Below are positions 1 to 64,000 of a DNA stretch of 64,000 nt, in pieces. The notes under the pieces are model-generated. The model was not told where the DNA came from, searched no databases, and worked only from the letters and a program-made list of their open reading frames with translations. Position 1 is the stretch's first letter. Each line of letters opens with the position of its first letter. A program made the position numbers and the translations under genes. This DNA is from Haloarcula sp. H-GB4 (GTDB lineage: Archaea > Halobacteriota > Halobacteria > Halobacteriales > Haloarculaceae), in contig NZ_JAVDDX010000006.1 in the NCBI RefSeq assembly GCF_030848575.1, forward strand, positions 1-64,000. The letters run 5' to 3'.

Positions 1-276
1 CTGCTGTGTAAACTCACTGTTCATGAAGTCCCGAGTGTTGGCACGGACTTCTTCTGGCGAATATTGTCCCGTTGGGTCTGGCGAGACGATCATGTGCCGC
101 TGGAATCCGAACTCACGGCTCTTGTCGACAAACCGATTCACCTCTGAGTTAGACAGTTCTCGCCCGGCGGGGTTTCGGAGGTCGACCGTCGCGCCGACGT
201 CCTGTTCGCGATCACGCTGAATGTAATCGACGAGGTTCCCTGCACCACCCTCCTGATAATCTGTTTTCAGCATCAT
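1..276 (-). CDS. VirD2-type relaxase, N-terminal part (runs off the left edge)
   Basis: This is the start of a relaxase, the enzyme that nicks the transfer origin and leads the DNA strand during conjugation. I translated it from the minus strand. After the start come a YIQRD segment, a glycine-rich turn and then FQRHMIVSPDP, followed by EEVRANTRDFM. This order matches the N-terminus of VirD2/MOBP-like relaxases, where a YI.RD motif is followed by an H-F-I-V-S-P core and a TRDLM helix. The later HxH metal motif lies outside the window. The ATG at 276 overlaps the TGA of the upstream gene (ATGA), so the pair should be translationally coupled. The gene is last in the visible transfer operon, behind two small relaxosome-like proteins, which supports the call. 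Confidence 0.7.
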   Translation of the reverse strand, partial: MMLKTDYQEGGAGNLVDYIQRDREQDVGATVDLRNPAGRELSNSEVNRFVDKSREFGFQRHMIVSPDPTGQYSPEEVRANTRDFMNSEFTQQ

Positions 277-746
277 GCACTCTCACCTGCCGATTCAGCA
301 GCGGCCGAGGCATCTGACTCAGGGTTGCTTTCCTCGTCTGGTGTTTGCGATTCTATGTCTGGATCTCTCCCAACATGCTCGCCGGCAAATTTCAGCGCAA
401 GCCGTCGCTGTTCAGCTGAGTAGTCATCTTGAAGCAGTTTCCAGATCGCGATAGTGTATGCCGTCCGGACTTTTTGGACGGTTTTTACCTCCTCCATTGT
501 TCCAGACTCAAATTCTTCTAACAGCTCGGTCACCTCGCGTTTTGCCTCCTCCAGCAGAGCTTCGATTTTTGTGTTAGTGCTGTACCGCTGATACTGACTC
601 TCTCCAGTCTCCCACTCGACGTAATCCTCGATAACCTCGTGTCCATACTCGGAGGTGGATGTCCCCGCGGCGTCAGCCAGCTGGTCAAACAATTTTTTGT
701 TCTCTTCGGTCGTGTAAATCTGGAGTAGAGTGCGTCTCTCAGTCAT
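273..746 (-). CDS. Small relaxosome accessory-like protein
   Basis: A 157-aa acidic protein located directly upstream of the relaxase, overlapping it by four bases. Residues about 1-45 read like a short strand followed by two helices (LLQIYTTEENKKLFDQLADA), an arrangement seen in ribbon-helix-helix relaxosome proteins. The middle is a predicted coiled coil (EALLEEAKREVTELLEEF) and the C-terminus is a low-complexity Asp/Glu/Ser/Ala tail. Its size and mid-helical region resemble the preceding gene product, so the two may form a heteromeric DNA-binding pair at oriT. Function is inferred from position and fold hints only. The start at 746 overlaps the upstream stop (ATGA). Confidence 0.55.
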   Translation of the reverse strand: MTERRTLLQIYTTEENKKLFDQLADAAGTSTSEYGHEVIEDYVEWETGESQYQRYSTNTKIEALLEEAKREVTELLEEFESGTMEEVKTVQKVRTAYTIAIWKLLQDDYSAEQRRLALKFAGEHVGRDPDIESQTPDEESNPESDASAAAESAGESA

Positions 747-1120
747 TCCTGACCCTCCTTGTTTCGGATGGTTTCAACCTCTTCCTCTAGTTTATCTGTC
801 GCTTCCTCCATCGCAGTAGCGCGCTTGTCTGCCGGGTACTCAGAGGCTATTAAATCCCACAGAGCGACCGAGTAGAACAGTTCCTGCTCCGTGTCAACGT
901 TTGTTGCTTCCTCAACGTCTTCGACGACGGCATCAGCGATGTAGTCCAGTTCCGATCCAAGATTTAATTCCCCCGCACGCTGTTCCTGTAGTTCACGAGA
1001 TATACGCTGTTCCGTCGCTTTCAGAATGTACTCTGAAACCCCTTCTCCCGCTTTGTTAGCCTGCTTCACGATCTCTTTTCGCTGCTCTGTACTCAGCCGA
1101 ATTGTAACTTTGTCACTCAT
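743..1120 (-). CDS. Ribbon-helix-helix protein, MobC/CopG-like
   Basis: A 125-aa protein whose first 45 residues (MSDKVTIRLSTEQRKEIVKQ, then a helix with GVSEYILKATEQRI) form a clear ribbon-helix-helix pattern: a short beta strand with alternating polar residues, then two helices. In mobile elements such proteins bind DNA near oriT and help the relaxase, or repress their own operon. The open frame extends further upstream, but the ATG at 1120 starts the domain exactly and overlaps the VirB4 stop by eight bases, so I chose it. The C-terminal half is acidic and helical. The gene lies between the VirB4-like ATPase and the second small protein. Confidence 0.65.
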   Translation of the reverse strand: MSDKVTIRLSTEQRKEIVKQANKAGEGVSEYILKATEQRISRELQEQRAGELNLGSELDYIADAVVEDVEEATNVDTEQELFYSVALWDLIASEYPADKRATAMEEATDKLEEEVETIRNKEGQE

Positions 1121-4100
1121 TTGAATTCTCCGTAGTGTCAAACTCCGCATCAGTCTCTGCCTCGATACCACCGTCAGCGACAACTGCTTCTGGCTGTGTC
1201 TGGTCAAGTGCTACAGACACCACGTCCACTAATTCCTCTTCGCTGAGTCCGTTGAGGACGTGTTCAGCCTTCTCCGGGGACAATCCACGATTCGCTAGCT
1301 CTTGCTCGACTGCTTTGGAATGGACGAACTCTTCGAAATCAGCAGCGCGGGAGTCGACCTCGTGAGCAACAACGTCGAGCGTATCTTCCGCGTCAGCGTC
1401 GAGGTCAATGATCTGCTTCTCTTCCCACGACGTCTTGATCGTCAGCGGGTAGTCTCCGTGTTCGTCGACGCGAACCAGTGCTTGCGAGTAGCCCTGACCG
1501 TCACCCAGTGACTCCTTGCCGGCTTCGGCGTGCTGGATGTAGGACTGCTGTTCGTCCGTCAGTCCAGCGCTTGTTGCCGTCTCGTCGCCTAGCTCTGGCT
1601 CGCGGTGATGTACTTTGATCGGGCACATTCCCGCGATTTCCTCAGCGGCTCCCTTGTCCTCGAACTCCGACAGTGTCTGAGACAGCATCACTAGCCGCAG
1701 TCCGGCGTGGCGCTGGTGGCGAGCAATCTGGTTCAGCGACTCCAAGTTCGCGTCGTCGTTGAACAGGTAGTGAGCTTCGTCGATGATGATCTCGACCTTC
1801 TGCTGCATATTCTTGGCCTGCTGGTACAGTGTCGACAACAGCAGTTGCATGATGAACGACTGCTTGCCGAGGCCACTACCAGAGCCTTCGACCTGCTGGA
1901 GATCCAGATAGACGGCCTTGCTGCTGTCGTCGATCAGCCGCAGGTCCGACTCTTTCGAGAGGTTACCGAAGGTACTCCCCGGGCGGAACGGATGCAGCGC
2001 AATCGAGAGTTCGTTTGCGTACTGCTGGATTTTCTGCTGGGAAGATTCCGTCGTCGCTCCCGGGAACATTCCCGGCTCTTCCTGGAGGCGGTCAACGACT
2101 TCGAGGAAGTCGCTCAGGTCCGGCGAGTTCTCCGGCGTATGTGTCGATGGGTCCGCTGGGTCGATATCCGATTCAGTGAATATCTTGTCGATCAGGAACG
2201 TGATCAGGCCGCTGTGCATCTCCAGATCGACATCGCGAGATTGGAGGAAGTTCTCGATCACTCCGTACACTTCGTCTTTCTTCGCTGAGACGGGCTGCAT
2301 ATCCGGGGATTGTTCGAGCACATGCTGAGGCGTCGGATGCATCTCACACGGGTTCAGCGGCGTCTCACCGCTGATCGTGATGGTCTTTGCATCCAGCATC
2401 TTGGCGCTGCCGTGCATATCCCCGACCGGGTCGATGTAGATCTGCTTGACGTCCGACCGCTTTTTCAGCATCCGCATCGCCCGAGCCTGCGTGCCGTGGG
2501 TCTTTCCGCCGCCGGGCATCCCAGTGACCAGCTCCGAGTGACCGGTTTCCAGTTCCCACGGGTCGATCAACAGCGAGGAATCGTTGTGGCCGTGCAGTCC
2601 GTACTCGATGCCGTCCTCCATCCGCAGGTAGTTCGACGAGAACGGGAACAGCGACCCGAGTGCTTCCCCGGTCATTGAGGAGAGTCGGTTTTGTCCGAGT
2701 TCGTTGGCCCCGATGGGCGAGACAGTCACCAGTCCTGCTTCCTGCCGGCGGGTCGTTCGCTTGACCCCGCAGTTCGACGGTGAGTCTCGCAGGAGCGTTT
2801 CGAGCCGGTTCGTTTGCTTCCGGAGGTCTTCTTCGGTCTCCGCAGTCAGCCGGATGAACGCTCCGACACGGAACAGCGACGTGTGATTGCGACGGACCAT
2901 CTGCCGGATGTACTTCGCTTGGTTGACCTCCTGTTCGATATCTTCCGCTTCCAGCTCTCCTTTGTCGTTCTGTAGCATCTTCAGCGAGGAAATCCACTCT
3001 TTCATGACCGACACTGCTGTATCAGCGTCGTATGGGTCGATGTGGATTGAGACGTCGACGGCAAGGTCCGTATCCAGCAGTAGTTGCTCTAGCATTCCAC
3101 TGGTCGGATGCTCGGGATACGTCTCGATCCAGAAGCACCGGGTGTACGTCTCTTGGTCGATGAGGGCGTGGTCGGCTTCCCATTCGATATCCGTCGGCGC
3201 GACCAGTGACCGATGGTTCTCTCCCGGTCTATGCAACTGGGAGACGAAGTCGGTCTCGTCGACCTCGTAGTCGGTCCCACCGACGTCGTCGGTGTCCATG
3301 CCCTCCGCAGCGTCGTGGGCTGTGGCACCCTTGCCGTGCTTGATGAGTTCCCGAGCGGAGTACGTCACCGGGGAGACGGAGGCCGCCTCTTCGTACTCCC
3401 GCTCGGTCCGGGTTTCACAGGCCCAGTAGTCCTCAGTCAAGTGCGCCAGCTCATGCGGGCTGACCGACCGACTACGACACCGGAACATATTGTTGACTGC
3501 TCTGTCGACGGTTTCGAGCCGGTCGTGGAGTTTCTTCGCCTTGAACTCCTCTCGCTCGGCGTCAGTGAGCGTGTCACTGTCGAATCGAGTGAACAGCCGC
3601 CCAATGACCGGTATCCCAGTCAGGTAATCCGCGATGGAGTCGCTGTTCATCTGGAGATCATGGATATCGTCGTCAGTGACCCAAACGACGATGTAGTACT
3701 TGCGCTGAAGCTCAGTCTCAGTCTCAACGTTGCCGCTGTCGTCGATGTAGCGGTTGACGAACTCCATCAGGACGCCCCGGAAGATCGAATGGCTCTCCGC
3801 GTCGGGGTCGTCGAGCCGGTCGACGTGTGCCTGTATGTGGGACTCGTTGTCGACCTCGGCCGTCGTGACGTGGAGTTTCGCCCGGCCAGTCAGCGATTCA
3901 GACAGGCGTGTGAGCGATGTGACGGCTTTCTCCCATTTCTCGTCATCTTGTAGCGACATATTGGCGGGCTCGACTTCGACCGCGCCGACGTACGCTCCGT
4001 CGACGCGCTCAATGCCGTGGGGCATAACCCGCTCTAATCGCGTGACCTGCCGAGTATCCTGATTCCCTTGGCCGTGAGTGTACTGACGCTTTTTGACGAG

Positions 4101-4379
4101 CCAGAACAGTTTGACCCGCAGCCACTCGGTCAGGCGATAGTGATCTGGCCGGACTTTGTGCAGGATGTAGAGGAACACTTCCACAACCGCTGTGAGGGCC
4201 AACGTGGGGAAGAACAGCGCTGCTGGCACGAACGGCATCCCCATCGCGATGAGGAAGCCAAACGGCGGGATGAGGAACAGGATGAGTTCCCCGAGTGTGT
4301 AGTCGCCCCAGAAGTTGGTCGAATCTCCGAGCGATTCGTGGATGATGTTCGTATTGTATTCTTCTTCTGAGTCAGCCAT
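1113..4379 (-). CDS. VirB4/TraC-type conjugation ATPase with N-terminal membrane segment
   Basis: A 1088-aa ATPase expected to power pilus assembly and DNA transfer at the membrane. Residues about 30-75 are two hydrophobic segments (LILFLIPPFGFLIAMGMPFV and the next stretch), resembling a VirB3/PrgI-like membrane piece joined to the ATPase, as in several Gram-positive and archaeal systems. A VirB4 N-terminal region follows. Then comes Walker A (GMPGGGKT, about residue 620) and Walker B (VEIIIDEAH, about residue 865), followed by a motif reading RHQRHAGLRLVMLSQTL that is typical of VirB4/HerA ATPases. The length exceeds bacterial VirB4 (about 800 aa) because of the membrane part and an acidic C-terminal tail. 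The start at 4379 shares one base with the upstream stop. Confidence 0.85.
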   Translation of the reverse strand: MADSEEEYNTNIIHESLGDSTNFWGDYTLGELILFLIPPFGFLIAMGMPFVPAALFFPTLALTAVVEVFLYILHKVRPDHYRLTEWLRVKLFWLVKKRQYTHGQGNQDTRQVTRLERVMPHGIERVDGAYVGAVEVEPANMSLQDDEKWEKAVTSLTRLSESLTGRAKLHVTTAEVDNESHIQAHVDRLDDPDAESHSIFRGVLMEFVNRYIDDSGNVETETELQRKYYIVVWVTDDDIHDLQMNSDSIADYLTGIPVIGRLFTRFDSDTLTDAEREEFKAKKLHDRLETVDRAVNNMFRCRSRSVSPHELAHLTEDYWACETRTEREYEEAASVSPVTYSARELIKHGKGATAHDAAEGMDTDDVGGTDYEVDETDFVSQLHRPGENHRSLVAPTDIEWEADHALIDQETYTRCFWIETYPEHPTSGMLEQLLLDTDLAVDVSIHIDPYDADTAVSVMKEWISSLKMLQNDKGELEAEDIEQEVNQAKYIRQMVRRNHTSLFRVGAFIRLTAETEEDLRKQTNRLETLLRDSPSNCGVKRTTRRQEAGLVTVSPIGANELGQNRLSSMTGEALGSLFPFSSNYLRMEDGIEYGLHGHNDSSLLIDPWELETGHSELVTGMPGGGKTHGTQARAMRMLKKRSDVKQIYIDPVGDMHGSAKMLDAKTITISGETPLNPCEMHPTPQHVLEQSPDMQPVSAKKDEVYGVIENFLQSRDVDLEMHSGLITFLIDKIFTESDIDPADPSTHTPENSPDLSDFLEVVDRLQEEPGMFPGATTESSQQKIQQYANELSIALHPFRPGSTFGNLSKESDLRLIDDSSKAVYLDLQQVEGSGSGLGKQSFIMQLLLSTLYQQAKNMQQKVEIIIDEAHYLFNDDANLESLNQIARHQRHAGLRLVMLSQTLSEFEDKGAAEEIAGMCPIKVHHREPELGDETATSAGLTDEQQSYIQHAEAGKESLGDGQGYSQALVRVDEHGDYPLTIKTSWEEKQIIDLDADAEDTLDVVAHEVDSRAADFEEFVHSKAVEQELANRGLSPEKAEHVLNGLSEEELVDVVSVALDQTQPEAVVADGGIEAETDAEFDTTENSNE

Positions 4380-6058
4380 TAGTCATCATCCTCCTTGTGC
4401 GGCAAGCCGTCGCGGTACACATCCGGCCCTAATATATCGTCATCAGTTGCAAACACATCCCTGAGCGAGTCGTACGACTCGGACTCATCGGACTCCGTGG
4501 TCTCGGTATCGTTCTCGTCGAAGTCATCGTCGGAGAACGGCGGATCAACCTCAGACTCGTAGACCCTGGTATCGCCAGAGTTGATCTGTGTTTGGCGCTC
4601 CATCTTGGTTTGGCGCTCCATCTTCGTCTGGCGTTCACTAATCGGAGTGTCGTCACTCTCGGAGTCGCCGGACGAGCCAGACGAGCCGGACGAACCACCG
4701 TTGGTGAATCGGCTGTTGAGGGGACTTCCACCGGACCCGCTCCCGCCGCCAGAGGGTGGTGAGCCACCAGACCCGCTGCTGCCACTGCCGCCACCAGAAG
4801 GCGGAGCGGAACCGCCTGACCCACCGGAGCCACCGCCGCCGGAACCATTGTTGCCGCCACCTCCGGAGCCGTTGGGACTACTGCCGCCACCGGAGCCGGT
4901 GGGGCCGCCGCTAGAACCCCTCTTCATGCCAGCGGGGTTGGCTGCCATCTGGCGGTGGACCATTTGGGCACCCGTAGCAGCACTGCCGACACGTCCTTTT
5001 GCAGCGCCTGAGGCAGCTCGAATCGTGCCACCAGTCGCCATTGCTGCACCGGGGCCACCGACCGCGCCAGCGCCGGCCGTCGCCGCTGCACCACCAGCCG
5101 CCGCACCGATCTTGAGTGGCTTTTTGCCACCGGCGAGTGCCTGTTCGCTGACTTGGATTGCTACGCGGCTACTGCGCTGGATGAGGACCTTCTGGGATTT
5201 TGCCGCCAAGTACAGCGTCACGAGGCTGATAAACAGCGATAACTTAGAGGGAAGTCCCCAGTTTGTCGCTTCAAAGCTCATGCGGATCAAGATTGCAGGC
5301 GGAATGCCCGCAGCGAGGACTCCGGGATACGCGCCGGCGACCTGTTTCGCCAGCCCCGAGAAGCGATTCAGCGGCCAGACCTCGACCGCCCAGAACGTCG
5401 CGACCAGTGGCATCGACAGGGTCAGCAGGAAGACCAGCAGCCACCGAGTGATGAAGATGAACGCCGCCTTGAGGTAAACGTACAGTCCAACGATCATCAG
5501 AACGACGAATATCCCAAGGCTGAGTTCCGCAATTTCCTGGACTGAGCCAATTAGTGCGGCGATCTCTTCTTTCGACTGACCGGAGCGGTAAGTCGCCTCA
5601 CCGATAGCGTCGAAGAATTGCGTCCCTAGTGAGGCCACTGGGAGCCAGAAGAACAGCGAAAGGAAGGCAACTCCGAGGCGACGTAGGAGTTTCTTCCGGA
5701 TAACAGGGTTCATTGACCCGTACCTGAGCCCAATCATCGCCAGAACAGAAAGCTGGATGCCGAGCGCTAACCCAACGATTCCATCGAAGTAGATGCCTGA
5801 GATTAGCGAGTTCCACGGAGCATTGCTCGCAGACTCAAATGCAATGTCGACAGGGGCTGCTGAATTCGGTCCTTCAGGGGCAGGTGTCCCAACCATTGGA
5901 TCGATAAGTTTCTCTAGAAACCCGTCGAGATAATCAACGATGTCCGATTTGAGTTGATCAAGGAAGCCACTGATACCAGCTGTAATTGCCGACGAGAGTT
6001 CTGCAACCACCCTCTCGGCAATCTCCTTTACGATTTCCCCAGCAATTTCCGTCTGCAT
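4379..6058 (-). CDS. VirB6/TrbL-like polytopic membrane protein
   Basis: A 559-aa protein that probably forms part of the transfer channel. The N-terminal 90 residues are amphipathic and extracellular-like. Residues about 88-310 hold five or six hydrophobic segments, the clearest being GIFVVLMIVGLYVYLKAAFI and LLVFLLTLSMPLVATFWAVE. An Ala/Gly-rich stretch follows, and then a long Gly/Ser/Pro-rich linker (about residues 380-465) in near-repeats. After it comes the short repeat ERQTKM, present about three times in tandem, and an acidic tail. A polytopic core with a disordered C-terminus next to VirB4 is what VirB6/TrbL proteins show. The family call rests on topology and operon position. Confidence 0.7.
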   Translation of the reverse strand: MQTEIAGEIVKEIAERVVAELSSAITAGISGFLDQLKSDIVDYLDGFLEKLIDPMVGTPAPEGPNSAAPVDIAFESASNAPWNSLISGIYFDGIVGLALGIQLSVLAMIGLRYGSMNPVIRKKLLRRLGVAFLSLFFWLPVASLGTQFFDAIGEATYRSGQSKEEIAALIGSVQEIAELSLGIFVVLMIVGLYVYLKAAFIFITRWLLVFLLTLSMPLVATFWAVEVWPLNRFSGLAKQVAGAYPGVLAAGIPPAILIRMSFEATNWGLPSKLSLFISLVTLYLAAKSQKVLIQRSSRVAIQVSEQALAGGKKPLKIGAAAGGAAATAGAGAVGGPGAAMATGGTIRAASGAAKGRVGSAATGAQMVHRQMAANPAGMKRGSSGGPTGSGGGSSPNGSGGGGNNGSGGGGSGGSGGSAPPSGGGSGSSGSGGSPPSGGGSGSGGSPLNSRFTNGGSSGSSGSSGDSESDDTPISERQTKMERQTKMERQTQINSGDTRVYESEVDPPFSDDDFDENDTETTESDESESYDSLRDVFATDDDILGPDVYRDGLPHKEDDD

Positions 6059-6060
6059 TG

Positions 6061-6897
6061 CTATGTCTCTGTCTCCGCTGGGGTTGCAGTGATTTCTTCT
6101 GGCTCACCGGCCAGAGATCGTTTGCAGCCGCTTGTGTCGTCATATCTGATGGGCAGGCTGACTGTAACTGAGTCGCTCCAGAGAAAATTGACAGTCAGTG
6201 CTTGATCGATCTCAACTATTTCACCACTCTCATCAACTCTCCTACAATTACCTCCATGGTCTTCAAGAAGGAAATCAAATTTAACCACAGCGGTTTCGCT
6301 GGGCTTCACTGGAACGAAGCGATTGCTTTTCTCCTCACCATTCAGTAGTGTCTGAGATGCTGCATCTGTGCGTTTCCCCACGTTCCGCACAACCATCGCC
6401 AAGCTACCATCGACGAAGTCTGGATGTTCAGCCCCAGGGATAACCTCCTCAAACTCAAACGTAGTGCCCAGTTCGAGTGGGAGTTTGGTTTCGACGTCGT
6501 CACCACGGAGATAGAGCGTGTGCTGTCCCCGAGGCAGCGGTTCGTACGAGTCCTCGCCCTCTGTTAGCGAAAGGCGTGTCCGGGTTTCACCGGGGCTGAA
6601 ATAGTCGCTGACGAACTCCCGACCGGACTCTGTGATGATGCTGACCGATGAGGGCTCGATCTCATCGGTCACAGCCACGTCCAGAGCCAACTGGCGGCCG
6701 TTCTCGACAATCTCAATCGACGTCTCTTCGATGTAGTCGGACTGCTCTTCTGGCGGGCCGGCGCTTCCGTCACCTCCGTCACTGCTATCAGACAGCCCGC
6801 CACTGCAGCCTGCAAGCGCGGCAAGACCCCCGCTAAGGAGTCCAAGCACTGTTCTGCGGTCGATACTGCTATTTCGTGGTATAGTCTTGTGTGTCAT
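6061..6897 (-). CDS. Tat-exported lipoprotein of the transfer operon
   Basis: A 278-aa lipoprotein. The N-terminus holds a twin-arginine signal (DRRTVLGLLSGG) and a lipobox LAGC near residue 30, so the mature protein should be lipid-anchored outside the cell. A Gly/Ser/Asp linker follows, then a beta-rich domain without motifs I recognise. Conserved-looking Cys pairs occur only near the C-terminus. It overlaps the upstream gene by four bases (ATGA) and ends two bases before the VirB6-like gene starts. It is therefore part of the transfer operon and may be a surface component of the conjugation apparatus. No enzymatic function is suggested. Confidence 0.75.
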   Translation of the reverse strand: MTHKTIPRNSSIDRRTVLGLLSGGLAALAGCSGGLSDSSDGGDGSAGPPEEQSDYIEETSIEIVENGRQLALDVAVTDEIEPSSVSIITESGREFVSDYFSPGETRTRLSLTEGEDSYEPLPRGQHTLYLRGDDVETKLPLELGTTFEFEEVIPGAEHPDFVDGSLAMVVRNVGKRTDAASQTLLNGEEKSNRFVPVKPSETAVVKFDFLLEDHGGNCRRVDESGEIVEIDQALTVNFLWSDSVTVSLPIRYDDTSGCKRSLAGEPEEITATPAETET

Positions 6898-8981
6898 GAA
6901 TTATACCAACCAACAAATTTGCCTCTCGTCCAGACGTCGTAGCCATACAGCGCCAGCACAGCCGGCAACACCGTCAGGAGCGTCACTACAGCGAGGTCGA
7001 TGAACTCCGCAAGGTCTGGAAGATTCACTTCGTAGGCGACCCGCTCTTGGGTGTCTCGTACCGGGACAGCACGCCCCTGCTCCCACCAGATCTGAGTCGG
7101 GCGATACGTGACTATCGCCGAGGAGACTTCGCCCTGGTCGACGGTGACCGTAATCTCATCATCGCCAGCGAGTGACTGTTTGACCCGGGACTGCCCCGTT
7201 GCGACAGTAACGTTCCCTGCCGCAATCGGGAAGCCAGCCGTCGGTTCGACCCGGACCAGCAGGTCCGTCGAGTTGTCGGTCGAGTTGACGACCTCGGAGG
7301 TGATGTTGACCTCGCGGATTGGCGTCGGGTTCGTCGAGTCCGCTGGCTGTTCGATGCTGTGCCCACGGACGAGTCCGTTGATCTCGAAGTTCTCCGTCCG
7401 GAGTTGTTCCGCACTCCGAATCGTGAACCGATCCGCCGTCGTGAACGTCTCCGAACGGTTGATCCGAATCTCCGGCGGGAGCGTCGTCCTGTTGGTCGCG
7501 TTAGCGGTCGTGTTCGCCGTCGTGTTCACAGTCGCATTCGTCGGATACGTCGCTTCGAGCGATGGGACGAACCGCCAGCCGTCGGAACTCTCATTTTGGA
7601 CGCGGTTGACCGTGACTGCCGGACCTTCCGTCGTCCGGACAGCGTGGGTTTCGAGTGGTCGTACTGGGGTCGTCGTGTTTTCCGACCAGTTTTTCCAGCC
7701 GGGCGGTGAGCGGGTATAGAACCGCCACTTGCTCTGGACCTCGTATCCCCCGTCGAACTGGACGCTCTGCCAGCTGCCGGGGATTACAGTCCCGATCCGA
7801 TAGTCGTCGGTCGTGGCCCCTCTGCCGTTCGGGACGACGCCGGGCTCGACGACCATCTCCCGCTCGGACAGGTTCTCTACCCGGACCGTCCGTGAGTCTG
7901 TGACCGTCAGCTCGTACTCGTCAATCTCGTCATCGCCAATCTCCGAGAGATTCGTCGAGATCGTCGTGACCAACTGGAGTTCTGTGGTCCCGTTGATCTC
8001 CGTGTAGTTGAGCGTGGGCTGGGCGGCAGTGCTGTTGTCCATCGCAGTGCCGTTGGCGTACAGCGTCGTGTTCGTCGACGTGTTCAGGACTCGGAAGTCG
8101 TCCTCGAAGAACTCCGAGATGAATACTCGATAGTCGTGGATGGCACGAACGGTTCCGTTCGGACGGACCAGACGCTCCGTGGCTGACTTTTGATGGACGA
8201 CCGTCGACGGCTCGATGCTGAAGAACGCGACGTAGGCGTCACGAATCCAGATGCCAGAGCGAGTATCCGTGACGTTCACTGGATACGAGGCGTTCTCGAT
8301 GCCAGTCCGGAACGAGTCGTGTTCGGGCCGGTTCCACAGCGTTGTGTTCGATGGCTCGCGAGACACCATATCTCCCGTGCAAGAGGGCAGGACGGCCAGC
8401 GTACCGTTCTCAGCCCCGGCCCGGTCGGCTCGTGTGAGATTCGGATGATCGGGGTCGCCAGACCACAGCGCACGGAAGAACGTGTGGTTGTGGTTGTAGG
8501 AGCGGTTCGGAGGCACGACGCCTGCCGTCGCGTTGTCCCCGACAGAGGCATTGGCCGGCGGGTTCGAGGTGTTCTCGTAGCACGAGACTTTCGCGCTGAG
8601 GTTCTGCCTTGCTCCGAGTTCGACGGACCTGTTCACACCTGTCTGGTTCGCTGTTGACCCTCGGTCGATGGACTCGGTGCCTTCGGTTCCGTTGGCTGTT
8701 GTCCTGTTGCCTGCTGTCTCGTTGCCTGCTGGGTCTTGGACGCTGGATTCGTTGTTGTCAGTGCGATTCGTCTGTGTTCCCTCCCTACTGGAGCCATTCG
8801 GTGCGGTGGCGTTTTGTTGGAGTACCCCCACGCCACCGTGACTCGCGTCAGTGAGGGATTGTGCCGTCCCCCGCTCAATCTGAGCTGGGTTGCCACCAGC
8901 GGACGCCGGCCCCGCAGCTGCGGCTGTCGAGAGCAGCGAGCAAAGGGCCGCGATCATCAGCAGTGAGCGGAGTGGTGGCAT
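6894..8981 (-). CDS. Secreted, sequon-rich surface protein with C-terminal membrane anchor
   Basis: A 695-aa protein starting with a Sec-type signal peptide (LLMIAALCSLLSTAAAAGPASA). The first 120 mature residues are extremely rich in Asn-X-Ser/Thr sequons (for example NETAGNRTTANGTEG), pointing to heavy N-glycosylation. The middle is a long beta-rich region. A single transmembrane segment near the C-terminus (AVVTLLTVLPAVLALYGYDV) leaves a short cytoplasmic tail. It lies between the pilin-like gene and the lipoprotein gene in one transfer operon, so a role in mating-pair contact or as an external scaffold is plausible. I do not recognise a named family. Confidence 0.7.
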   Translation of the reverse strand: MPPLRSLLMIAALCSLLSTAAAAGPASAGGNPAQIERGTAQSLTDASHGGVGVLQQNATAPNGSSREGTQTNRTDNNESSVQDPAGNETAGNRTTANGTEGTESIDRGSTANQTGVNRSVELGARQNLSAKVSCYENTSNPPANASVGDNATAGVVPPNRSYNHNHTFFRALWSGDPDHPNLTRADRAGAENGTLAVLPSCTGDMVSREPSNTTLWNRPEHDSFRTGIENASYPVNVTDTRSGIWIRDAYVAFFSIEPSTVVHQKSATERLVRPNGTVRAIHDYRVFISEFFEDDFRVLNTSTNTTLYANGTAMDNSTAAQPTLNYTEINGTTELQLVTTISTNLSEIGDDEIDEYELTVTDSRTVRVENLSEREMVVEPGVVPNGRGATTDDYRIGTVIPGSWQSVQFDGGYEVQSKWRFYTRSPPGWKNWSENTTTPVRPLETHAVRTTEGPAVTVNRVQNESSDGWRFVPSLEATYPTNATVNTTANTTANATNRTTLPPEIRINRSETFTTADRFTIRSAEQLRTENFEINGLVRGHSIEQPADSTNPTPIREVNITSEVVNSTDNSTDLLVRVEPTAGFPIAAGNVTVATGQSRVKQSLAGDDEITVTVDQGEVSSAIVTYRPTQIWWEQGRAVPVRDTQERVAYEVNLPDLAEFIDLAVVTLLTVLPAVLALYGYDVWTRGKFVGWYNS

Positions 8982-8988
8982 CGTATCT

Positions 8989-9444
8989 TCAGAATGGGGT
9001 CACGCAGTCCGAGAAGCCGAAGCCGACGTTGTCCCCGAACTTCGTGATGAGTTCTGGAGCCACGATTGCCAGGACGACGACGCCGAGGCCGACCAGCGAG
9101 AGGATGAGGTCCCGGCGAGCCTCGTTTTGCTGGTTCGGGTTGCCAGAGGCCCGCATGTACGACAGGCCACTGCGACCGACGAACACCATCGTCGCTGGCA
9201 GGCCAAGACCAGCCAGTGCGCCAAAGACGACGTTGACGCCGTCCTCGACAGCAGTGTCACAGTAGATGTTCCCGACGTCGGTCTGGCCCATCGCCGAGCC
9301 AGCAAATAGCGTGAGGAGCAGCAGTAACTGCGTTGTCTGTCGCACGCCGGGCGTGAGCCACGCGTCAGCGAATCGCCGCTTTGCGTGCGTGTAGAGTGTT
9401 GGTTGTGTGGTCGATGCGTTCGATGCGTTGGTTTGAGTTGACAT
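8989..9444 (-). CDS. VirB2-like pilin precursor
   Basis: A 151-aa protein, first in the transfer operon. It has a long N-terminal leader, a hydrophobic signal (TTQLLLLLTLFAGSAMGQ), a short polar segment, and then two hydrophobic helices (VNVVFGALAGLGLPATMVFV and LILSLVGLGVVVLAIVAPEL) joined by a charged loop with NPNQQNEARRD. This two-helix layout after a cleavable leader is the VirB2/TrbC pilin pattern. A Cys in the short polar N-terminal segment (IYCDT) and one near the C-terminus (SDCV) could form a disulfide. The frame extends to 9489, but the ATG at 9444 gives a more normal signal peptide. Its place ahead of VirB4 and VirB6 homologues supports the call. Confidence 0.65.
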   Translation of the reverse strand: MSTQTNASNASTTQPTLYTHAKRRFADAWLTPGVRQTTQLLLLLTLFAGSAMGQTDVGNIYCDTAVEDGVNVVFGALAGLGLPATMVFVGRSGLSYMRASGNPNQQNEARRDLILSLVGLGVVVLAIVAPELITKFGDNVGFGFSDCVTPF

Positions 9445-9609
9445 GGATGTCTCTGTTTTTGCGGTCTTGCTTGTCCACCGATTCCCCACCGGTAATCCGC
9501 TACGGATTCTATGTTGGTTTTCTTATACTATTGTTGAATTCTGTCTTGAATACGCCAGCAAATTATGACAGTGGGATTAACTAAAATCTTGTCTATCAAC
9601 TTAACCTTG

Positions 9610-9640
9610 ATCCTCTATAATACTAAGTATTATAGAGGAT
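9610..9640. repeat. Perfect 14-bp inverted repeat, AT-rich
   Basis: Arms ATCCTCTATAATAC (9610-9623) and its exact reverse complement (9627-9640) are separated by TAA. It lies 166 bp upstream of the pilin start, in the promoter region of the transfer operon. It could be an operator, an oriT recognition arm or a cruciform. It has no T-tract and is far from any stop codon, so it is not an obvious terminator. Confidence 0.75.
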
Positions 9641-10284
9641 ACTACGGACCCGTTCTGTTGCTTGATTTTTAATGTAGCACCGAGGGTGCAATCAGACCTC
9701 ATATTCGGTGTCTTATCACTTATCTTATGCAGTACAAATCTAGACAATATAGACTATATAGTTGGTAAGTAAATCGAAAGTAGTACCACTTTGCTGACAT
9801 GATAAGGTATATACGTCTAGTCTAGAAATTTATGTTTAAGATAAGACCTGCACCGCTGACAGCCGCAACGGACACAGGCATCCCTCAACCGGATGGGGTC
9901 AACGGATGTCTGACGCTCCTAGCGGTTTTAAGTCACCGGATGTGCAAGTCGCAGGACAGAGAAGACACTACGAGAAAGCAACTTGCCTGAGAACGGACCG
10001 GCGTTCCCAGCTCGAACCCGTTGGCGCGGGAATCGCTGGGAACGACCACGCTGTCTGTACCGGTTCCTTCTCGGCAGAATGGCTTAAGCGTTACCCACCA
10101 GCAACAGGTATCCCCAGCCATATCTGCCGCCGTCGAGAGGCGGAGGGTGCTCACTAACCAGGATGGATATGAAGCACCACGAACGAGAGCGTAGCCAGAG
10201 AGGCATACAGTCAGAACCGTTCACGAACGACCGCCGCACGCAGAATTTTATTTTTTTGCTGCGCGGCAGAATGGAGTGTCCCCC

Positions 10285-10457
10285 GGGGGTCCCCTGGACC
10301 CCCGAAGGCGGCCGTCAGGCCGTCTACCCGCACTGCGGTCCGTCGGCAGACGCAACCGCAGGCGGGGTGGGGGTCTGCACCCCCACCCCACCCACACACC
10401 AAGAAGGTGTGTGTGGTGTGGGTGTGAACCCCCCCGCACACACCAAGATGGTGTGTG
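10285..10457. repeat. Cluster of GC-rich hairpins upstream of the 10492 gene
   Basis: Four perfect inverted repeats lie close together: GGGGGTCC/GGACCCCC (10285-10303), GGGGTGGGGGT/ACCCCCACCCC (10364-10389), CACACACC-AAGAA-GGTGTGTG (10393-10413) and CACACACC-AAGAT-GGTGTGTG (10437-10457). The last two are near copies. They end 34 bases before the start codon at 10492 and would form a highly structured leader if transcribed, or a protein-binding array as DNA. Confidence 0.7.
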
Positions 10458-10491
10458 GGTGCGGGTCCGCCCTTCGGGAGGTGGAGTCCTG

Positions 10492-11622
10492 ATGCGGGAC
10501 ACCTCGAAACTAGACTGGATGGTTCCCGTAGATGAGTGGGACCAGTTCCGTCGCCACGTTGAATCCCAATTCGGGGTTGCTGAGGGCTATCTGGGCCGTG
10601 AAGCCGAACTCGCGATGAAGCAATACATCGACGCGGACGGCTATGCTCGCGTTGAAACGCTCGTTGACCGACTCGTCTCAGCCGCCGGCCGCTCTCCGGA
10701 CCACGCCAGCGAAAAAATAAAATCTGATCTGTCGTCTCAGGAACCGACCCGTATCGGAATCCGCGTCGGGACGATACTCAAAGAGGAGTTTTGTGCATAC
10801 GTCGACGAACACACGGACTACAACTACGGCGTCGCCCTCGCACGCGCACTGAACGTCTATCGCGATGGCGGGCGATCTCGCCGCGTAGAAGACAAACTCG
10901 ACCGCGTCGTCGACGACGCCGAATCCATGCTGGGCGAACTCAACGACGACTCCGATAAGAGTCTCAACAGCGTCCAGCGCAAGACCATCGCCATCTGCCA
11001 CGATGTCGGCGAGTCGTTCACCGATGCGGTCCTGAACGAGAGCATCCACAACATCGCCGCCGAGGGACCGAAAGCATCTGACCCAACGCTGGAGAAGTAC
11101 CGTGACCTCGTGATCGACCGCCTCGACTACGAACGCCACCCGCACACCGAGGAGCTGTGGATCTCTCGCGACCAGGCCGAGGAGATCGCCCCCGACGAAA
11201 CGCCCGCTGAGTGCCGCCGCTCGGTTGACCTACTGGATACTGACGAGATGAAGCGCCGTCTCATCTACACCGTTGGACGTCGGGCACTGGCGACGTCCTC
11301 AAAGGACGTGACGCTCCCTGAGCGAGAACTACGTCAGGAGGTGTTCGACGACGAGATTTCGAGACCAACGATGCATGAAGTGATGCAAGCAGCCGCTGAG
11401 CACTTCGGAATCGGGACCGGCAAACCAGACAGACAACAGGTGCTGCGCCTGAATCTGACCGAACTCGAAATCGACCATCCGGACATGGCTCGGACGATTC
11501 GACACTTCGCGAACGCCGACGGCGACTCGAAGCTTGCTGACAGCGGCGAGACGACGCTGGGCTCCTATGGTGGCGGCCAGCAGCCGTCGGCACTGACTGA
11601 TGGAGGGACTGTCGCTGACTGA
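10492..11622 (+). CDS. Putative DNA-binding protein, ribbon-helix-helix-like, haloarchaeal plasmid type
   Basis: A 376-aa protein with no recognised enzyme motif. The N-terminal 60 residues, including MVPVDEWDQFRRHVESQFG, and a second stretch near residues 85-130 (RIGIRVGTILKEEFCAYVDE, then an Ala/Arg-rich helix) each resemble a strand followed by two helices, so a ribbon-helix-helix or related DNA-binding role is plausible. The C-terminal third contains a winged-helix-like segment (ISRPTMHEVMQAAAEHFG). A longer frame exists upstream, but the ATG at 10492 follows an ideal haloarchaeal ribosome site (GGGAGGTG) and excludes the hairpin cluster. The gene stands alone beside the transfer-operon control region and may regulate it or act in plasmid maintenance. 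Confidence 0.6.
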   Translation: MRDTSKLDWMVPVDEWDQFRRHVESQFGVAEGYLGREAELAMKQYIDADGYARVETLVDRLVSAAGRSPDHASEKIKSDLSSQEPTRIGIRVGTILKEEFCAYVDEHTDYNYGVALARALNVYRDGGRSRRVEDKLDRVVDDAESMLGELNDDSDKSLNSVQRKTIAICHDVGESFTDAVLNESIHNIAAEGPKASDPTLEKYRDLVIDRLDYERHPHTEELWISRDQAEEIAPDETPAECRRSVDLLDTDEMKRRLIYTVGRRALATSSKDVTLPERELRQEVFDDEISRPTMHEVMQAAAEHFGIGTGKPDRQQVLRLNLTELEIDHPDMARTIRHFANADGDSKLADSGETTLGSYGGGQQPSALTDGGTVAD

Positions 11623-11757
11623 CTCCCCACACTGAACCGCTCTCAGCACGCCCGCGGGCACGCCATTGTGCCGGCTGTTAGCTTCAGCTATGCCGTTCGA
11701 CGGCTACCGGGAGATGAAAGCTTCTGACAACACCGTCAGATAGCTCGTCAAAGTACC

Positions 11758-12291
11758 TCAAGTCGTTCGAAGGTAGTCGGTGCGTGGCTCATACACCTCT
11801 CCCTTCTGCTTGAGCTTGTCAATCTCGTGTTTGGCTTCCGACTTATCCATTCCAATCCTTCTGGCATCTCGAATCACCTGCTGGACCGGTGCTCCTGCAT
11901 CGAATCGATCCTCTATATCTGCAATTATCCCCTTAACGTTCTGAATCCGCTCACGCTGAGATGACTCTTCTCCAACGATATCGTCTCCAATAATGAACTG
12001 CTGTGGATGGGGCGAACCGACACCGACATCATCGCCGACAACGTCACTGACGGTCTCCATTGTTGCATCGTCATACAGGCTAACTACCAACCGCGCACCT
12101 TCCCTGTCTGCTTCTGCATCAACATTGACCTTTACTGAATCTGGCAACTCTTCCGCGAGTGTAGCTTCCAGCTCTTCCTCAGCCTGATAACTCAGTTCTT
12201 TAGCTCGGCGCTCGTGCTCAGAGCTGGTCTGCAGGTGGTCGGCGGCCTCTTCGACAAGCTCAACAGCAGAATGGGAATCGTCGTCCGACAT
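11758..12291 (-). CDS. Stand-alone protein with the MCM C-terminal winged helix
   Basis: A 177-aa acidic protein. Residues about 1-60 form a helical, coiled-coil-like region (HLQTSSEHERRAKELSYQAE). Residues 60-105 look like a small beta-rich domain. Residues about 108-177 (from SSQRERIQNVKGIIADIE to the end, KQKGEVYEPRTDYLRTT) closely follow the C-terminal winged helix of haloarchaeal MCM replicative helicases as I remember it. No AAA+ ATPase part is present. In MCM this domain modulates helicase activity and contacts Orc1/Cdc6, so a free copy on a plasmid could act as a replication modulator or decoy. The start at ATG 12291 follows a non-coding AT-rich stretch. Confidence 0.7.
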   Translation of the reverse strand: MSDDDSHSAVELVEEAADHLQTSSEHERRAKELSYQAEEELEATLAEELPDSVKVNVDAEADREGARLVVSLYDDATMETVSDVVGDDVGVGSPHPQQFIIGDDIVGEESSQRERIQNVKGIIADIEDRFDAGAPVQQVIRDARRIGMDKSEAKHEIDKLKQKGEVYEPRTDYLRTT

Positions 12292-12374
12292 ATTCGCATA
12301 AAAATCCGCTTAGAACTTGATAATTTGCAAACCGAAGTTACCAGCTACCAGTAATTAAGTCTATCAACCGGACA

Positions 12375-12414
12375 CGCTCTTCAGTAAACTGGCGGAACCA
12401 GGAGCATTAGCGCG
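12375..12414. mobile_element. Relic: solo terminus of an IS1595-type element
   Basis: The 30 bases from 12375 read exactly like the transposase-upstream end of the IS1595-type element at 53288-55397 (in reverse complement, beginning CGCTCTTCAGTAAACTGG), and similarity continues weakly to about 12414. No transposase or second end is nearby, so this is a leftover end at the edge of the island. Confidence 0.75.
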
Positions 12415-12471
12415 ATAATCACGACCAACTTCCTACTCGGCTCTGCGCGTTTATATACACTCGTCAGAACC

Positions 12472-12597
12472 CTCAGAATGGAGGAAGAGATGGTCTATCT
12501 CTTCCATTAGTCCGTGGAGATCACGGTTCGGCTACTCACGCACCTACGCGAACATATTGTAGAACGTCTCCTTGAGGCTGTGCTCAAGTTGCGCTCA
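12472..12597 (-). pseudogene. Degenerate 3' end of a transposase, same family as the 13181 transposase
   Basis: Translating the minus strand gives a segment containing LEHSLKETFYN and, later, GLMEEIDHLFLHSE. This aligns with the C-terminus of the intact transposase at 13181 (LEHSLKEAVYN and DLMEEIDHLFVHS). Two or three in-frame stop codons interrupt it and nothing of the N-terminal part remains. It is a decayed relative of the neighbouring IS, not a duplication of it, because the DNA has diverged substantially. Confidence 0.8.
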
Positions 12598-12833
12598 GTA
12601 ATCTATTATTAGAACACTCTTACAACTGGAAGCAAGTTGGCTATAATTGGATTGGTCTAGATAAACTGATGACTGATGACTGATAGCACGCAGGTAGTTC
12701 TCATCCACAAACCCGTCCGGGAAGTCAGACTGGACACTTATTTTCCGCTGGAAGAGCACCGTATTCAAGGGCAATTGAATGTCTCCGCCGGTAGCCTACG
12801 GGGGACTACAAGGAATCACCAAGCAGGAAGTGT

Positions 12834-13157
12834 TTATTCGAAAACCGATGAGTCAATCGTTTCAGAACTTACAATACTTGATTGGTGGTTATTTGCTCTA
12901 GGTTTAGATTTAACAGTGAGGACGCCAATCGGCATTCGACCTTCTAATGCCACGATCTGGCCATCCATCTCTAGAAGTTTTTCTCTATCTTTGACGCGGT
13001 GTTTTTTATCGTCACCAATTACCCTCGCCCACAGTAAATCAAAATGTTTGTGATCTAATAGAGATTTGATTATTGTTGGCTTCGCGCTGAAAATCTCGAA
13101 TTCCTTGTCTTGACCATACATTGTAATAGTCGTCTCTTTCTCGTCCCCACTGAGCAT
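12834..13157 (-). CDS. Hypothetical protein, 107 aa
   Basis: A short open frame between IS relics and the intact IS. It encodes a basic, mixed helix/strand protein (FEIFSAKPTIIKSLLDHKHF) with a strand-like VALEGRMPIGVLTVKS and a Ser-rich tail. The start ATG at 13157 lies 23 bases from the IS end, so its promoter may have been separated by the insertion. I do not recognise a family. It may be the remnant of a longer gene cut by the IS. Confidence 0.35.
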   Translation of the reverse strand: MLSGDEKETTITMYGQDKEFEIFSAKPTIIKSLLDHKHFDLLWARVIGDDKKHRVKDREKLLEMDGQIVALEGRMPIGVLTVKSKPRANNHQSSIVSSETIDSSVFE

Positions 13158-13179
13158 AGGGTCTCTGTCAACCCTGTCA

Positions 13180-14456
13180 CTCAGCTTTGCACGTTAGCGT
13201 CAGCAGTTGAGTGAACGAAGAGGTGGTCGATCTCTTCCATGAGGTCATCAACGCCTCGGTCATCGTTGTCTCGAACCCACGAGAGGAGGTTGTAGACGGC
13301 TTCTTTCAGGGAGTGTTCGAGGTTCGCTCGAAGCGATGACGCTTTCGAGCGAACCGTTCCCAAGGCGCTCGAGTCAGGATCAAGACGAACGAGACTGTAG
13401 GCGGCCATCAGAAGGTGCCAGTGCCGACTGGCACCTTCGTCTGTCTGCATCTCGCAGTCTCCCAAGCCGAGATCCTGCTTCGAGTCCTCGAAGAATGTCT
13501 CGATGCGCCACCGCATCCCGTAGGAGCGAATCACGTGCTCGGTCGGTGCGTCGATTTTGTTCGTGGCGAGGTACTTGACCGGATTCTCTTCGTCTTCATC
13601 GGTTTCCTTCTCGGCGATAACCAGCTTCACGTCTCCCAGTTGGGAGACGGGAAGCTTCTTCGTCCAGATATGGTAGGTGTCGTCCTCAATATCGCGCTCA
13701 ACCGTGTCGATGCGCTTTGCCAGCGCATCGACGCGGAGCTCTTCACCGGTGTAAGTTACCTTGCGATTGCTCCGGAGCGGGCCGATCCAGTCCTTGCCGT
13801 AGGATTCGATGTGGTCAGGAAGGCCAGAATCGTGAGCGAACCACGAGTCGAAGAGGTAGGTGTCCGCAGGCACACCTACCTCTTCTTCGAGTTCCGTGAC
13901 AATCTCACGGGCGAGATCGTACTTCGTATCGTGGTCGTCGTCTTCGTCGTCTTGTTTTTCGTAGAGGCGGAAGGTGAGGGGGTAGGCGGTTTTGTCGTCA
14001 GCGTAGAAGGCGTAGATGAGGTCTTGGCCCCAGACAGTGTCATTTTCGGCGTGATCGTAGAACTGGCCGACGCCGGGGACTTCGTCCCCGGCTTTCTCGG
14101 TGATCGTGTCGTCAAGGATGATGTAGCCATCCTTCGACCAGCGCGTTTCACCGTGTTTCTGAAGTTCTTCGAGACGTTCGTGGTTGAACTGTTGTTCGTC
14201 CCAGTCGTACTCGGTGAGGAACTTGTTGAGAGCTCGTTTTCCGCTGGCTGGAATAACTTCACGTGCGATACCCGCCACGGTCTTGTTGCTGGCCGCAACA
14301 AGACCTGTGGCGTAGGTTTTCGCGTGACGTCGTTGTGCCGGTGACAGCGAGTCAAACTCGTCGAACACGCGCGTACACGAAAGGAAGTCCGTGATCGGCA
14401 TCATCCGTCTTTGCCACCGCCTACGTCACGCTACCACTTCAACGTGCAAAGCTGAG
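13180..14456 (-). mobile_element. Intact insertion sequence with 16-bp perfect terminal repeats
   Basis: The ends carry CTCAGCTTTGCACGTT (13180-13195) and its exact reverse complement (14441-14456). Both ends are flanked by CCTGTCA (13173-13179 and 14457-14463), a 7-bp target duplication that reads as 8 bp if the ambiguous terminal C is counted. The element is 1277 bp and encodes one transposase. The perfect ends and target duplication indicate a recent insertion. Confidence 0.9.
13181..14404 (-). CDS. DDE transposase, IS701/IS4-clan type
   Basis: A 407-aa transposase of the DDE superfamily. The N-terminus (PITDFLSCTRVFDEFDSLSP, then TYATGLVAASNKTVAGIARE) and the catalytic core (DDTITEKAGDEVPGVGQFYD, with DSWF after the first acidic region) resemble the IS701/DDE_5 group. 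The motif RSYGMRWRIETFFEDSKQDLGLGDC holds the final catalytic Glu in a Y-x-R-W-x-I-E-x-F-x-K-like setting. The stop codon lies in the left terminal repeat. The reading frame is intact, so the element is probably active. The exact IS family name was not verified. Confidence 0.85.
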   Translation of the reverse strand: MMPITDFLSCTRVFDEFDSLSPAQRRHAKTYATGLVAASNKTVAGIAREVIPASGKRALNKFLTEYDWDEQQFNHERLEELQKHGETRWSKDGYIILDDTITEKAGDEVPGVGQFYDHAENDTVWGQDLIYAFYADDKTAYPLTFRLYEKQDDEDDDHDTKYDLAREIVTELEEEVGVPADTYLFDSWFAHDSGLPDHIESYGKDWIGPLRSNRKVTYTGEELRVDALAKRIDTVERDIEDDTYHIWTKKLPVSQLGDVKLVIAEKETDEDEENPVKYLATNKIDAPTEHVIRSYGMRWRIETFFEDSKQDLGLGDCEMQTDEGASRHWHLLMAAYSLVRLDPDSSALGTVRSKASSLRANLEHSLKEAVYNLLSWVRDNDDRGVDDLMEEIDHLFVHSTADANVQS

Positions 14457-14635
14457 CCTGTCACTTAATTCCACGATGTATCACCAAGGCCCAATATATC
14501 ATGCCATAATATGAATTTGGTGGTCTAATAACAACTCACTGATTGATTCTTGATCAAAGTTCGATCATTTGCATTGTTGAATGATTTTTCCCTAGTTTGT
14601 GGTTAGGTCGAAATAAAGTGCCATTCAGAATGCCG

Positions 14636-16414
14636 TCACGAGTCCTCCCAATGCGAAACGTCAAGATCAGCGCCGAATGCATCGTAGCCTAGTTCCTTGG
14701 CTACTGTAAGCGTGGTTCCGGATCCCGCAAAGGGATCAAAAACCCGCCCTGGAACAGGCTCACAATCGCAACTACAAGAGGACCAACCCACAGTTTGTCT
14801 TTGCGGAAAAGTAAATTCACGAAAGTACCCGCCAAGGACCTCTTTCGCCGCCTCAGCGTATTCTTCGATTGTTTCGTCGTTATTTCCTGCCCCATCTTGG
14901 AATTCCATCGCCTTCCCAGCATCAGAAATACCGACAGCCTGGATCGCCCGTAGATGCGTGGAATTCAAATCCGATTCAAAGAATTTCTTTATAGCACGTT
15001 GGGCCTGGTCCCGCCTTGGGCTGAGCTTATAATACTCATACTTTATTAAATGTTCCACAAGTTCGGCTTCAGAGGTTTCATTCATTAACCCACGCATATC
15101 TTTATTAGTCTGTCGACGATGCGGCGTATTGCATTTATCACAGACCGCAGGCGGGCAGCCTAGTGCAATCGCTCGCTGGACAAGCTCTCTCGGGAATGGT
15201 GCAAGGTGTCCACCAGTATTCCGGTCATGCGCTATCTCCCACACGTCTGTCGGGTTTGATCCAGTATCATAGATGTCGATGTATCCCTCGCGGTCATAGA
15301 AATAGTCATCATTTTGTACAAGATGGAAAATCCTTTCATGTCGACTAGTTAATCTATCATCCACCGGTGAAGGAACACCATTTGGCTTTGTCCAAGTGAT
15401 TTCATTTCGAATGGTCCAACCACGCTTCTGCGACTCTTGGGCGAAAAGTCCAGGAACTCCCTGAAGTGACTTATTCTTAAACGTGTCTCCAATATTGAAA
15501 AACACGGATCCAGTAGGACGGAGAAAAACTTTCCATCGTTCTAATGCGTCAACAAGATTCGATACATAATCTTCGACTGCTGTTTCCTGCCCAAGTTCTA
15601 TTTTTTCCCCTTCATCGGTGAAGTACTTCCGCTTCTTCCAGTATGGAGGGGACGTCAGGATCAAGTCGATACTGCTTTCATCAAGGGGAATTGGATCAGC
15701 ACGCTCATGGTTGGGTGAATCAGAACCTTCGGGAACTATATACCGTGCATCGGCTTCATACACCTCCGCTGTTCGGTCTTCGGGGTCCCACATATCACTC
15801 CCCTGGAATCTACGCATTGTTTCAGTAGGTGGGGGACCAATTTCGTGCTCACGAAAAAATGCTTGAAGCGTCGTATCGATGGTTTCCAGTTTGCCTTCAT
15901 CGTTCAGCAGTCGGTCCCTGATTGCAAGGTCGATTGGTTTGGGATCGTCATCTAAATCGAACTCTGGAAGAACAATTGAAGATAAATGTTCTCTGTAACT
16001 CACTTCATAGGGGAATCCAACACTCTCCTGATCCAGGTATTTTCCCAGAATTTCTGCCATTCCGGTGGCTGACCAATAATCCACCTCTCGTAGTTCGTAG
16101 TGCTTCGCAAGTTCATCATAGAGGGCGTGGGCTAATGCAGCATTTTCCATCAGGTATGTCTCTAATCTTAACACATCCTGGTTTTGTTTCGCAAGTGCGC
16201 CCCCGTCACTACTGACATCAGAATCTTGCTGGAACTGGTCAATTATTGATCCAGTATATTGGACAAATAGGTTTTCATTAAGAACGAGAGGATCAAGATG
16301 TTCCGTTAGAGTACCAGCAAACTCCTCAACCGACTCGTCAAATAAATAAAAATCTTGAAAACTTGATGGTAGGGAATACTCCTCATCAGCCATTGAGTAC
16401 ACTCGGGTAACCAT
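14636..16414 (-). CDS. DNA methyltransferase, amino-methylating (N4-C or N6-A), beta-type motif order
   Basis: A 592-aa enzyme that should transfer a methyl group from S-adenosylmethionine to an exocyclic amino group in DNA. The catalytic motif IV is TSPPYW (residues 254-259) and the SAM-binding motif I is FDPFAGSGTT near residue 570. Catalytic-before-SAM order is that of beta-class methylases, and SPPY favours N4-cytosine, though N6-adenine is possible. Residues 1-240 are an unusual extra domain, probably for target recognition or partner contact. Between the motifs lie Cys pairs (CDKCN, then CSCDC) that may bind zinc. No restriction nuclease gene adjoins it. ATG at 16393 is an alternative start. 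Confidence 0.85.
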   Translation of the reverse strand: MVTRVYSMADEEYSLPSSFQDFYLFDESVEEFAGTLTEHLDPLVLNENLFVQYTGSIIDQFQQDSDVSSDGGALAKQNQDVLRLETYLMENAALAHALYDELAKHYELREVDYWSATGMAEILGKYLDQESVGFPYEVSYREHLSSIVLPEFDLDDDPKPIDLAIRDRLLNDEGKLETIDTTLQAFFREHEIGPPPTETMRRFQGSDMWDPEDRTAEVYEADARYIVPEGSDSPNHERADPIPLDESSIDLILTSPPYWKKRKYFTDEGEKIELGQETAVEDYVSNLVDALERWKVFLRPTGSVFFNIGDTFKNKSLQGVPGLFAQESQKRGWTIRNEITWTKPNGVPSPVDDRLTSRHERIFHLVQNDDYFYDREGYIDIYDTGSNPTDVWEIAHDRNTGGHLAPFPRELVQRAIALGCPPAVCDKCNTPHRRQTNKDMRGLMNETSEAELVEHLIKYEYYKLSPRRDQAQRAIKKFFESDLNSTHLRAIQAVGISDAGKAMEFQDGAGNNDETIEEYAEAAKEVLGGYFREFTFPQRQTVGWSSCSCDCEPVPGRVFDPFAGSGTTLTVAKELGYDAFGADLDVSHWEDS

Positions 16415-16982
16415 ACCACTTGAAAATTCCGACCGAGGGCCCTACAAGGATTTCCTGCAATTACCGCTTAATTGGAAGAAGTAACTGTCTTAGTATACGT
16501 TGCAAATAATTCAGTCATACTCCGAAATTCAAACTGCGCACTGTAATGCAGCCCACATTCCGCACCTCTAACCTGCTCCCCGATCAATTTTCCGTCTGTC
16601 GATTATGACAAATAATATTTGAAATTAAAAACTAACAACTGGATATGTTATATATGATGAATGAAAACGCTAAGATGGCCATAAACGACCGCAGTCGGTG
16701 TGTTCACGCCGATCTGGCTTAGCTTGGAATTACGGTTGATGTGGACAGACCGCCTGTTGAGTCGCTCATTTGCGGAATGACAATCAAAGTATGATTTCGC
16801 AAAACCGCAAGACGGAAAAATGGTGCAGTTGAGATTGAGGGGTGCGGAATATGGGATGCAGGAAGTATAACAGCAATTATTTAGAACTGTTATCGCCCGT
16901 ATTTTCGATCGGTTCCGTTATCACCAGTGAGTTTTTATAAGTGTTTTCCGGAACTTCCCAAGTGCAGTTTGGGCCGTGGAGA
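16415..16982. other. Intergenic region without a gene
   Basis: This 568-bp AT-rich gap separates the methyltransferase from the end of the deaminase-gyrase fusion gene. No open frame of note is visible. It must hold the methyltransferase promoter and holds a possible miniature element (annotated separately). Confidence 0.5.
16548..16859. mobile_element. Possible miniature inverted-repeat element, 312 bp
   Basis: GCAGCCCACATTCCGCACC (16548-16566) and the reverse complement of 16841-16859 (GCATCCCATATTCCGCACC) match at 17 of 19 positions. The interior has no gene. Terminal repeats around a short non-coding body suggest a MITE, but I see no clear target duplication. Confidence 0.4.
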
Positions 16983-18998
16983 TTACGATTTCTGTAATGC
17001 TTGTACAGTGCTTGCTTCTATCACCCTATCACCTTGGTCAACATCAATCAAGATGACCCCTTTCGTGTTTCGTCCAACAGAAGAGATATCGTCGACAGGA
17101 GTGTGGATCAACTGGCCATTCTGGGTGATAATACCGACAGAATCGCTGTCTTCCACACGCTCGATTGCCATGAGAGGACCATTCCGGTCGCCTGTGTCAA
17201 TATCAATCAAACCTCGCCCATATCTGGTCTGTTTGCGATACTCTCTAATTGGGGTGCGCTTGCCGTAGCCATTCCTCGTTACAGAGAGTAATTGAGCATT
17301 GGACGGATCTGAAACAACCACCATCCCTATAACCGAATCATCATCATCCAACTCGATCGACTTAATCCCCCGTGCGGATCTTCCCATGTCTCTAACTTCC
17401 TCCTCATCAAATCGTATCGCTTGGCCATTTTCAGTGGCTACGATTAAGTCAGCATCCCCCTCAGTCCAAGCAACGTCTCGAACTTCATCACTATCTTCCA
17501 ACTTAGCTGCTACAATACCAGTACTAAGAATATTTTCAAATTCTGAGGTCCTCACCCGCTTCACGAATCCATGTTTCGTTACCATGGTGAGATAGTCGTG
17601 ATCGGTCAGAGATATCATTGAGAGAACAGATTGGACCTGTTCGTCCTCGTCAAGTGAAACAAGATCGGAGAATTGTTGCCCTGTCTCAATTCGGTCTTGT
17701 TTTGGCATTTCGTGAGCACCGATTTCGTATACTTTTCCAGCACTGGTAAATAACAAGAGCAGATCTCTGGGATTTGCTACGAAAAGTGTGTCAATATCAG
17801 CATTCTCTTCTTCGTCATGGGCGCGCAAACCTTTCCCCCCTCTGTTCTGCAAATCGAATTCCGTAACAGGAGTTCGTTTGATCGTTCCTGCATCAGTTTG
17901 AATATAGAAATGGGGCTCCGAAGAAATAATGCCATGTCCAGAGAGTGCGCCAACAAGGGCTTCCAACCCATCTTTGGAAAACGAACCATGATCAGACTCA
18001 GTTGTCTTGACCCCTTCTATGGCCCTGTCCAGTTGAGCCCGTATTTCCTGTTTAGAATCAATCTCCTCAGAGAAGTCAGTCGGAATCAAGTCGCAGAGTA
18101 TTCTCATTTCCTCTAAGCTAAATTGCCCAGGACTGTTTTCAGAATGAGTAATATCGGCAGCTTGTTCAGATATTTGCTCACGGAGGTTTTGTTTTTTCTC
18201 TTTTACAGTGATAACGCCCGTCTCTCCATGGCATGGCTTACACGGTTCTAAGAGAATTGGTTTCTCCTCACTGGAACTATACTTTTGATTGCTAAGATCC
18301 TGCCCGCAAAAGGTGCGATCCAGCTTCTGATACTTCCGATGATAGATGTTATTCTCGAACCGAATATATTCTATTCCAAGATCTGAACTAGCCTTCGGGA
18401 TATCTTCGCTGTCCGGTTCTGGGACAGAAGCCTCAGAAGCCGATTTAATTTTATCAGACGAGTTGCCCTGTTGTTTTGTAGTTATTTGTTGTTTATCACT
18501 CTCGGCAGATGACGCCTCAAGTTCGGGCTGTGGAGCAATATATTCGCGTATAGAAGAATATTCATCATACTCACCGTCTTCATGCAAAATACGCAGAGTA
18601 GTGCCACTGGCATAATCCTGAACGACTTGCATACATCGTCCACAAATCTCGACCCCTCCCTCTGATTCAACAAGTAGTATATTCGTTATCGGCGATCGAG
18701 ATTCAGCATACGCTTTCCAAACCGCCAATTCAAGCGCGTGAACATCATGAGATTGTCCTTTTTGCAAGAATTGTCCAGAAGCTAATTCGTGACTGTTTGT
18801 CCCGACTGCTACTGCGTATTCTTGATTAGATTCAATCGAACTAGCCAGCTCTTCCAACTCTTCCCAGTGATCCTCACCGGATTCTGCTTGCTTCGTGTTC
18901 TCTGGTAGATCCAACTGCTCTGCGGTTAGATGGCGGACCTTTTCTTTGGATCTGTGCTTATTATCGATCGAGAGCGACGGGATATCCCAATCAGTCAT
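16983..18998 (-). CDS. Fusion of a cytidine-deaminase-like domain with a DNA gyrase A C-terminal pinwheel
   Basis: A 671-aa protein of unusual architecture. Residues about 60-155 look like a cytidine-deaminase fold: EYAVAVG, then H87-A-L-E90, then C119-G-R-C122-M-Q, which resembles the zinc site HAE...PCxxC except that the Glu is at +3 instead of +2. Residues about 210-260 hold a second possible zinc site (C231, C253-x-x-C256). Residues about 360-671 are six tandem blades of the GyrA C-terminal DNA-wrapping domain, including a GyrA-box-like QNRGGKG (385-391). The gyrase catalytic tyrosine region is absent, so it cannot cut DNA as gyrase does. The start at 18998 overlaps the upstream gene stop by eight bases. 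Confidence 0.75.
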   Translation of the reverse strand: MTDWDIPSLSIDNKHRSKEKVRHLTAEQLDLPENTKQAESGEDHWEELEELASSIESNQEYAVAVGTNSHELASGQFLQKGQSHDVHALELAVWKAYAESRSPITNILLVESEGGVEICGRCMQVVQDYASGTTLRILHEDGEYDEYSSIREYIAPQPELEASSAESDKQQITTKQQGNSSDKIKSASEASVPEPDSEDIPKASSDLGIEYIRFENNIYHRKYQKLDRTFCGQDLSNQKYSSSEEKPILLEPCKPCHGETGVITVKEKKQNLREQISEQAADITHSENSPGQFSLEEMRILCDLIPTDFSEEIDSKQEIRAQLDRAIEGVKTTESDHGSFSKDGLEALVGALSGHGIISSEPHFYIQTDAGTIKRTPVTEFDLQNRGGKGLRAHDEEENADIDTLFVANPRDLLLLFTSAGKVYEIGAHEMPKQDRIETGQQFSDLVSLDEDEQVQSVLSMISLTDHDYLTMVTKHGFVKRVRTSEFENILSTGIVAAKLEDSDEVRDVAWTEGDADLIVATENGQAIRFDEEEVRDMGRSARGIKSIELDDDDSVIGMVVVSDPSNAQLLSVTRNGYGKRTPIREYRKQTRYGRGLIDIDTGDRNGPLMAIERVEDSDSVGIITQNGQLIHTPVDDISSVGRNTKGVILIDVDQGDRVIEASTVQALQKS

Positions 18999-19593
18999 AT
19001 TTATCAAAGGAATCTTTAGTGATATTCGAGTCACCGGTCTTATATAGGTGGGTGAAGTCCCTCCCGCCAAGTTCGTATCCAAACTCCTCTACGAAGGCTT
19101 CTACAACCGTGAAAGCGGAAGGATCGTCCGAAGTAAATGCATAATCACGGAATAAGAAAGCCGCGAGTGATTCAACAGGGATTTTTGACCCATCAGCCAA
19201 TTCATGTCGGGCAAGTTTCCAATGTTCATCTGTTAAGGCCCATTTTGAATTATGACCCGACTGCTCAATCTCTGCAATCTTTAGTAGAGGGGATGTTGAC
19301 CTCACTGAGGAAGGAGCGTATGTCCCTGCAACATTTTGATTGAACCACATGAGATCGATTGAGTCGGTCTCAGATTCATCGAAGGGAACAAAATAGGGTG
19401 TATCAGATTCGTCTCGTTTGATCCTAAAATAGTCATCAAAAAACTCATTGTACGGAAAGTTCAGATTCACAGTCCGCCCTTTTACCGCAGACTGCTGTTG
19501 TAGACAGAGATAGCCCGGGAACAACCGGTGAATCTGATGGCTAATAAGTCGATGTACACAATCTCGAACAGTGGTAGGATTCAGCGTGTACAT
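18991..19593 (-). CDS. Hypothetical protein, 200 aa, paired with the deaminase-gyrase fusion
   Basis: A 200-aa soluble protein without motifs I recognise. The sequence is mixed alpha/beta with several aromatic-rich stretches (FFDDYFRIKRDESDTPYF) and an acidic C-terminus. It overlaps the following gene by eight bases (ATGACTGA), so both are very likely co-translated and act together. A hairpin lies between this gene and the one upstream, so this pair may be its own transcription unit within the island. Confidence 0.55.
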   Translation of the reverse strand: MYTLNPTTVRDCVHRLISHQIHRLFPGYLCLQQQSAVKGRTVNLNFPYNEFFDDYFRIKRDESDTPYFVPFDESETDSIDLMWFNQNVAGTYAPSSVRSTSPLLKIAEIEQSGHNSKWALTDEHWKLARHELADGSKIPVESLAAFLFRDYAFTSDDPSAFTVVEAFVEEFGYELGGRDFTHLYKTGDSNITKDSFDKYD

Positions 19594-19633
19594 GACTACG
19601 AGTCAGAGAACGGAACTAGGCAGCGCTCAATCT

Positions 19634-19668
19634 CACAGTTGTAGCCTGGTCTACTTCTACAACCTGTG
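19634..19668 (-). terminator. Hairpin between island genes, terminator-like
   Basis: CACAGTTGTAG (19634-19644) pairs with CTACAACCTGTG (19657-19668), leaving a single bulged base and a 12-nt loop. It lies 14-48 bases after the stop of the 147-aa gene and ahead of the 200-aa gene start. It may end the upstream transcript or hold an operator. Confidence 0.45.
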
Positions 19669-19681
19669 AACTTATTTCGAA

Positions 19682-20125
19682 TCATTGCTCTTCCCATTCT
19701 TCTTTGATTTCTAATGTCAATTCACTCAATGGATCCTCATCTTTTGGACCAAAGACTCGGTTATATACTTCCTCGACACCAGCATTCGCATACTCTTCTG
19801 CGATACGATAGACTGACCGTTGATCACGGAGAACCTGGGGATTGCGCTCCTCTTCTACAGCTACTGCCTCTATAATTGCTTGCTGGGTATCAGAAAGTCG
19901 AGAACGGCCAAAAAATGCGAGCTCATCATTTGTGGTTTGGCGCATTGCATATTTGCGCCCATACCCTACACAGAAGACGAAAATCTCGTGATTTTCAGCC
20001 TGGTATAGTGGCGAATTCTCGGATTCTTGGAGTTCCGTGAACATATCATGTTGTTCACGCTCTATATGGATGTCACGGCGCGGCTCAGTAGATTCATAGT
20101 CACTTTCCGTCTTAGTATTACTCAT
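19682..20125 (-). CDS. Dnd-system-associated small protein (dnd_assoc_4-like)
   Basis: A 147-aa protein with the pattern R-D-I-H-I-E-R-E-Q near residue 18, then IFVFCVGYGRKYAMR, a Q-A-I-I-E-A-V-A-V-E helix, and EEYANAGVEEVYNRVF near residue 115. This matches what I remember of the small family called dnd system-associated protein 4, found beside DNA phosphorothioation genes. Its biochemical role is not known to me. It overlaps the DndD-like gene by four bases (ATGA), so the two products probably work together. No dndA or dndC gene is in the window, so the link to sulfur modification is by family only. Confidence 0.6.
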   Translation of the reverse strand: MSNTKTESDYESTEPRRDIHIEREQHDMFTELQESENSPLYQAENHEIFVFCVGYGRKYAMRQTTNDELAFFGRSRLSDTQQAIIEAVAVEEERNPQVLRDQRSVYRIAEEYANAGVEEVYNRVFGPKDEDPLSELTLEIKEEWEEQ

Positions 20126-22131
20126 CGTTCAACCACCTCCGTAACACCAGCCTGGTAGTCTAAATGGTATTCATTAGCCACTTCATCCGCGATAAATGCA
20201 CGAACATCCTCACTGTATTCGACGTCCGTCATCAGGAAGGTTACCTGAGTGTCCTCCAGATAGTCTGGAACATTTTGAGCAATCAGCTTTTTTGGCTCGC
20301 TTGAAATACGTCCCAATGGGGTATCGATAATGATTGGTGCGCTAAAACCCGATATCTTGGAGAGTGCTGTCATGAATGAGAGCGCAAGCACCTGACGTTC
20401 TCCAGCAGCCAAGGATCCCAAATTCTTCCGTCCATCGGCATCATATAATTTCACTTCGTATTTATCAGTCAAAACAATCTCATAATCGTCATCTTTCCAA
20501 ATTAGGTCGTTGTAATACTGCTCCAGTCTCTCTTCAGTTTGTGAACGAACTTGACCTAAAATGTCTTCCTTAATGTCATTGATTTCATCCGATGCATCAC
20601 TGATAAACAAGCTCTTTTCCACTAATTTTTGATTTTCTTTCTTTTGTTTAGCAGCCTCACGCCATTCCTCCCGGCGGTCGTCTATGACCTGTTCTTGAGA
20701 CTCAATTTTGCCATTCAATTCTCCCAACTCTTGATTCATTTCATCAATCCTTTCGGAAATTCGTTGGCGTTGTTTTTCCAATTCAACTGCTTTTTCGTTA
20801 TCTATTGTGTCTATGTCCTCGAGCTGACTTGCGATCCGAAATAGCTCTGACTCTTTTTCGTCAATCCAATCTTGTGTTTCATTGAGCTCTTTCTTATCTT
20901 CAAGCAGCTCGTTTACATACGATTCTCCTTGTGAGAGTGCCCGTTGGATTCGAAGTTTCCCAGAGATCTCGGAGTGGCCATTCGATCGAATCTCATCTTC
21001 GATACTCGTGATTTCCGCATGTGCGTCTGTACCTTCTGTGAGATCAGCCCCACAAATACAGCGCTCCTGTGAGAGAAGTCCCTCAATTAGCTCCTCACTC
21101 ACTCCTTGTAAACCGTCATCTGAGGCTTCATATTCTTCTATTGCCTCAATCGCGTAGGAAATTGCGTCTGAGTTGAAAGATACTGCTCCAGCTTGAGCCA
21201 AACTACTACCGACATTTGCCCTATTCTGAGTCAGCTGGTCCTCTTTTTCCTCAACTTTTCCCTCAAGATATTCACGTCGTTGTTGCTTTTCTCGGACATC
21301 ATCATCCCCACTACCAGAGAGAGAGTCATTGATAGATTGAATTTTACTCTTTGCCTCACCTATATCTTCTTTTAGGGTTTTCCGTTCGCTTTCTAATCGC
21401 TCAAGTTCCTGTTCAGCTTTTTCTTTTCGATCTTCCAAATTTGCGACATCCTCACCACTACTGGAAGTTTCTTTTTCGTAATCACGTTTGACTTCCTCAA
21501 GATGATCATCGGCCTCGTTCAATAGCTCAACATGTGAAACATCAAGGACCGCCTCTTTGACTCGGTCCGCATATCCTTCTTCAAAAAATTCGTCGAGTTG
21601 CTCACCGTCAAAAAGGAAGTATTGATGGACTCGAGTCGGGAGAATTTCATGAAGAATGTTTTCAGGTTCGGCAATTGGCTCCCAGTCATTACCACCGAAT
21701 CGTTGCCGAAGTGTGAGTTCGCCCAGTGAATTTGTGTACTCAGGTTCGCCATCTGGCCCAACCGACGACTGCTTGACTGTCGTGAACGTTCGGCGAAACG
21801 CATATTTTGGTTTATCTTTCCCAAGCCTGATTTCTACGTATCCTTCCGCTGATTCCCCCGGATCTAAGGATTCAAGCTTGCGTTTAGAGATATACGGATC
21901 AGTTTCTAGTTCCGCTCCACCTCTTGAATCCGTATGAGCTTCCTCCCGGTAGAAGCACAAGGTTATAGCATTCAAAATATTCGACTTTCCAGCACCGTTT
22001 TGTCCTTCTATTACATTGATATTTTTTTCAGACGTCACCTCAAGGGGTATTTCCGTTTTGTCTTTGTACTGACGATAGTCTTTCAGGATCAGCTCAAAAA
22101 TCTGTATGTTATTCATTAGTATCGGAGGCAT
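20122..22131 (-). CDS. DndD-like SMC/Rad50-type ATPase
   Basis: A 669-aa ATPase. Walker A is GQNGAGKS near residue 45. Two long coiled-coil arms (about 200-345 and 395-510) flank a tip with RCICGADL (about residue 358), a variant of the Rad50-like Cys hook. The C-terminal half holds an ABC signature (LAAGERQVLALSF) and Walker B/D-loop IIIDTPLGRISSEP; the DTPLGR signature is typical of DndD. DndD acts as a DNA-dependent ATPase in phosphorothioation, possibly opening DNA. Here it is placed with a helicase and a methyltransferase instead of DndA/DndC. ATG 22116 is an alternative start, with the motif beginning at NNIQIF. Confidence 0.75.
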   Translation of the reverse strand: MPPILMNNIQIFELILKDYRQYKDKTEIPLEVTSEKNINVIEGQNGAGKSNILNAITLCFYREEAHTDSRGGAELETDPYISKRKLESLDPGESAEGYVEIRLGKDKPKYAFRRTFTTVKQSSVGPDGEPEYTNSLGELTLRQRFGGNDWEPIAEPENILHEILPTRVHQYFLFDGEQLDEFFEEGYADRVKEAVLDVSHVELLNEADDHLEEVKRDYEKETSSSGEDVANLEDRKEKAEQELERLESERKTLKEDIGEAKSKIQSINDSLSGSGDDDVREKQQRREYLEGKVEEKEDQLTQNRANVGSSLAQAGAVSFNSDAISYAIEAIEEYEASDDGLQGVSEELIEGLLSQERCICGADLTEGTDAHAEITSIEDEIRSNGHSEISGKLRIQRALSQGESYVNELLEDKKELNETQDWIDEKESELFRIASQLEDIDTIDNEKAVELEKQRQRISERIDEMNQELGELNGKIESQEQVIDDRREEWREAAKQKKENQKLVEKSLFISDASDEINDIKEDILGQVRSQTEERLEQYYNDLIWKDDDYEIVLTDKYEVKLYDADGRKNLGSLAAGERQVLALSFMTALSKISGFSAPIIIDTPLGRISSEPKKLIAQNVPDYLEDTQVTFLMTDVEYSEDVRAFIADEVANEYHLDYQAGVTEVVER

Positions 22132-22306
22132 CTACGTTGCTGTGATCATCAACTAGTGATTTGTACTCTTCCGTATATTCTCCGCGAGGGTCATCTAGGA
22201 TGTTGCGTTCATGTCGAAGTACACTCTCCAGAAATGATCTCATATCCTCATCCTCGACCTCACTTAGCCGTTCCATAATAAGAGAATGTACCTCCGAGTC
22301 GTGCAT
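22109..22306 (-). CDS. Small acidic protein, 65 aa, upstream of the DndD-like ATPase
   Basis: A 65-aa helical, highly acidic protein (HSLIMERLSEVEDEDMRSFL, then SVLRHERNILDDPRGEY). Its 3' end overlaps the ATPase start by up to 23 bases, which indicates coupling. The frame is open further upstream, but the first plausible ATG after the helicase stop is at 22306. I do not recognise it. Its position suggests a small partner or regulator of the ATPase. Confidence 0.5.
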   Translation of the reverse strand: MHDSEVHSLIMERLSEVEDEDMRSFLESVLRHERNILDDPRGEYTEEYKSLVDDHSNVDASDTNE

Positions 22307-22346
22307 GTTGTTGGTTATTATATTGCTACGTAATAATGTTCTAGTA

Positions 22347-24368
22347 TCAGATTCCGTACGAAATCCGAAGATCCTCCAGCTTGTTCCGGGCCGAGTGCTC
22401 ATTGTTAGCCGTTGAAGCGAACTCCTCAAACCTACGAATCTCCTTCTTCAGTATATTCTTCTCGGATTTCTTGATTTCTTCATCGGGGTTCTTTGTTGGG
22501 ACAACTAGTAGGTCATATATTGTCGCATGATCTTTCCCTTCTGCCTGGCGTAGCACCCGACCACGCCGTTGGACAAACTGCATCGGGTTCCCACTGTTAG
22601 ACATCAGAATTGCAGTCCTTGTTTCAGGCACGTCTACCCCTTCGTCTAAACATTTCATGGCCACGAGTGCCTGCCATTCACCCTTCCCAAAACGCTCTAA
22701 GAGTTCATCTCGAAGGTCATTATCTTCTTCATATGTGAACTTATGATGGATAACCCCATACTCATTCAGGATTTCCCCGACTGTATCTATTTGGTCAGGA
22801 TTAGTGTAAACCAGAAGGTTCCTGACATCGGTCATGGAATCAAGGATATTCCGCAACGCATCGTACTTTCTAATTGCTGACTTTACGATAGAAGCACGCT
22901 GAGATTGCAATATCTGCTCAACTTCATCAGAAACCTCATCATCTCCGTGTGCGGCCGCTACCTTTCCCGTCATAGTTCGGTACTCCTCTAGTTCGTCTTC
23001 ATCCATCTCAACAATTATCGGATGATATTCATACGGTGTGAGATATTCTGGAATCGCCTCTTCTAATGTATACTCGAAGGTAACCCCGCCAAAATAATCT
23101 ATCAAAAAGTTCGTCCCTTCTTCATCATAATGTCGCTCAGGCGTTGCAGACAGGCCAATACGGGCGTTATACGATTCTAATAATCCTTGTTGTTGATGCT
23201 CAGAACCTAAGCCATGAACTTCATCTGCTATGAGGATTACATCCTCTGTCAACCCATCAATCTTCTTGCGGAAGGCCTCGCTAGATAAAGTCTTGTGTGT
23301 GGTAATTAGACATTCATACTCGGTGATTTCGAGTTTTATATCTGAAACAATCCTCGAGAGATCTTGCTTCCAGTCCCGGTTCTCTGAGCCATAGATATAT
23401 TTGGGAGAGTCCAATCCAAATATTTCCATTTCTTCGTCCCATTGCCGAGCCAAATGATTCTGTGGGACAGCTATTATACACAATAGCGGAGATTCTACAG
23501 TGTCAATGTATTCTATGAGAGCAGCAAGTGCCGTGAACGTTTTACCGGTCCCAGTTGCCATCTGGAATAGCCCCTGGCAATCGTTAACAAACCATGCATC
23601 CACTGCGTCTTGCTGATACTCTCTAAGTTGTATGTTCATATCCTGATCCGGAGCTGATTGCGGTGGACTATATGGCCGATTTTCCGTATCCCGCAATTCT
23701 GCGATATCATTGGCTATGCTTTCGGGGATCGAATAGATCTCTATGTTCTCATCTTTGCCATTCCATAGCCGCTCAAACCGCTGTTCCTGTTGATCTACAC
23801 CCGCCTGTTCACGATCACTGATCCAATCACAATCGATTGTATATGCTTCGTAATTCTGTAGAGATTGTTGGCTATCATTCTGTGATCCATGGAATGCAAC
23901 TCGATTTTTATTCTTATCATACATGACTCCAAACTTATCATGAAAATCACCGGATAGCTTATTTGAAGGAACTGCTAATTTGATTTCTAAAAGCCCATCT
24001 GCGATCATCCAGGCAACAGCATTTCTGGTATCATATTCCAATTCATATCGGAGGTTTGAGATCGTTTTATCCAGGGATTCCTCAAATAGATGCTCACGTT
24101 TGGCTTTGTCCCCGCTTTTAAAGGCTTCCCAATCCTCTTTCTGTAATTTCGGACTTACGATCCACTCTACGGTACCGTCATTCTCAGCGAGTTCGGCAAT
24201 CCCCCGAGCTGCAGATCTAACCCAATTTGAGGTGAAATACCCTACTCCACGGCGGTAGCGAATTGACCGTGATAACAAGGGGTCATAGAATTCGTCGATG
24301 AAATCGGTGGTAGATGTATCAATTACCCGAGGAAGATTGAGTTCAGTAAACGACCCAGATTCAGACAT
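22347..24368 (-). CDS. PLD-like nuclease domain fused to SF2 helicase
   Basis: A 673-aa protein, first in the island operon. Residues 1-215 form a phospholipase-D-like nuclease unit with H143-D-K145 and G161-S-Q-N164 (HxK...GSxN pattern, one copy per chain, so a dimer would form the active site). Residues about 245-620 are a superfamily 2 helicase: Q-motif-like LREYQQDAVDAW, Walker A ATGTGKT (about 271-277), ADEVH box (about 378), SATPER, and motif VI QRRGRVLRQ. Related helicases act as restriction effectors in Dnd-type and other defence systems. A TATA-like sequence (24382-24389) lies shortly upstream. The C-terminus ends with a basic helical stretch. Confidence 0.8.
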   Translation of the reverse strand: MSESGSFTELNLPRVIDTSTTDFIDEFYDPLLSRSIRYRRGVGYFTSNWVRSAARGIAELAENDGTVEWIVSPKLQKEDWEAFKSGDKAKREHLFEESLDKTISNLRYELEYDTRNAVAWMIADGLLEIKLAVPSNKLSGDFHDKFGVMYDKNKNRVAFHGSQNDSQQSLQNYEAYTIDCDWISDREQAGVDQQEQRFERLWNGKDENIEIYSIPESIANDIAELRDTENRPYSPPQSAPDQDMNIQLREYQQDAVDAWFVNDCQGLFQMATGTGKTFTALAALIEYIDTVESPLLCIIAVPQNHLARQWDEEMEIFGLDSPKYIYGSENRDWKQDLSRIVSDIKLEITEYECLITTHKTLSSEAFRKKIDGLTEDVILIADEVHGLGSEHQQQGLLESYNARIGLSATPERHYDEEGTNFLIDYFGGVTFEYTLEEAIPEYLTPYEYHPIIVEMDEDELEEYRTMTGKVAAAHGDDEVSDEVEQILQSQRASIVKSAIRKYDALRNILDSMTDVRNLLVYTNPDQIDTVGEILNEYGVIHHKFTYEEDNDLRDELLERFGKGEWQALVAMKCLDEGVDVPETRTAILMSNSGNPMQFVQRRGRVLRQAEGKDHATIYDLLVVPTKNPDEEIKKSEKNILKKEIRRFEEFASTANNEHSARNKLEDLRISYGI

Positions 24369-24564
24369 CTCTTTACTGTACTATATTTAGGTTCGTACAT
24401 AAAACCTGAGCAGGCGTGGTATTTGCGGTCTGGTCTGTGAGATTCAGTTGGCCTGCTTGTTTGCGTAAGTGACGGTTTTCTGTCGTTCTGGAAAACAATC
24501 CAATCGCGGTCTCTTACTTTCAGTTTCACTCAGGACCCGTGGTTGACCCCCTTTACACCGTACC

Positions 24565-25030
24565 GGCTCTGTTGAAATCCTCAGAGATTTACACGTGTGC
24601 CCGGAAGTGTGACCGAATGCAGGCTCTCCCGAAGTCACGATAACTCCAGTTTGTCGAACAAGCGGTTCACTTGGCCCGGCGAACTCTCCCTCGCTACTCC
24701 TCAAAGTGCTCAAAACGACACTACATGTTACACCAGCACATCGTATTGCTCTGTCCCAAGGTGCGAAAGAATACCACGTACCGGACGCTTCTTGACGAAC
24801 TTATTGAGATGCCTCAGATTCGGAGCGCTATCGACCTTGAGGAACTTCCGACGCCTTCGACGTTATGTAAGATGTTCAATCGACTCGATATGGCGGTTTG
24901 GCGTATCCTGCTCAATCTCTCGGTCGCCCTCCGTCCGACGAACAGTGTCGTCGGCATCGACGCCTCCGTGTTGACCTCGACGATGCCGAGCTCAATCAGC
25001 TGCCGAAACATCCCGCAGAACGCTGGCTGA
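24565..25030 (+). pseudogene. Truncated IS5-family transposase relic
   Basis: The left end has GGCTCTGTTGAAATCC, typical of haloarchaeal IS5 elements. The frame starting at ATG 24617 reads MQALPKSR, a stop, then continues as an IS5-type N-terminus (ARRTLPRYSSKCSKR, then LHQHIVLLCPKVRKNTTYRT and STLCKMFNRLDMAVWRILLN) up to GIDASV, after which it is lost by deletion and frameshift. The catalytic core is missing, so it cannot function. The relic marks the right edge of the island. Confidence 0.8.
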
Positions 25031-25290
25031 GCTGAAGACATATCGCCAAATTAGCGCCGGCCCAGTGTAACGTTACGGTCTTTCCGCAGCTTTGCATAAG
25101 AGCGGCGGGAGATAGTGTCACATACGCTGCGGCGTTCGACCAGAAACGAAAACGAGTAGCACACCACAAGACTGTGCTGAACTCTCCCTCTGTATGCCTC
25201 AGACAATATTGTCAGTAGTTGAGAATATCAATAGGGCCGGAAAATAGCAGAAAGTTAGTGCTTTCTACTGATCCGCAAAAAGGTGGGTAG

Positions 25291-25299
25291 TTTAAATAT
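25291..25299 (+). promoter_or_regulatory. TATA box of the serine recombinase gene
   Basis: TTTAAATAT is centred about 26 bases upstream of the ATG at 25321, the spacing expected for a leaderless haloarchaeal transcript. Confidence 0.65.
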
Positions 25300-25320
25300 T
25301 CAGCCCCCGCCGCAGGAAGT

Positions 25321-26127
25321 ATGTCTGAAATCGGGATCTACGCCCGTGTCTCAACAACAGACCAAGACCCACAACGACAGCTTGACGAACTGCGTGCATT
25401 CGCTCAAGACACATACGATGACCCAGAGGTTCACGAATATGCAGACATCATCAGCGGGACCGAGACTGATCGCGGAGACGAGTACCAACGACTCCGCGGA
25501 GATATCGAAGCCGGGCATCTTGACACTATCATCGTCCACGAACTCTCACGACTGTCTCGACTCGGTGCCGGTGAAATCCACAAATTCCTCGAATTCTGTC
25601 TCAGTCATGAAACTGGCATTCAGGACCTGGAGGTTGGCCTCGAAATCAGCCTTGAGGATGATCTTGTCGATAGGGCGGTGAGCCAGCTTATTGCCGGTGT
25701 AATGGGTGACCTCGCACGCGTAGAGCACAAACAGAAGCTCCGTCGGATTCAGTCCGGTATTGACGCCGCGAAAGACGCTGGCCGATGGACCGGACGGCCG
25801 CCCACTGGATTCGACGTCGAAGACGGCTATCTCCGTGTTAATACCAACGAGTTCCTGACCGTTCGACGAGCGCTCGAGCGCGTCGAGCAAGGCTACACCT
25901 ATCCCGAAGCGGCTGATGGAACCCCAGTCGCTGAGTCAACGCTCCGGTCTCTCCACGATGACCGTCGTGACCTCTACTTCCATGGTGAGGCTGCTGATGA
26001 CCGACTCCAAGCCGCTGTACAACAACTGGAGCCACTTGAGGAACCTGACATCCCCAGTGAGACAACCATTCCAGAGCAAGAGATCCGCACTATCGTTCGC
26101 GACGAGATTCGCCGCCATCAGCAATAG
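25321..26127 (+). CDS. Serine recombinase (resolvase/invertase family)
   Basis: A 268-aa recombinase. The catalytic N-terminal domain begins IGIYARVSTTDQDPQRQLDE with the nucleophile at S11, and continues with VHELSRLSRLGAGEIHKFLE and LARVEHKQKLRRIQSGIDAA, the long helix that links to the DNA-binding part. After it, GRWTGRPPTGFDVEDGYLRV and a short helical region provide DNA contact. It should catalyse site-specific recombination through a Ser-DNA intermediate, for plasmid dimer resolution, inversion or integration. It lies next to the island's right boundary and is transcribed away from it. A TATA box supports the start. Confidence 0.85.
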   Translation: MSEIGIYARVSTTDQDPQRQLDELRAFAQDTYDDPEVHEYADIISGTETDRGDEYQRLRGDIEAGHLDTIIVHELSRLSRLGAGEIHKFLEFCLSHETGIQDLEVGLEISLEDDLVDRAVSQLIAGVMGDLARVEHKQKLRRIQSGIDAAKDAGRWTGRPPTGFDVEDGYLRVNTNEFLTVRRALERVEQGYTYPEAADGTPVAESTLRSLHDDRRDLYFHGEAADDRLQAAVQQLEPLEEPDIPSETTIPEQEIRTIVRDEIRRHQQ

Positions 26128-26261
26128 GCATCAGACCGATAGCAGACAGTCCCACGCATCCGCTAATTTAACCACTGAATGGTGTCGTGTTGACATCATA
26201 TATTTTCGTTTCAAGCTACATCTGAAGCAACATTCTAGTAGCTTGCAGCCATTTTGGCCCT

Positions 26262-28649
26262 ATGGATGATGTTGTTCAGGTGTTATACGTTGAGCGAGAC
26301 TTGGAGTTCGCACGTAAAACAGCTGAACAGCTTGAACAGGTGAACAATCAGCTAGAGGTCACAACTGTTCTCGGATCGGCCTCTGCATTCCAGGCGCTCA
26401 GTAATGATGGATACGACTGCATCGTCTCAGAGTATCGACTCTCGAACAGTACGGGACTTGAACTTTTTGACCAGATTCAGCGTAACTACCCTACTCTCCC
26501 ATTCATTCTGTTCACTGAGCACGGGAGTGAGTCAATTGCCGGTGAGGCCGTCACTGCAGGTGTCTCTGATTATCTTCAGAAGGCAAAAACTGACCCCCAA
26601 TCTGAACTGCTAGCAGATAGTATCAGTAACGTCGTCACAGCTAACGAAACTGTGATTGAGGCAACGCGAGAGCGTCGCCGGTTCGAACAGGTCCTGAAGA
26701 CCGTCCCGAGTTGTGTAGTTCAACTTAATCGGGACGGTCAATTTATTTTTGCGAACGACAGAGCTGAGACAGTCCTCGGGTTAAAACAATCAGAACTAGA
26801 AGAGCGCGCGTATAACGATCCTGAATGGGATATCAAAGATCTTGACGGGAACCCGATCCCTGATCACGAATTACCATTCGCGCGTGTCCTATATGATGGT
26901 GAACAAGTTCAGGACCGACATACAATCAGGTGGCCCGATGGGAGGAAGCGTGTACTCGCTGTGAACGGTGCACCAGTCATGAATGAGGGGTCTGTGGAGA
27001 GTGTCGTTTGCTCGCTCACAGATATCACCGATCGTCATCGACGCGAGCGCCGTCTTGAGAAGCTTCACGAAGCGACTCATGACTTGTACGATGCCAAAAC
27101 GAAACAAGAAGTCGCGCAGATCACCAGCGACACAGCAGACGCTATTCTTGATTTCGAGGTGAATGGTGTCCACTTCTATGATGAACAGGCAGGTGGGCTA
27201 AAACCCGTAGCTGTGTCAGACCGAACACAGCGTGTTACCGATGAGTTAGTGACTTTTGATCACGGGATTGCTTGGGAAACGTTTCAGTCTGGTGAGATCA
27301 GACAATACGACGACATCCACACCGCTGATAATCTGTACAATCCTGAGACGGAGTTCCGAAGCGGATTGTATCTCCCGCTTGGGGCATACGGTATTCTCCT
27401 TGCGAATTCAACCCAGCGTGGCGATTTCGATGATACTGATGTCTCGTTAGGGCAACTCCTTGCGGAAAATGCAAAGAGTGCGCTTGATCGTGTCGAACGA
27501 GAGCGGCGGCTTGCGCTTCTCCAAGAGCGAACAAGTGCTCTAATGCAAACTACGACCACGGCTAAGACGGTTGATCTTACTGTTGATGCCGCAGCCGAGA
27601 TTCTTGGAACGAGTCTCTCTGGGTTTATTCAGGAAGACGAGCGCGAAGAAGTCTTACGCCCCCTCTCTACGACTGACGCACTCGCAGCGGAATTTAGCAC
27701 GTACGATGGCTTCACATATGGTACAGATGGTGACCCCATCAGTAGCTTTCTGTGGGATGTGTACGATTCAGGCACACCAGAATATGTGGGCGACGCGAGC
27801 GACCACCCAGCGCTCCCATCAGATACCCCAGCCCGCAGTGCGTTGTTGTATCCACTGGAGTCGTACGGACTCCTCGTGTTCGCAGCTAAAACGCCAGACG
27901 CGTTTGACAGGACAGATAAGCGGTTTGGCTGGATTCTTGCTTCGACTCTTGAGACAGCGTTAGAGCGTGTCGCCCGAGAAAAACTCCTCCGTGACCGGAC
28001 ACAGAAGCTTACGAGACAGAACCAGCAGCTTGAGGAGTTCGCACAGACTGTCACACATGATCTCCGGAATCCACTGCAGGTTTTACGAGGGACACTTGAT
28101 GGCGTTCGCAAAACGACTGATGTCAACCATCTTGACCGGGGCTATAGGGCACTTGACCGGATGGAGACACTCATTGATGATGTGCTCATGCTCGCCCAAG
28201 AGGGACAACTAATCGACGACACAGAGATAGTTTCGCTTGCATCACTCGCTGATGACTGCTGGGACGTTCTGGAGACCGCTGATGCTGAACTGATGATAAA
28301 TGACGATATGGAGTTTGAGGCTGACTCAGGACGCGTCCGCCAACTTCTTGAGAATCTCTTTGCCAATGCAGTGACTCACGCTGGTACAGACGTGACAGTC
28401 ACAGTTGGTACACTTACAAATGGATTCTTCGTTAGCGACGACGGACCGGGAATTGATCCAGTAGAACGTGACCAGATTTTCACTGACGGCTATACAAGCA
28501 CAAGAAGCGGTACCGGATTCGGACTCTCAATCGTCAAGCAGATTGCTGACGCCCATGACTGGGATGCAACCATAGCAGAGAGCCCCAGTGGCGGAGCACA
28601 GATTGAGTTTACTGGTCTCGATGTGGCGTCGACCCAGACAGACAATTAA
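26262..28649 (+). CDS. Hybrid sensor histidine kinase with degenerate receiver, PAS and GAF domains
   Basis: A 795-aa cytosolic signal transducer. Residues 1-125 are a receiver-like domain (VQVLYVERD, DCIVSEYRL, LFTEHGSES) in which the usual phospho-acceptor Asp is Glu57. A PAS domain follows (about 135-255), then two GAF-like domains (about 265-420 and 425-570). The kinase core has H599 in TVTHDLRNPLQVL, an N box (LLENLFANAVTH) and G boxes (DDGPGIDP, SGTGFGLSIVKQI). There is no transmembrane segment, so it should sense cytoplasmic or diffusible cues. This layout is common in haloarchaea. No response regulator gene is nearby. Confidence 0.85.
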   Translation: MDDVVQVLYVERDLEFARKTAEQLEQVNNQLEVTTVLGSASAFQALSNDGYDCIVSEYRLSNSTGLELFDQIQRNYPTLPFILFTEHGSESIAGEAVTAGVSDYLQKAKTDPQSELLADSISNVVTANETVIEATRERRRFEQVLKTVPSCVVQLNRDGQFIFANDRAETVLGLKQSELEERAYNDPEWDIKDLDGNPIPDHELPFARVLYDGEQVQDRHTIRWPDGRKRVLAVNGAPVMNEGSVESVVCSLTDITDRHRRERRLEKLHEATHDLYDAKTKQEVAQITSDTADAILDFEVNGVHFYDEQAGGLKPVAVSDRTQRVTDELVTFDHGIAWETFQSGEIRQYDDIHTADNLYNPETEFRSGLYLPLGAYGILLANSTQRGDFDDTDVSLGQLLAENAKSALDRVERERRLALLQERTSALMQTTTTAKTVDLTVDAAAEILGTSLSGFIQEDEREEVLRPLSTTDALAAEFSTYDGFTYGTDGDPISSFLWDVYDSGTPEYVGDASDHPALPSDTPARSALLYPLESYGLLVFAAKTPDAFDRTDKRFGWILASTLETALERVAREKLLRDRTQKLTRQNQQLEEFAQTVTHDLRNPLQVLRGTLDGVRKTTDVNHLDRGYRALDRMETLIDDVLMLAQEGQLIDDTEIVSLASLADDCWDVLETADAELMINDDMEFEADSGRVRQLLENLFANAVTHAGTDVTVTVGTLTNGFFVSDDGPGIDPVERDQIFTDGYTSTRSGTGFGLSIVKQIADAHDWDATIAESPSGGAQIEFTGLDVASTQTDN

Positions 28650-28809
28650 AATGCCTCTCCCGCGTTCTGCAAGTCGCGTATCTTTTGATAACATGCTTCT
28701 TATTAGGCCTATCCAACTCAATTTCGTCAGGACGGCGGTCTGTTGTCATTACTTGTCCTAGCACCAACTGGGGCGTAATGTTTGTGTCACAGAATGACGA
28801 CAATCACGT

Positions 28810-29169
28810 ATGGCCGAGACATATGCTCTCAGCATCCACGTCGAATCCTACGAGTTCAGCGGAGAATTCTATCTGGTTGGCGACAGATACGACACAGGTG
28901 GAGAAGTGCTGAAACACGTGGCAACCGCTCATATCTTGGCGATGAACCAACGCCCACACGCCGCCGAGTACCTGCTTGAGACGCTTCAAGAGGGCGAGAA
29001 CGTGAGCAAGTCCGAGTACGAGCAGGCAGAACCAGACGTCTCCTGTGGACTCCACTTCGATGTTGACCACCAGCAGTTTCGATTCTGGGTCGGCGACTAC
29101 TCCGTCGACATTGGACGACAGCCGACAAAGAGCGACCTTCGCTCAATCGCTGACGACATCCCAATGTAG
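28810..29169 (+). CDS. Hypothetical protein, 119 aa
   Basis: A small acidic protein with an N-terminal beta segment (YALSIHVESYEFSGEFYLVG), a central helix (LKHVATAHILAMNQRPHAAE) and a C-terminal strand/turn region (QFRFWVGDYSVDIGRQPTKS). No known motif was recognised. It lies 63 bp ahead of the XPB-like helicase gene on the same strand, so it may belong to that operon. The start at ATG 28810 is the first in frame. Confidence 0.5.
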   Translation: MAETYALSIHVESYEFSGEFYLVGDRYDTGGEVLKHVATAHILAMNQRPHAAEYLLETLQEGENVSKSEYEQAEPDVSCGLHFDVDHQQFRFWVGDYSVDIGRQPTKSDLRSIADDIPM

Positions 29170-29231
29170 TCCTCCCTATTGGTGTGCTACCCCAGCAAGG
29201 ACAAGTATCCAACCTACATAGAGAGAGGTGA

Positions 29232-30641
29232 ATGCGTCTCTCATTCGATGATGGCACGCTTTTGCTTGAAGACGCGCCTGAGGCTGTGCCGTATGCCGAA
29301 TGGGATGACCGCGTCGGCGAGCATCGGGCGCAGGCACAGCACTATCGTCCTATCCGAAAGTGGGCAACCGAGTCCGATGGACAAGTGACCCTCGAAGAAT
29401 CCACAGCGACTGTCGATGAGATAGAGGACGACGCTCGTGCCTACTCAGACTTCTATCTCACACCGTCTGTCGCTATCGAACCACGGGAGTACCAGCAAGA
29501 CGCTCTCTCGGCGTGGCAGGACAATGGCCGACAGGGGAGTGTTATTCTTCCAACAGGGAGCGGGAAAACGTTCCTCGCTGTCCAAGCTATTGCGGATGCA
29601 GGCGTGAGTACGCTCGTGGTTGTGCCAACCATCGACCTGATGAACCAGTGGCACGCGACTCTCACCAACGCTTTCGGTGACCAGCTCCCAGACGGTGTGG
29701 GCGTTCTCGGTGGTGGCAGCCATAATATAGCGGACATCACGGTGACAACCTACGACTCTGCCTACCGCTATATCAACGAGTATGGCGATCAGTTCGGGCT
29801 TCTCGTTGTAGACGAGGTACACCACCTACCAGCGCCGACATATCAGCAGATCCCCGAGATGACGATTGCACCGTATCGACTCGGACTCACAGCTACGTAC
29901 GAGCGTGCCGATGGAGCACACGAAGAATTGGAGGACTTGCTTGGAACGGTTGTCTATCGGGAAGCGGTTGATGAACTTGCTGGGGAGTATCTCAGCGAAT
30001 ACGAGACCATTCATCTCCAAGTCGAACTCACAGACGAGGAACGGACAACGTACGACGAGGAGTACCAGATATACCGTGACTACGTGGACAGCCACGATTT
30101 CGAGCTCTGGAAGGAGAACGGATATCAGGAGTTCCTCAAACGCACGTCGTATGACCCGCAGGGACGACGGGCGCTTATTGCCAAGCAACGGGCGGAAAAC
30201 ATCGCCCGTACTGCTGAAAAGAAACTGGATACCCTTGACAATCTCCTGAAGCGACACTACAACGACCGAACCATCATCTTCACAGCCAACAATGAGTTCG
30301 CGTACGAGATCTCCCAAGAGTTTGTCGTCCCCTGTATCACACACCAAACTGAGACCGACGAACGCACAGAGATCTTGGAGCGGTTTCGGACGGGCGAGTA
30401 CTCGATGTTGGCTACGTCACAGGTACTGGACGAAGGTATTGACGTTCCCTCTGCAAACGTGGGTATCATTCTCTCTGGAAGTGCCTCAAAACGGCAGTAT
30501 GCGCAACGGCTAGGTCGGATTCTCCGACCGACGGACGACAGGCAACCCGCCCGTCTCTACGAGATTATTGCTGAAGACACGGTGGAAACATATGTTTCTG
30601 AGCAGCGACGACAGGGGGTGGCAGCGAATGCTGACAGCTAA
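29232..30641 (+). CDS. XPB/Rad25-like SF2 helicase
   Basis: A 469-aa DNA helicase. A short N-terminal damage-recognition-like region (about 1-80) is followed by REYQQDALSAW, Walker A PTGSGKT (about residue 110), the VDEVHHLP box, GLTATYERADG, and a second RecA domain with QVLDEGIDVP and QRLGRILRP. The placement directly before a DUF790/Bax1 gene is the classic archaeal XPB-Bax1 arrangement, where the helicase unwinds DNA and Bax1 cleaves it during nucleotide excision repair. The start is supported by a GAGGTGA ribosome site immediately before ATG 29232. The copy is on mobile DNA, so it may serve plasmid repair or defence. Confidence 0.85.
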   Translation: MRLSFDDGTLLLEDAPEAVPYAEWDDRVGEHRAQAQHYRPIRKWATESDGQVTLEESTATVDEIEDDARAYSDFYLTPSVAIEPREYQQDALSAWQDNGRQGSVILPTGSGKTFLAVQAIADAGVSTLVVVPTIDLMNQWHATLTNAFGDQLPDGVGVLGGGSHNIADITVTTYDSAYRYINEYGDQFGLLVVDEVHHLPAPTYQQIPEMTIAPYRLGLTATYERADGAHEELEDLLGTVVYREAVDELAGEYLSEYETIHLQVELTDEERTTYDEEYQIYRDYVDSHDFELWKENGYQEFLKRTSYDPQGRRALIAKQRAENIARTAEKKLDTLDNLLKRHYNDRTIIFTANNEFAYEISQEFVVPCITHQTETDERTEILERFRTGEYSMLATSQVLDEGIDVPSANVGIILSGSASKRQYAQRLGRILRPTDDRQPARLYEIIAEDTVETYVSEQRRQGVAANADS

Positions 30642-31980
30642 TCTTGCACGCTCACGGACACATGAGGATACTATCACGCCGCTGTTCATTGACGCCAGCG
30701 AGCAGCAGTATCGGGAGACAGCCGAGGAACTCATTCAGATTTTTGAGGCCCATCTCGGTGAACCGAAAGGTGATCTGGAGGACACTATTGACCAACTCAC
30801 CATCGCAGATACGGACTACAAAGTCGTCCAAGGACTGGCGAAACTGCTGAAAGATGAGTGTGAGTTCGAGACGGTTGCTCCAGTTGAGCCACATGAGATT
30901 CGTCAGCGATTGTTCGAGAAGGCAAATGAGTCGTATCCGATTGTTCGCCAGCCCACGCTCGGTGAGGACACGCAGAAGTTAGAAGTGTACAGTTCCGTTG
31001 CTGATGCGCTGGGTATCACACTCGAAGAGTGCCACCAGGGGATGTACGCCGACTTGGAGGAACACAAACGACTTGTTCGGTTTGGACACCGTGTTTCCGA
31101 TGAATGCCAAGATGCGGCGGAGTCCTCAACCACGACTCAACTGACGGGTGATAGTGAGGAATCATATGCAGCGGATACAATTACGCCTGACTGGCTTCTC
31201 ACCCGCTATAATCTCGCGTTAGCACAGGCTGTCCTCTACGATGCTACCGAGATGCGGGTGCGAGTCTGGGACTCGTTTGCGACGGTATTCAGTTACGTGA
31301 AGTTGTTCGGGTTGATGCACCGTATCTATCCAATCGACAGCAACGGCAATCGCGTGGGGAGTACCGATGCAGCAGACGGATACGAAGCTATCTTAGACGG
31401 GGCAGCGTCTCTCTTTTCGAAATCACGGAAGTATGGGATACGGATGGCGAACTTTTTGCCCGCACTGCCGTTATGTGATCGGTGGGAGATGGAGGCCGAC
31501 ATTCTGGATGATGGGGGTGGATCGACGACTCAAACGCTTTCATTTGCGCTTGATGACACTGACGACCTGTCTTCACACTACGCTGCGCAGAGCGACTTCG
31601 ACTCTGATGTGGAACGGACACTTGCACAGAAGTGGGAGCGCGCGAACACGGATTGGGAACTCATACAAGAGGATGACGTGCTGGACTTAGGTGCGGAGGT
31701 TATGCTCCCAGACTTCGCCATCGAACATTCAGACGGCCGGCGAGTTATATTCGAGATCGTTGGCTTCTGGACACCAGAGTACCTTGCTGAGAAGTTGGCG
31801 AAGATACGCGAGGCAAACCGAGATAATCTCATTGTCGCTGTGTCTGAGCGATTAGACTGTTCGTCTGCGGATTTCGACGGGATGGACGACCGCGTGCTAT
31901 GGTTCAAATCGGGGATTCACGTCTATGATGTCGTGGAGTTGGCTGAGGAATATGCCATTGAGGCTTTCTCGGCTGAGTAG
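30628..31980 (+). CDS. Bax1-like (DUF790) nuclease, partner of XPB
   Basis: A 450-aa protein that overlaps the helicase gene by 14 bases. It begins MLTANLARS after a GGGGGTGG ribosome site, which decides the start against the longer frame. The C-terminal part holds the nuclease core VMLPDFAIEHSDGRR, then VIFEIVGFWTPEYLAEKL, where the Asp and Glu fit a PD-(D/E)xK site. The N-terminal half is helical with a region typical of the DUF790 family (PLFIDASEQQYRETAEELIQ). Bax1 binds XPB and cuts the bubble it opens. The pair is adjacent and co-oriented, as in other archaea. Confidence 0.8.
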   Translation: MLTANLARSRTHEDTITPLFIDASEQQYRETAEELIQIFEAHLGEPKGDLEDTIDQLTIADTDYKVVQGLAKLLKDECEFETVAPVEPHEIRQRLFEKANESYPIVRQPTLGEDTQKLEVYSSVADALGITLEECHQGMYADLEEHKRLVRFGHRVSDECQDAAESSTTTQLTGDSEESYAADTITPDWLLTRYNLALAQAVLYDATEMRVRVWDSFATVFSYVKLFGLMHRIYPIDSNGNRVGSTDAADGYEAILDGAASLFSKSRKYGIRMANFLPALPLCDRWEMEADILDDGGGSTTQTLSFALDDTDDLSSHYAAQSDFDSDVERTLAQKWERANTDWELIQEDDVLDLGAEVMLPDFAIEHSDGRRVIFEIVGFWTPEYLAEKLAKIREANRDNLIVAVSERLDCSSADFDGMDDRVLWFKSGIHVYDVVELAEEYAIEAFSAE

Positions 31981-32246
31981 GTCGGTCTGTCTCGCTTTTC
32001 CGCGCTTCCTTGCAGGTTCTTCAACGAGTTCCCGTATAGCCGCCACACTGAGAGCGCCTAAACGGCATTCTCGGCGATTTGTTTGCTTTGGCGTGCAGTG
32101 CCTCTCGGAGATCACGTCACACTCAGGGACGGTGCGTGCGTCCGCTTTCTGGAACCCATACGTCGAAGCTCGTGATTCCATGGTCCCTGTCCTATGTCTG
32201 ACGTAGTTATTTGAACTCACAGACTTCACAGAACGATAGGAACGAC

Positions 32247-33014
32247 ATGACGAAACGAATCGGAATCACGAACCAGAAAGGGGGCGTGTCGAAAACGACG
32301 AACACGATCAACGTTGCCGGCGGGCTCGCCGATCGCGGCCTGGATGTCCTGGCCATCGACATGGACCCACAGGGGTATCTCACCCACCGTCTCGGTTTCA
32401 AAGAGGCGTACAAGGCTGACTCACCGAACTTCGCAGACGCTTTGAACTCGCCGTCTGACTACGATATCCGGAACCTCGTCGTCATACACGACGAATACGA
32501 CTTGCTCCCCGCAAACATCGATATGTTCCACTTGGAGCAGGAACTCATCGGCTCCGGAATGCGCCCCAGGCTCCGACTCAGCGACGTTCTCGAGAGTGTC
32601 GATGATTGGGACGTCATGGTCATCGACTCCCCACCAAGTCTCGGACCGCTGAACGACAACGTTGTCCTCGCTGCGGAGAATCTTCTCGTCCCGGTCGAAG
32701 CCGACGAATCCAGTCAGCTGGCGCTGACGCACTTGCTCCGCCAACTCGATACTCTCGAAGACAACTATGGAGCCGCAATCGACATCCTCGGAGTCATCGT
32801 TTCGAACGTCAGCTACCCACTAGATAACGAGCAGCAATCCAGCATTGACTGGTACGAGGACCGGTTCGAAGGTCGTGTACCGGTATGGATCATCCGTTCC
32901 CGAGCAGCCCTGAAGCGTGCGGTAAAGAGCGGTGGGTCAGTGTTCGCTGACGACGCCGAAGATGTCGATATGGCGGCTGTGTATACCGAGATTGCTGAAG
33001 AGGTGGCGCCATGA
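32247..33014 (+). CDS. parA: ParA/Soj-type partition ATPase
   Basis: A 255-aa plasmid partition ATPase. It starts MTKRIGITNQKGGVSKTT with the deviant Walker A KGGVSKT (K10-T16). It continues with DMDPQGYLT, VIDSPPSLGPLND (Walker B) and VPVEADESSQLALTHLL. ParA proteins form ATP-dependent filaments or gradients that move plasmid copies apart. The open frame runs upstream from a TTG at 32211, but ATG 32247 begins right at the conserved strand. The next gene overlaps by four bases and is probably the centromere-binding partner. Confidence 0.9.
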   Translation: MTKRIGITNQKGGVSKTTNTINVAGGLADRGLDVLAIDMDPQGYLTHRLGFKEAYKADSPNFADALNSPSDYDIRNLVVIHDEYDLLPANIDMFHLEQELIGSGMRPRLRLSDVLESVDDWDVMVIDSPPSLGPLNDNVVLAAENLLVPVEADESSQLALTHLLRQLDTLEDNYGAAIDILGVIVSNVSYPLDNEQQSSIDWYEDRFEGRVPVWIIRSRAALKRAVKSGGSVFADDAEDVDMAAVYTEIAEEVAP

Positions 33015-33403
33015 GCGGCGACGATCTCGACGATCGTCTGTCGAGGCGCTTCGATGCTGACGGTGACGGAGACGACAATGAGTCACTGAACGATACGAAA
33101 TCACAGACCGACATGAGTTCAAGTACTTCACAGAACGCACAGAAGAACAAGAAAGCACAGAACATCAAGAAAGAATGGAACGTGAGGAGCTTCTACTTAG
33201 ATGATGACCTCGACGATGAGGTCACGACCACGTTCAAGCGCCTTGATCTTGCACTCTCGGAAAGCAAATCTGATGTGGATCTAAAGAAGACTCGGCACTT
33301 CTACCCGCTCCTCGTCGAGCTCGGGTTGGAGCAGGTGGACGAAATGGACGTTGAGGACATCGCGCAGCGATTGGAGGGCCACAATACTGATGGAATCGAG
33401 TGA
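33011..33403 (+). CDS. ParB-like partner of ParA, small acidic/basic protein
   Basis: A 130-aa protein coupled to parA through an ATGA overlap. Residues 1-35 are acidic (DDLDDRLSRRFDADGDGDDN). A polar, Lys-rich linker follows (about 40-57), then a segment (RSFYLDDDLDDEVTTTFKRL, about 58-77) that could be a ribbon-helix-helix strand and helix. Small centromere-binding proteins of this layout accompany ParA on many plasmids. No motif confirms it, so the role is inferred mainly from position. Confidence 0.55.
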   Translation: MSGDDLDDRLSRRFDADGDGDDNESLNDTKSQTDMSSSTSQNAQKNKKAQNIKKEWNVRSFYLDDDLDDEVTTTFKRLDLALSESKSDVDLKKTRHFYPLLVELGLEQVDEMDVEDIAQRLEGHNTDGIE

Positions 33404-33471
33404 ACGCGATTCTGCAACCGGCATCTCCCTATCCCGACCCCAGGGTAGCACATAGAAAGTCACCCTTATAA

Positions 33472-33491
33472 CTCGGCTTTGCACGTTATCG
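33472..33491. mobile_element. Solo terminal repeat of the 13180 IS family
   Basis: CTCGGCTTTGCACGTTATCG matches the left end of the IS at 13180-13199 (CTCAGCTTTGCACGTTAGCG) at 18 of 20 positions. No transposase remains, so it looks like a footprint of a related element. Confidence 0.55.
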
Positions 33492-33790
33492 CCTTGGGAT
33501 CACGATATCGAAGGGGCGCAAGAAGTGTTCTACAGGCGGAACAGGCCGAGTGTCTTGGGCCTTGTCCCCGAGGTACTTCACGCGAGATTCACAAAACAAC
33601 TCATCAGGAGCGAGAAGCCATTGGGGTGGTCAACCGGGCCCCAACGGTGTTTGATCCCTGCACTACACATAATATTTTTGATGATTCAGACTGTGTCGGT
33701 CAGTATAGCGTGCCTACTGCTTGACCAACTCACCGTTCTTATGATTCCAGAGTCCCCAGAGGAGAAACGCATATATTTGATTTTTCGAAA

Positions 33791-33799
33791 AGATATATT
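33791..33799 (+). promoter_or_regulatory. TATA box of the HTH gene
   Basis: AGATATATT is centred about 28 bases upstream of ATG 33824, fitting a leaderless transcript. Confidence 0.55.
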
Positions 33800-33823
33800 G
33801 CGCTTCATATCCTATCAATACTT

Positions 33824-34351
33824 ATGACGGAGTTTGATCCGGCACCGGAGTCAAAAGCCACCGAACCACGGTGGCAGCAGGGGGAGGATACGTTCAGTCG
33901 TGTCTACGATGTCGCTATGGGGATTACTTCACCCACCCCCGCTGCCGAGATTGCAGACGTTGCAGATTGTTCTCCGAACGCTGCGAAAAAGCATCTTGAT
34001 CGACTGGCCAAAATGGGCATTATCAGCGTGAACCGTGACGGCCGACCCGTGCAGTACGAACGCAACGAGGGGTATCTAGAATGGCAAGATGCCAGCCGGA
34101 TTGCCGACGAACTGACTGTCAAAGAGATCATCAACCGAGTCAGTGAGCTTGAAGAAGATCGGGCCGACTATGAAGATGAATTTGGCGCTACCGATCCAAC
34201 TGCTGTGAACGTCTACGACCACGGCAGCCACGAGGCTATTCATGACCGGATGACTGCAGTCAGTGAGTGGCGCAGTGTCATTCGGGATATTCGACTGTAC
34301 GAACTCGCCCGTCAGCTCGCAGAGAACGATGGGCACCTAATCTCGGCATAG
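33824..34351 (+). CDS. Winged-helix transcriptional regulator (haloarchaeal, DUF7342-like)
   Basis: A 175-aa DNA-binding protein. Residues about 25-95 form a winged helix: SRVYDVAMGITSPTPAAEIA, then DCSPNAAKKHLDRLAKMGII and a wing (VNRDGRPVQYERN). A helical tail with EIINRVSELEEDRADYEDEF probably mediates dimerisation. The pattern is common in haloarchaeal accessory DNA. It is immediately followed (no gap) by the 148-aa gene, so both are one operon, and it may autoregulate it. A family number is from memory. Confidence 0.65.
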   Translation: MTEFDPAPESKATEPRWQQGEDTFSRVYDVAMGITSPTPAAEIADVADCSPNAAKKHLDRLAKMGIISVNRDGRPVQYERNEGYLEWQDASRIADELTVKEIINRVSELEEDRADYEDEFGATDPTAVNVYDHGSHEAIHDRMTAVSEWRSVIRDIRLYELARQLAENDGHLISA

Positions 34352-34798
34352 ATGGGGCCAGACCCAACTACTCCGAATTCAGGGTCGCCTGGTCCACCCG
34401 ACCGACAGACGCTACAACTCCTGGCCCGGCATCTTCGAACTGAGACACTCATTTTCGAGACGAAATTCGACCCCGACAGCTACGAACCTCGCCTGCTTCA
34501 CGCCTTAGTCGACGTGGGACAGTATCCTGAGACCGTTGTAGCGGCTCGACTCGATATTCGCTGGTTCACGACCGGAGATTTCTCGTTCCACTACGTTGAA
34601 ACATACGAGGATGATAGCCGATGGGAGTGTCGCTGGGATTGTCATCCCAATCCACACAATGCACGGCTGCACTTCCATGAACCACCAACCGCAGTGGAAG
34701 CCACCGACTTGTCACTGTCATCACGCCATCCGCTAGATGTCTACTCTACGGTTCTTGATGCTATTGAGGGACGTATCCAAACGCTCTGGGAGAATTGA
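34352..34798 (+). CDS. Hypothetical partner of the winged-helix regulator, 148 aa
   Basis: A 148-aa protein whose ATG follows the TAG of the regulator with no spacer. It is beta-rich with aromatic residues (ARLDIRWFTTGDFSFHYVE, then RWECRWDCHPNPHNARLHFH). The last stretch contains several His and Cys that could bind metal. An HTH gene followed without a gap by a small gene of unknown function is a layout that toxin-antitoxin or regulator-effector pairs share. I do not recognise a toxin fold. The genes are co-transcribed. Confidence 0.5.
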   Translation: MGPDPTTPNSGSPGPPDRQTLQLLARHLRTETLIFETKFDPDSYEPRLLHALVDVGQYPETVVAARLDIRWFTTGDFSFHYVETYEDDSRWECRWDCHPNPHNARLHFHEPPTAVEATDLSLSSRHPLDVYSTVLDAIEGRIQTLWEN

Positions 34799-34956
34799 GC
34801 AGCTTGCACATCTACTGAGCAGTCGTTTCATCCATCTCTATGAGTAACAAACCGCTTTCGCAACGATTGCTACCGATACATCTAATCAGAGGTGACTGCT
34901 ACTATCTCCGAAGTCAATGCATAGGTAGCCAGCGAGTGAAATTGTATTAATCACAT

Positions 34957-35205
34957 ATGAGGCGTAATCGACCACCTGGATCGTTAGGAGCTGTCTATGA
35001 TATGCTGTACGAGGAAATCGAGCCCGGAGACAGCATCGGGGTTGATGCCGCCGTGATCAAAGTGCGTGAGACAGAGCGCTCAGTCGGTACCGCCGAGCAC
35101 GTAGTTGAACGACTGGTTGACCGGGGCTACCTGTACAAGGTTGACGGACAGCTGTATATTACCGAACACCGGGATGGCTCCCAAGACCCGGAAAGCGAGC
35201 AGTAA
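34957..35205 (+). CDS. Small winged-helix-like protein, 82 aa
   Basis: An 82-aa protein that is mostly one winged helix: SLGAVYDMLYEEIEPGDSIG, then a recognition-helix-like VGTAEHVVERLVDRGYLYKV and a wing (DGQLYITEH). It probably binds DNA as a small regulator. The start at 34957 follows an AT-rich stretch (ATTGTATTAATCAC). Its 3' end faces the convergent RPA-associated gene, separated by two bases. The target is unknown. Confidence 0.55.
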   Translation: MRRNRPPGSLGAVYDMLYEEIEPGDSIGVDAAVIKVRETERSVGTAEHVVERLVDRGYLYKVDGQLYITEHRDGSQDPESEQ

Positions 35206-35207
35206 CC

Positions 35208-35942
35208 TTACGAGTCGAGGTCAGTCGTATCGAAGTCGCCGATGTCGCCACCCGACTGTGACGGACTGTCCTCGTCTGTTGAGACCTCTGTGGTACTGCC
35301 GGACGCATCCTCTGCTGTGGATGGTGTCACGCCACCGGCTTGATCCTGCGAAGTCGGGGCAGTTTCGGCGTCGTCGGTGAGTTCCTCAAGCGCTTGGATA
35401 ACGGTTTGTCGGTACTGGTCAGGATCGGTGTCATACTCTTCGCGAGCCATAGCAGCGTACTCGTTGGTGTCGTCCTCGAAGCGTTCGAGCCGCTCCAGAG
35501 TTCGCTTCGCTGTTTCTGTCACCCACCGATTGCGGGTGTCTGCATCAACAACGGTCAGGTGCTCTGGTCGGAGCGAGACGTTGGTGTCGCCGTCGTCGGT
35601 TTCATAGGTTCGGGGCTTGCCAACAAGCGCGACGAAGACGGGCGGGTCAACCTCTCGTAGCATGGCGGCTGCTTCGGGTTGGTACTGGCCAGCATAGGTG
35701 AAGAACGTCCCTGTGGGCCCGACAATTCGGCCCTGCCAGTACTCATCATCGCTGCCGACATCGTCGGTTTCGGTCAGGGTGCCGACGACAAACACGCGGT
35801 TTGCTTTCGCGCCTGTCGGCAGCAGGGCATAGACGGGCGCGCGGTCATCGTCTGACTCCCGGAAGGTATAGCCTGCATCGTTGAATTCCCCAGCGAAGGC
35901 TCGCTGTGCGAGTTCACGCATCGGGGCTTGTCCTTGGCTCAT
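35208..35942 (-). CDS. RPA-associated protein (RPA32-like, COG3390 type)
   Basis: A 244-aa protein encoded directly behind the RPA large-subunit gene, its ATG adjoining that gene's stop. The N-terminal 20-120 residues form an OB-fold-like region (VFVVGTLTETDDVGSDDEYW, then GRIVGPTGTFFTYAGQYQPE), followed by a helical, acidic region and a Ser/Asp/Gly-rich tail. In haloarchaea, rpa genes occur in operons with such RPA-associated proteins, which help single-stranded DNA binding. This is likely a plasmid-borne copy. Confidence 0.8.
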   Translation of the reverse strand: MSQGQAPMRELAQRAFAGEFNDAGYTFRESDDDRAPVYALLPTGAKANRVFVVGTLTETDDVGSDDEYWQGRIVGPTGTFFTYAGQYQPEAAAMLREVDPPVFVALVGKPRTYETDDGDTNVSLRPEHLTVVDADTRNRWVTETAKRTLERLERFEDDTNEYAAMAREEYDTDPDQYRQTVIQALEELTDDAETAPTSQDQAGGVTPSTAEDASGSTTEVSTDEDSPSQSGGDIGDFDTTDLDS

Positions 35943-36881
35943 CTAGATCGACCTCGCAGTGATGAGGAGTTGTTCTGGATCATGCATCTCGGCGAGTTGC
36001 TCGAACTCGTTGACGAGCAAATACCGGCCCAGTTCAGGGCCTTGGACGCGATAGTAGTGCCCAAGCGTCACCTCACGTATCTCGTCGGCGACGACGCTTG
36101 TATCCAAAGCGTCCATGGCCATTTCTTGGGCTTGTGACAACGTGATGTCGGCGACCTGCTCAGTCGCCTCTTTGTCGAAGATGACCTCTTGGACTGTATC
36201 GCCATTGTCAATCACACCTTTGATTCGGAGGTCGAACTCGCCTTCGCCCTCGCCGTGTTCACTGCATCGCCCGTTTTGGAGGACACGCGTGCAGTCGTCT
36301 TCTGGACAGCGTTTGATCAGCCCGCTGCCTGACTGGATATCGACGAGTGCACCCTCAGCATCGGTGGTGTCGTCGCCGACTTCGATATCTTGGTCGAGTG
36401 CTTCGATGGTCGTGGTGCGATTGAGTTTGACCGAGTACTGGCCCTGATACTCATCGGTGACAACATTTCCAAGGTCATAGACTTGGCCCTCGGTGAGTGC
36501 TTCGAGGTCAGACTTGGCCCATTTGGTGAACTTGATGGTTCCAGTTTCGTCACCGAGGAGGCCAACTTGTGCAATCGAGTCACTGCGGGGCTCCCAGAGA
36601 TCAGTGACTTTGGCGGTAATGTCGACCCACTGTTCGGCTTCGGTAATTTCCTCGAGATCGACTTGTTGGTTGCCGTCCTCGCTGCTAACTTCGTCGCGGT
36701 CAACATCGCTGTCAGAAAGATAGGTACTCACGACACTACGTCGAGCTTCGTCGAGTGGGACTCTGTAGTCATCGACAAGTGTGGTGAGCCGTTCCTCGAT
36801 GTCGTCGAGGGAGGCATCGACTGACTCGGGTAACTGGTCGTGTATGTCTTGGGCTTCTTGCTGTATATCAGAGTTGCTCAT
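35943..36881 (-). CDS. Replication protein A (single-stranded DNA-binding), RPA41-like
   Basis: A 312-aa ssDNA-binding protein with two OB folds: residues about 80-165 (WVDITAKVTDLWEPRSDSIA, then GTIKFTKWAKSDL) and a second one around 220-300, which includes a zinc finger (CPEDDC...CSEH). RPA protects and organises single-stranded DNA in replication, repair and transfer. The open frame reaches 37001, but ATG 36881 begins the usual acidic N-terminal helix and excludes out-of-family sequence. It is followed without a gap by its associated protein. A strong hairpin lies just upstream of the start. Confidence 0.85.
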   Translation of the reverse strand: MSNSDIQQEAQDIHDQLPESVDASLDDIEERLTTLVDDYRVPLDEARRSVVSTYLSDSDVDRDEVSSEDGNQQVDLEEITEAEQWVDITAKVTDLWEPRSDSIAQVGLLGDETGTIKFTKWAKSDLEALTEGQVYDLGNVVTDEYQGQYSVKLNRTTTIEALDQDIEVGDDTTDAEGALVDIQSGSGLIKRCPEDDCTRVLQNGRCSEHGEGEGEFDLRIKGVIDNGDTVQEVIFDKEATEQVADITLSQAQEMAMDALDTSVVADEIREVTLGHYYRVQGPELGRYLLVNEFEQLAEMHDPEQLLITARSI

Positions 36882-36889
36882 AGTGTTCT

Positions 36890-36914
36890 CCGTCTCGTTT
36901 GCGATGGGAGACGG
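36890..36914 (-). promoter_or_regulatory. Leader hairpin upstream of the RPA gene
   Basis: CCGTCTC (36890-36896) and GAGACGG (36908-36914) form a perfect 7-bp stem with an 11-nt loop, ending eight bases before the RPA start codon (36881). It resembles in size and place the leader hairpins of the plus-strand genes further right, but lacks their TTTTGTG box. Confidence 0.5.
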
Positions 36915-37060
36915 CTGGCGGTACGCTTGGGGTGGTCTAAAACCCATGCAAATCGTGGCGAAAGTGAAATTGTCCCACTCCGCCCGAAGCGCTTCAATCA
37001 CTGGACGTCGGTGGGCTGGCTCACAGTGTGGACCGTCTGGTCTCCGATCCGTTTGAAAAA

Positions 37061-37088
37061 TTTTTGTGTTCCTCTGTCGGGTGAGAGG
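37061..37088 (+). promoter_or_regulatory. Leader hairpin element 1 (TTTTGTG box + stem)
   Basis: TTTTTGTG (37061-37068) is followed by the stem CCTCT (37071-37075)/AGAGG (37084-37088) with loop GTCGGGTG; the 3' arm touches the ATG at 37089. First member of the repeated family described in the findings. Confidence 0.75.
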
Positions 37089-38126
37089 ATGACTGACCTT
37101 TCACTCGGTACGTTCGGAGACGGAGACAGCGCCGACAAAGACCTCGATCCAGATGCCGCAAGCATCGCCCGATGTGCGACGACGTGTCGCGCTCCTGATC
37201 GTGACGACGGCAGTTGGGCATCTCCAGATGAGGACTGGGGGCTGACAACGCAGCGGCCGGCGTCGTCGATCAACACGTCGGCTGGTCGAGCAACCAAACA
37301 GCAAACCCGGTGGGTCGTCGGCGGGGACATCGGAGACTACGTTGAACAGTACGCAACTGGTGACCTCCTGCAAATCCCAAACACGTACGGCGAGTTCGAC
37401 TCCATTGACACCCGAGTCACATTCGTCGACGGGCTCGCTGACAGCTACGGGTACGGCATTGACGCCCAAGCACTCGAAAAGGCATTGCGGGTCCTCACTG
37501 GCGGTGGCCGATACACTGCGTCGAGATACACGGCAATCCCGTGCGGGAAGCAGCCGTGGATTCTGACGGGGCCAGAAGGGACGCTCTTGTGCAGCTGTAT
37601 GCCCGTCGAACGGCCGGAGAATCCATACACAAGGGAGCTTCGGACGCCAGAGACGACCCTGCAGATTGAGGAGCAGAACCAAACAGTCCGCACGGGAGCC
37701 GCTGAGTTTGCCCACCTGCTGTCCGACGCTCTCGGTGTCGATATCGAGGGCGTAGAGCACGCAACAGTACGCGGGCAAACCCAGCACTCGTTCGTCGGCG
37801 AGGAGGACAAGTTCCCGATCAAGGCTAGTGACTTAGCACAACTGCATGGGTTGACGAGCGATCCATCTGTCATCCAAGGAGGAGTCAGCCGTGGAGTCCA
37901 GCCCCCCAGCGGTGGCGACTCAATCTCGGTTGAGTGGGACGGGCCGGAGCATCCGGTTGGATATCTCGACGAGGGAGACGTGATCGCCGGCTACGAGTTT
38001 GCGTGGGAACGGCCCGAAGAGTCGCTGGAAGACGTTGCGGTGGTTCGCGAGTACCGGGTCACACAGAACTACTCGCGCTGGACGGTTGATTACAATACCC
38101 ATCGCCTTGCGTCGGTGGTCCCATAG
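37089..38126 (+). CDS. Hypothetical haloarchaeal plasmid protein, 345 aa
   Basis: A 345-aa protein with an acidic N-terminus, a middle region with strand-rich segments (WVVGGDIGDYVEQYATGDLL) and a segment ALRVLTGGGRYTASRYTAIP followed by PWILTGPEGTLLCSC. That last region faintly resembles the repeated C-terminal domain of the genes at 47533 and 48249 (helix, then Y-x-x-x-R-Y-T, then GP-x-G). No catalytic motif was recognised. A longer frame exists upstream, but the leader hairpin ends exactly at ATG 37089. It lies beside the RPA operon, divergent from it. Confidence 0.6.
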   Translation: MTDLSLGTFGDGDSADKDLDPDAASIARCATTCRAPDRDDGSWASPDEDWGLTTQRPASSINTSAGRATKQQTRWVVGGDIGDYVEQYATGDLLQIPNTYGEFDSIDTRVTFVDGLADSYGYGIDAQALEKALRVLTGGGRYTASRYTAIPCGKQPWILTGPEGTLLCSCMPVERPENPYTRELRTPETTLQIEEQNQTVRTGAAEFAHLLSDALGVDIEGVEHATVRGQTQHSFVGEEDKFPIKASDLAQLHGLTSDPSVIQGGVSRGVQPPSGGDSISVEWDGPEHPVGYLDEGDVIAGYEFAWERPEESLEDVAVVREYRVTQNYSRWTVDYNTHRLASVVP

Positions 38127-38141
38127 CGCCGCCAACGGCAT

Positions 38142-38170
38142 ATTTTGTGAGCCCTCCGGCAAGTGGAGGG
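38142..38170 (+). promoter_or_regulatory. Leader hairpin element 2
   Basis: ATTTTGTG (38142-38149), then stem CCCTCC (38152-38157)/GGAGGG (38165-38170) with loop GGCAAGT. The PCNA start follows eight bases later at 38179. The stem sequence differs from element 1 but pairs perfectly. Confidence 0.7.
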
Positions 38171-38178
38171 TAATCCAG

Positions 38179-39051
38179 ATGTCACAATCCACAGCGACCA
38201 GTAGCACCGAAGCAGCAACCACCGACGCCGAAACGAGCGTGCCAGAGACGGCGACAGACAGTGACGCAGAAATCGACACTGCGGACCTCCTGTCGCTCGA
38301 TGCCCCGCAGCATCTTCGGATCAGCGGCGAGGTCCAACTGTTTGAGCAGATTTTCGCGGCGGCTGGCACGGTCACAGACAAGACACGGATAGGAATTACA
38401 GAGTCGGGAATCGCCATCCGGGCGGCCGATCAGCAGGGGCACGCGATGGTCGACCTGCGTGTTTCTGGGAGTTCGTTCACCTCTTTCGATGCAGGGAGGG
38501 GAACGTTGGGGGTGGACGTCGGACGAGTTCGCGATGCACTCTCGGTCGGCGATGCAGGCGACCTTGCACAGTTCGCACTCGATGCAGCGAATAGCACACT
38601 GGAAATCAACATCGACGGGATAACGCGCACTATTGATCTCGAGGCGGTTGAATCGCTCCGCTACCCTGTCGAGATGCCGGATATCAACATCCCGGCAACC
38701 GTCCACCTGAGTCCAGACGATATCTCGCTCGGTCTCGACGCAGCCGATATGCTTGCCGACCGGTTTGACCTCTCTGTTGACTCAGAAACCAGAGAAGTGC
38801 GGTTTGCCGCAGACGGCGACACTGACAGCATGACCTACCGGTGGGACGACACCGATCTCATCGCCTTCGAGCCTGCGGATGTCGCAGTGAAACTGGATTC
38901 GTCGCTGGTCAAATCAGCGAATGCTGGCCTGCCAGACGGCACGAATCGGGTTCTACATATCGGAAACGGGGTGCCGCTCGTGCTGAAATCGGAGTTCCCC
39001 GACGCCGATGGAGCGATGCAGTTCGTGATAGCACCGAAGCTCCCGAACTGA
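38179..39051 (+). CDS. PCNA-like sliding clamp
   Basis: A 290-aa sliding clamp. After a Thr/Ser/Glu-rich N-terminal extension of about 45 residues come two clamp repeats. The first contains FEQIFAAAGTVTDKTRIGIT and IAIRAADQQGHAMVDLRVSG; the second covers the VHLSPDDISLGLDAADMLAD region and the C-terminal FVIAPKL. PCNA rings tether polymerases and nucleases to DNA. Chromosomal PCNA in haloarchaea is shorter (about 247 aa) without the extension, so this is a divergent plasmid copy. The start at 38179 is set by the leader element; the longer frame crosses it. Confidence 0.85.
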   Translation: MSQSTATSSTEAATTDAETSVPETATDSDAEIDTADLLSLDAPQHLRISGEVQLFEQIFAAAGTVTDKTRIGITESGIAIRAADQQGHAMVDLRVSGSSFTSFDAGRGTLGVDVGRVRDALSVGDAGDLAQFALDAANSTLEINIDGITRTIDLEAVESLRYPVEMPDINIPATVHLSPDDISLGLDAADMLADRFDLSVDSETREVRFAADGDTDSMTYRWDDTDLIAFEPADVAVKLDSSLVKSANAGLPDGTNRVLHIGNGVPLVLKSEFPDADGAMQFVIAPKLPN

Positions 39052-39089
39052 TTCGGTTCCCCGTGGTTTTGCGGAAACGGTGGTGTGTC

Positions 39090-39130
39090 CTAACCAACAG
39101 CGACTCCCATACTTCTCCATTGTTGGTTAG
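39090..39130. repeat. TAACCAACA inverted repeat, copy 1
   Basis: CTAACCAACA (39090-39099) and TGTTGGTTAG (39121-39130) form a perfect 10-bp inverted repeat spaced by 21 bp, just ahead of leader hairpin element 3. Copies 2 and 3 lie at 39449 and 47448. Confidence 0.75.
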
Positions 39131-39135
39131 CGCTA

Positions 39136-39164
39136 TTTTTGTGTCTCCCCGGTCGGGTGAGGGA
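39136..39164 (+). promoter_or_regulatory. Leader hairpin element 3
   Basis: TTTTTGTG (39136-39143), then stem TCCC (39146-39149)/GGGA (39161-39164) with a GGTCGGGTGA-type loop. The start codon is at 39173. The TAACCAACA repeat ends five bases upstream. Confidence 0.65.
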
Positions 39165-39172
39165 TTTCCTTC

Positions 39173-39436
39173 ATGGACCCGACCGAAACAGTTCCAGACT
39201 ACGAGCGCTTCGAGCGCGAACAGATCGCACAGGACCGCGACCGCCGGCGTCTCGATACCGTCGAGATCGACGAGCCACGAGGGCGTGAGGTCGTTACCAG
39301 TCTACTCAATGAGGGTGTGGTCGAACCCGTCCCAGAACAAAACGTCTTGCAGCACGTTCCGTCCGGGCAGTGTTTTGACTCCGACATGGCGCTGGTGTAC
39401 TTCCACAAGGGCTGGGAGGCTAGAGGCGAGGAGTAG
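39173..39436 (+). CDS. Small hypothetical protein, 87 aa
   Basis: An 87-aa charged protein. The N-terminal half is one long helix rich in Arg, Glu and Asp (DYERFEREQIAQDRDRRRLD); the C-terminal half is mixed, ending GQCFDSDMALVYFHKGWEAR. It has no recognised domain. It lies between copies 1 and 2 of the TAACCAACA repeat and carries its own leader hairpin, so it is likely expressed alone. Confidence 0.6.
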   Translation: MDPTETVPDYERFEREQIAQDRDRRRLDTVEIDEPRGREVVTSLLNEGVVEPVPEQNVLQHVPSGQCFDSDMALVYFHKGWEARGEE

Positions 39437-39448
39437 CCAACTCGCAGA

Positions 39449-39490
39449 CTAACCAACACAGTACCCCACATTCCACTCGGTGTTGGTTAG
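39449..39490. repeat. TAACCAACA inverted repeat, copy 2
   Basis: CTAACCAACA (39449-39458) and TGTTGGTTAG (39481-39490), spaced by 22 bp, between the 87-aa gene and the next gene. Confidence 0.75.
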
Positions 39491-39566
39491 CCTCAGGACC
39501 TCTTCTCTGACGCGGCGTATGGGCGCGTCCCGAGAGTTGATACCCCATCGGAATTTCCCCAAGCGT

Positions 39567-40115
39567 ATGGACCGCACTGACTGGCCGACACCCGGGCCGA
39601 ACGAGCCTGTCCCGGCATGGGACGAGTACCGACAGCTGCGCGAGGCTGTCCACGACTATCTGGATCACGAGCCAGAGGACCCAAGGTGGGATGACATCTG
39701 GCGGGCGCTCGGCGCGATCATGGGCGAATACCAGCGAGATGCATTCGCGCAAGCCTTCGACCTCGATGAGCCTGCCGAGACAGCCTGTATCCGGCGTCTT
39801 ATCACGGGCGACGACGAGTGCCCCCACTCGCCGCTTGACGCCGACAGCGACCCGAAGGGACCGCCTCACAGCCCGCCAGCAGACGACCACTCGACGCTCT
39901 GGCTTGACGATGGCGAGCCGGCGTTGTACTCGATGCACGTCTACCCCGGCAACATCGAGCGATTGGATTCCACAGAGCCGCCCCACAATCTCTGGTTCGA
40001 CGTCTTCGAGTTTGCCGCCGAGTGGGGACTAGAGGTCTCGATTCTCGCAAAGTCGTGGTACAACCTTGGCTCGGCTATCCACGTCGTCTTCTATCCGCCG
40101 GAGCGGTACAGATAG
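39567..40115 (+). CDS. Hypothetical protein, 182 aa
   Basis: A 182-aa acidic protein (WPTPGPNEPVPAWDEYRQLR at the N-terminus, then a helical middle and a strand-rich C-terminus with NLWFDVFEFAAEWGLEVSIL). I do not recognise a family. The frame is open from 39480; ATG 39519 and ATG 39567 are both possible starts, and I chose 39567 because the upstream 29 residues are basic and unlike the rest. No TTTTGTG hairpin precedes it, but the second TAACCAACA repeat does. Confidence 0.5.
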   Translation: MDRTDWPTPGPNEPVPAWDEYRQLREAVHDYLDHEPEDPRWDDIWRALGAIMGEYQRDAFAQAFDLDEPAETACIRRLITGDDECPHSPLDADSDPKGPPHSPPADDHSTLWLDDGEPALYSMHVYPGNIERLDSTEPPHNLWFDVFEFAAEWGLEVSILAKSWYNLGSAIHVVFYPPERYR

Positions 40116-40150
40116 CCAGCTCACCTCGCTCTCGCTCAGTCAGCCAGTCG

Positions 40151-40180
40151 ATTTTGTGACCCCCAGTGGAGGTGCGGGGG
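40151..40180 (+). promoter_or_regulatory. Leader hairpin element 5, divergent
   Basis: ATTTTGTG (40151-40158), then CCCCC (40160-40164)/GGGGG (40176-40180) around AGTGGAGGTGC. The ardC start codon (40213) is 32 bases further, so this copy does not abut the ATG. Confidence 0.6.
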
Positions 40181-40212
40181 CGTGCCCGAGAGCGCGTCTC
40201 GAAGATAGACCG

Positions 40213-41172
40213 ATGTCAACGATACAGTCAGACACGCCAGAGCAGTCCAGCCAGCAGACCACTTGCACCTTCGACGATTCGGACTCCCGGGACGAGGAGA
40301 TGCGCGACCAACTCGATGCGTGGGTCGAGGACCTCGCCGACCTCACGAACGAAGCGCAGACCAGTGAGCAGTTCCAGCAGTGGCTCGATGTGCAGAGCAA
40401 GTTCCACGACTATTCAGCACGGAACACGCTACTCATTAAGCTTCAGTGTCCCGAGGCAACGCGAGTCGCCGGGTACAATACGTGGCAAGACGAGTTCGAC
40501 CGCTACGTCCAGCAAGGCGAGGATGCCATCTGGATCTGGGCCCCCATTATCACGAAGAAGTGCCCCGAATGTGGGAACTCGCCGTCATATCACGAGAACA
40601 CAGATTGCGAATACGATGAAACCAACCCCGAGCAGTGGCGTCGGGGACTGGTCGGGTTCCGGCCAACGTCGGTGTTCGATATCTCCCAGACCGAGGGCGA
40701 ACCGCTTCCCGAACTGGAGACAGAAGCTCACGGCGACCCGGATGGACTTGTCGAGGACCTCTTGGACGCCACCGACGAGGTCGGCGTCGACGCAAGAATC
40801 GTCACTCCGGAAGAGTGGGAGCATGGGTCTGCACGGGGCGTTTGCGAGCGTCGGAACGTCATGACCACGAATCCGATGGTCGAAGCGGTCGACCGAGACA
40901 ATCGGGCCGCCCTCGCGAGTACACTGATTCACGAGTTCGCCCATGCAGAGCTTCACTTCAATGTCGAGGATGAGGCGGAGCGGTCGAAACGCGAGGTCGA
41001 AGCCGAGGCAGTCGCCTACGTGGTCAGTCGTCACTTCGGGCTGGACCCAGAGAACTCGGCGTTCTACCTCGCGGCGTGGGACGGCGACGCACCAGAGACG
41101 CTTCGGGACCGGTTGGACCGTATCTCGTCGACTGCGGCGGATCTGATCGACGCCGTCGAAGGTGCCAGCTGA
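40213..41172 (+). CDS. ardC: ArdC-type antirestriction protein with zinc-metallopeptidase domain
   Basis: A 319-aa protein. The N-terminal part (LDVQSKFHDYSARNTLLIKL, residues about 58-77, then VAGYNTWQ) is the ArdC-like ssDNA-binding domain. It contains an inserted zinc-ribbon-like CPECGNSP. The C-terminal domain has the HEFAH motif (H240-H244) and a downstream EAEAVAYVVSRHFG, as in ImmA/IrrE-type metallopeptidases. ArdC proteins coat incoming single-stranded DNA during conjugation and shield it from host restriction. This fits the transfer genes at the left of the window. The start at 40213 is the first ATG after the leader hairpin. Confidence 0.85.
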   Translation: MSTIQSDTPEQSSQQTTCTFDDSDSRDEEMRDQLDAWVEDLADLTNEAQTSEQFQQWLDVQSKFHDYSARNTLLIKLQCPEATRVAGYNTWQDEFDRYVQQGEDAIWIWAPIITKKCPECGNSPSYHENTDCEYDETNPEQWRRGLVGFRPTSVFDISQTEGEPLPELETEAHGDPDGLVEDLLDATDEVGVDARIVTPEEWEHGSARGVCERRNVMTTNPMVEAVDRDNRAALASTLIHEFAHAELHFNVEDEAERSKREVEAEAVAYVVSRHFGLDPENSAFYLAAWDGDAPETLRDRLDRISSTAADLIDAVEGAS

Positions 41173-41211
41173 GCAGTCGGTCGTGCTTTTCCAGACGTGC
41201 TTGAGAGGAGT

Positions 41212-41242
41212 GTTTTGTGACTCCCCTGGTGGGCGAGGGAGT
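41212..41242 (+). promoter_or_regulatory. Leader hairpin element 6
   Basis: GTTTTGTG (41212-41219), then ACTCCC (41220-41225)/GGGAGT (41237-41242), a 6-bp stem around CTGGTGGGCGA. The ATG at 41248 is five bases downstream. Confidence 0.7.
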
Positions 41243-41247
41243 CGAAT

Positions 41248-42000
41248 ATGCGTTCACAAGCAGCGTCGGGTAGCAGTCCTGTCGGACAGTTTCTGAGTGT
41301 CTTAGCTGACTTGCGTGACCAGATCGGAGGGCCGTACTACCTCGGAGACGTGACCGGGCGGTTGGAGTGGCCCGACCGAGGAGTGTACTTTTTCTTCTCG
41401 CCAGCAAGCGACCTCAGACAGATGCCCTCCACAAAGTGGCGACTCTCACGGATCGGCACCGTCGGCGTCAGTACCGGTTCGTCGAACACGCTCTGGAACC
41501 GGCTCAGGCAACATCGTGGGAACGTTCGCGGGAAGTACGCCGGCGGTGGCAACCATCGTGGTTCGATTTTTCGCTTGCACGTCGGACGGGCGCTAATCGA
41601 GAAGCACGGCTGGCACGACGAGTATCCTCACTGGGGCGAACCGAATCCCGACGCCGAGACGACTGCTGTTCGCGAGCAGGAACACGAACTTGAACAGCGC
41701 GTGTCGGAGTACATCCGGGATCTGCCGTTTCTCTGGGTTGACGTTCCGGGCAAGCCCGGCCCAGAGTGTGACAGAGCCGAGATTGAGTCAAATACCATCG
41801 CGATGGTGTCGCATCATCGTCGATCCGCAGGACCATCGGACCTCGATTGGCTTGGATACCACTCGCCGAAATCTGAGGTGTATCAGTCTGGGCTGTGGAA
41901 CGTGCGGCACGTCTCCGACTCGTTCGATCCGTCGGTCGTGGACCAGTTATCAGAGTATATTTCGTCAACGGAAGCGCTGGACCACCAGTCGCGGATCTGA
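41248..42000 (+). CDS. GIY-YIG-like nuclease
   Basis: A 250-aa protein. The N-terminal half reads RGVYFFFSPASDLRQM, then WRLSRIGTVGVSTGSSNTLW, then RLRQHRGNVRGKYAGGGNHR, then GSIFRLHVGRALIEKHGW. This has the spacing of a GIY-YIG nuclease fold: a G-V-Y strand, a second strand ending in G-x-S/T, and an Arg-containing helix. A later Glu/Asn (EIESNTIAMVS) could complete the site. It is a known haloarchaeal accessory gene type, possibly for DNA modification sensing or mobility. Its last 36 bp overlap the convergent gene at 41965. Confidence 0.65.
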   Translation: MRSQAASGSSPVGQFLSVLADLRDQIGGPYYLGDVTGRLEWPDRGVYFFFSPASDLRQMPSTKWRLSRIGTVGVSTGSSNTLWNRLRQHRGNVRGKYAGGGNHRGSIFRLHVGRALIEKHGWHDEYPHWGEPNPDAETTAVREQEHELEQRVSEYIRDLPFLWVDVPGKPGPECDRAEIESNTIAMVSHHRRSAGPSDLDWLGYHSPKSEVYQSGLWNVRHVSDSFDPSVVDQLSEYISSTEALDHQSRI

Positions 42001-42849
42001 AGGAAGGTTCCGCAGCGAGAACTCAGTGCGCTCGGTTATGAGTCCGTAGGCAATCCCAGCCAGTGGCGCAACCACGGGAATCCACGCCAACGGAGACATG
42101 AGCAGTTCCGTCGAGATAGACTCCCAGACGGCAGCGTACATCAAAACAACGCAGACGGATGCAATGGCTGTCGACAGCCGCCACCGGACTCCCGCTACGA
42201 GCCCGGCCAGTGGGAGGCCATAGAACGCTACATCACCCGCAAGCGAGGACAGGAAATAGGAGATACCAAACGCACAGAAGTATGTCAGAAACATCGCTGT
42301 GCCTCCTACCGACGCAACGAATAGCCGTCGCCATCCAACACGCTCGTCGGTGTCGTCCTGGTCGGACTGCTCGTCGCTGTCCTCGGTCGTCGTGGTGACT
42401 GCAAGAGGACTCCTCGACTGTGTCTCGACGTGGCTGGCTTCCAGCCGGGAGACACCACGAGACTGCCCGTTGCCCTCCGTTTCGCCCTCGACCTCCTCAG
42501 TGATCGGGACTTCGCTCTGCAACGCAAGCACTCTGTGGGAGTCTGCTTCTGGACTGCTTGCTGGCTCTTGGTTCGCTGACGCTGGCAGGTTCAGGCGTCC
42601 CGTCTGCTTGATGTCTTCTTCGCAGGTAGAACACACTGTCAGCAGGTTCGTGGTCTTGTTTGTCCCGCCGTTCTCGGCGGGGATTCGTCGCACGACTTCC
42701 AAATCCTCCGCAGGGAACCGCGTCCCGCAGTTGGTGCAAGTGTTGTTGTCCAACTGCTTCCGGAAGACGATCCGGTACGCCCAGTCTGGTGGGTACTCGC
42801 CCCGGTAGCTGTCAGGGTCGTCGTACTGCGATTCGATACCTTCCTTCAT
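41965..42849 (-). CDS. HNH-like domain joined to a four-helix membrane protein
   Basis: A 294-aa protein. The N-terminus holds an HNH-like zinc motif: NTCTNCGTRFPAEDLEVVRR, then NGGTNKTTNLLTVCSTCEED, with two CxxC pairs and an N in the middle; the usual His is Arg-Arg-Ile, so catalysis is doubtful. A polar linker (about 85-175) follows, then four hydrophobic segments (LFVASVGGTAMFLTYFCAFG and others). It may be a membrane-tethered nuclease-like or sensor protein. It lies convergent with the GIY-YIG gene, overlapping it at the ends. A TATA-like CTTAAATA (minus strand) lies about 30 bases upstream. Confidence 0.6.
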   Translation of the reverse strand: MKEGIESQYDDPDSYRGEYPPDWAYRIVFRKQLDNNTCTNCGTRFPAEDLEVVRRIPAENGGTNKTTNLLTVCSTCEEDIKQTGRLNLPASANQEPASSPEADSHRVLALQSEVPITEEVEGETEGNGQSRGVSRLEASHVETQSRSPLAVTTTTEDSDEQSDQDDTDERVGWRRLFVASVGGTAMFLTYFCAFGISYFLSSLAGDVAFYGLPLAGLVAGVRWRLSTAIASVCVVLMYAAVWESISTELLMSPLAWIPVVAPLAGIAYGLITERTEFSLRNLPSDPRLVVQRFR

Positions 42850-42895
42850 TCTGATAGACACTTCCGCTCGTCTCCGTATTTAAGCCGCGGGGTCG

Positions 42896-42924
42896 TTTTG
42901 TGCCGCGCCTGCCAGCTGGGCGCG
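42896..42924 (+). promoter_or_regulatory. Leader hairpin element 7
   Basis: TTTTGTG (42896-42902), then CGCGCC (42904-42909)/GGCGCG (42919-42924), a 6-bp stem. The gene starts at 42950. Another stem sequence, same arrangement. Confidence 0.65.
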
Positions 42925-42949
42925 CCGGTCGGTGCGCTCGGTGTTTTCC

Positions 42950-43891
42950 ATGTCTTCTGAGGCGCGACACTCTTGGTCAGCGGCGGCTGTCGGCGATGCA
43001 CAGCAGGCTGAGTACATTGGGTTCCTTCACCGGGAGCCGTTCGTAATCGATGCTTACCGGCTTGGATTCGCCGTCGGCGTTCGCGAGGACTACACCTACC
43101 AGTCCTCGCTACGGAACGTCGACGTCCCGATTGAGATTCTAGACAACGACTTTCGGAATCCAGATTTGGACCGGTACATTGAGCGCTTCGAGCAGTACGA
43201 GCCATCGGTCGGGATGCTTGGCGACGCATACGACCGGCAGGAAGCGCGACGGTATAACCAAGCCGCACGGGAGCTGAAACGGAAGTTTCCGGGGACAGAG
43301 GTTATCATCGTCCCGAAGTGCCGCGACACAATCGACGTGATCGACGAGGATATGATCTTGGGCTACCCGATGGGCTACTCCGACCAGACCGCCGACGAGT
43401 ACACGGATATTGTGGACTGGCGAGGGCGGCGCGTGCATCTGCTGGGGGCAAGTCCGACAAAGCAGTATCCGGTGATCGAGGAGCTAACACAGCCGCGTGT
43501 GACTGGGGAGGAGCCAGCCGATATCGTTGGCGTCGACTGGAACGGGATTCATCTGGCGGCGCTTCACGGCGAGTATTTTTCGCCACACGGCTACGCGAGT
43601 GCGGACCACCTCTCGATACGGGAGACGGTTCAACAGAGCTTGCGGCACATCCGGTCATACTGGAAATCGCGGGGTGTGTGGCCGACCGTGGAGACAGACC
43701 GGACCCCGCTAACAGCGGAACCGATGGACCCCGTCTGGGCTGCTGACGGTTCGAGAGCAACTGTAAATGGTCTTGAGGATGCGATTGTCGTCGAGTATGA
43801 GAACGGACAGACGCTCGCGTACCGGAGCCAACACGAGCGAGACAGAGTAGAGTACCGGGCAGGACTCACTCCCAGTGAAGTTCACGGCTAG
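42950..43891 (+). CDS. DUF6610 family protein
   Basis: A 313-aa protein matching what I remember of DUF6610, a haloarchaeal family. Diagnostic segments are IGFLHREPFVIDAYRLGFAV near the start, then PSVGMLGDAYDRQEARRYN, VIIVPKCRDTIDVIDEDMIL, LGYPMGYSDQTADEY and VHLLGASPTKQYPVIEELTQ. The last two faintly recall the TIM-barrel transglycosylases that insert deazaguanine bases into tRNA or DNA, so a base-modification role is possible but not shown. The start at 42950 follows the leader element; the frame opens a little earlier. Confidence 0.7.
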   Translation: MSSEARHSWSAAAVGDAQQAEYIGFLHREPFVIDAYRLGFAVGVREDYTYQSSLRNVDVPIEILDNDFRNPDLDRYIERFEQYEPSVGMLGDAYDRQEARRYNQAARELKRKFPGTEVIIVPKCRDTIDVIDEDMILGYPMGYSDQTADEYTDIVDWRGRRVHLLGASPTKQYPVIEELTQPRVTGEEPADIVGVDWNGIHLAALHGEYFSPHGYASADHLSIRETVQQSLRHIRSYWKSRGVWPTVETDRTPLTAEPMDPVWAADGSRATVNGLEDAIVVEYENGQTLAYRSQHERDRVEYRAGLTPSEVHG

Positions 43892-43915
43892 AGCCGAACG
43901 TGTCGTCTCAGAGAG

Positions 43916-43943
43916 TTTTGTGACTCCCTGGTGGGGTGAGGGA
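43916..43943 (+). promoter_or_regulatory. Leader hairpin element 8
   Basis: TTTTGTG (43916-43922), then TCCC (43925-43928)/GGGA (43940-43943) around TGGTGGGGTGA. No ATG follows in frame with the gene downstream. Confidence 0.6.
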
Positions 43944-44794
43944 AACAGAGGACTACCACTCAGACTGAGCGAACTCGTGGCCGCTTCGTACTCATCGGAT
44001 GCGGCGATGCGAAAACCGACGATCCAGCTGAGGCTCGCAACCTCTACACATCGTCATATTTCGCAGTCAAGCGAACGTATGCTGAGGCGGCTGTCCAGTG
44101 GGCTCGAACCGCTGACCGGCGGGCGAACACTTGGGCGGTTCTCTCTGCAGAACACGGGATCTTGATGCCTCGGCAGACGGTCGCCCCGTACGATACGACC
44201 ATCGAGGACCTGCGCGGTGAACCCATCGAGGGAGAAGCCAATTATCGGCTGCCGTCAGGAGACCGAGTTGAGAGCCGACTAGATCAGTGGGCGCTCCGTG
44301 TCCACTCATCGCTGGGCGATTGGCTCCGGCGGCCATACGCTACCGATCAACAGGAGTCCCCCTGTCGGGAGCTGGTCGTTCTGGCCGGCAGCGACTACGT
44401 CGACGCGCTGCGTGAGCGCGACATCTTCGACGGCCGACCAACTGCGATTCGGACTGGCCGGGAGACCTACACTGCTCTTCCCCCGAAAGCGACAGTTCGC
44501 TTCCCCTTCCAGGAGCGTGACTTCGACGGGATGTTCGACCAGATGGACTGGCTTTCAGACCGGGCCGAAGAACTCTCGTCAGCAGCGGGTCCAGCCCGAC
44601 GATCAGAACTCTCGGCCTTTGACGGGGGCTTCGAGCGCGATTCTGCTACGTGGCAAACAGACCACAGTGGCGTCGACGTCGAGGGGACTGAGCAAGCTGG
44701 ACTGGATGCATTCGAGAACGTCCCCGAACGGTTCCTTGCCACGAGACAAACGATTCTTGCGACCGACGGCGGGGAAGGAGAACAGGATGGATAG
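43940..44794 (+). CDS. DUF6884-like protein, start codon unclear or lost
   Basis: An open frame of 284 codons from the stop at 43937 to 44794. The sequence FVLIGCGDAKTDDPAEARNL, then YTSSYFAVKRTYAEAAVQWA and WAVLSAEHGILMPRQTVAPY, is the pattern of DUF6884 proteins (a GC-x-AK turn, then a helix, then an S-x-EHG strand). No ATG, GTG or TTG lies in frame before the conserved region; the first (TTG 44162, ATG 44165) would delete a third of the domain. Either a non-standard start is used close behind leader hairpin element 8, or an indel has destroyed the start. The following gene overlaps its stop by eight bases. Confidence 0.55.
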   Translation, partial: GKQRTTTQTERTRGRFVLIGCGDAKTDDPAEARNLYTSSYFAVKRTYAEAAVQWARTADRRANTWAVLSAEHGILMPRQTVAPYDTTIEDLRGEPIEGEANYRLPSGDRVESRLDQWALRVHSSLGDWLRRPYATDQQESPCRELVVLAGSDYVDALRERDIFDGRPTAIRTGRETYTALPPKATVRFPFQERDFDGMFDQMDWLSDRAEELSSAAGPARRSELSAFDGGFERDSATWQTDHSGVDVEGTEQAGLDAFENVPERFLATRQTILATDGGEGEQDG

Positions 44795-45449
44795 CGTGCA
44801 AACCCGCGATATTGAGCGTGCAGCGGATATCCAAGTTGATACGCCGCTTGATCGCGAGATAATTCGGACGACGGGGACAGGATTTTTGACTGTCTGTTCC
44901 GACGATTATTGCTCTTGGCAGGGACTGTTCCCAACCAGAGAGATGGCAGCCGAAGCAGTCGAGACCCACATTGAGCGAGCCCGGCGGTCTCCGGATTATA
45001 AGTACCACTTCGGCCAGCAAAACCCGTACGTCGTGGAGCTAATCGACGATTCCACAGCACGGATCTGCCCGAACCAAGAGCTAGATCCACTTGAGCCGTG
45101 GAACTCCCATCGCGACGGACAGCGACTTTCCCGGTCGGAAGCCACTCGAACACCGCTCGGGGAACAGTTGCATCGCGGGGATCTTATTGACTGCCACGGG
45201 CCTGGTGACGCGATGGTGCTACAAATCTCGCAAACTCGAGTGTTTGGCTTGCCGGCGTTCAGTATCGTGTATGTCTCGCCAGACAGTGGGCCCAACAAGG
45301 ATGGCAGCTACAGCAAGGATGACTACCGATATCTGAACAATTACGTGGCCCGCGACGGCGAAGCAGTGAGTGTCCCGATGTCCGATCGGCTGTCGTTCCG
45401 TGGACAAACTAACGCTCAGAGCGACCTGAAACGGTGGTCATCGTCTTAA
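44787..45449 (+). CDS. Hypothetical protein, 220 aa
   Basis: A 220-aa protein with a Cys pair near residue 38-43 (TVCSDDYCSW) and helical charged regions (GLFPTREMAAEAVETHIERA). The C-terminal half is strand-rich (GDAMVLQISQTRVFGLPAFS). Family unknown to me. The start at 44787 overlaps the previous stop by eight bases and follows GGGGAAGGAG, a good ribosome site. It may be translated together with the DUF6884-like gene. Confidence 0.55.
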   Translation: MDSVQTRDIERAADIQVDTPLDREIIRTTGTGFLTVCSDDYCSWQGLFPTREMAAEAVETHIERARRSPDYKYHFGQQNPYVVELIDDSTARICPNQELDPLEPWNSHRDGQRLSRSEATRTPLGEQLHRGDLIDCHGPGDAMVLQISQTRVFGLPAFSIVYVSPDSGPNKDGSYSKDDYRYLNNYVARDGEAVSVPMSDRLSFRGQTNAQSDLKRWSSS

Positions 45450-45542
45450 CAGTCGTTGCGAATACGGCAGTCTTATTCACGAGATTGTGACAGAGCTTTC
45501 GGTCAATACAGCCCAAGAATTAAACGTCAAGTTTAGCGGCAG

Positions 45543-46091
45543 ACACACCAAGTTTGGAGTCGAGACCTGGGAGGAAATCACGAGCAGACCCCTAATGGGG
45601 AATTTTACACACACACACCAGATTTGGAGTCGAGATATCTCAATATGAGTGTGCTTGAGTCCCGCGCTTACGGAAGCTGTACTTACTGTGCTGTCTCATC
45701 TTTCCCTTCCTTTCAAATTCTAGTTAGACTAGACTAGAAGGAGACACCAGATTTGGAGTCCAGCCACATCCGTAAACATACTTCGAGAGCTTGTCCCCAG
45801 CCTCTCGCGTTTCTGGACTCCAAATCCGGTGTGTGTGTTGACCGCTTCTTACCCAACTCCTAGAATAGACTTCAGATATGGACACCCAGTATCGACTCTT
45901 ATCCAATCTTCCACAGAGATGTCTCATCAACAGCAGAATCTGAGGACCTTTTGACTGCATTTTGATGGCATATGATACAACCACCCAGTACACTCCAAAT
46001 CCAGTGTGTTCCGATAGATTTGGAGTCAATTGAATATCCAATAGAATTAGTGATGAGGAGCTAAAACTACCATCTTCACTCCAAACTAGGT
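45543..46091. repeat. Candidate replication origin with repeated boxes
   Basis: Seven copies of a box with consensus ACACACCAGATTTGGAGTC lie in both orientations: 45543-45564, 45613-45634 and 45744-45760 forward; 45815-45837 and 45992-46010 reverse; 46013-46028 forward (partial); 46078-46091 reverse (partial). They occupy the gene-free stretch right before orc1/cdc6, where archaeal origins usually lie. An AT-rich segment near 45640-45730 or 45950-45990 may be the unwinding element. These boxes differ from the standard chromosomal origin recognition box. Confidence 0.85.
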
Positions 46092-46119
46092 CCATAGGTT
46101 TTTGTGCCATCAATAAGAT

Positions 46120-47349
46120 ATGCGAGATATGCCAGATGCAGGGGACCAAGGGGGCGACCCCCTTTTCGACGCTCCTGTCGTGGAGCATCGGAACGAGATT
46201 TTCAAGAACCGAGACCTCGTCGACACGGATCACGTCCCTGACGCCGACCGCATTATAGGCCGTGACGAACAAATTGAACAGGTAGCTCACGAGATTGGGG
46301 CTCTTGTTGTTGGTGAACCGGCCAGCTCGGTGCTGATCTTCGGAAAAACGGGAACAGGAAAGTCGCTTGTCGCTAAACATGTAATGGGCAGAGTCGAAGC
46401 AGAGGCTGACCGTCGTGGTGTCAGTGTTGGAACTGCCTATATAAACTGTTCACAAACTGACGGTCCTGCCCGAGTCCCGCGCAATATTGGCCGTCGCATC
46501 AACCCTCCTGAAAGCGGCGTCAAATTCCCGTCCCGCGGTATTTCGACTGATGAATACTATGAGCGGCTATGGTCGATCCTTAACCAGCACTACGATGGTG
46601 TTGCCATTACGCTCGACGAAGTCGACAGACTTCGCGATGATTCCCCACTGATGATTCTTTCTCGGGCTCGAGAAAATGGTTCAATAGATATACCCATTAG
46701 TATCGTGGCAATCTCGAACAAGATCGACTACCGGAATCAGATGAACGAGCGGACAAAAAGTTCGTTCGGCCATCGAGAGTACGTGTTTGACCCATACGAT
46801 GCCAACCAATTACGGGAGATTCTTAGGAACCGATCAGACGCCTTCCACGAAGGGGTGATTGAGGAGGGAGTCATCCCCCGGGTGGCTGCTCTCGCTGCGA
46901 AAGAACATGGCGACGCCCGAAAGGGTATTGAACTGTTGTTTTCACTCGGCAAATACGCCATACGAAACGGTTATGATACTATCTCAGAAGAAGATGTTCC
47001 AAAAGTACGCGAGATGGCTGAAGCTGAACGGCTTCGCGACCTTATTACGGGCTTGCCAGCCCATTCCCAGCATGTTATCGGAGCACTCGCAGCGCTTACA
47101 ATTAGTAATTCTGATGAAGGGTGGTTCCGGACCTCGCAGGTATTAGATGCATACAAAAAACTCTGCAATGAGCACGCTGTCGATCCAGTCACCCATGAGC
47201 GTGTAAGACAACTTTTGGAGGAACTGTCATTTCTTGAAATCACCGAGTCACGGAACCAACACCAAGGGAGCAAAGGACAATTTAACGAGCACACGCTCAA
47301 TAAACCCCCGGAGATTATCAAGCAAATCTATAGAGAGACAGCACCGTGA
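46120..47349 (+). CDS. Orc1/Cdc6 replication initiator
   Basis: A 409-aa AAA+ initiator. Residues about 25-80 (HRNEIFKNRDLVDTDHVPDA, then RIIGRDEQIEQVAHEI) lead to Walker A FGKTGTGKS and Walker B ITLDEVDRL, followed by sensor-1 (ISNKIDY) and the sensor-2 region ARKGIELLFSLGKY. The C-terminal winged helix (ALTISNSDEGWFRTSQVLDA onward) would bind origin boxes. It binds and opens the origin and loads MCM. The gene is directly right of the repeated boxes, forming an autonomous replicon. A TTTTTGTG (46099-46106) lies near its start, without the hairpin. Confidence 0.9.
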   Translation: MRDMPDAGDQGGDPLFDAPVVEHRNEIFKNRDLVDTDHVPDADRIIGRDEQIEQVAHEIGALVVGEPASSVLIFGKTGTGKSLVAKHVMGRVEAEADRRGVSVGTAYINCSQTDGPARVPRNIGRRINPPESGVKFPSRGISTDEYYERLWSILNQHYDGVAITLDEVDRLRDDSPLMILSRARENGSIDIPISIVAISNKIDYRNQMNERTKSSFGHREYVFDPYDANQLREILRNRSDAFHEGVIEEGVIPRVAALAAKEHGDARKGIELLFSLGKYAIRNGYDTISEEDVPKVREMAEAERLRDLITGLPAHSQHVIGALAALTISNSDEGWFRTSQVLDAYKKLCNEHAVDPVTHERVRQLLEELSFLEITESRNQHQGSKGQFNEHTLNKPPEIIKQIYRETAP

Positions 47350-47447
47350 GCGACTGTGGCTGAAGCTCTTGGGTATCCTCAATAAGCACGCTCACTGACC
47401 GGTTGTTTCAGCCAGTTGGATGAACAAAGAGGCCGTATTCACAACCC

Positions 47448-47488
47448 TTAACCAACAGCCAGTTAGTATCATCGCTTCTGTTGGTTAA
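47448..47488. repeat. TAACCAACA inverted repeat, copy 3
   Basis: TTAACCAACAG (47448-47458) and CTGTTGGTTAA (47478-47488), an 11-bp perfect repeat spaced by 19 bp, between orc1/cdc6 and leader hairpin element 9. Confidence 0.75.
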
Positions 47489-47505
47489 ACCCTTGAGCTG
47501 AGTGA

Positions 47506-47532
47506 TTTTCTGTTCCTCTGGCGGGTGAGAGG
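47506..47532 (+). promoter_or_regulatory. Leader hairpin element 9
   Basis: TTTTCTG (47506-47512), then CCTCT (47515-47519)/AGAGG (47528-47532) with loop GGCGGGTG; the 3' arm touches the ATG at 47533. Confidence 0.75.
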
Positions 47533-48213
47533 ATGACGGAAACTGATCCGACTCAGACGCAGGACGGACAGCCAGACCAGCAAGCCGGCTTCGACTTCAG
47601 CAAGCCCGGACAGGAGCACGAGATTGAGGTGTCGTACTCGTGGGGGTATGTCGACACCATCTACATGGACGATGACGGTGAACTCGTCCGCTCACAGGAT
47701 ACCGACGGCTACTATCGCAACGACGAATCGTTCGAGTGCACCTGTGGGGAGACATTCGGTTGCGAGAGCAAAGCAAAATCCCACATCCGAAGCGAGGGCT
47801 TCCAAGGCCCGCCGGTGCCGGTCGCCGGCCATCCAGAAGCATTGCGCTGGGACAACGAGCCGATGACCGACTTCGGGGGGAATGTGGAATTCATTCCAGA
47901 TGTAACGAACACCGCCGCCAAAGTTGTCGAGGGGGCTGACTACCTGATCGCAACAGCCCGGACGACACTGACGCCACCAGCGGATCATGAGTTCGACAGC
48001 TGGGAGCCACTGCAATCTGGCCGCTTGGCGAATCATCGCGGCGACCCACTGTTCTCGGCACGGCTCTTGTCGAAGGCTATCGCGACGCTTTCACCCGGAC
48101 ATCAGTACGTTCCAGACCGCTACACCATCTACTTCCGGGGGCACACAGCACTGTACTTGGAGGGGCCGAGGGGCGGCGTCATCATTGCTGAACGACTCCC
48201 CGGCCTCGACTGA
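47533..48213 (+). CDS. Hypothetical protein, 226 aa, with repeated C-terminal domain (first of a tandem pair)
   Basis: A 226-aa protein. The N-terminal half holds a zinc-finger-like segment (FECTCGETFGCESKAKSHIR) resembling a C2H2/CxC site. The C-terminal 110 residues (from AKVVEGADYLIATARTTLTP to GPRGGVIIA) are clearly homologous to the next gene. In both, a V-V-[ED]-G-A-[DE]-Y-L helix is followed by LQSGRLA and a strand pair ending YFRG or FYRG. No function is recognised. It follows the leader hairpin directly. Confidence 0.6.
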   Translation: MTETDPTQTQDGQPDQQAGFDFSKPGQEHEIEVSYSWGYVDTIYMDDDGELVRSQDTDGYYRNDESFECTCGETFGCESKAKSHIRSEGFQGPPVPVAGHPEALRWDNEPMTDFGGNVEFIPDVTNTAAKVVEGADYLIATARTTLTPPADHEFDSWEPLQSGRLANHRGDPLFSARLLSKAIATLSPGHQYVPDRYTIYFRGHTALYLEGPRGGVIIAERLPGLD

Positions 48214-48221
48214 GACGACGG

Positions 48222-48248
48222 TTTTCTGTTCCTCTGGTGGCTGAGAGG
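48222..48248 (+). promoter_or_regulatory. Leader hairpin element 10
   Basis: TTTTCTG (48222-48228), then CCTCT (48231-48235)/AGAGG (48244-48248) with loop GGTGGCTG; abuts the ATG at 48249. Confidence 0.75.
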
Positions 48249-48713
48249 ATGAGGGAACGAACCTCCGAAGCCCGTGATGGATCAGCCACGAACAGCAACG
48301 AATCGCCCACTGACGAGCAACCAATTCCAGTCGTCAAGCCACCATCGGCGTTTGTCTGGCAAGATGAAGTGGTCCCCGCGCTCGATGGGGCTATCACCGT
48401 TCGCCCGGAATCTGCCCGGTATTCGATAGCTGCAAAGGTCGTCGACGGTGCTGAGTATCTTGTTGCAACAGCCCGAGAAACGTTCACTCCACCAGCTGAC
48501 TACCAGTTCCAGTCGTGGGACGTACTCCAGTCTGGTCGCCTTGCCCGCCGGTCAGGCGACCCACAGTTCCCGCCAGCCGACGTGAGCCGTGCAATCGCAA
48601 CGCTTGCGAAGCATCCTGCGTACCAGCCCGAGCGGTTCACGATCTTCTACCGAGGGTGCGAACCAGTGTATATCGAAGGTCCAGACGCCGGCATTGTGAT
48701 CATCCCGTGGTGA
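48249..48713 (+). CDS. Hypothetical protein, 154 aa, paralogue of the 47533 gene
   Basis: A 154-aa protein carrying mainly the domain shared with its neighbour: AKVVDGAEYLVATARETFTP, then SWDVLQSGRLARRSGDPQF and PERFTIFYRGCEPVYIEGPD. The N-terminal zinc segment of the neighbour is absent. The two are a local duplication. Each has its own leader hairpin, which was duplicated with it. Function unknown. Confidence 0.6.
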   Translation: MRERTSEARDGSATNSNESPTDEQPIPVVKPPSAFVWQDEVVPALDGAITVRPESARYSIAAKVVDGAEYLVATARETFTPPADYQFQSWDVLQSGRLARRSGDPQFPPADVSRAIATLAKHPAYQPERFTIFYRGCEPVYIEGPDAGIVIIPW

Positions 48714-48724
48714 CTCGATAGCAG

Positions 48725-48751
48725 TTTTGTGGTCCTCTGGCGGGTGAGAGG
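48725..48751 (+). promoter_or_regulatory. Leader hairpin element 11
   Basis: TTTTGTG (48725-48731), then CCTCT (48734-48738)/AGAGG (48747-48751) with loop GGCGGGTG; abuts the ATG at 48752. Confidence 0.75.
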
Positions 48752-49519
48752 ATGTCCACACACTCAGCATCGACGCGAACACAGTCGTTCCAGCATCGCC
48801 CGCCAGCAGACACAGAGGAGTGTTCCTGTCCGATACACGCCGATGGCGACCCGTTCACCGCACCTCTCGGGATTCGCTTTGCCGATCACGTCGCCGTCGA
48901 ACCAATCGACAGAGAGACCGCGGCCGCCGTCTACGAGGCCCACCACTCCTACATGGGGTCACTGCCATCGGTCAACCTCGCTCACCACGGGCTGTACTTT
49001 CAGGACTCGCTAGTCGGGGCTATCACGTACCGGTATCCACTGATCTCGAAGAAGCGAATCCGGTACGGCGTCGACGGCCAGCTCTGTCCCGAGCCTGTCG
49101 AGATCGACAGTCTTCCAGTGGAGATTCGAGCGACTGCCCGCCAGGTGCTTCCGTCGGCGGACACGCCAGTCGTTGACAGCGAAGTGGTATCCGGCGACTC
49201 ACTCGTCGAGGCTGCGCGGATTTGCATGGGCGTTCGGATGCCGAACCTCGCGTCGGCAGCGCTGGCACGCTCACAGGAGCGATTCTTGCAGGCTGACGAC
49301 CGTAACACTCGCTTCTTGTTGACGTGGGTGCGCTCGGACTACGACGGCGCGATGGTTCGGGCGCTGCAAGACAAGGGCTGGACCTGTACGGGCTATCGTG
49401 AACCAGGGCAGGCAAGCAACCGCGAGGATAAGCCGATTCGTGAGCGCTACAAGTGGCGCTTTCTCTGTCCCGTAGATACTGCTCGCGAGCAGTCAACACT
49501 TGCACGGTGGTCTCGGTGA
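48752..49519 (+). CDS. Mom-like DNA-modification protein (GNAT fold)
   Basis: A 255-aa protein. Key segments are VYEAHHSYMGSLPSVNLAHH, GLYFQDSLVGAITYRYPLIS, RICMGVRMPNLASAALARSQ, FLLTWVRSDYDGAMVRALQD and KGWTCTGYREPGQASNREDK. This order matches proteins related to phage Mu Mom, which have an acyltransferase-like fold and modify adenines to block restriction. The N-terminal extension with Cys-x-Cys (ECSCPIHADG) may bind metal. Mom protects DNA against many restriction enzymes, which fits a conjugative element that also has ArdC. It shares four bases with the next gene. Confidence 0.6.
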   Translation: MSTHSASTRTQSFQHRPPADTEECSCPIHADGDPFTAPLGIRFADHVAVEPIDRETAAAVYEAHHSYMGSLPSVNLAHHGLYFQDSLVGAITYRYPLISKKRIRYGVDGQLCPEPVEIDSLPVEIRATARQVLPSADTPVVDSEVVSGDSLVEAARICMGVRMPNLASAALARSQERFLQADDRNTRFLLTWVRSDYDGAMVRALQDKGWTCTGYREPGQASNREDKPIRERYKWRFLCPVDTAREQSTLARWSR

Positions 49520-50043
49520 CCGACGTCCAGCCCGAGGCAGTGGCTAAGTGCTGTCGGTTCTGTGGAGTGAGGGCCGATATCTCCGGCGAGGCGTACACCT
49601 ACGTCCGGTGGCCCGACGAGGTCAACCGAGAAGACGGCGTGTTCCGGTTCACGATTTGCCGGGAGTGTGCGCTTCAGGACCGCGACAACGTCGAACAGGC
49701 CGCTTCGCTCTTCCACGAGGCAGATCGAGACTATCTGCTTACCTGCGATGTCTGTGGCGCTGTTGGCTGCCAGTCTGCCAGTACTCGTCGTCCAGCAGCG
49801 GAGACGTATCGACTCGCGAGCGTTATCTCCTGGTCGGTGAGTATCAACGGCTTCGACGGGGCAACGCACTCTTGTAGTGAATGTAGTCCTATCATCACGC
49901 TCGACTGTGTGAAACGCCCTGACCGGACATACGACGACGGAGTGCCCCATCTGGTTGAACTACCGTTTGACTCAGGTGGGAAGACAGCAGACGATGCTCC
50001 GGCAGACAGTACACAGGTCGAGATCGGCGGGTGGACTGGGTAG
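49516..50043 (+). CDS. Zinc-ribbon-rich protein, 175 aa
   Basis: A 175-aa protein with four CxxC pairs: CRFCG, CREC, CDVCG and CSEC, probably two zinc ribbons. The rest is strand-rich without recognised motifs. It starts with GTG at 49516, overlapping the Mom-like stop (GTGA), so the two are coupled and it may act as its partner. A longer frame opens at 49453, but it lies wholly inside the Mom-like gene. Confidence 0.6.
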   Translation: MTDVQPEAVAKCCRFCGVRADISGEAYTYVRWPDEVNREDGVFRFTICRECALQDRDNVEQAASLFHEADRDYLLTCDVCGAVGCQSASTRRPAAETYRLASVISWSVSINGFDGATHSCSECSPIITLDCVKRPDRTYDDGVPHLVELPFDSGGKTADDAPADSTQVEIGGWTG

Positions 50044-50224
50044 CCGGCGGTAGTTCCACGAAACTGATGGGTCTGCTCCGCTAATGAGCAGTACAGAGGA
50101 TAGATGCAGCATCCGGTAGTCGTTTGTTACAGATGTTCCGAAGTGAGATAACTGGTAGGCGTGTTTTGAATCGAACCCAGCCGGAGCATTCATTATAATG
50201 TGTTTTTTGTCCAAACACACCACC

Positions 50225-50234
50225 TATTTATTTA
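50225..50234 (+). promoter_or_regulatory. TATA box of the 980-aa lipoprotein gene
   Basis: TATTTATTTA is centred about 29 bases upstream of ATG 50259, fitting a leaderless transcript. Confidence 0.6.
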
Positions 50235-50258
50235 GCTTTAGTTTTTAATTAGTTTCAT

Positions 50259-53201
50259 ATGAAACAGTCACGCCGCCAGTTACTCAAAGGATCATTTGCA
50301 CTGGGTGGTATCTCAATCCTTCCTGGGTGTAACTTCGGGACTAGTGAGTCATCATCTAATGAGTCACTGAACGCGACCCATATTGCTATCGAACCCCGAA
50401 ATAAAACGTTGGAAGTCTGGATTACGTTCACTGAAGCCATCCAGTCTCGCATTGAGTCAGCGGGGATCTCCGCTACAGACCTTGTGTCGTTCTCCCAGAC
50501 CCCTGACAAAAAGACAGTTGAGAGCATCGACAATGACGTGGATGGAGGAAAACAACTACATATCCGCGCAAAGGGTGTCGTGACGACCACCACGGAACCA
50601 AAGCCTGGAGTCGACCGGACTAATGTATCGACTGAAGAAGATGTAATCCGAAAGGTCCCGATCGTGGAAATGCAGTTAGCGAAAGTCATAGAACCAGAGA
50701 AAAAAACAGATTGGGAGTCTATATTCTCAGTTTCTGTAGAAGAGACTGCGAAAAAAACCGGGATTTACAGTGACAATTCGGAAACGGATGCTTTTATTTT
50801 CCCATTCCAGAAGACTTGCACGCGGATTCTGAACAGCACATCGGAGTATTCTGGTTTAAATTTGAACCCTGGTCGTGGGTTCAAGAAAATATGGTCAGAT
50901 GGGTATAACCCATCGGAATTTCCGGATTACAATGTTGCAGCACCAGACCGTGGCACTCCAAGACTCGAATTCTACAATAACCGGCCGTTTATCCCGATGC
51001 AAAACCTTGTAGAGTCAAAACGAGAGCTTCTTGAACATGTCTACCGATTGTTTGGGCAACAAGACGTTGAAGAGGCATCTGCGGCCGCATGGAAAGAAAC
51101 GAGAGAACTGGTGGGGACCACATTACGTGCCACGGCGAGCATCGCAGCGCCGGTTGACGTCCAGAGTGCTCGAGAGGAAGGGACAGAAGTCACTGCAGCG
51201 TTGCTGTTTGGCAAAACAGTAGCGCAGAATGTGTGGGCGCTGAATACCGTCGAATCCCTCTTGACGACGCACAGAGCCCTGACGGAGGCAGGTGATGAAT
51301 GGATTGATGCACTGATGCAAACAGTTGCGAATATCACTGGCGATCTGGCAACTACGCAACTCGAGTCTAATCTTTCGGAGCTAGAAACACTCCAGCAGTT
51401 TGAGTCCGAGACTATCCTACCCGCGGTCACACTCTTTGAACCAGCGGTTGGTACTCGCACGGACGCTCACAGAGTGTATGACAAGCATCTCGATGCAGAG
51501 CGAATGCTTCTCTACAATCTCATCGATGCACTCGCTGAGAGCTGGGCCGAGGCAACCGGCAGTGAAACGCTACCGAACGTCTATTCTCGAAGGTTGCTGT
51601 ACACATTCAACAGCGACTCCAACCAGGATATGAATGGTGACTTCGTTGACGTGACCGCTGGCCGCGCGAAATTACATGGCAAAGTTGCAAGAGATGTAGA
51701 TATTGGATCACTCGAACCAGCGGAGTTTATCGAAAACGGCGCCGTTGCGACCGATCATTCCCGGCTCATACCAGAACAGATTGGTTATAACCAAGAATTT
51801 CAGGAGGGTGAAAATGAAGGTCCGTACTATGATGGTGTGAATACGCTCACGCCTGTTGGTCAAGTGTATCGCGAGCTTCTCAAAAGCAACATTACTGGTA
51901 TTGGAGATAATGAGTTTTTGAAAGACGCCAAGTTCCTGCTACACGTCCTCTCGACAATTGACATGATCCTGAAGATTTCGCGTCTACAACAAAGTGCACT
52001 GCAGGCTACGACAAATCTGTACTCGGCAGAAACCTACGATTGTCGGATCCCTGTGTCGCATGGATATACCCAAGCTATGCACGATGCACAGAATACGGGC
52101 CACAACCAGGAGACCGCTTCACCCGTCAGGGCATCAATGAAGCCGTCCGTGAAATGGCACGATAATGGAAGAGATGATGCAGGTGGCGTATCGTTTCATG
52201 GATCTATAAACGACACTGTACTATTCAACGAAACACTGTTCGTCGCAACTAAGAATCAGGTGTTATCGTACGGTGCTTGCAACGGTAGTGGGCCAGAAAC
52301 AATCCTTGAGGATCTGGATTTGCCAACGTTCGAGACAATCGAGACGCTCGCAATTGATACTGGAATTCTGTACGTCGGTGGAAAGGCTTTGCAGAGTGAA
52401 GGCGATAAGAGTGGACTAGTCGTCGCGTACGATGTCGTCAATCAGGATCCGTATACAAACACGTCGCAGTATATCGGCGATCGTGTGGAAACCATAACAC
52501 TCTACGACGATTCCGTGTACGTATTCTGCAGTGGCAACGAACAGGTGGATTATCGCTCTGGTGAGTTCGCTCGGTATTCCCGGTCGTTGTCGGAGCAATG
52601 GCGACTATCGAACAAGGTCGGTAGCGTTGATGATAGACTGACAGAACCACCGGCGATCAACGAGCACGGAATTGTACTCAGTGGGTCGAATCGTCTCTAT
52701 ATGTTCACTCACCAAGGCAATCCCATCGGTGAGAATCCGCGAAGGGGCGGATTCATCAATGAGCCGGCAATTTTGAATGGCAGAGACGTGTTTCAGTTCG
52801 ATGAGACTACTGTCCGACACTTCGACCTCGAAACGGGCGAAGAGTTCGTTGAAAATGTGTACGATGCGCTGCTATCTCCCGGCACATTGGTTGACGGAAT
52901 TCTTCACATCGGGACTCGTGACGGGATCTTGGTGATTGATACGGCGGACATGTCAGATCTCACTCTTGAAATACCAGGAGACGTGTTCGCTGCTCCGATT
53001 GTCTCCAGAGCCAATATTTACGCGGTCACTGAGGACGGAGTCCTTCGGGCTTGGGACAGAGAGTCAAAAGAGGTAGAGTGGACAATGAAGGATACAATAG
53101 ATATTCAGCATACGGGGACAGTAAAAATGATGCGATGCCCGTTCCTTGCTGGCGGAAAGTTCTACATCGCTCAGGGATACGACGTGTATGCACTTGAATG
53201 A
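50259..53201 (+). CDS. Secreted Tat lipoprotein with beta-propeller C-terminus, 980 aa
   Basis: A 980-aa exported protein. The signal RRQLLKGSFALGGISILPGC contains twin arginine and a lipobox PGC (Cys near residue 24). The middle (about 230-640) is helical and has no recognised domain. Residues about 645-980 show repeated strand patterns (ILYVGGKALQSEGDKSGLVV, then IVLSGSNRLYMFTHQGNP and IYAVTEDGVLRAWDRESKEV), typical of PQQ/WD-like propellers. It would sit on the outer membrane face. The protein shares this design with the 453-aa gene at 55525, though the two are divergent in sequence. Role unknown; surface binding or scaffold. Confidence 0.65.
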   Translation: MKQSRRQLLKGSFALGGISILPGCNFGTSESSSNESLNATHIAIEPRNKTLEVWITFTEAIQSRIESAGISATDLVSFSQTPDKKTVESIDNDVDGGKQLHIRAKGVVTTTTEPKPGVDRTNVSTEEDVIRKVPIVEMQLAKVIEPEKKTDWESIFSVSVEETAKKTGIYSDNSETDAFIFPFQKTCTRILNSTSEYSGLNLNPGRGFKKIWSDGYNPSEFPDYNVAAPDRGTPRLEFYNNRPFIPMQNLVESKRELLEHVYRLFGQQDVEEASAAAWKETRELVGTTLRATASIAAPVDVQSAREEGTEVTAALLFGKTVAQNVWALNTVESLLTTHRALTEAGDEWIDALMQTVANITGDLATTQLESNLSELETLQQFESETILPAVTLFEPAVGTRTDAHRVYDKHLDAERMLLYNLIDALAESWAEATGSETLPNVYSRRLLYTFNSDSNQDMNGDFVDVTAGRAKLHGKVARDVDIGSLEPAEFIENGAVATDHSRLIPEQIGYNQEFQEGENEGPYYDGVNTLTPVGQVYRELLKSNITGIGDNEFLKDAKFLLHVLSTIDMILKISRLQQSALQATTNLYSAETYDCRIPVSHGYTQAMHDAQNTGHNQETASPVRASMKPSVKWHDNGRDDAGGVSFHGSINDTVLFNETLFVATKNQVLSYGACNGSGPETILEDLDLPTFETIETLAIDTGILYVGGKALQSEGDKSGLVVAYDVVNQDPYTNTSQYIGDRVETITLYDDSVYVFCSGNEQVDYRSGEFARYSRSLSEQWRLSNKVGSVDDRLTEPPAINEHGIVLSGSNRLYMFTHQGNPIGENPRRGGFINEPAILNGRDVFQFDETTVRHFDLETGEEFVENVYDALLSPGTLVDGILHIGTRDGILVIDTADMSDLTLEIPGDVFAAPIVSRANIYAVTEDGVLRAWDRESKEVEWTMKDTIDIQHTGTVKMMRCPFLAGGKFYIAQGYDVYALE

Positions 53202-53322
53202 TGACTCACTCGTCATTGGGTTCCACACTACGGTATTCGTACTTTCAGGATTGTCACTGTATCATACCTTTAATATACTCGCTAAGACGCTCTTCGGTAG
53301 ACTGGCGGAACTATAGTAAACG

Positions 53323-53814
53323 TTAGAAGTAGTTGCTCACTTTTGGGATTGAGAGATGGTCGAGAGCTGTATCAATCGCTGTCGTCAGCTCGTCGAGTGA
53401 GTCAAAGAAGCGGTTGCTGAGGGATGCTTGAAGCTGTCTCCAGCACTCTTCGACAGGATTCAGTTCCGGTGAATACGACGGTAACGTCACGAAGGCGAGG
53501 TCGTCACGGGCCGCTAGGTCCGTGACGGCCGACGCCTGGAAATATGGCGCTCCATCTAACACAACGATCAAGTTATCTTCGAATTCTTTGCATAATGCCA
53601 AAATGAAATGTTTTGCATGTTCGGCGGTGACGTACTCGGTGAATCGGGAGAAAAAGCGATCACCGTTCTCGGTGATCGCGCCCAACAGACACGTCCAATC
53701 GCGTTGGCCAGAGAGTTCGACGGAAGGCCGCGTGCCGCGAGGAAACCACGCGGCACGCGGCTCAACTTGGACGGATTTCTTCGTTTGGTCAATACAGACT
53801 ACGGTGGCGTCCAT
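53323..53814 (-). CDS. IS630-type transposase, DDE part (orfB)
   Basis: A 163-aa frame with the catalytic core: VVCIDQTKKSVQVEPRAAWF near the start, IVVLDGAPYFQASAVTDLAA (second Asp) and LPSYSPELNPVEECWRQLQA (final Glu region, typical L-P-x-Y-S-P-x-L-N-P-x-E). The first Asp is the D of CIDQ. It overlaps orfA by 16 bases and is likely made by -1 frameshifting at A-AAA-AAG (about 53824-53831), giving one transposase. The frame is intact. Confidence 0.85.
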   Translation of the reverse strand: MDATVVCIDQTKKSVQVEPRAAWFPRGTRPSVELSGQRDWTCLLGAITENGDRFFSRFTEYVTAEHAKHFILALCKEFEDNLIVVLDGAPYFQASAVTDLAARDDLAFVTLPSYSPELNPVEECWRQLQASLSNRFFDSLDELTTAIDTALDHLSIPKVSNYF

Positions 53815-54335
53815 CTCCCACCGCTTTTTTTGAGCTCGTCGTAGAACTCCTCTTTCTCGTTTTCATCGGATTCGGCGGCTGAACGGCGTGGTTTCTGATA
53901 GCTCAATCCCGCTTCTTTCAGCAACCGCCGACAACTCGGGATTGAATACTTGACACTGTACGTTTCTTCGAGATAGTCTTGAGCAAGCGCCGGCGTCCAC
54001 GCCGGCGCGTCGATTTCAGCTTGTTCCGGCGGTTCGTGAACAGTCTCTTGGAAATGTTTTAGCTCTAAATCTGATAATTTTCTTTTTCTACCAGTTTTTT
54101 TATCATCAGTTACAGCTTGCTCAAGCGACTCGTCGGTGTCGAGTCGCTTGAGCCAGCTATAGATCGTTCTTCGACCAGTGTTGTGCCACTCAGCAAGTTC
54201 GGTCTGCGTAACGCCATTTTTGTAGGCGATTGCCGCTAACAACCGTTGTGTCGGCTTGTTTCCGTCCACGTTTTCGAGAGCGTCTTGAAGTTCCTTGACG
54301 GAGATCTCGTCAAGATGATCCATTAGATTACTCAA
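53799..54335 (-). CDS. IS630-type transposase, helix-turn-helix part (orfA)
   Basis: A 178-aa protein with the N-terminal helix-turn-helix (RLLAAIAYKNGVTQTELAEW, then NTGRRTIYSWLKRLD) and a second HTH-like region around APALAQDYLEETYSVKYSIP, as in IS630 DNA-binding domains. It ends RWTPP, just past a run of seven A's (coding strand), where a -1 shift would join it to the DDE part. Confidence 0.85.
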   Translation of the reverse strand: MSNLMDHLDEISVKELQDALENVDGNKPTQRLLAAIAYKNGVTQTELAEWHNTGRRTIYSWLKRLDTDESLEQAVTDDKKTGRKRKLSDLELKHFQETVHEPPEQAEIDAPAWTPALAQDYLEETYSVKYSIPSCRRLLKEAGLSYQKPRRSAAESDENEKEEFYDELKKSGGRWTPP

Positions 54336-54355
54336 CGCACTACGTGCGGAAAGTT

Positions 54356-55351
54356 CTAACGGCTACTATAGCGGAATACATTGACGGCGATGCAATCAAC
54401 GAGACCGTGAATCGGTGCCCCAGTAAGGTTCAGTGACCGGAGGAAGCCGTAGGTCCGAGCGGCCTGTTCCAAGCCCTGCTTGGACAGGCCGCGGAACTTC
54501 GCCAACCACGGCTGGAGCAGTGACCAGAGACACTCCACCTGGTTTGTGTGGACGCCTTCGTCGGAGACGTACCGGTCGTCGTGGACAACGTATCGGTGAT
54601 CGTGCTCCATGCCTCGGTATGCTGGCAATCCATCAGTCCAGACCTCTCCCAGCGGCTGGGAGAGGTCGTCTGCTTCCTCAATAACTGGCCCGAGATCATC
54701 TTCGTAGTCGCTTCCCTCTTGGGCTGAGACCACGCGAAGCACGTCACGGCAAGCCGCGACGAGCGTCATTTCGTCTCCCTGACCCCCTGTCCAGCGGGTG
54801 CGTCCGCCCTCGGGCGACCCGCCGCGGTCGAGTCCCTCCCGCGGCGGGTCTTGGCCTTTGAAGCCCGAACACACCTGCTGTGTTTCATCGACCTGTGTTG
54901 GCCCATCGACTGTCTGGGAGATGCGCTCCCAGACAGTCGGAAATTCCCGACAGAACGCGGTTTCAAACTCTCTGAGCTGGTCGTGAAGAGTCGTGTAACA
55001 CGGTGAGAGGAGTTCAGCGATCTGGGTGATGCTGAGCAGCGTATCAGCATAGAGGATGAAGGCGATGAGGAACTCACCGGGAGTGAGTTCCGAATCGTAG
55101 AAAGGGGTGCCTCGTGTGTACGTGGTTTTCCAGTCACAGCGGCCACACCAGATACGGTCAGAGCCGTTGAGAGCATGGAGACTGTCTGCGCCACAGTTTG
55201 GACAACATCGTTCCTCCCAGGTCGTCTTGAGACGCCGCTCGACGATGGCGTCGAGCGGCTCGGGCCGAAATTCTATTACCCCAAGTTCCGAAAGTTCCGC
55301 TAGCCTCTGGCCGAAGGCAGGACGGTCCTCATGCATACCCGTTTTTGCCAA
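54356..55351 (-). CDS. IS1595-type transposase with altered last residues
   Basis: A 331-aa transposase. The N-terminal zinc ribbon is CCPNCGADSLHALNGSDRIW, then CGRCDWKT. The core has GPTQVDETQQVCSGFKGQDP (first Asp and Glu of the IS1595 Asp-Glu motif), VWTDGLPAYRGMEHDHRYVV (second Asp) and HTNQVECLWSLLQPWLAKFR, where N and E follow. The last four residues (YSSR) and the stop come from the inserted IS630 terminus; the original ended at the preceding Arg with TAG, the insertion site. The enzyme probably remains functional, but the element's left end is now 1 kb away. Confidence 0.8.
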   Translation of the reverse strand: MAKTGMHEDRPAFGQRLAELSELGVIEFRPEPLDAIVERRLKTTWEERCCPNCGADSLHALNGSDRIWCGRCDWKTTYTRGTPFYDSELTPGEFLIAFILYADTLLSITQIAELLSPCYTTLHDQLREFETAFCREFPTVWERISQTVDGPTQVDETQQVCSGFKGQDPPREGLDRGGSPEGGRTRWTGGQGDEMTLVAACRDVLRVVSAQEGSDYEDDLGPVIEEADDLSQPLGEVWTDGLPAYRGMEHDHRYVVHDDRYVSDEGVHTNQVECLWSLLQPWLAKFRGLSKQGLEQAARTYGFLRSLNLTGAPIHGLVDCIAVNVFRYSSR

Positions 55352-55524
55352 GCCAGAGGCACTAATACTCCTGGTTCCGCCAGTTTACTGAAGAGCGCGC
55401 TAAGAAGTATACACAAAGCGAGCATTCAGATCGTATATCGATCTTGTTGACCGCTTCCATCAGGTTCGTCTTCTGTGCAACCCCGAAATGGACTTGGTAT
55501 CAGTTCGGATAAGAGCCGATCAAG

Positions 55525-56886
55525 TCAATCTGAATCAGTCGAGAGATGCCGGAGCTGGAGCCCCATGGTATAAAGCCCGCTAGTTGCTGGACGAATATGT
55601 ACAGGCGCATCAACGAGGTTAGGTTGTCGATCGTCGGGAACGGTGTACAACTGCGTACGTGAGGCCTCCCCACTATCAGTCTCGATGTTATGGACACGGA
55701 TCCCTTCGATCCCTCCTTGATCGGGGATCAGAAGATGCTCATCAGCGATTATTCCAGCATCCGGAGCGAAACTCTGTCTGGTGCTGTACTCCCACGTCTT
55801 CGAACCATCATCAACGGAGTACGCTATGGTGGTATCGTCAGCTACGACACAAACCTGCGACCCGTTTGTGAAGATGTCGGTTGCCTCAGGTTGAGGGAGA
55901 ATATCTGGAACAGTCCAATTGAGGGTACCATCGCTGTCAAAGGCAAGCAGGCCCAGACCCGATTTCTCCGTCGTCCCCAACGTGGAGTTGTCGTATGCAG
56001 CTATGAGGACGAAAAGTTGATCGTCAACCATCGTCTGACCTTCGAACCCTTCCATCGAATTATCGGTCAGCCATGTTGTAGTGAACCCGAAATCCAATTC
56101 CCCATCAGCGGCGTTCCACGCCGCCACGCGCATCGGGTAGTCTTGAGAGTCATCGGTGGTATCGTATCCGATGAGAAAAATCTGTTCCCCAGCAGCGAGC
56201 AAATGCTCGGTGTAGTTACTCAAATCTTCGAGGTCTTGGTCTATTACCACTTCACCGGCAGCCATATCCACGACAGTCAGCTTGGTGTCGCCGTAGTCAT
56301 CGTATGTGACAGCGTAGTACCCTTCTGCAGTAGTTTGTGTGGCGACTGGGTCTTCCCCAACATCGGTAAGTAGACTCTCACGCTCACCGGTATCGGCGTT
56401 CACAATCAAAATCCCCCCGTTATTCGTTGTGGCTGCGATTCGGTCGTCTGCGTAACCCAGGTTATCAATCGCGGGATTCTGTCCAGTCCAAATGACATCC
56501 CCATTTCCGTGGTAAGCAGCAATGATGTTCCGCTTGAGGACATAGATTCGGCTGCCACCGGTGATGACTTCTTCGGCGCCGTCTTCTGATTCTCCGACTC
56601 GGCTGACCCAGTTGCTGGTATACTCTTCACTACTGAACTCACAGGATGGAATATAGCGGTTGTTCTGGCCATTCCCGCCAGTACTAATCCAATCAAGCGG
56701 TTCGGCATCGGGTTCGGGTGTAGCAGTATCCTGACTTGCTTGCGACTCGCTGTGCTCGTCTCGAGCGTCTTCAATCTCTTTTGGGACTGTAGAAGTCGCA
56801 TTCCCGTCCGATGATGAGCCACCACAACCAGCCAAACCCACCGCACCCGGTGCTGATATATATTTTAGGAACTTTCGTCGGTTCAT
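55525..56886 (-). CDS. Secreted Tat lipoprotein, PQQ-type beta-propeller, 453 aa
   Basis: A 453-aa exported protein. The N-terminus NRRKFLKYISAPGAVGLAGC has a twin-arginine motif and a lipobox LAGC at about residue 21. A Ser/Thr/Pro/Asp linker follows. Residues about 70-450 are repeated four-strand units (IYVLKRNIIAAYHGNGDVIW, then GGILIVNADTGERES and TIAYSVDDGSKTWEYSTRQS), as in PQQ-like propellers. It should sit outside the membrane, perhaps for ligand binding or scaffolding. A minus-strand TATA (TTTATATTTC) lies about 27 bases upstream of ATG 56886, indicating a leaderless transcript. Confidence 0.75.
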   Translation of the reverse strand: MNRRKFLKYISAPGAVGLAGCGGSSSDGNATSTVPKEIEDARDEHSESQASQDTATPEPDAEPLDWISTGGNGQNNRYIPSCEFSSEEYTSNWVSRVGESEDGAEEVITGGSRIYVLKRNIIAAYHGNGDVIWTGQNPAIDNLGYADDRIAATTNNGGILIVNADTGERESLLTDVGEDPVATQTTAEGYYAVTYDDYGDTKLTVVDMAAGEVVIDQDLEDLSNYTEHLLAAGEQIFLIGYDTTDDSQDYPMRVAAWNAADGELDFGFTTTWLTDNSMEGFEGQTMVDDQLFVLIAAYDNSTLGTTEKSGLGLLAFDSDGTLNWTVPDILPQPEATDIFTNGSQVCVVADDTTIAYSVDDGSKTWEYSTRQSFAPDAGIIADEHLLIPDQGGIEGIRVHNIETDSGEASRTQLYTVPDDRQPNLVDAPVHIRPATSGLYTMGLQLRHLSTDSD

Positions 56887-57089
56887 ATGACTAAAGAGTA
56901 ATATCGAAATATAAAGATTTACTTCTGTCTATATTTTGCTGGTGGTGAAGAATGACAGACGATAGACGATTTTCATAGATTGATGATGAGGGAATAAGTG
57001 TAAAACATATTAAATTAAGATAACAAATATGCTTGTTGTGTCATATATCGGGAATCGGTATTGCAGTATATTGGTCGCTGTAGCAGACC

Positions 57090-57097
57090 TATATAAT
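57090..57097 (+). promoter_or_regulatory. TATA box of the 47-aa ORF
   Basis: TATATAAT (57090-57097) lies 28 bases upstream of ATG 57122, the spacing of a leaderless transcript. Confidence 0.55.
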
Positions 57098-57121
57098 TGA
57101 GATCTCTGCATCATCACGAAT

Positions 57122-57265
57122 ATGCCATCAGATTATATGGTCTCAAAGTGTAACAAAGAAGTCGCCAATCGAGTAATTCGGATATACTTCGATGGGAGAG
57201 AAATCCCGATTAATCTTTGTGGGGAAAACTGTGTCAAATTAGAGACCCTTGACCAACCTAAATGA
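57122..57265 (+). CDS. Small protein, 47 aa, possible metal site
   Basis: A 47-codon frame (starts MPSDYMVSKCNKEV) preceded by a well-placed TATA box. It contains Cys10, Cys33 and Cys37 (NLCGENC), suggesting a small metal-binding or disulfide protein. It has no ribosome site, consistent with a leaderless start. Short, but supported by promoter spacing and by acidic codon use. Confidence 0.5.
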   Translation: MPSDYMVSKCNKEVANRVIRIYFDGREIPINLCGENCVKLETLDQPK

Positions 57266-57420
57266 TGGATACTGCATACGCGCTCTACATCTTGCACGGC
57301 TTTCAGAAAATATACGAAAGTTGTTAGGAGTCTCAGCGGTCAGTAGGCAGTCTTATTGAGCGGGTATTTCAGCCAGCACAGTAATCACAAAAATCCATCT
57401 ACAGCGGCAGCAAGTCCCAA

Positions 57421-57447
57421 TTTTGTGTGCCTCTGGCGGGTGAGAGG
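57421..57447 (+). promoter_or_regulatory. Leader hairpin element 12
   Basis: TTTTGTG (57421-57427), then CCTCT (57430-57434)/AGAGG (57443-57447) with loop GGCGGGTG; abuts the ATG at 57448. Confidence 0.75.
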
Positions 57448-57750
57448 ATGTCTCGAAATATGTCCTACCGTCGTTCGGAAGACCTGTCACAGCCACCCAC
57501 CCCGAAGTTCGTCGAGTCCATCGCGACGACTGTTCGGGGGCAGTCCGGCAGCGCCGATGTTGAAGCGGTTGTCCTCCGTGCGGTGGCCCGGCGCTCAGAG
57601 AGTATCGACCTCCTGGACATACTCGAACTTCGCTCGCTCTTGGACGTCGACGACGAGCAGGCAGACACGATAGAGGAACAAGTTGCGACCATCATCAGCG
57701 TCATCGAAGCCGAACTCGCTGGTTGGGACCGGCAGGAGGTCGCTGCATGA
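57448..57750 (+). CDS. Small hypothetical protein, 100 aa (first of a four-gene operon)
   Basis: A 100-aa helical protein (KFVESIATTVRGQSGSADVE, then LLDILELRSLLDVDDEQADT). It starts exactly at the end of leader hairpin element 12. No family recognised. It begins a compact operon in which each following ATG overlaps the previous stop. Confidence 0.55.
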   Translation: MSRNMSYRRSEDLSQPPTPKFVESIATTVRGQSGSADVEAVVLRAVARRSESIDLLDILELRSLLDVDDEQADTIEEQVATIISVIEAELAGWDRQEVAA

Positions 57751-58061
57751 ACGCAGCAGGCACGGCCACGTTGGGCGATTTCGGCGCTGGTGGCCCACGC
57801 TCGGATGCGCTGATTGACACGCAGAGCGCGGCACAGGAGGCCGCTATCGGTAAGTGGGAATTTCTCGCCGTTGGCAACGATACGATCGGGTGGCACATCC
57901 CCGACACCGGAGCAACACTCCTGCTCAAAGGTGGCGACGCTGGCTGGACGCTCGAACGGGCGACCAAACTGGTCGGGACGCGACGGTCACTCGATGCCGG
58001 GCTGGAGCTTGCCAGCTCGTACATGGCGGATCGACCGGAGGGAGCGTCGGGATGGCGATGA
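57747..58061 (+). CDS. Small hypothetical protein, 104 aa
   Basis: A 104-aa protein coupled to its neighbour by an ATGA overlap. It is Gly/Ala-rich at the start, then strand-rich (EFLAVGNDTIGWHIPDTGAT) and helical (DAGWTLERATKLVGTRRSLD). No motif recognised. The longer frame starting earlier is less likely. Confidence 0.55.
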   Translation: MNAAGTATLGDFGAGGPRSDALIDTQSAAQEAAIGKWEFLAVGNDTIGWHIPDTGATLLLKGGDAGWTLERATKLVGTRRSLDAGLELASSYMADRPEGASGWR

Positions 58062-58258
58062 TTGAGCGCGAGCAGTGGCGTCGTGAGGAACGCCACCGAC
58101 TTGCGGCAGCACTGGCACGCGCCCGGTTCTGGCAGTCGGTTGCGCCGCATAAAATCGGCTTCTGGGACGCCGTCGACGAGACGCTTCTAGCTCACTACCC
58201 GGGCTGTCGGTACAAACGCAGGACGACACTCGATGACTTCCGAGAGGAGGATTCATGA
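58052..58258 (+). CDS. Small basic protein, 68 aa
   Basis: A 68-aa Arg-rich protein (REQWRREERHRLAAALARAR, then FWDAVDETLLAHYPGC). ATG 58052 overlaps the previous stop by ten bases. Arg-rich helices could bind nucleic acid. Family unknown. Confidence 0.5.
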   Translation: MAMIEREQWRREERHRLAAALARARFWQSVAPHKIGFWDAVDETLLAHYPGCRYKRRTTLDDFREEDS

Positions 58259-58494
58259 GCGACACTTCTGACCCAATTCTCGACAAACTCCCTCCAGAGC
58301 GGTTGCTGGACGCCGATCATCTCCAGCCAATCGTCGCCGGCATCAACTGTATGCACTCAATGGAGACGGTCAAGCGGTATCTCGCATACGAGAACAAGCA
58401 CCAGAACCGGACGCCGATCCAGTCTCGCCTTCGAGAGCGGGCACGGGAAATCCGTCGCGATGAATCGGATGCTGAGGAGCAAGCCGTCGCATAA
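58255..58494 (+). CDS. Small hypothetical protein, 79 aa
   Basis: A 79-aa protein coupled by ATGA to the preceding gene. It is helical (ILDKLPPERLLDADHLQPIV), with a charged C-terminal part (RERAREIRRDESDAEEQAVA) whose DNA is partly repeated 600 bp downstream. Its stop codon adjoins leader hairpin element 13. Confidence 0.55.
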   Translation: MSDTSDPILDKLPPERLLDADHLQPIVAGINCMHSMETVKRYLAYENKHQNRTPIQSRLRERAREIRRDESDAEEQAVA

Positions 58495-58520
58495 TTTCTG
58501 TGCCCCAGCGGGGTGAGGGG
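58495..58520 (+). promoter_or_regulatory. Leader hairpin element 13
   Basis: TTTCTGTG (58495-58502), then CCCC (58503-58506)/GGGG (58517-58520) around AGCGGGGTGA. The ATG is 32 bases further at 58553. Confidence 0.6.
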
Positions 58521-58552
58521 CGTCCCACAGAGGACGTGCCGCCAAACCGACT

Positions 58553-58918
58553 ATGTGTGAAAACAAGGCAGACGAGACGGCTGTACAGCAGTGCGACGAC
58601 CTCGATATCGACCCTGATGCCGTGGATATCGGTGATGGACTGAAAACGACCGAGGGCACGTCTGCACTCGCCGTCGTCGGTGTTGACGCCGAAAACAAGC
58701 GCGTGAAGGTGTACTCCCCGTCCGGCGAGCTGACGGTCGATCGCTGGGTGAGCATGGACCTGTTCAGCGTCCACTCCCCGAACGAGGACATCCAAACCGA
58801 CGCCGACCGCGAAGCGTGGCTGAACGAGACGCTGCCGAAGAAGGCTACGCATATCGACGGCAACGTGTACCCACTCAGGTATGCCATCGACGAGAACGGG
58901 AACGTAATCGCGGAATAA
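58553..58918 (+). CDS. Hypothetical protein, 121 aa
   Basis: A 121-aa acidic protein with a strand-rich core (LAVVGVDAENKRVKVYSPSG, then ELTVDRWVSMDLFSVHS), suggesting a small barrel or SH3-like fold. Its first residues resemble those of the 67-aa protein at 59152, as both leaders were duplicated. Function unknown. Confidence 0.55.
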   Translation: MCENKADETAVQQCDDLDIDPDAVDIGDGLKTTEGTSALAVVGVDAENKRVKVYSPSGELTVDRWVSMDLFSVHSPNEDIQTDADREAWLNETLPKKATHIDGNVYPLRYAIDENGNVIAE

Positions 58919-58967
58919 TCGAGGAGTCGTACCACCCTCTCTTTCGCTCACTCTCACGGTCACGGTT

Positions 58968-59021
58968 CCCGAGCGCTTGCGCTCGGGGGACACGCTCCAC
59001 CTTGGACCGGCAGGCCGGTCC
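58968..59021. terminator. Two adjacent GC-rich hairpins
   Basis: CCCGAGCG-CTTG-CGCTCGGG (58968-58987) and GGACCGGC-AG-GCCGGTCC (59004-59021) are perfect 8-bp stems, 50 to 100 bases after the stop at 58918. They may end the upstream transcript, or act as a barrier ahead of the duplicated leader. Confidence 0.45.
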
Positions 59022-59054
59022 GGCGGTCCCGCTTCTGGAGGCAGGTAAGGCTCA

Positions 59055-59191
59055 TCGCGATGAATCGGATGGCCGGGAACGAGCCGCCGTGTATTTTCTG
59101 CGCCCCAACGGGGTGGCGGGCGTCCCACTGAGGGCGTGCCGCATACCGATTATGAGTGTAAACAAGACAGACAAGACGGCTGCACAGCAGT
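59055..59191 (+). repeat. Partial duplication of the 58455-58592 segment
   Basis: TCGCGATGAATCGGATG starts at 58455 and again at 59055, and the similarity continues through the leader hairpin, the spacer GCGTCCCAC and the first codons after the ATG (58553 versus 59152). The two copies are 600 bp apart and have diverged by substitutions and small indels. Confidence 0.7.
59093..59122 (+). promoter_or_regulatory. Leader hairpin element 14
   Basis: ATTTTCTG (59093-59100), then CGCCC (59101-59105)/GGGCG (59118-59122). The ATG is at 59152. Compared with element 13, both stem arms changed together, so the pairing is kept. Confidence 0.6.
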
Positions 59192-59355
59192 ACGACAACT
59201 ATCCCGATCCCGACGCCATCGTTCACTTTGGCGATGTCTCGGAGGAACTGGTCGAGTTGGTCGAGGAAACGGTGGAAACCTCCGACTTCCTGTCGACCTC
59301 TCGCGACGACCTGCCGGAAACGACGCTGCTCGTTGAGGCGGTCGAAAATGAGTGA
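59152..59355 (+). CDS. Small acidic protein, 67 aa, related leader to the 58553 gene
   Basis: A 67-aa very acidic protein (HFGDVSEELVELVEETVETS). Its N-terminal MSVNKTDKTAAQQYDN parallels MCENKADETAVQQCDD at 58553, from the duplication; the rest differs. A longer frame lies upstream, but the leader element fixes the start. Function unknown. Confidence 0.5.
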   Translation: MSVNKTDKTAAQQYDNYPDPDAIVHFGDVSEELVELVEETVETSDFLSTSRDDLPETTLLVEAVENE

Positions 59356-59416
59356 CGACCAGCTGTTCATCGTGGTTGAGGGTGTCGGGCCAGCAGATTT
59401 TCCTCAGTCACAGTGA
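59348..59416 (+). CDS. Very short ORF, 22 aa, possibly a truncated gene
   Basis: ATG 59348 overlaps the previous stop by eight bases and is followed by 21 codons (MSDDQLFIVVEGVG...) to TGA. The sequence reads like the first strand and turn of a larger domain, so this may be a truncated remnant. Confidence 0.3.
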   Translation: MSDDQLFIVVEGVGPADFPQSQ

Positions 59417-59702
59417 CTCGACCTCTTTGAAGTCGTCGTCGATACGTCTTACAGGCCTATACAGGAGAGGAAACGAGATTTCCGCCGGTATGCTGCCGAT
59501 TCCGCTTAAGTACGGGTTGGAACCTCGAACGTCATGCTTGGCGGAAGTCCGATGGCTGGATTCCACGTCTTTCAGAGTCTGGAGGAGGTCAATCTCAGAC
59601 AATTGTTTCGTAATATCATTATAATATTATTATCTATTTATACTTACCTTTTATGTGTAAGAAGAAAGATGTATATACGGCTATATTCATATACATATCA
59701 AT

Positions 59703-60050
59703 ATGACAGAGATAATTTTTGACGCCTCCTACCCGGGCGGCCGCGACCCGCCTGATCTCGGTGGGTTCGAGCACAAGGACGGTGAGTGGCGCTTGAGGCT
59801 TGATGGGTACGAGCGATTTATCCAGGATGTCACGGGAGTGGCGGTTGATGATAACATCTCGCCGCGGGAATTGAAAACCATACAAAGCCGGATTGAAGGC
59901 TGTGTTGCGACTTACAAGCGTAGTGGCGGATGCATGTGTGACGAGTTTGAGAGCTACGAGCACGTCGATTCGTTGGAGACCGTTCAGGAGCTATCCCGGT
60001 TCTTCAGAGTCCTCGTGGCGACCCGTATAGAGGACTCACTCCCCACGTGA
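59703..60050 (+). CDS. Hypothetical protein, 115 aa
   Basis: A 115-aa protein with an N-terminal strand region (IIFDASYPGGRDPPDLGGFE, then WRLRLDGYERFIQDVTGVAV) and a helical C-terminus (LETVQELSRFFRVLVATRIE). A Cys pair GGCMCDEF could bind metal. It is preceded by an AT-rich stretch with TATA-like sequences. No family recognised. Confidence 0.55.
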   Translation: MTEIIFDASYPGGRDPPDLGGFEHKDGEWRLRLDGYERFIQDVTGVAVDDNISPRELKTIQSRIEGCVATYKRSGGCMCDEFESYEHVDSLETVQELSRFFRVLVATRIEDSLPT

Positions 60051-60051
60051 T

Positions 60052-60080
60052 GTTCGGGTTGGTTCATCCGGCAACCGAAC
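60052..60080 (+). terminator. Hairpin after the 115-aa gene
   Basis: GTTCGGGTTG (60052-60061) pairs with CAACCGAAC (60072-60080) with one bulge, starting right after the stop codon at 60050. No T-tract follows. Confidence 0.4.
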
Positions 60081-60289
60081 AACGCGTTTCGACTCTCGTG
60101 GTAATGAGTTTCACTCTCCGTGTGGAGATCCATATAGCGAGCGCGACACGGAGAATTCAAACCTGTGAGGTGGGTTCGCCCGGTGGTTGACAACAGCGAT
60201 ACATACTACTATATACTCATCATATAACTGATTAAATACGCAATCCTGTACGTTCCGGTATCTGTAGTCGGATCACAATCAAACGTACC

Positions 60290-60997
60290 ATGCCATCGAG
60301 GTTCACGCTCAACCCGACAATCGACGCCACACATCACCAGTTGGATAGCACTGACTGGGACAATATATACATCACCGGAGATGTCCACGGGTGCTACCAG
60401 GCGCTTTGTCGGTTACTCGATAGGCTCGATCCGAGCCCCGGTGACCTCGTCGTATTCGTCGGCGACCTCGTCATGAAAGGACCGGACAGCAAAGCCGTCC
60501 TCGATCTCGTCAGTAACACACCGAACTTCTATTCCGTTCGCGGAAACAACGAGCAGGAACTGATTGACGGCCGCGAATCGATCGATAGCCTCACAGAAAC
60601 CGACCTGGCGTATCTCGAATCGCTTCCCGTCGTTATTTCCTGGGACGACGTCGTTGTGGTTCACGGTGGTATTGACCATCGGAAGCCGGTCGTCGAACAC
60701 ACACTTGATGAACTGTTGAACACTCGTTCGCTTGTCCCCAACGGGAGCTACGACCGCCCGTACTGGTTCGAAGCGCGTCAAGAGTTGCCGCGGGTGTTTT
60801 TTGGACACACCGTTCTTGCTGAGCCGTTCGATAGTGAATACGCGGTAGGGCTTGATACGGGCTGTGTGCACGGTGGCCAGTTGACAGCGTACGATTACCG
60901 AGCTGAGAAATTCATATCTGTCGAGCCAGCCGAGACGCACGTCCAGCGGCCGGCTGATAGCATCGCTGAACCACACGATCAACACTCACACCTCTAA
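60290..60997 (+). CDS. Calcineurin-like phosphoesterase (ApaH/PrpE-type)
   Basis: A 235-aa metallophosphatase. The metal-binding motifs are clear: GDVHG (from residue 30), GDLVMKGPDS, RGNNEQEL, VVHGGIDHRK and the C-terminal FFGHTV and LDTGCVHGG. This is the PPP-superfamily pattern of Ser/Thr phosphatases and bis(5'-nucleosyl)-tetraphosphatases. The next gene, ppk1, begins one base after its stop, so they form one operon. It could hydrolyse dinucleotide polyphosphates or act on phosphorylated or polyphosphate-linked targets. Substrate cannot be decided from sequence. Confidence 0.8.
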   Translation: MPSRFTLNPTIDATHHQLDSTDWDNIYITGDVHGCYQALCRLLDRLDPSPGDLVVFVGDLVMKGPDSKAVLDLVSNTPNFYSVRGNNEQELIDGRESIDSLTETDLAYLESLPVVISWDDVVVVHGGIDHRKPVVEHTLDELLNTRSLVPNGSYDRPYWFEARQELPRVFFGHTVLAEPFDSEYAVGLDTGCVHGGQLTAYDYRAEKFISVEPAETHVQRPADSIAEPHDQHSHL

Positions 60998-60998
60998 C

Positions 60999-63500
60999 AT
61001 GGATACCGACTCGCCGCTCGATATCTCGCCGTATGAGCCGCCAAATGTTGATTTAGAGGATACAGACCTCTATCTGAATCGGGAACTCAGTATGCTCGCG
61101 TACCAGCGACGAGTGCTTCATGAGGCGCTGGATAACCGGAATCCGTTGCTCGAACGAGTCCGGTTTTTGTCCATATTCACACGTAATATCGACGAGTTCG
61201 TGATGAAGCGTATCGGAGGACTCAAACAGCAGATCGATGCAGGTATCGAAGGGACGACAGTTGATGGACGAACAGCTGTCGAGCAGTGGAAAGAAATCCA
61301 CGACCAACTGCAGCCGATGCTGAAAAAACAGGCGAAGTGTTATCAAAAAAAGGTCCGTCCAGCGCTGGCCAACGAGGGCATTGAAGTAGTCGATTACGCC
61401 GAGTTGAGTGCAGCAGAACAGTCTCAGGTCCGGGACTACTTCGAGGAGTCGGTCAAACCGGCGCTGACACCATTATCTTTTGATCCGGCCCATCCGTTCC
61501 CGTTCATTTCGAACCGGTCGCTGTCCCTCGCCGTCCTCACGGAGCAGTCAAACGAGAATGAGCCGACGTTCACTCGGATCAAGATTCCGCCCAACAGGCC
61601 GCGGTTGATAGACGTCGACAGCGGGACGCGGTACGTGCTGGTTGAAGACGTTATCCGCAACAATCTTGACCTCCTGTTGCCGAACATCGAGATACTCGAT
61701 ACGGCACTGTTCCGCCTCACACGCAACGCCGAGGTGCACCGGAACGAGGAGGTCGCTGAGGACCTCATCGATATGATTGAGGATGTTCTCGAACAACGCC
61801 GGTTTGCCAGCGTTGTTCGGATGGAAATCGAACCCGACGCTGACAGTCGGATTCAGGAGACGCTGCAAGAGCAACTGAAGCTTGACGACCGTGAGATATA
61901 CGCTCTGAATGCTCCAATCGATTATCGGGACTTCAAGACGCTGACTGATATAGACCGGCCGGAACTCAAGCGCGAGCCGTGGACGCCACAGCCACATCCA
62001 CGGCTGGAGCAGGGCCAACAATCTCCATTCGACGAAGCAGAGCAAGAGACGACCAATCAAACTGTTTTCGACCACATCTACGACGATGACATCTTGCTCC
62101 ATCATCCGTACCACGACTTCGACAGGACGGTCCAGCGGTTCTTGACCGAAGCAGCGAACGACCCTGACGTGCTGGCGGTGAAGGCAGCTATCTACAGAAC
62201 TGCAAGCGACTCGCAGGTCATCGAGTCGCTCATCGAGGCCGCGGAGAACGGTAAACAGGTCGCGGTAATGGTCGAACTGAAAGCTCGCTTCGACGAGCAG
62301 AACAATCTTCAGTGGGTCCGACGTCTGGAGGAAAACGGCATCCACGTCGCGTACGGGACAATCGGATTGAAAACCCACACGAAAACTGCGCTCGTGGTCC
62401 GCGAGGAGGGTAACGATGTTAACCTGTACTCACACGTCGGGACTGGGAACTACCACTCTGAGACTGCAAAGGGGTACGTCGACCTTGGGCTGTTGACCGC
62501 CGACAGAGATATTGGGCAGGACTTGGTGACACTGTTTAATTCATTTACCGGGCCGGGTCTAGATAACCAGTTCCGGAAACTGTTGGTCGCGCCGGTGACG
62601 ATGCGCCAGGAGTTTACCCGATACATTCGTCGCGAGGCCCAGCACGCACAGGCCGGGCGTCCGGCACGGATTGTGGCAAAAGTCAATGGCCTCGAAGACC
62701 CAGTAATAGTCGAAGAACTGTACCGGGCGGCAATGGCCGGGGTCGAGATCGACCTCATCGTCCGCGATATCTGTCGTCTCCGGCCCGGAATCGACGGTAT
62801 TAGTGAGAATATCTCGGTTCACTCTGTTGTGGGTCGATTTCTTGAACACTCCCGCATCTTCTATTTCGAGAACGGTGCACAGGCGAACGACTCCGAAGAG
62901 ACGGGTCCACAGGGCCATGGTGGGCAACCCGAATATTATATTGGCAGTGCTGATTGGATGACCCGGAATCTCGACAGCCGAGTTGAGGCAGTGACGCCCG
63001 TTGAGGACCCGGTGATTCGGCAACAGCTGAAATTCATTCTCGATCTCATACTCTCTGACAACCGTAAACGCTGGACGATGAATCCTGATGGGAGCTACGA
63101 CCAGCAGTACCCTGCCGACAGCGAGAGGGTAGTCGATACGCAGTCAGTTCTGATGAGCGAGACGAGACGGGCAGCAACGGACGATGACATCACTACGGGT
63201 GTCGCGACGGATTTTCCTGTGGAGAGTAATATTCTTGTTCAGGCTAATACTGATGAGGGCGCCGCGGAGATATCCGAAGATCAAGACACTCAGTCAACTC
63301 TGAATCAGCAAACAAGCGATGGGGGGACGGTTACGGGGGATCCGCTTCATCGCCATCCAGAGAAGTGGTACCGGCCTGACAGCAACATCTACGAGTTTAC
63401 TGTTCGAACCCCGGAGGGTGGTCGCCGTTACCTGAAGACGAGAGGGGGCGCTGAAGCGGCACTCCGGAGACTATATGGCAAAAAGACGGACGAAAACTGA
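60999..63500 (+). CDS. ppk1: Polyphosphate kinase 1
   Basis: An 833-aa enzyme that polymerises the terminal phosphate of ATP into polyphosphate. The N-terminal domain begins YLNRELSMLAYQRRVLHEAL, then RNIDEFVMKRIGGLKQQID. The catalytic half carries the phospho-histidine motif H460-T-K462 (KTHTKTALVV), then SHVGTGNYHSETAKGYVDLG, and the second histidine H617 in GRFLEHSRIFYFENG. These match both HKD-like halves of PPK1. About 140 extra residues at the C-terminus (acidic, then KWYRPDSNIYEFTVRTPEGG) form a small domain not in bacterial enzymes. The operon partner is a phosphatase. Confidence 0.9.
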   Translation: MDTDSPLDISPYEPPNVDLEDTDLYLNRELSMLAYQRRVLHEALDNRNPLLERVRFLSIFTRNIDEFVMKRIGGLKQQIDAGIEGTTVDGRTAVEQWKEIHDQLQPMLKKQAKCYQKKVRPALANEGIEVVDYAELSAAEQSQVRDYFEESVKPALTPLSFDPAHPFPFISNRSLSLAVLTEQSNENEPTFTRIKIPPNRPRLIDVDSGTRYVLVEDVIRNNLDLLLPNIEILDTALFRLTRNAEVHRNEEVAEDLIDMIEDVLEQRRFASVVRMEIEPDADSRIQETLQEQLKLDDREIYALNAPIDYRDFKTLTDIDRPELKREPWTPQPHPRLEQGQQSPFDEAEQETTNQTVFDHIYDDDILLHHPYHDFDRTVQRFLTEAANDPDVLAVKAAIYRTASDSQVIESLIEAAENGKQVAVMVELKARFDEQNNLQWVRRLEENGIHVAYGTIGLKTHTKTALVVREEGNDVNLYSHVGTGNYHSETAKGYVDLGLLTADRDIGQDLVTLFNSFTGPGLDNQFRKLLVAPVTMRQEFTRYIRREAQHAQAGRPARIVAKVNGLEDPVIVEELYRAAMAGVEIDLIVRDICRLRPGIDGISENISVHSVVGRFLEHSRIFYFENGAQANDSEETGPQGHGGQPEYYIGSADWMTRNLDSRVEAVTPVEDPVIRQQLKFILDLILSDNRKRWTMNPDGSYDQQYPADSERVVDTQSVLMSETRRAATDDDITTGVATDFPVESNILVQANTDEGAAEISEDQDTQSTLNQQTSDGGTVTGDPLHRHPEKWYRPDSNIYEFTVRTPEGGRRYLKTRGGAEAALRRLYGKKTDEN

Positions 63501-63589
63501 TCCAAACGGCCAGGAGGGACACCGCTACATACATAGAACACAATAGCCATCATAGCAGCGTATTTTTTCTGCAAACATTATTACCCCGT

Positions 63590-63859
63590 ATGGTTGCACT
63601 GGGAGTACTCCAATGCCCCGTTTGTGAGAAAGTATGCTTTTATCAACAAAAGGCAACCACCACACGGGACCGGTTGAAAGAGTTAGCATCAGACCATCTC
63701 TCGTCTCATAGGCTTGATGAGAGTAAACAGGGCATCTATCGGGTCATGATGGCTGATAAAACTGGAGACATTCAACTAAGTGATGCCAACGACACCCCGA
63801 CCAGAGAGTGGATACCACCGACGGATGGCCTCCCTCAGCAGGCACGAAGCGAACTATAA
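63590..63859 (+). CDS. Small zinc-finger-like protein, 89 aa
   Basis: An 89-aa protein with CPVCEKVCFYQ near the start and His residues about 25-30 further on (SDHLSSHRLDE), a spacing that would suit a C2H2-type finger. The rest is polar. It starts at ATG 63590 and follows ppk1 by 89 bp, apparently as a separate unit. Function unknown. Confidence 0.5.
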   Translation: MVALGVLQCPVCEKVCFYQQKATTTRDRLKELASDHLSSHRLDESKQGIYRVMMADKTGDIQLSDANDTPTREWIPPTDGLPQQARSEL

Positions 63860-64000
63860 CTACGCTAGTGAAGATGGAATATATATTCGACAATACCATT
63901 CTCTATCCCTATTAGAAATGCACTTGAAGTCCAATAGCTATCGTAATTACAATGACTCACTTGTTTTCTGAGACTGTCGCGGCACAAACCAAGCAAATCG

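What the first reader, a model, noticed from the sequence alone, without database searches (positions are those of the whole stretch)
16983..18998. Cytidine-deaminase-like domain fused to a gyrase A C-terminal pinwheel
The C-terminal 310 residues carry the blades and a GyrA-box-like QNRGGKG that let GyrA wrap DNA, but the catalytic tyrosine half of gyrase is missing. In its place are a deaminase-like zinc site and a second Cys cluster. The H87-A-L-E90 spacing shifts the usual HAE glutamate by one residue, so the domain may be a binding fold and not an active enzyme. A protein that wraps DNA and is tied to a nucleobase or nucleotide-sensing fold could act as topology sensor or decoy of gyrase in defence. 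I know of no described protein with this order.
Basis: partly seen in the sequence, partly recalled or inferred. Interest (0 to 1): 0.9.

Follow-up and report, generated by a model that had tools for sequence, protein, structure and literature searches.

The report
Gyrase-tail pseudo-deaminase in archaeal defence cassette
A salt-loving archaeon carries a protein that joins a dead deaminase fold and a zinc finger to the DNA-wrapping tail of gyrase, and the gene always sits inside a DNA-methylation-linked antiviral cassette, which suggests the cell borrowed gyrase's DNA-wrapping tool for defence.

Summary
The C-terminus is a six-bladed GyrA CTD with a GyrA box; the gyrase catalytic half is absent. 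Residues 42-142 have the cytidine-deaminase fold (family profile hits B. subtilis CDA at 3e-14; fold Z about 11). Zn ligands H87/C119/C122 are kept, but the catalytic Glu is Leu/Ile/Val in every relative, so it is a pseudo-deaminase. The 'second Cys cluster' is an H-C-C-C zinc finger.

The key finding is context. The gene follows a PbeABCD (CxC ABC-ATPase/DndE) cassette, with a SPPY-type DNA methyltransferase next, and the genome has no dndC. Of 391 haloarchaeal genomes, exactly five have a GyrA CTD outside GyrA. All five lie in Pbe-type cassettes of at least three PbeC sublineages, and their CTDs form one clade. The pseudo-deaminase co-occurs 13/13 with a conserved 200-aa protein X, with an 8-bp gene overlap in all 12 loci checked, beside a methyltransferase.

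Best reading: X plus the pseudo-deaminase are accessory subunits of the methylation module, and some cassettes gained a gyrase-derived DNA-wrapping arm. Component identity is well supported; the mechanism is inferred. New variant of a known kind.

The parts
16983..18998 (-). Fusion gene: pseudo-cytidine-deaminase + zinc finger + helical repeat + GyrA CTD (671 aa)
18573..18875 (-). CDA-fold domain (residues 42-142); Zn ligands H87, C119, C122; catalytic Glu replaced by L89
18219..18371 (-). Zinc finger H220-C231-C253-C256 (residues 210-260)
   Evidence: invariant in 5 relatives; same H..CG..CxxC motif in other haloarchaeal proteins
17934..18161 (-). Helical repeat region (residues 280-355), shared with many small haloarchaeal proteins
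16986..17933 (-). GyrA CTD, six blades, GyrA box QNRGGKG (residues 356-671)
18991..19593 (-). Protein X (200 aa), obligate partner gene; its stop overlaps the fusion ATG by 8 bp
19682..20125 (-). PbeD / DndE-like (dnd_assoc_4)
   Evidence: TIGR04062 E=3e-9, below its curated cut-off; PADLOC PbeD 0.014
20122..22131 (-). PbeC, CxC-type ABC ATPase
   Evidence: PADLOC PbeC 5e-207
22109..22306 (-). PbeB-like small protein (65 aa from internal ATG)
   Evidence: homologous small ORF between PbeA and PbeC in the other cassettes; length matches the 66 aa given in PMC6459918
22347..24368 (-). PbeA, HKD nuclease/SF2 helicase
   Evidence: PADLOC PbeA 1e-230
14636..16414 (-). DNA methyltransferase with TSPPY motif (N4-cytosine or N6-adenine class), 568 bp downstream of the fusion gene
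   Evidence: PF01555 3e-34; PADLOC MTase_II 9e-101; same family next to X/CDA in the other loci

Best explanation
The protein is an accessory component of a methylation-coupled PbeABCD (CxC ABC-ATPase/DndE) antiviral cassette. Its N-terminal pseudo-deaminase keeps the Zn-stabilised CDA fold but cannot deaminate; translationally coupled to X, it most likely forms a stable X-pseudodeaminase complex that serves the neighbouring methyltransferase (docking or recognition of the modified/unmodified site). In this and four related proteins a zinc finger plus a haloarchaeal GyrA CTD serve as a DNA-wrapping arm. It would hold and bend target DNA in a chiral wrap so that the DndE/CxC scanning complex and the PbeA helicase-nuclease act on invading, unmethylated, replicating DNA. 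Shown by computation: domains, loss of catalytic Glu, cassette membership, pairing with X and methyltransferase, absence of dndC, conservation of most DNA-contacting arginines. Inferred: complex formation, DNA wrapping by this copy, methylation as the self mark, direction of the effect.
For: PbeA/B/C/D homologues directly upstream. The same cassette occurs across haloarchaeal families. Exactly 5/391 genomes have a GyrA CTD outside GyrA; all five lie within a few kb of PbeA and PbeC of three different PADLOC PbeC models, although real PbeA occurs in only about 15% of genomes. The five CTDs form one clade apart from 34 haloarchaeal GyrAs. X and the CDA-like gene occur in the same 13 of 391 genomes, overlapping by exactly 8 bp in all 12 loci checked, with a methyltransferase of one family in each. 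No dndC in this genome or in 12 of 14 carriers checked, so PT is not the mark. DNA-contact arginines of blades 4, 5 and 6 and the GyrA-box Arg/Lys are invariant in all five (sites from PMC7210945). PbeABCD is an experimentally shown antiviral system that blocks replication (PMC6459918).
Against: No experiment on any of these proteins. Several conserved basic positions of GyrA CTD (window 397, 401, 439, 441, 601) are lost in all five. Most MTase-X-CDA cassettes lack the GyrA CTD, so it is not essential to the system. In L043/L044 the MTase-X-CDA triad stands beside a GHKL-type ATPase and not PbeABCD, so X/CDA is tied to the methyltransferase more than to Pbe. X has no recognisable fold.
Confidence: 0.5

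Rival explanations
1. Gyrase decoy/guard: the CTD is bait for viral proteins that target gyrase, and engagement releases the Pbe effector.
For: CTD derives from haloarchaeal GyrA (47% identity to the host's own GyrA CTD against 35% to E. coli); defence location; GyrA-box identical to the host's own.
Against: DNA-contact arginines of blades 4-6 and the GyrA box are kept, which a bait surface would not require; no archaeal viral inhibitor aimed at the CTD is known to me; the five copies are diverged from the host GyrAs, not kept similar to them.
Confidence: 0.15
2. Active deaminase effector: the N-terminal domain deaminates DNA or nucleotides in infected cells, guided by the GyrA arm.
For: CDA fold and all three Zn ligands conserved; E90 invariant.
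Against: The catalytic Glu position is L/I/V in every member; E90 aligns with the residue after it. The ribose-binding Asn of CDA (N-x-E motif) is absent in all.
Confidence: 0.05
3. Chromatin-like housekeeping or regulatory role: a DNA-wrapping protein (as the free GyrA CTD of Borrelia) that compacts or regulates the mobile element, beside the Pbe genes by chance.
For: A free GyrA CTD as DNA-binding protein is known in Borrelia (Knight and Samuels 1999, listed in PMC7210945); one relative is on a named plasmid.
Against: Five of five copies lie next to PbeA/PbeC of different sublineages; translational coupling to X in the fused forms.
Confidence: 0.1
4. Methylation-status reader: the X/pseudo-deaminase pair binds the methylated or unmethylated cytosine base, using the old cytosine-binding fold, and licenses or blocks Pbe.
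For: Pairing with a SPPY methyltransferase in the loci examined, with two different effector types; a methylase-linked gene for modified-DNA discrimination is proposed for CxC systems (PMC10853773).
Against: Base-binding residues not tested; CDA-fold pocket lacks the canonical ribose contacts; no structure of X.
Confidence: 0.2

Closest known systems
PbeABCD / CxC ABC-ATPase-DndE defence systems (PMC6459918; PMC10853773)
   Same: PbeA, PbeB, PbeC and PbeD homologues in the same order; methyltransferase coupling is described for part of the CxC systems
   Different: No dndC; adds X and the pseudo-deaminase/GyrA-CTD protein, which I found in neither paper (text search for gyrase and deaminase)
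DNA gyrase subunit A (GyrA)
   Same: Six-blade CTD, GyrA box, most DNA-contact arginines; closest to haloarchaeal GyrA
   Different: No catalytic Tyr/winged-helix domain, no coiled coil; the host has a separate normal GyrA
Tetrameric cytidine deaminase (CDA, B. subtilis type)
   Same: Fold, order of secondary structure, three Zn ligands (His in place of the first Cys)
   Different: Catalytic Glu and ribose-binding Asn lost
Free GyrA CTD of Borrelia burgdorferi (Knight and Samuels 1999)
   Same: GyrA CTD outside gyrase, presumed DNA-binding on its own
   Different: Borrelia's is made from gyrA itself; here it is a separate, fused, diverged gene in a defence cassette

Membership tests
DNA gyrase subunit A | GyrA CTD beta-pinwheel with GyrA box | tested here: met
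   PF03989 4.3e-59; QNRGGKG
DNA gyrase subunit A | Catalytic winged-helix/Tyr and tower/coiled-coil domains | tested here: not met
   Only PF03989 matches; GyrA models match residues 335-663 only and score far below cut-off
Cytidine deaminase (PF00383) | CDA fold | tested here: met
   Profile E=3.2e-14; Z about 11 over about 100 residues; local pLDDT is only 57-77
Cytidine deaminase (PF00383) | Zn ligands [H/C]...CxxC | tested here: met
   H87, C119, C122 invariant
Cytidine deaminase (PF00383) | Catalytic Glu in [HC]AE | tested here: not met
   L/I/V in all members
Cytidine deaminase (PF00383) | Ribose-binding N-x-E motif | tested here: not met
   Asn in no member; Glu only in the L043/L044 pair
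Cytidine deaminase (PF00383) | Deaminase activity | not testable with these tools
   -
PbeABCD / CxC-DndE system | PbeA, PbeC and DndE-like PbeD in one operon | tested here: met
PbeABCD / CxC-DndE system | Small PbeB between PbeA and PbeC | tested here: met
   65-aa ORF, homologous ORFs at the same place in relatives
PbeABCD as first described (PT-coupled) | DndCDEA phosphorothioation genes | tested here: not met
   No DndC match in the genome
CxC-DndE system, methylase-coupled subtype | DNA methyltransferase in the cassette | tested here: met
   PF01555 3e-34; also in relatives
CxC-DndE system, methylase-coupled subtype | MTaX1-domain gene | tested here: inconclusive
   X could be it, but no model or sequence of MTaX1 was available

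The most novel reading that the evidence does not exclude
A gyrase-derived DNA-wrapping arm captures or stabilises the topological state of replicating viral DNA (for example positively supercoiled DNA ahead of forks), while the X/pseudo-deaminase pair reads methylation, so that PbeABCD stalls replication of unmethylated DNA without cleavage: a topology-and-modification double check.
Probability: 0.12. Interest if true: 0.85.

Novelty: new variant of a known kind. Interest (0 to 1): 0.62.

Why it matters
How PbeABCD stops viral replication without visible cleavage is an open question in the literature. A cassette-specific component with a DNA-wrapping domain borrowed from gyrase gives that question a concrete handle. 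It also shows reuse of a GyrA CTD outside topoisomerases and a conserved family of dead cytidine deaminases tied to a methyltransferase.

Tried and rejected
Active deaminase: rejected on loss of catalytic Glu and ribose contacts. Other beta-propeller origin: rejected. Pseudogene or split gyrA: rejected, since intact gyrA lies elsewhere in the genome and the fusion is conserved in two other genomes. Viral origin: scans of IMG/VR with the CDA and CTD alignments gave nothing; phage-record hits cover the CTD region only and look like ordinary topoisomerases. The full-length AlphaFold model from six sequences is poor for the CTD (pLDDT about 25-45) and was used only for residues 42-142. The structure of X failed (pLDDT 36), and family and PDB searches with X gave only a weak match to designed Scone proteins (E=0.003), not pursued. 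G026 seemed to have a second CTD, but it is one interrupted match within GyrA. The 2020 paper on ABC ATPases and CxC systems, reference 24 of PMC10853773 and the cited source for MTaX1, is not in the library, so a prior mention there cannot be excluded.

Full report
Observation. The gene is on the minus strand, ATG at 18998, 671 aa. The mechanical TTG start at 19082 is unlikely, because relatives align from the MTD start. Domains: CDA-like fold 42-142; linker; zinc finger H220-C231-C253-C256; two-part helical repeat 280-355; GyrA CTD 356-671.

GyrA part. PF03989 scores 4.3e-59 and no topoisomerase catalytic model matches. PDB GyrA CTDs match at 1e-57. The host genome holds an ordinary 822-aa gyrA frame on another contig. 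The CTD is 47% identical to the host's GyrA and 35% to E. coli GyrA. Over 391 Halobacteria genomes, the only genomes with a GyrA CTD outside GyrA are G000 (this window), G118, G219, G079 and G299. Their CTDs form one clade (99/95; 100% of bootstrap trees), with the caution that branches are long and the root is drawn at the midpoint. Of the arginines reported as DNA contacts in Salmonella GyrA-CTD (PMC7210945), the blade 4, 5 and 6 equivalents (window R536, R592, R643) are kept in all five, and blade 2 (R436) is kept as Arg or Lys in four. The blade 3 Arg is not conserved even in haloarchaeal GyrA, and the blade 1 equivalent cannot be placed. Five basic positions conserved in GyrA are lost in all five. 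I infer that DNA binding is retained, possibly with altered geometry.

Deaminase part. A profile of ten relatives matches B. subtilis CDA at 3.2e-14, PF00383 matches all ten, and the modelled domain aligns to CDAs with Z about 11, rmsd 2.6 over 100 residues, where CDAs fill the top of the list. The model is only moderately confident there (pLDDT about 57-77), but sequence and fold agree. Compared with housekeeping haloarchaeal CDA (HAEE...PCGMC), the family reads HA[L/I/V]E (HPLE and HELE in two branches)...C[GN]xC. The Zn ligands stay, the catalytic Glu is lost in all members, and the invariant E90 is the following residue. The CDA ribose Asn is also lost. It is most likely a pseudo-enzyme.

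Context. Upstream on the same strand lie PbeA, PbeB, PbeC, PbeD and protein X; a methyltransferase with TSPPY follows after 568 bp. The island is 43-45% GC against 51-60% around it. Relatives come in three forms: PbeABCD-MTase-X-CDA with a free 160-aa CDA-like protein (for example Haloarcula amylovorans, Halorubrum salsamenti, Halovivax asiaticus and Halogranum rubrum); X-CDA::Zn::GyrACTD fusions (this window, G118, G219 = Natronomonas aquatica); and Zn::GyrACTD without the CDA domain, next to PbeA and PbeC of other sublineages (G079 = Halorhabdus tiamatea plasmid pHTIA; G299, which also has a methyltransferase). X and the CDA-like gene occur in the same 13 of 391 genomes (1.5e-24 if placed at random, ignoring shared descent) and overlap by exactly 8 bp in all 12 loci checked. 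In G007 and G220 the MTase-X-CDA triad stands with a GHKL-type ATPase in place of PbeABCD (the GHKL label is read by eye from the sequence). So X-CDA belongs to the methyltransferase module, and the GyrA arm belongs to Pbe-type cassettes. No dndC occurs here, and 12 of 14 carrier genomes lack it, so these are methylation-coupled and not PT-coupled systems. Real PbeA (E<1e-130) is found in roughly 15% of the 391 genomes; weaker hits in frames of about 1,300 aa look like a different family.

Mechanism. PbeABCD stops SNJ1 replication without visible DNA cleavage in a PT-coupled system (PMC6459918), though others argue for cleavage by the HKD nuclease of PbeA (PMC10853773). I propose that X and the pseudo-deaminase dock on, or read for, the methyltransferase, and that the GyrA CTD with its zinc finger wraps target DNA for the CxC/DndE scanning complex. 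The identities and linkages are shown by computation; every functional step is inferred.

Literature. PMC10853773 and PMC6459918 contain no mention of gyrase or deaminase. PMC10853773 mentions an MTaX1 gene in methylase-linked CxC systems, which X might be (untested). A relevant 2020 paper on ABC ATPases is not held, so absence of prior description is not proven.

Noticed in passing
L043:9605-15385; L044:4306-10071: MTase-X-CDA triad next to a 722-aa GHKL-ATPase-like protein and a 255-aa partner instead of PbeABCD: possibly another methylation-coupled defence system.
   Followed up: partly
L032:29-286 and G219:C64:13688-14071: A second, split copy of X beside the methyltransferase in Natronomonas aquatica, without a detected CDA-like partner.
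   Followed up: partly
L151:11935-25494: Halorhabdus tiamatea pHTIA: GyrA-CTD protein beside a PbeA-like gene separated from PbeC by an IS66 transposase, then a DUF3578 gene; a protein of about 670-690 aa with repeats on the opposite strand.
   Followed up: no
window 13181-14404: IS701-family transposase just downstream of the methyltransferase, between the cassette and VirB4-like conjugation genes (1113-4379).
   Followed up: no
window residues 280-355 of the fusion; L073-L093: Widespread small haloarchaeal proteins (about 95-135 aa, FTKEELxAIC...FRKxDLxAI) share the helical repeat of the fusion's middle region.
   Followed up: partly
L069, L070, L075, L081: Other haloarchaeal proteins carry the same H..CG..CxxC zinc finger behind a region that looks AbrB/SpoVT-like by eye.
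   Followed up: no
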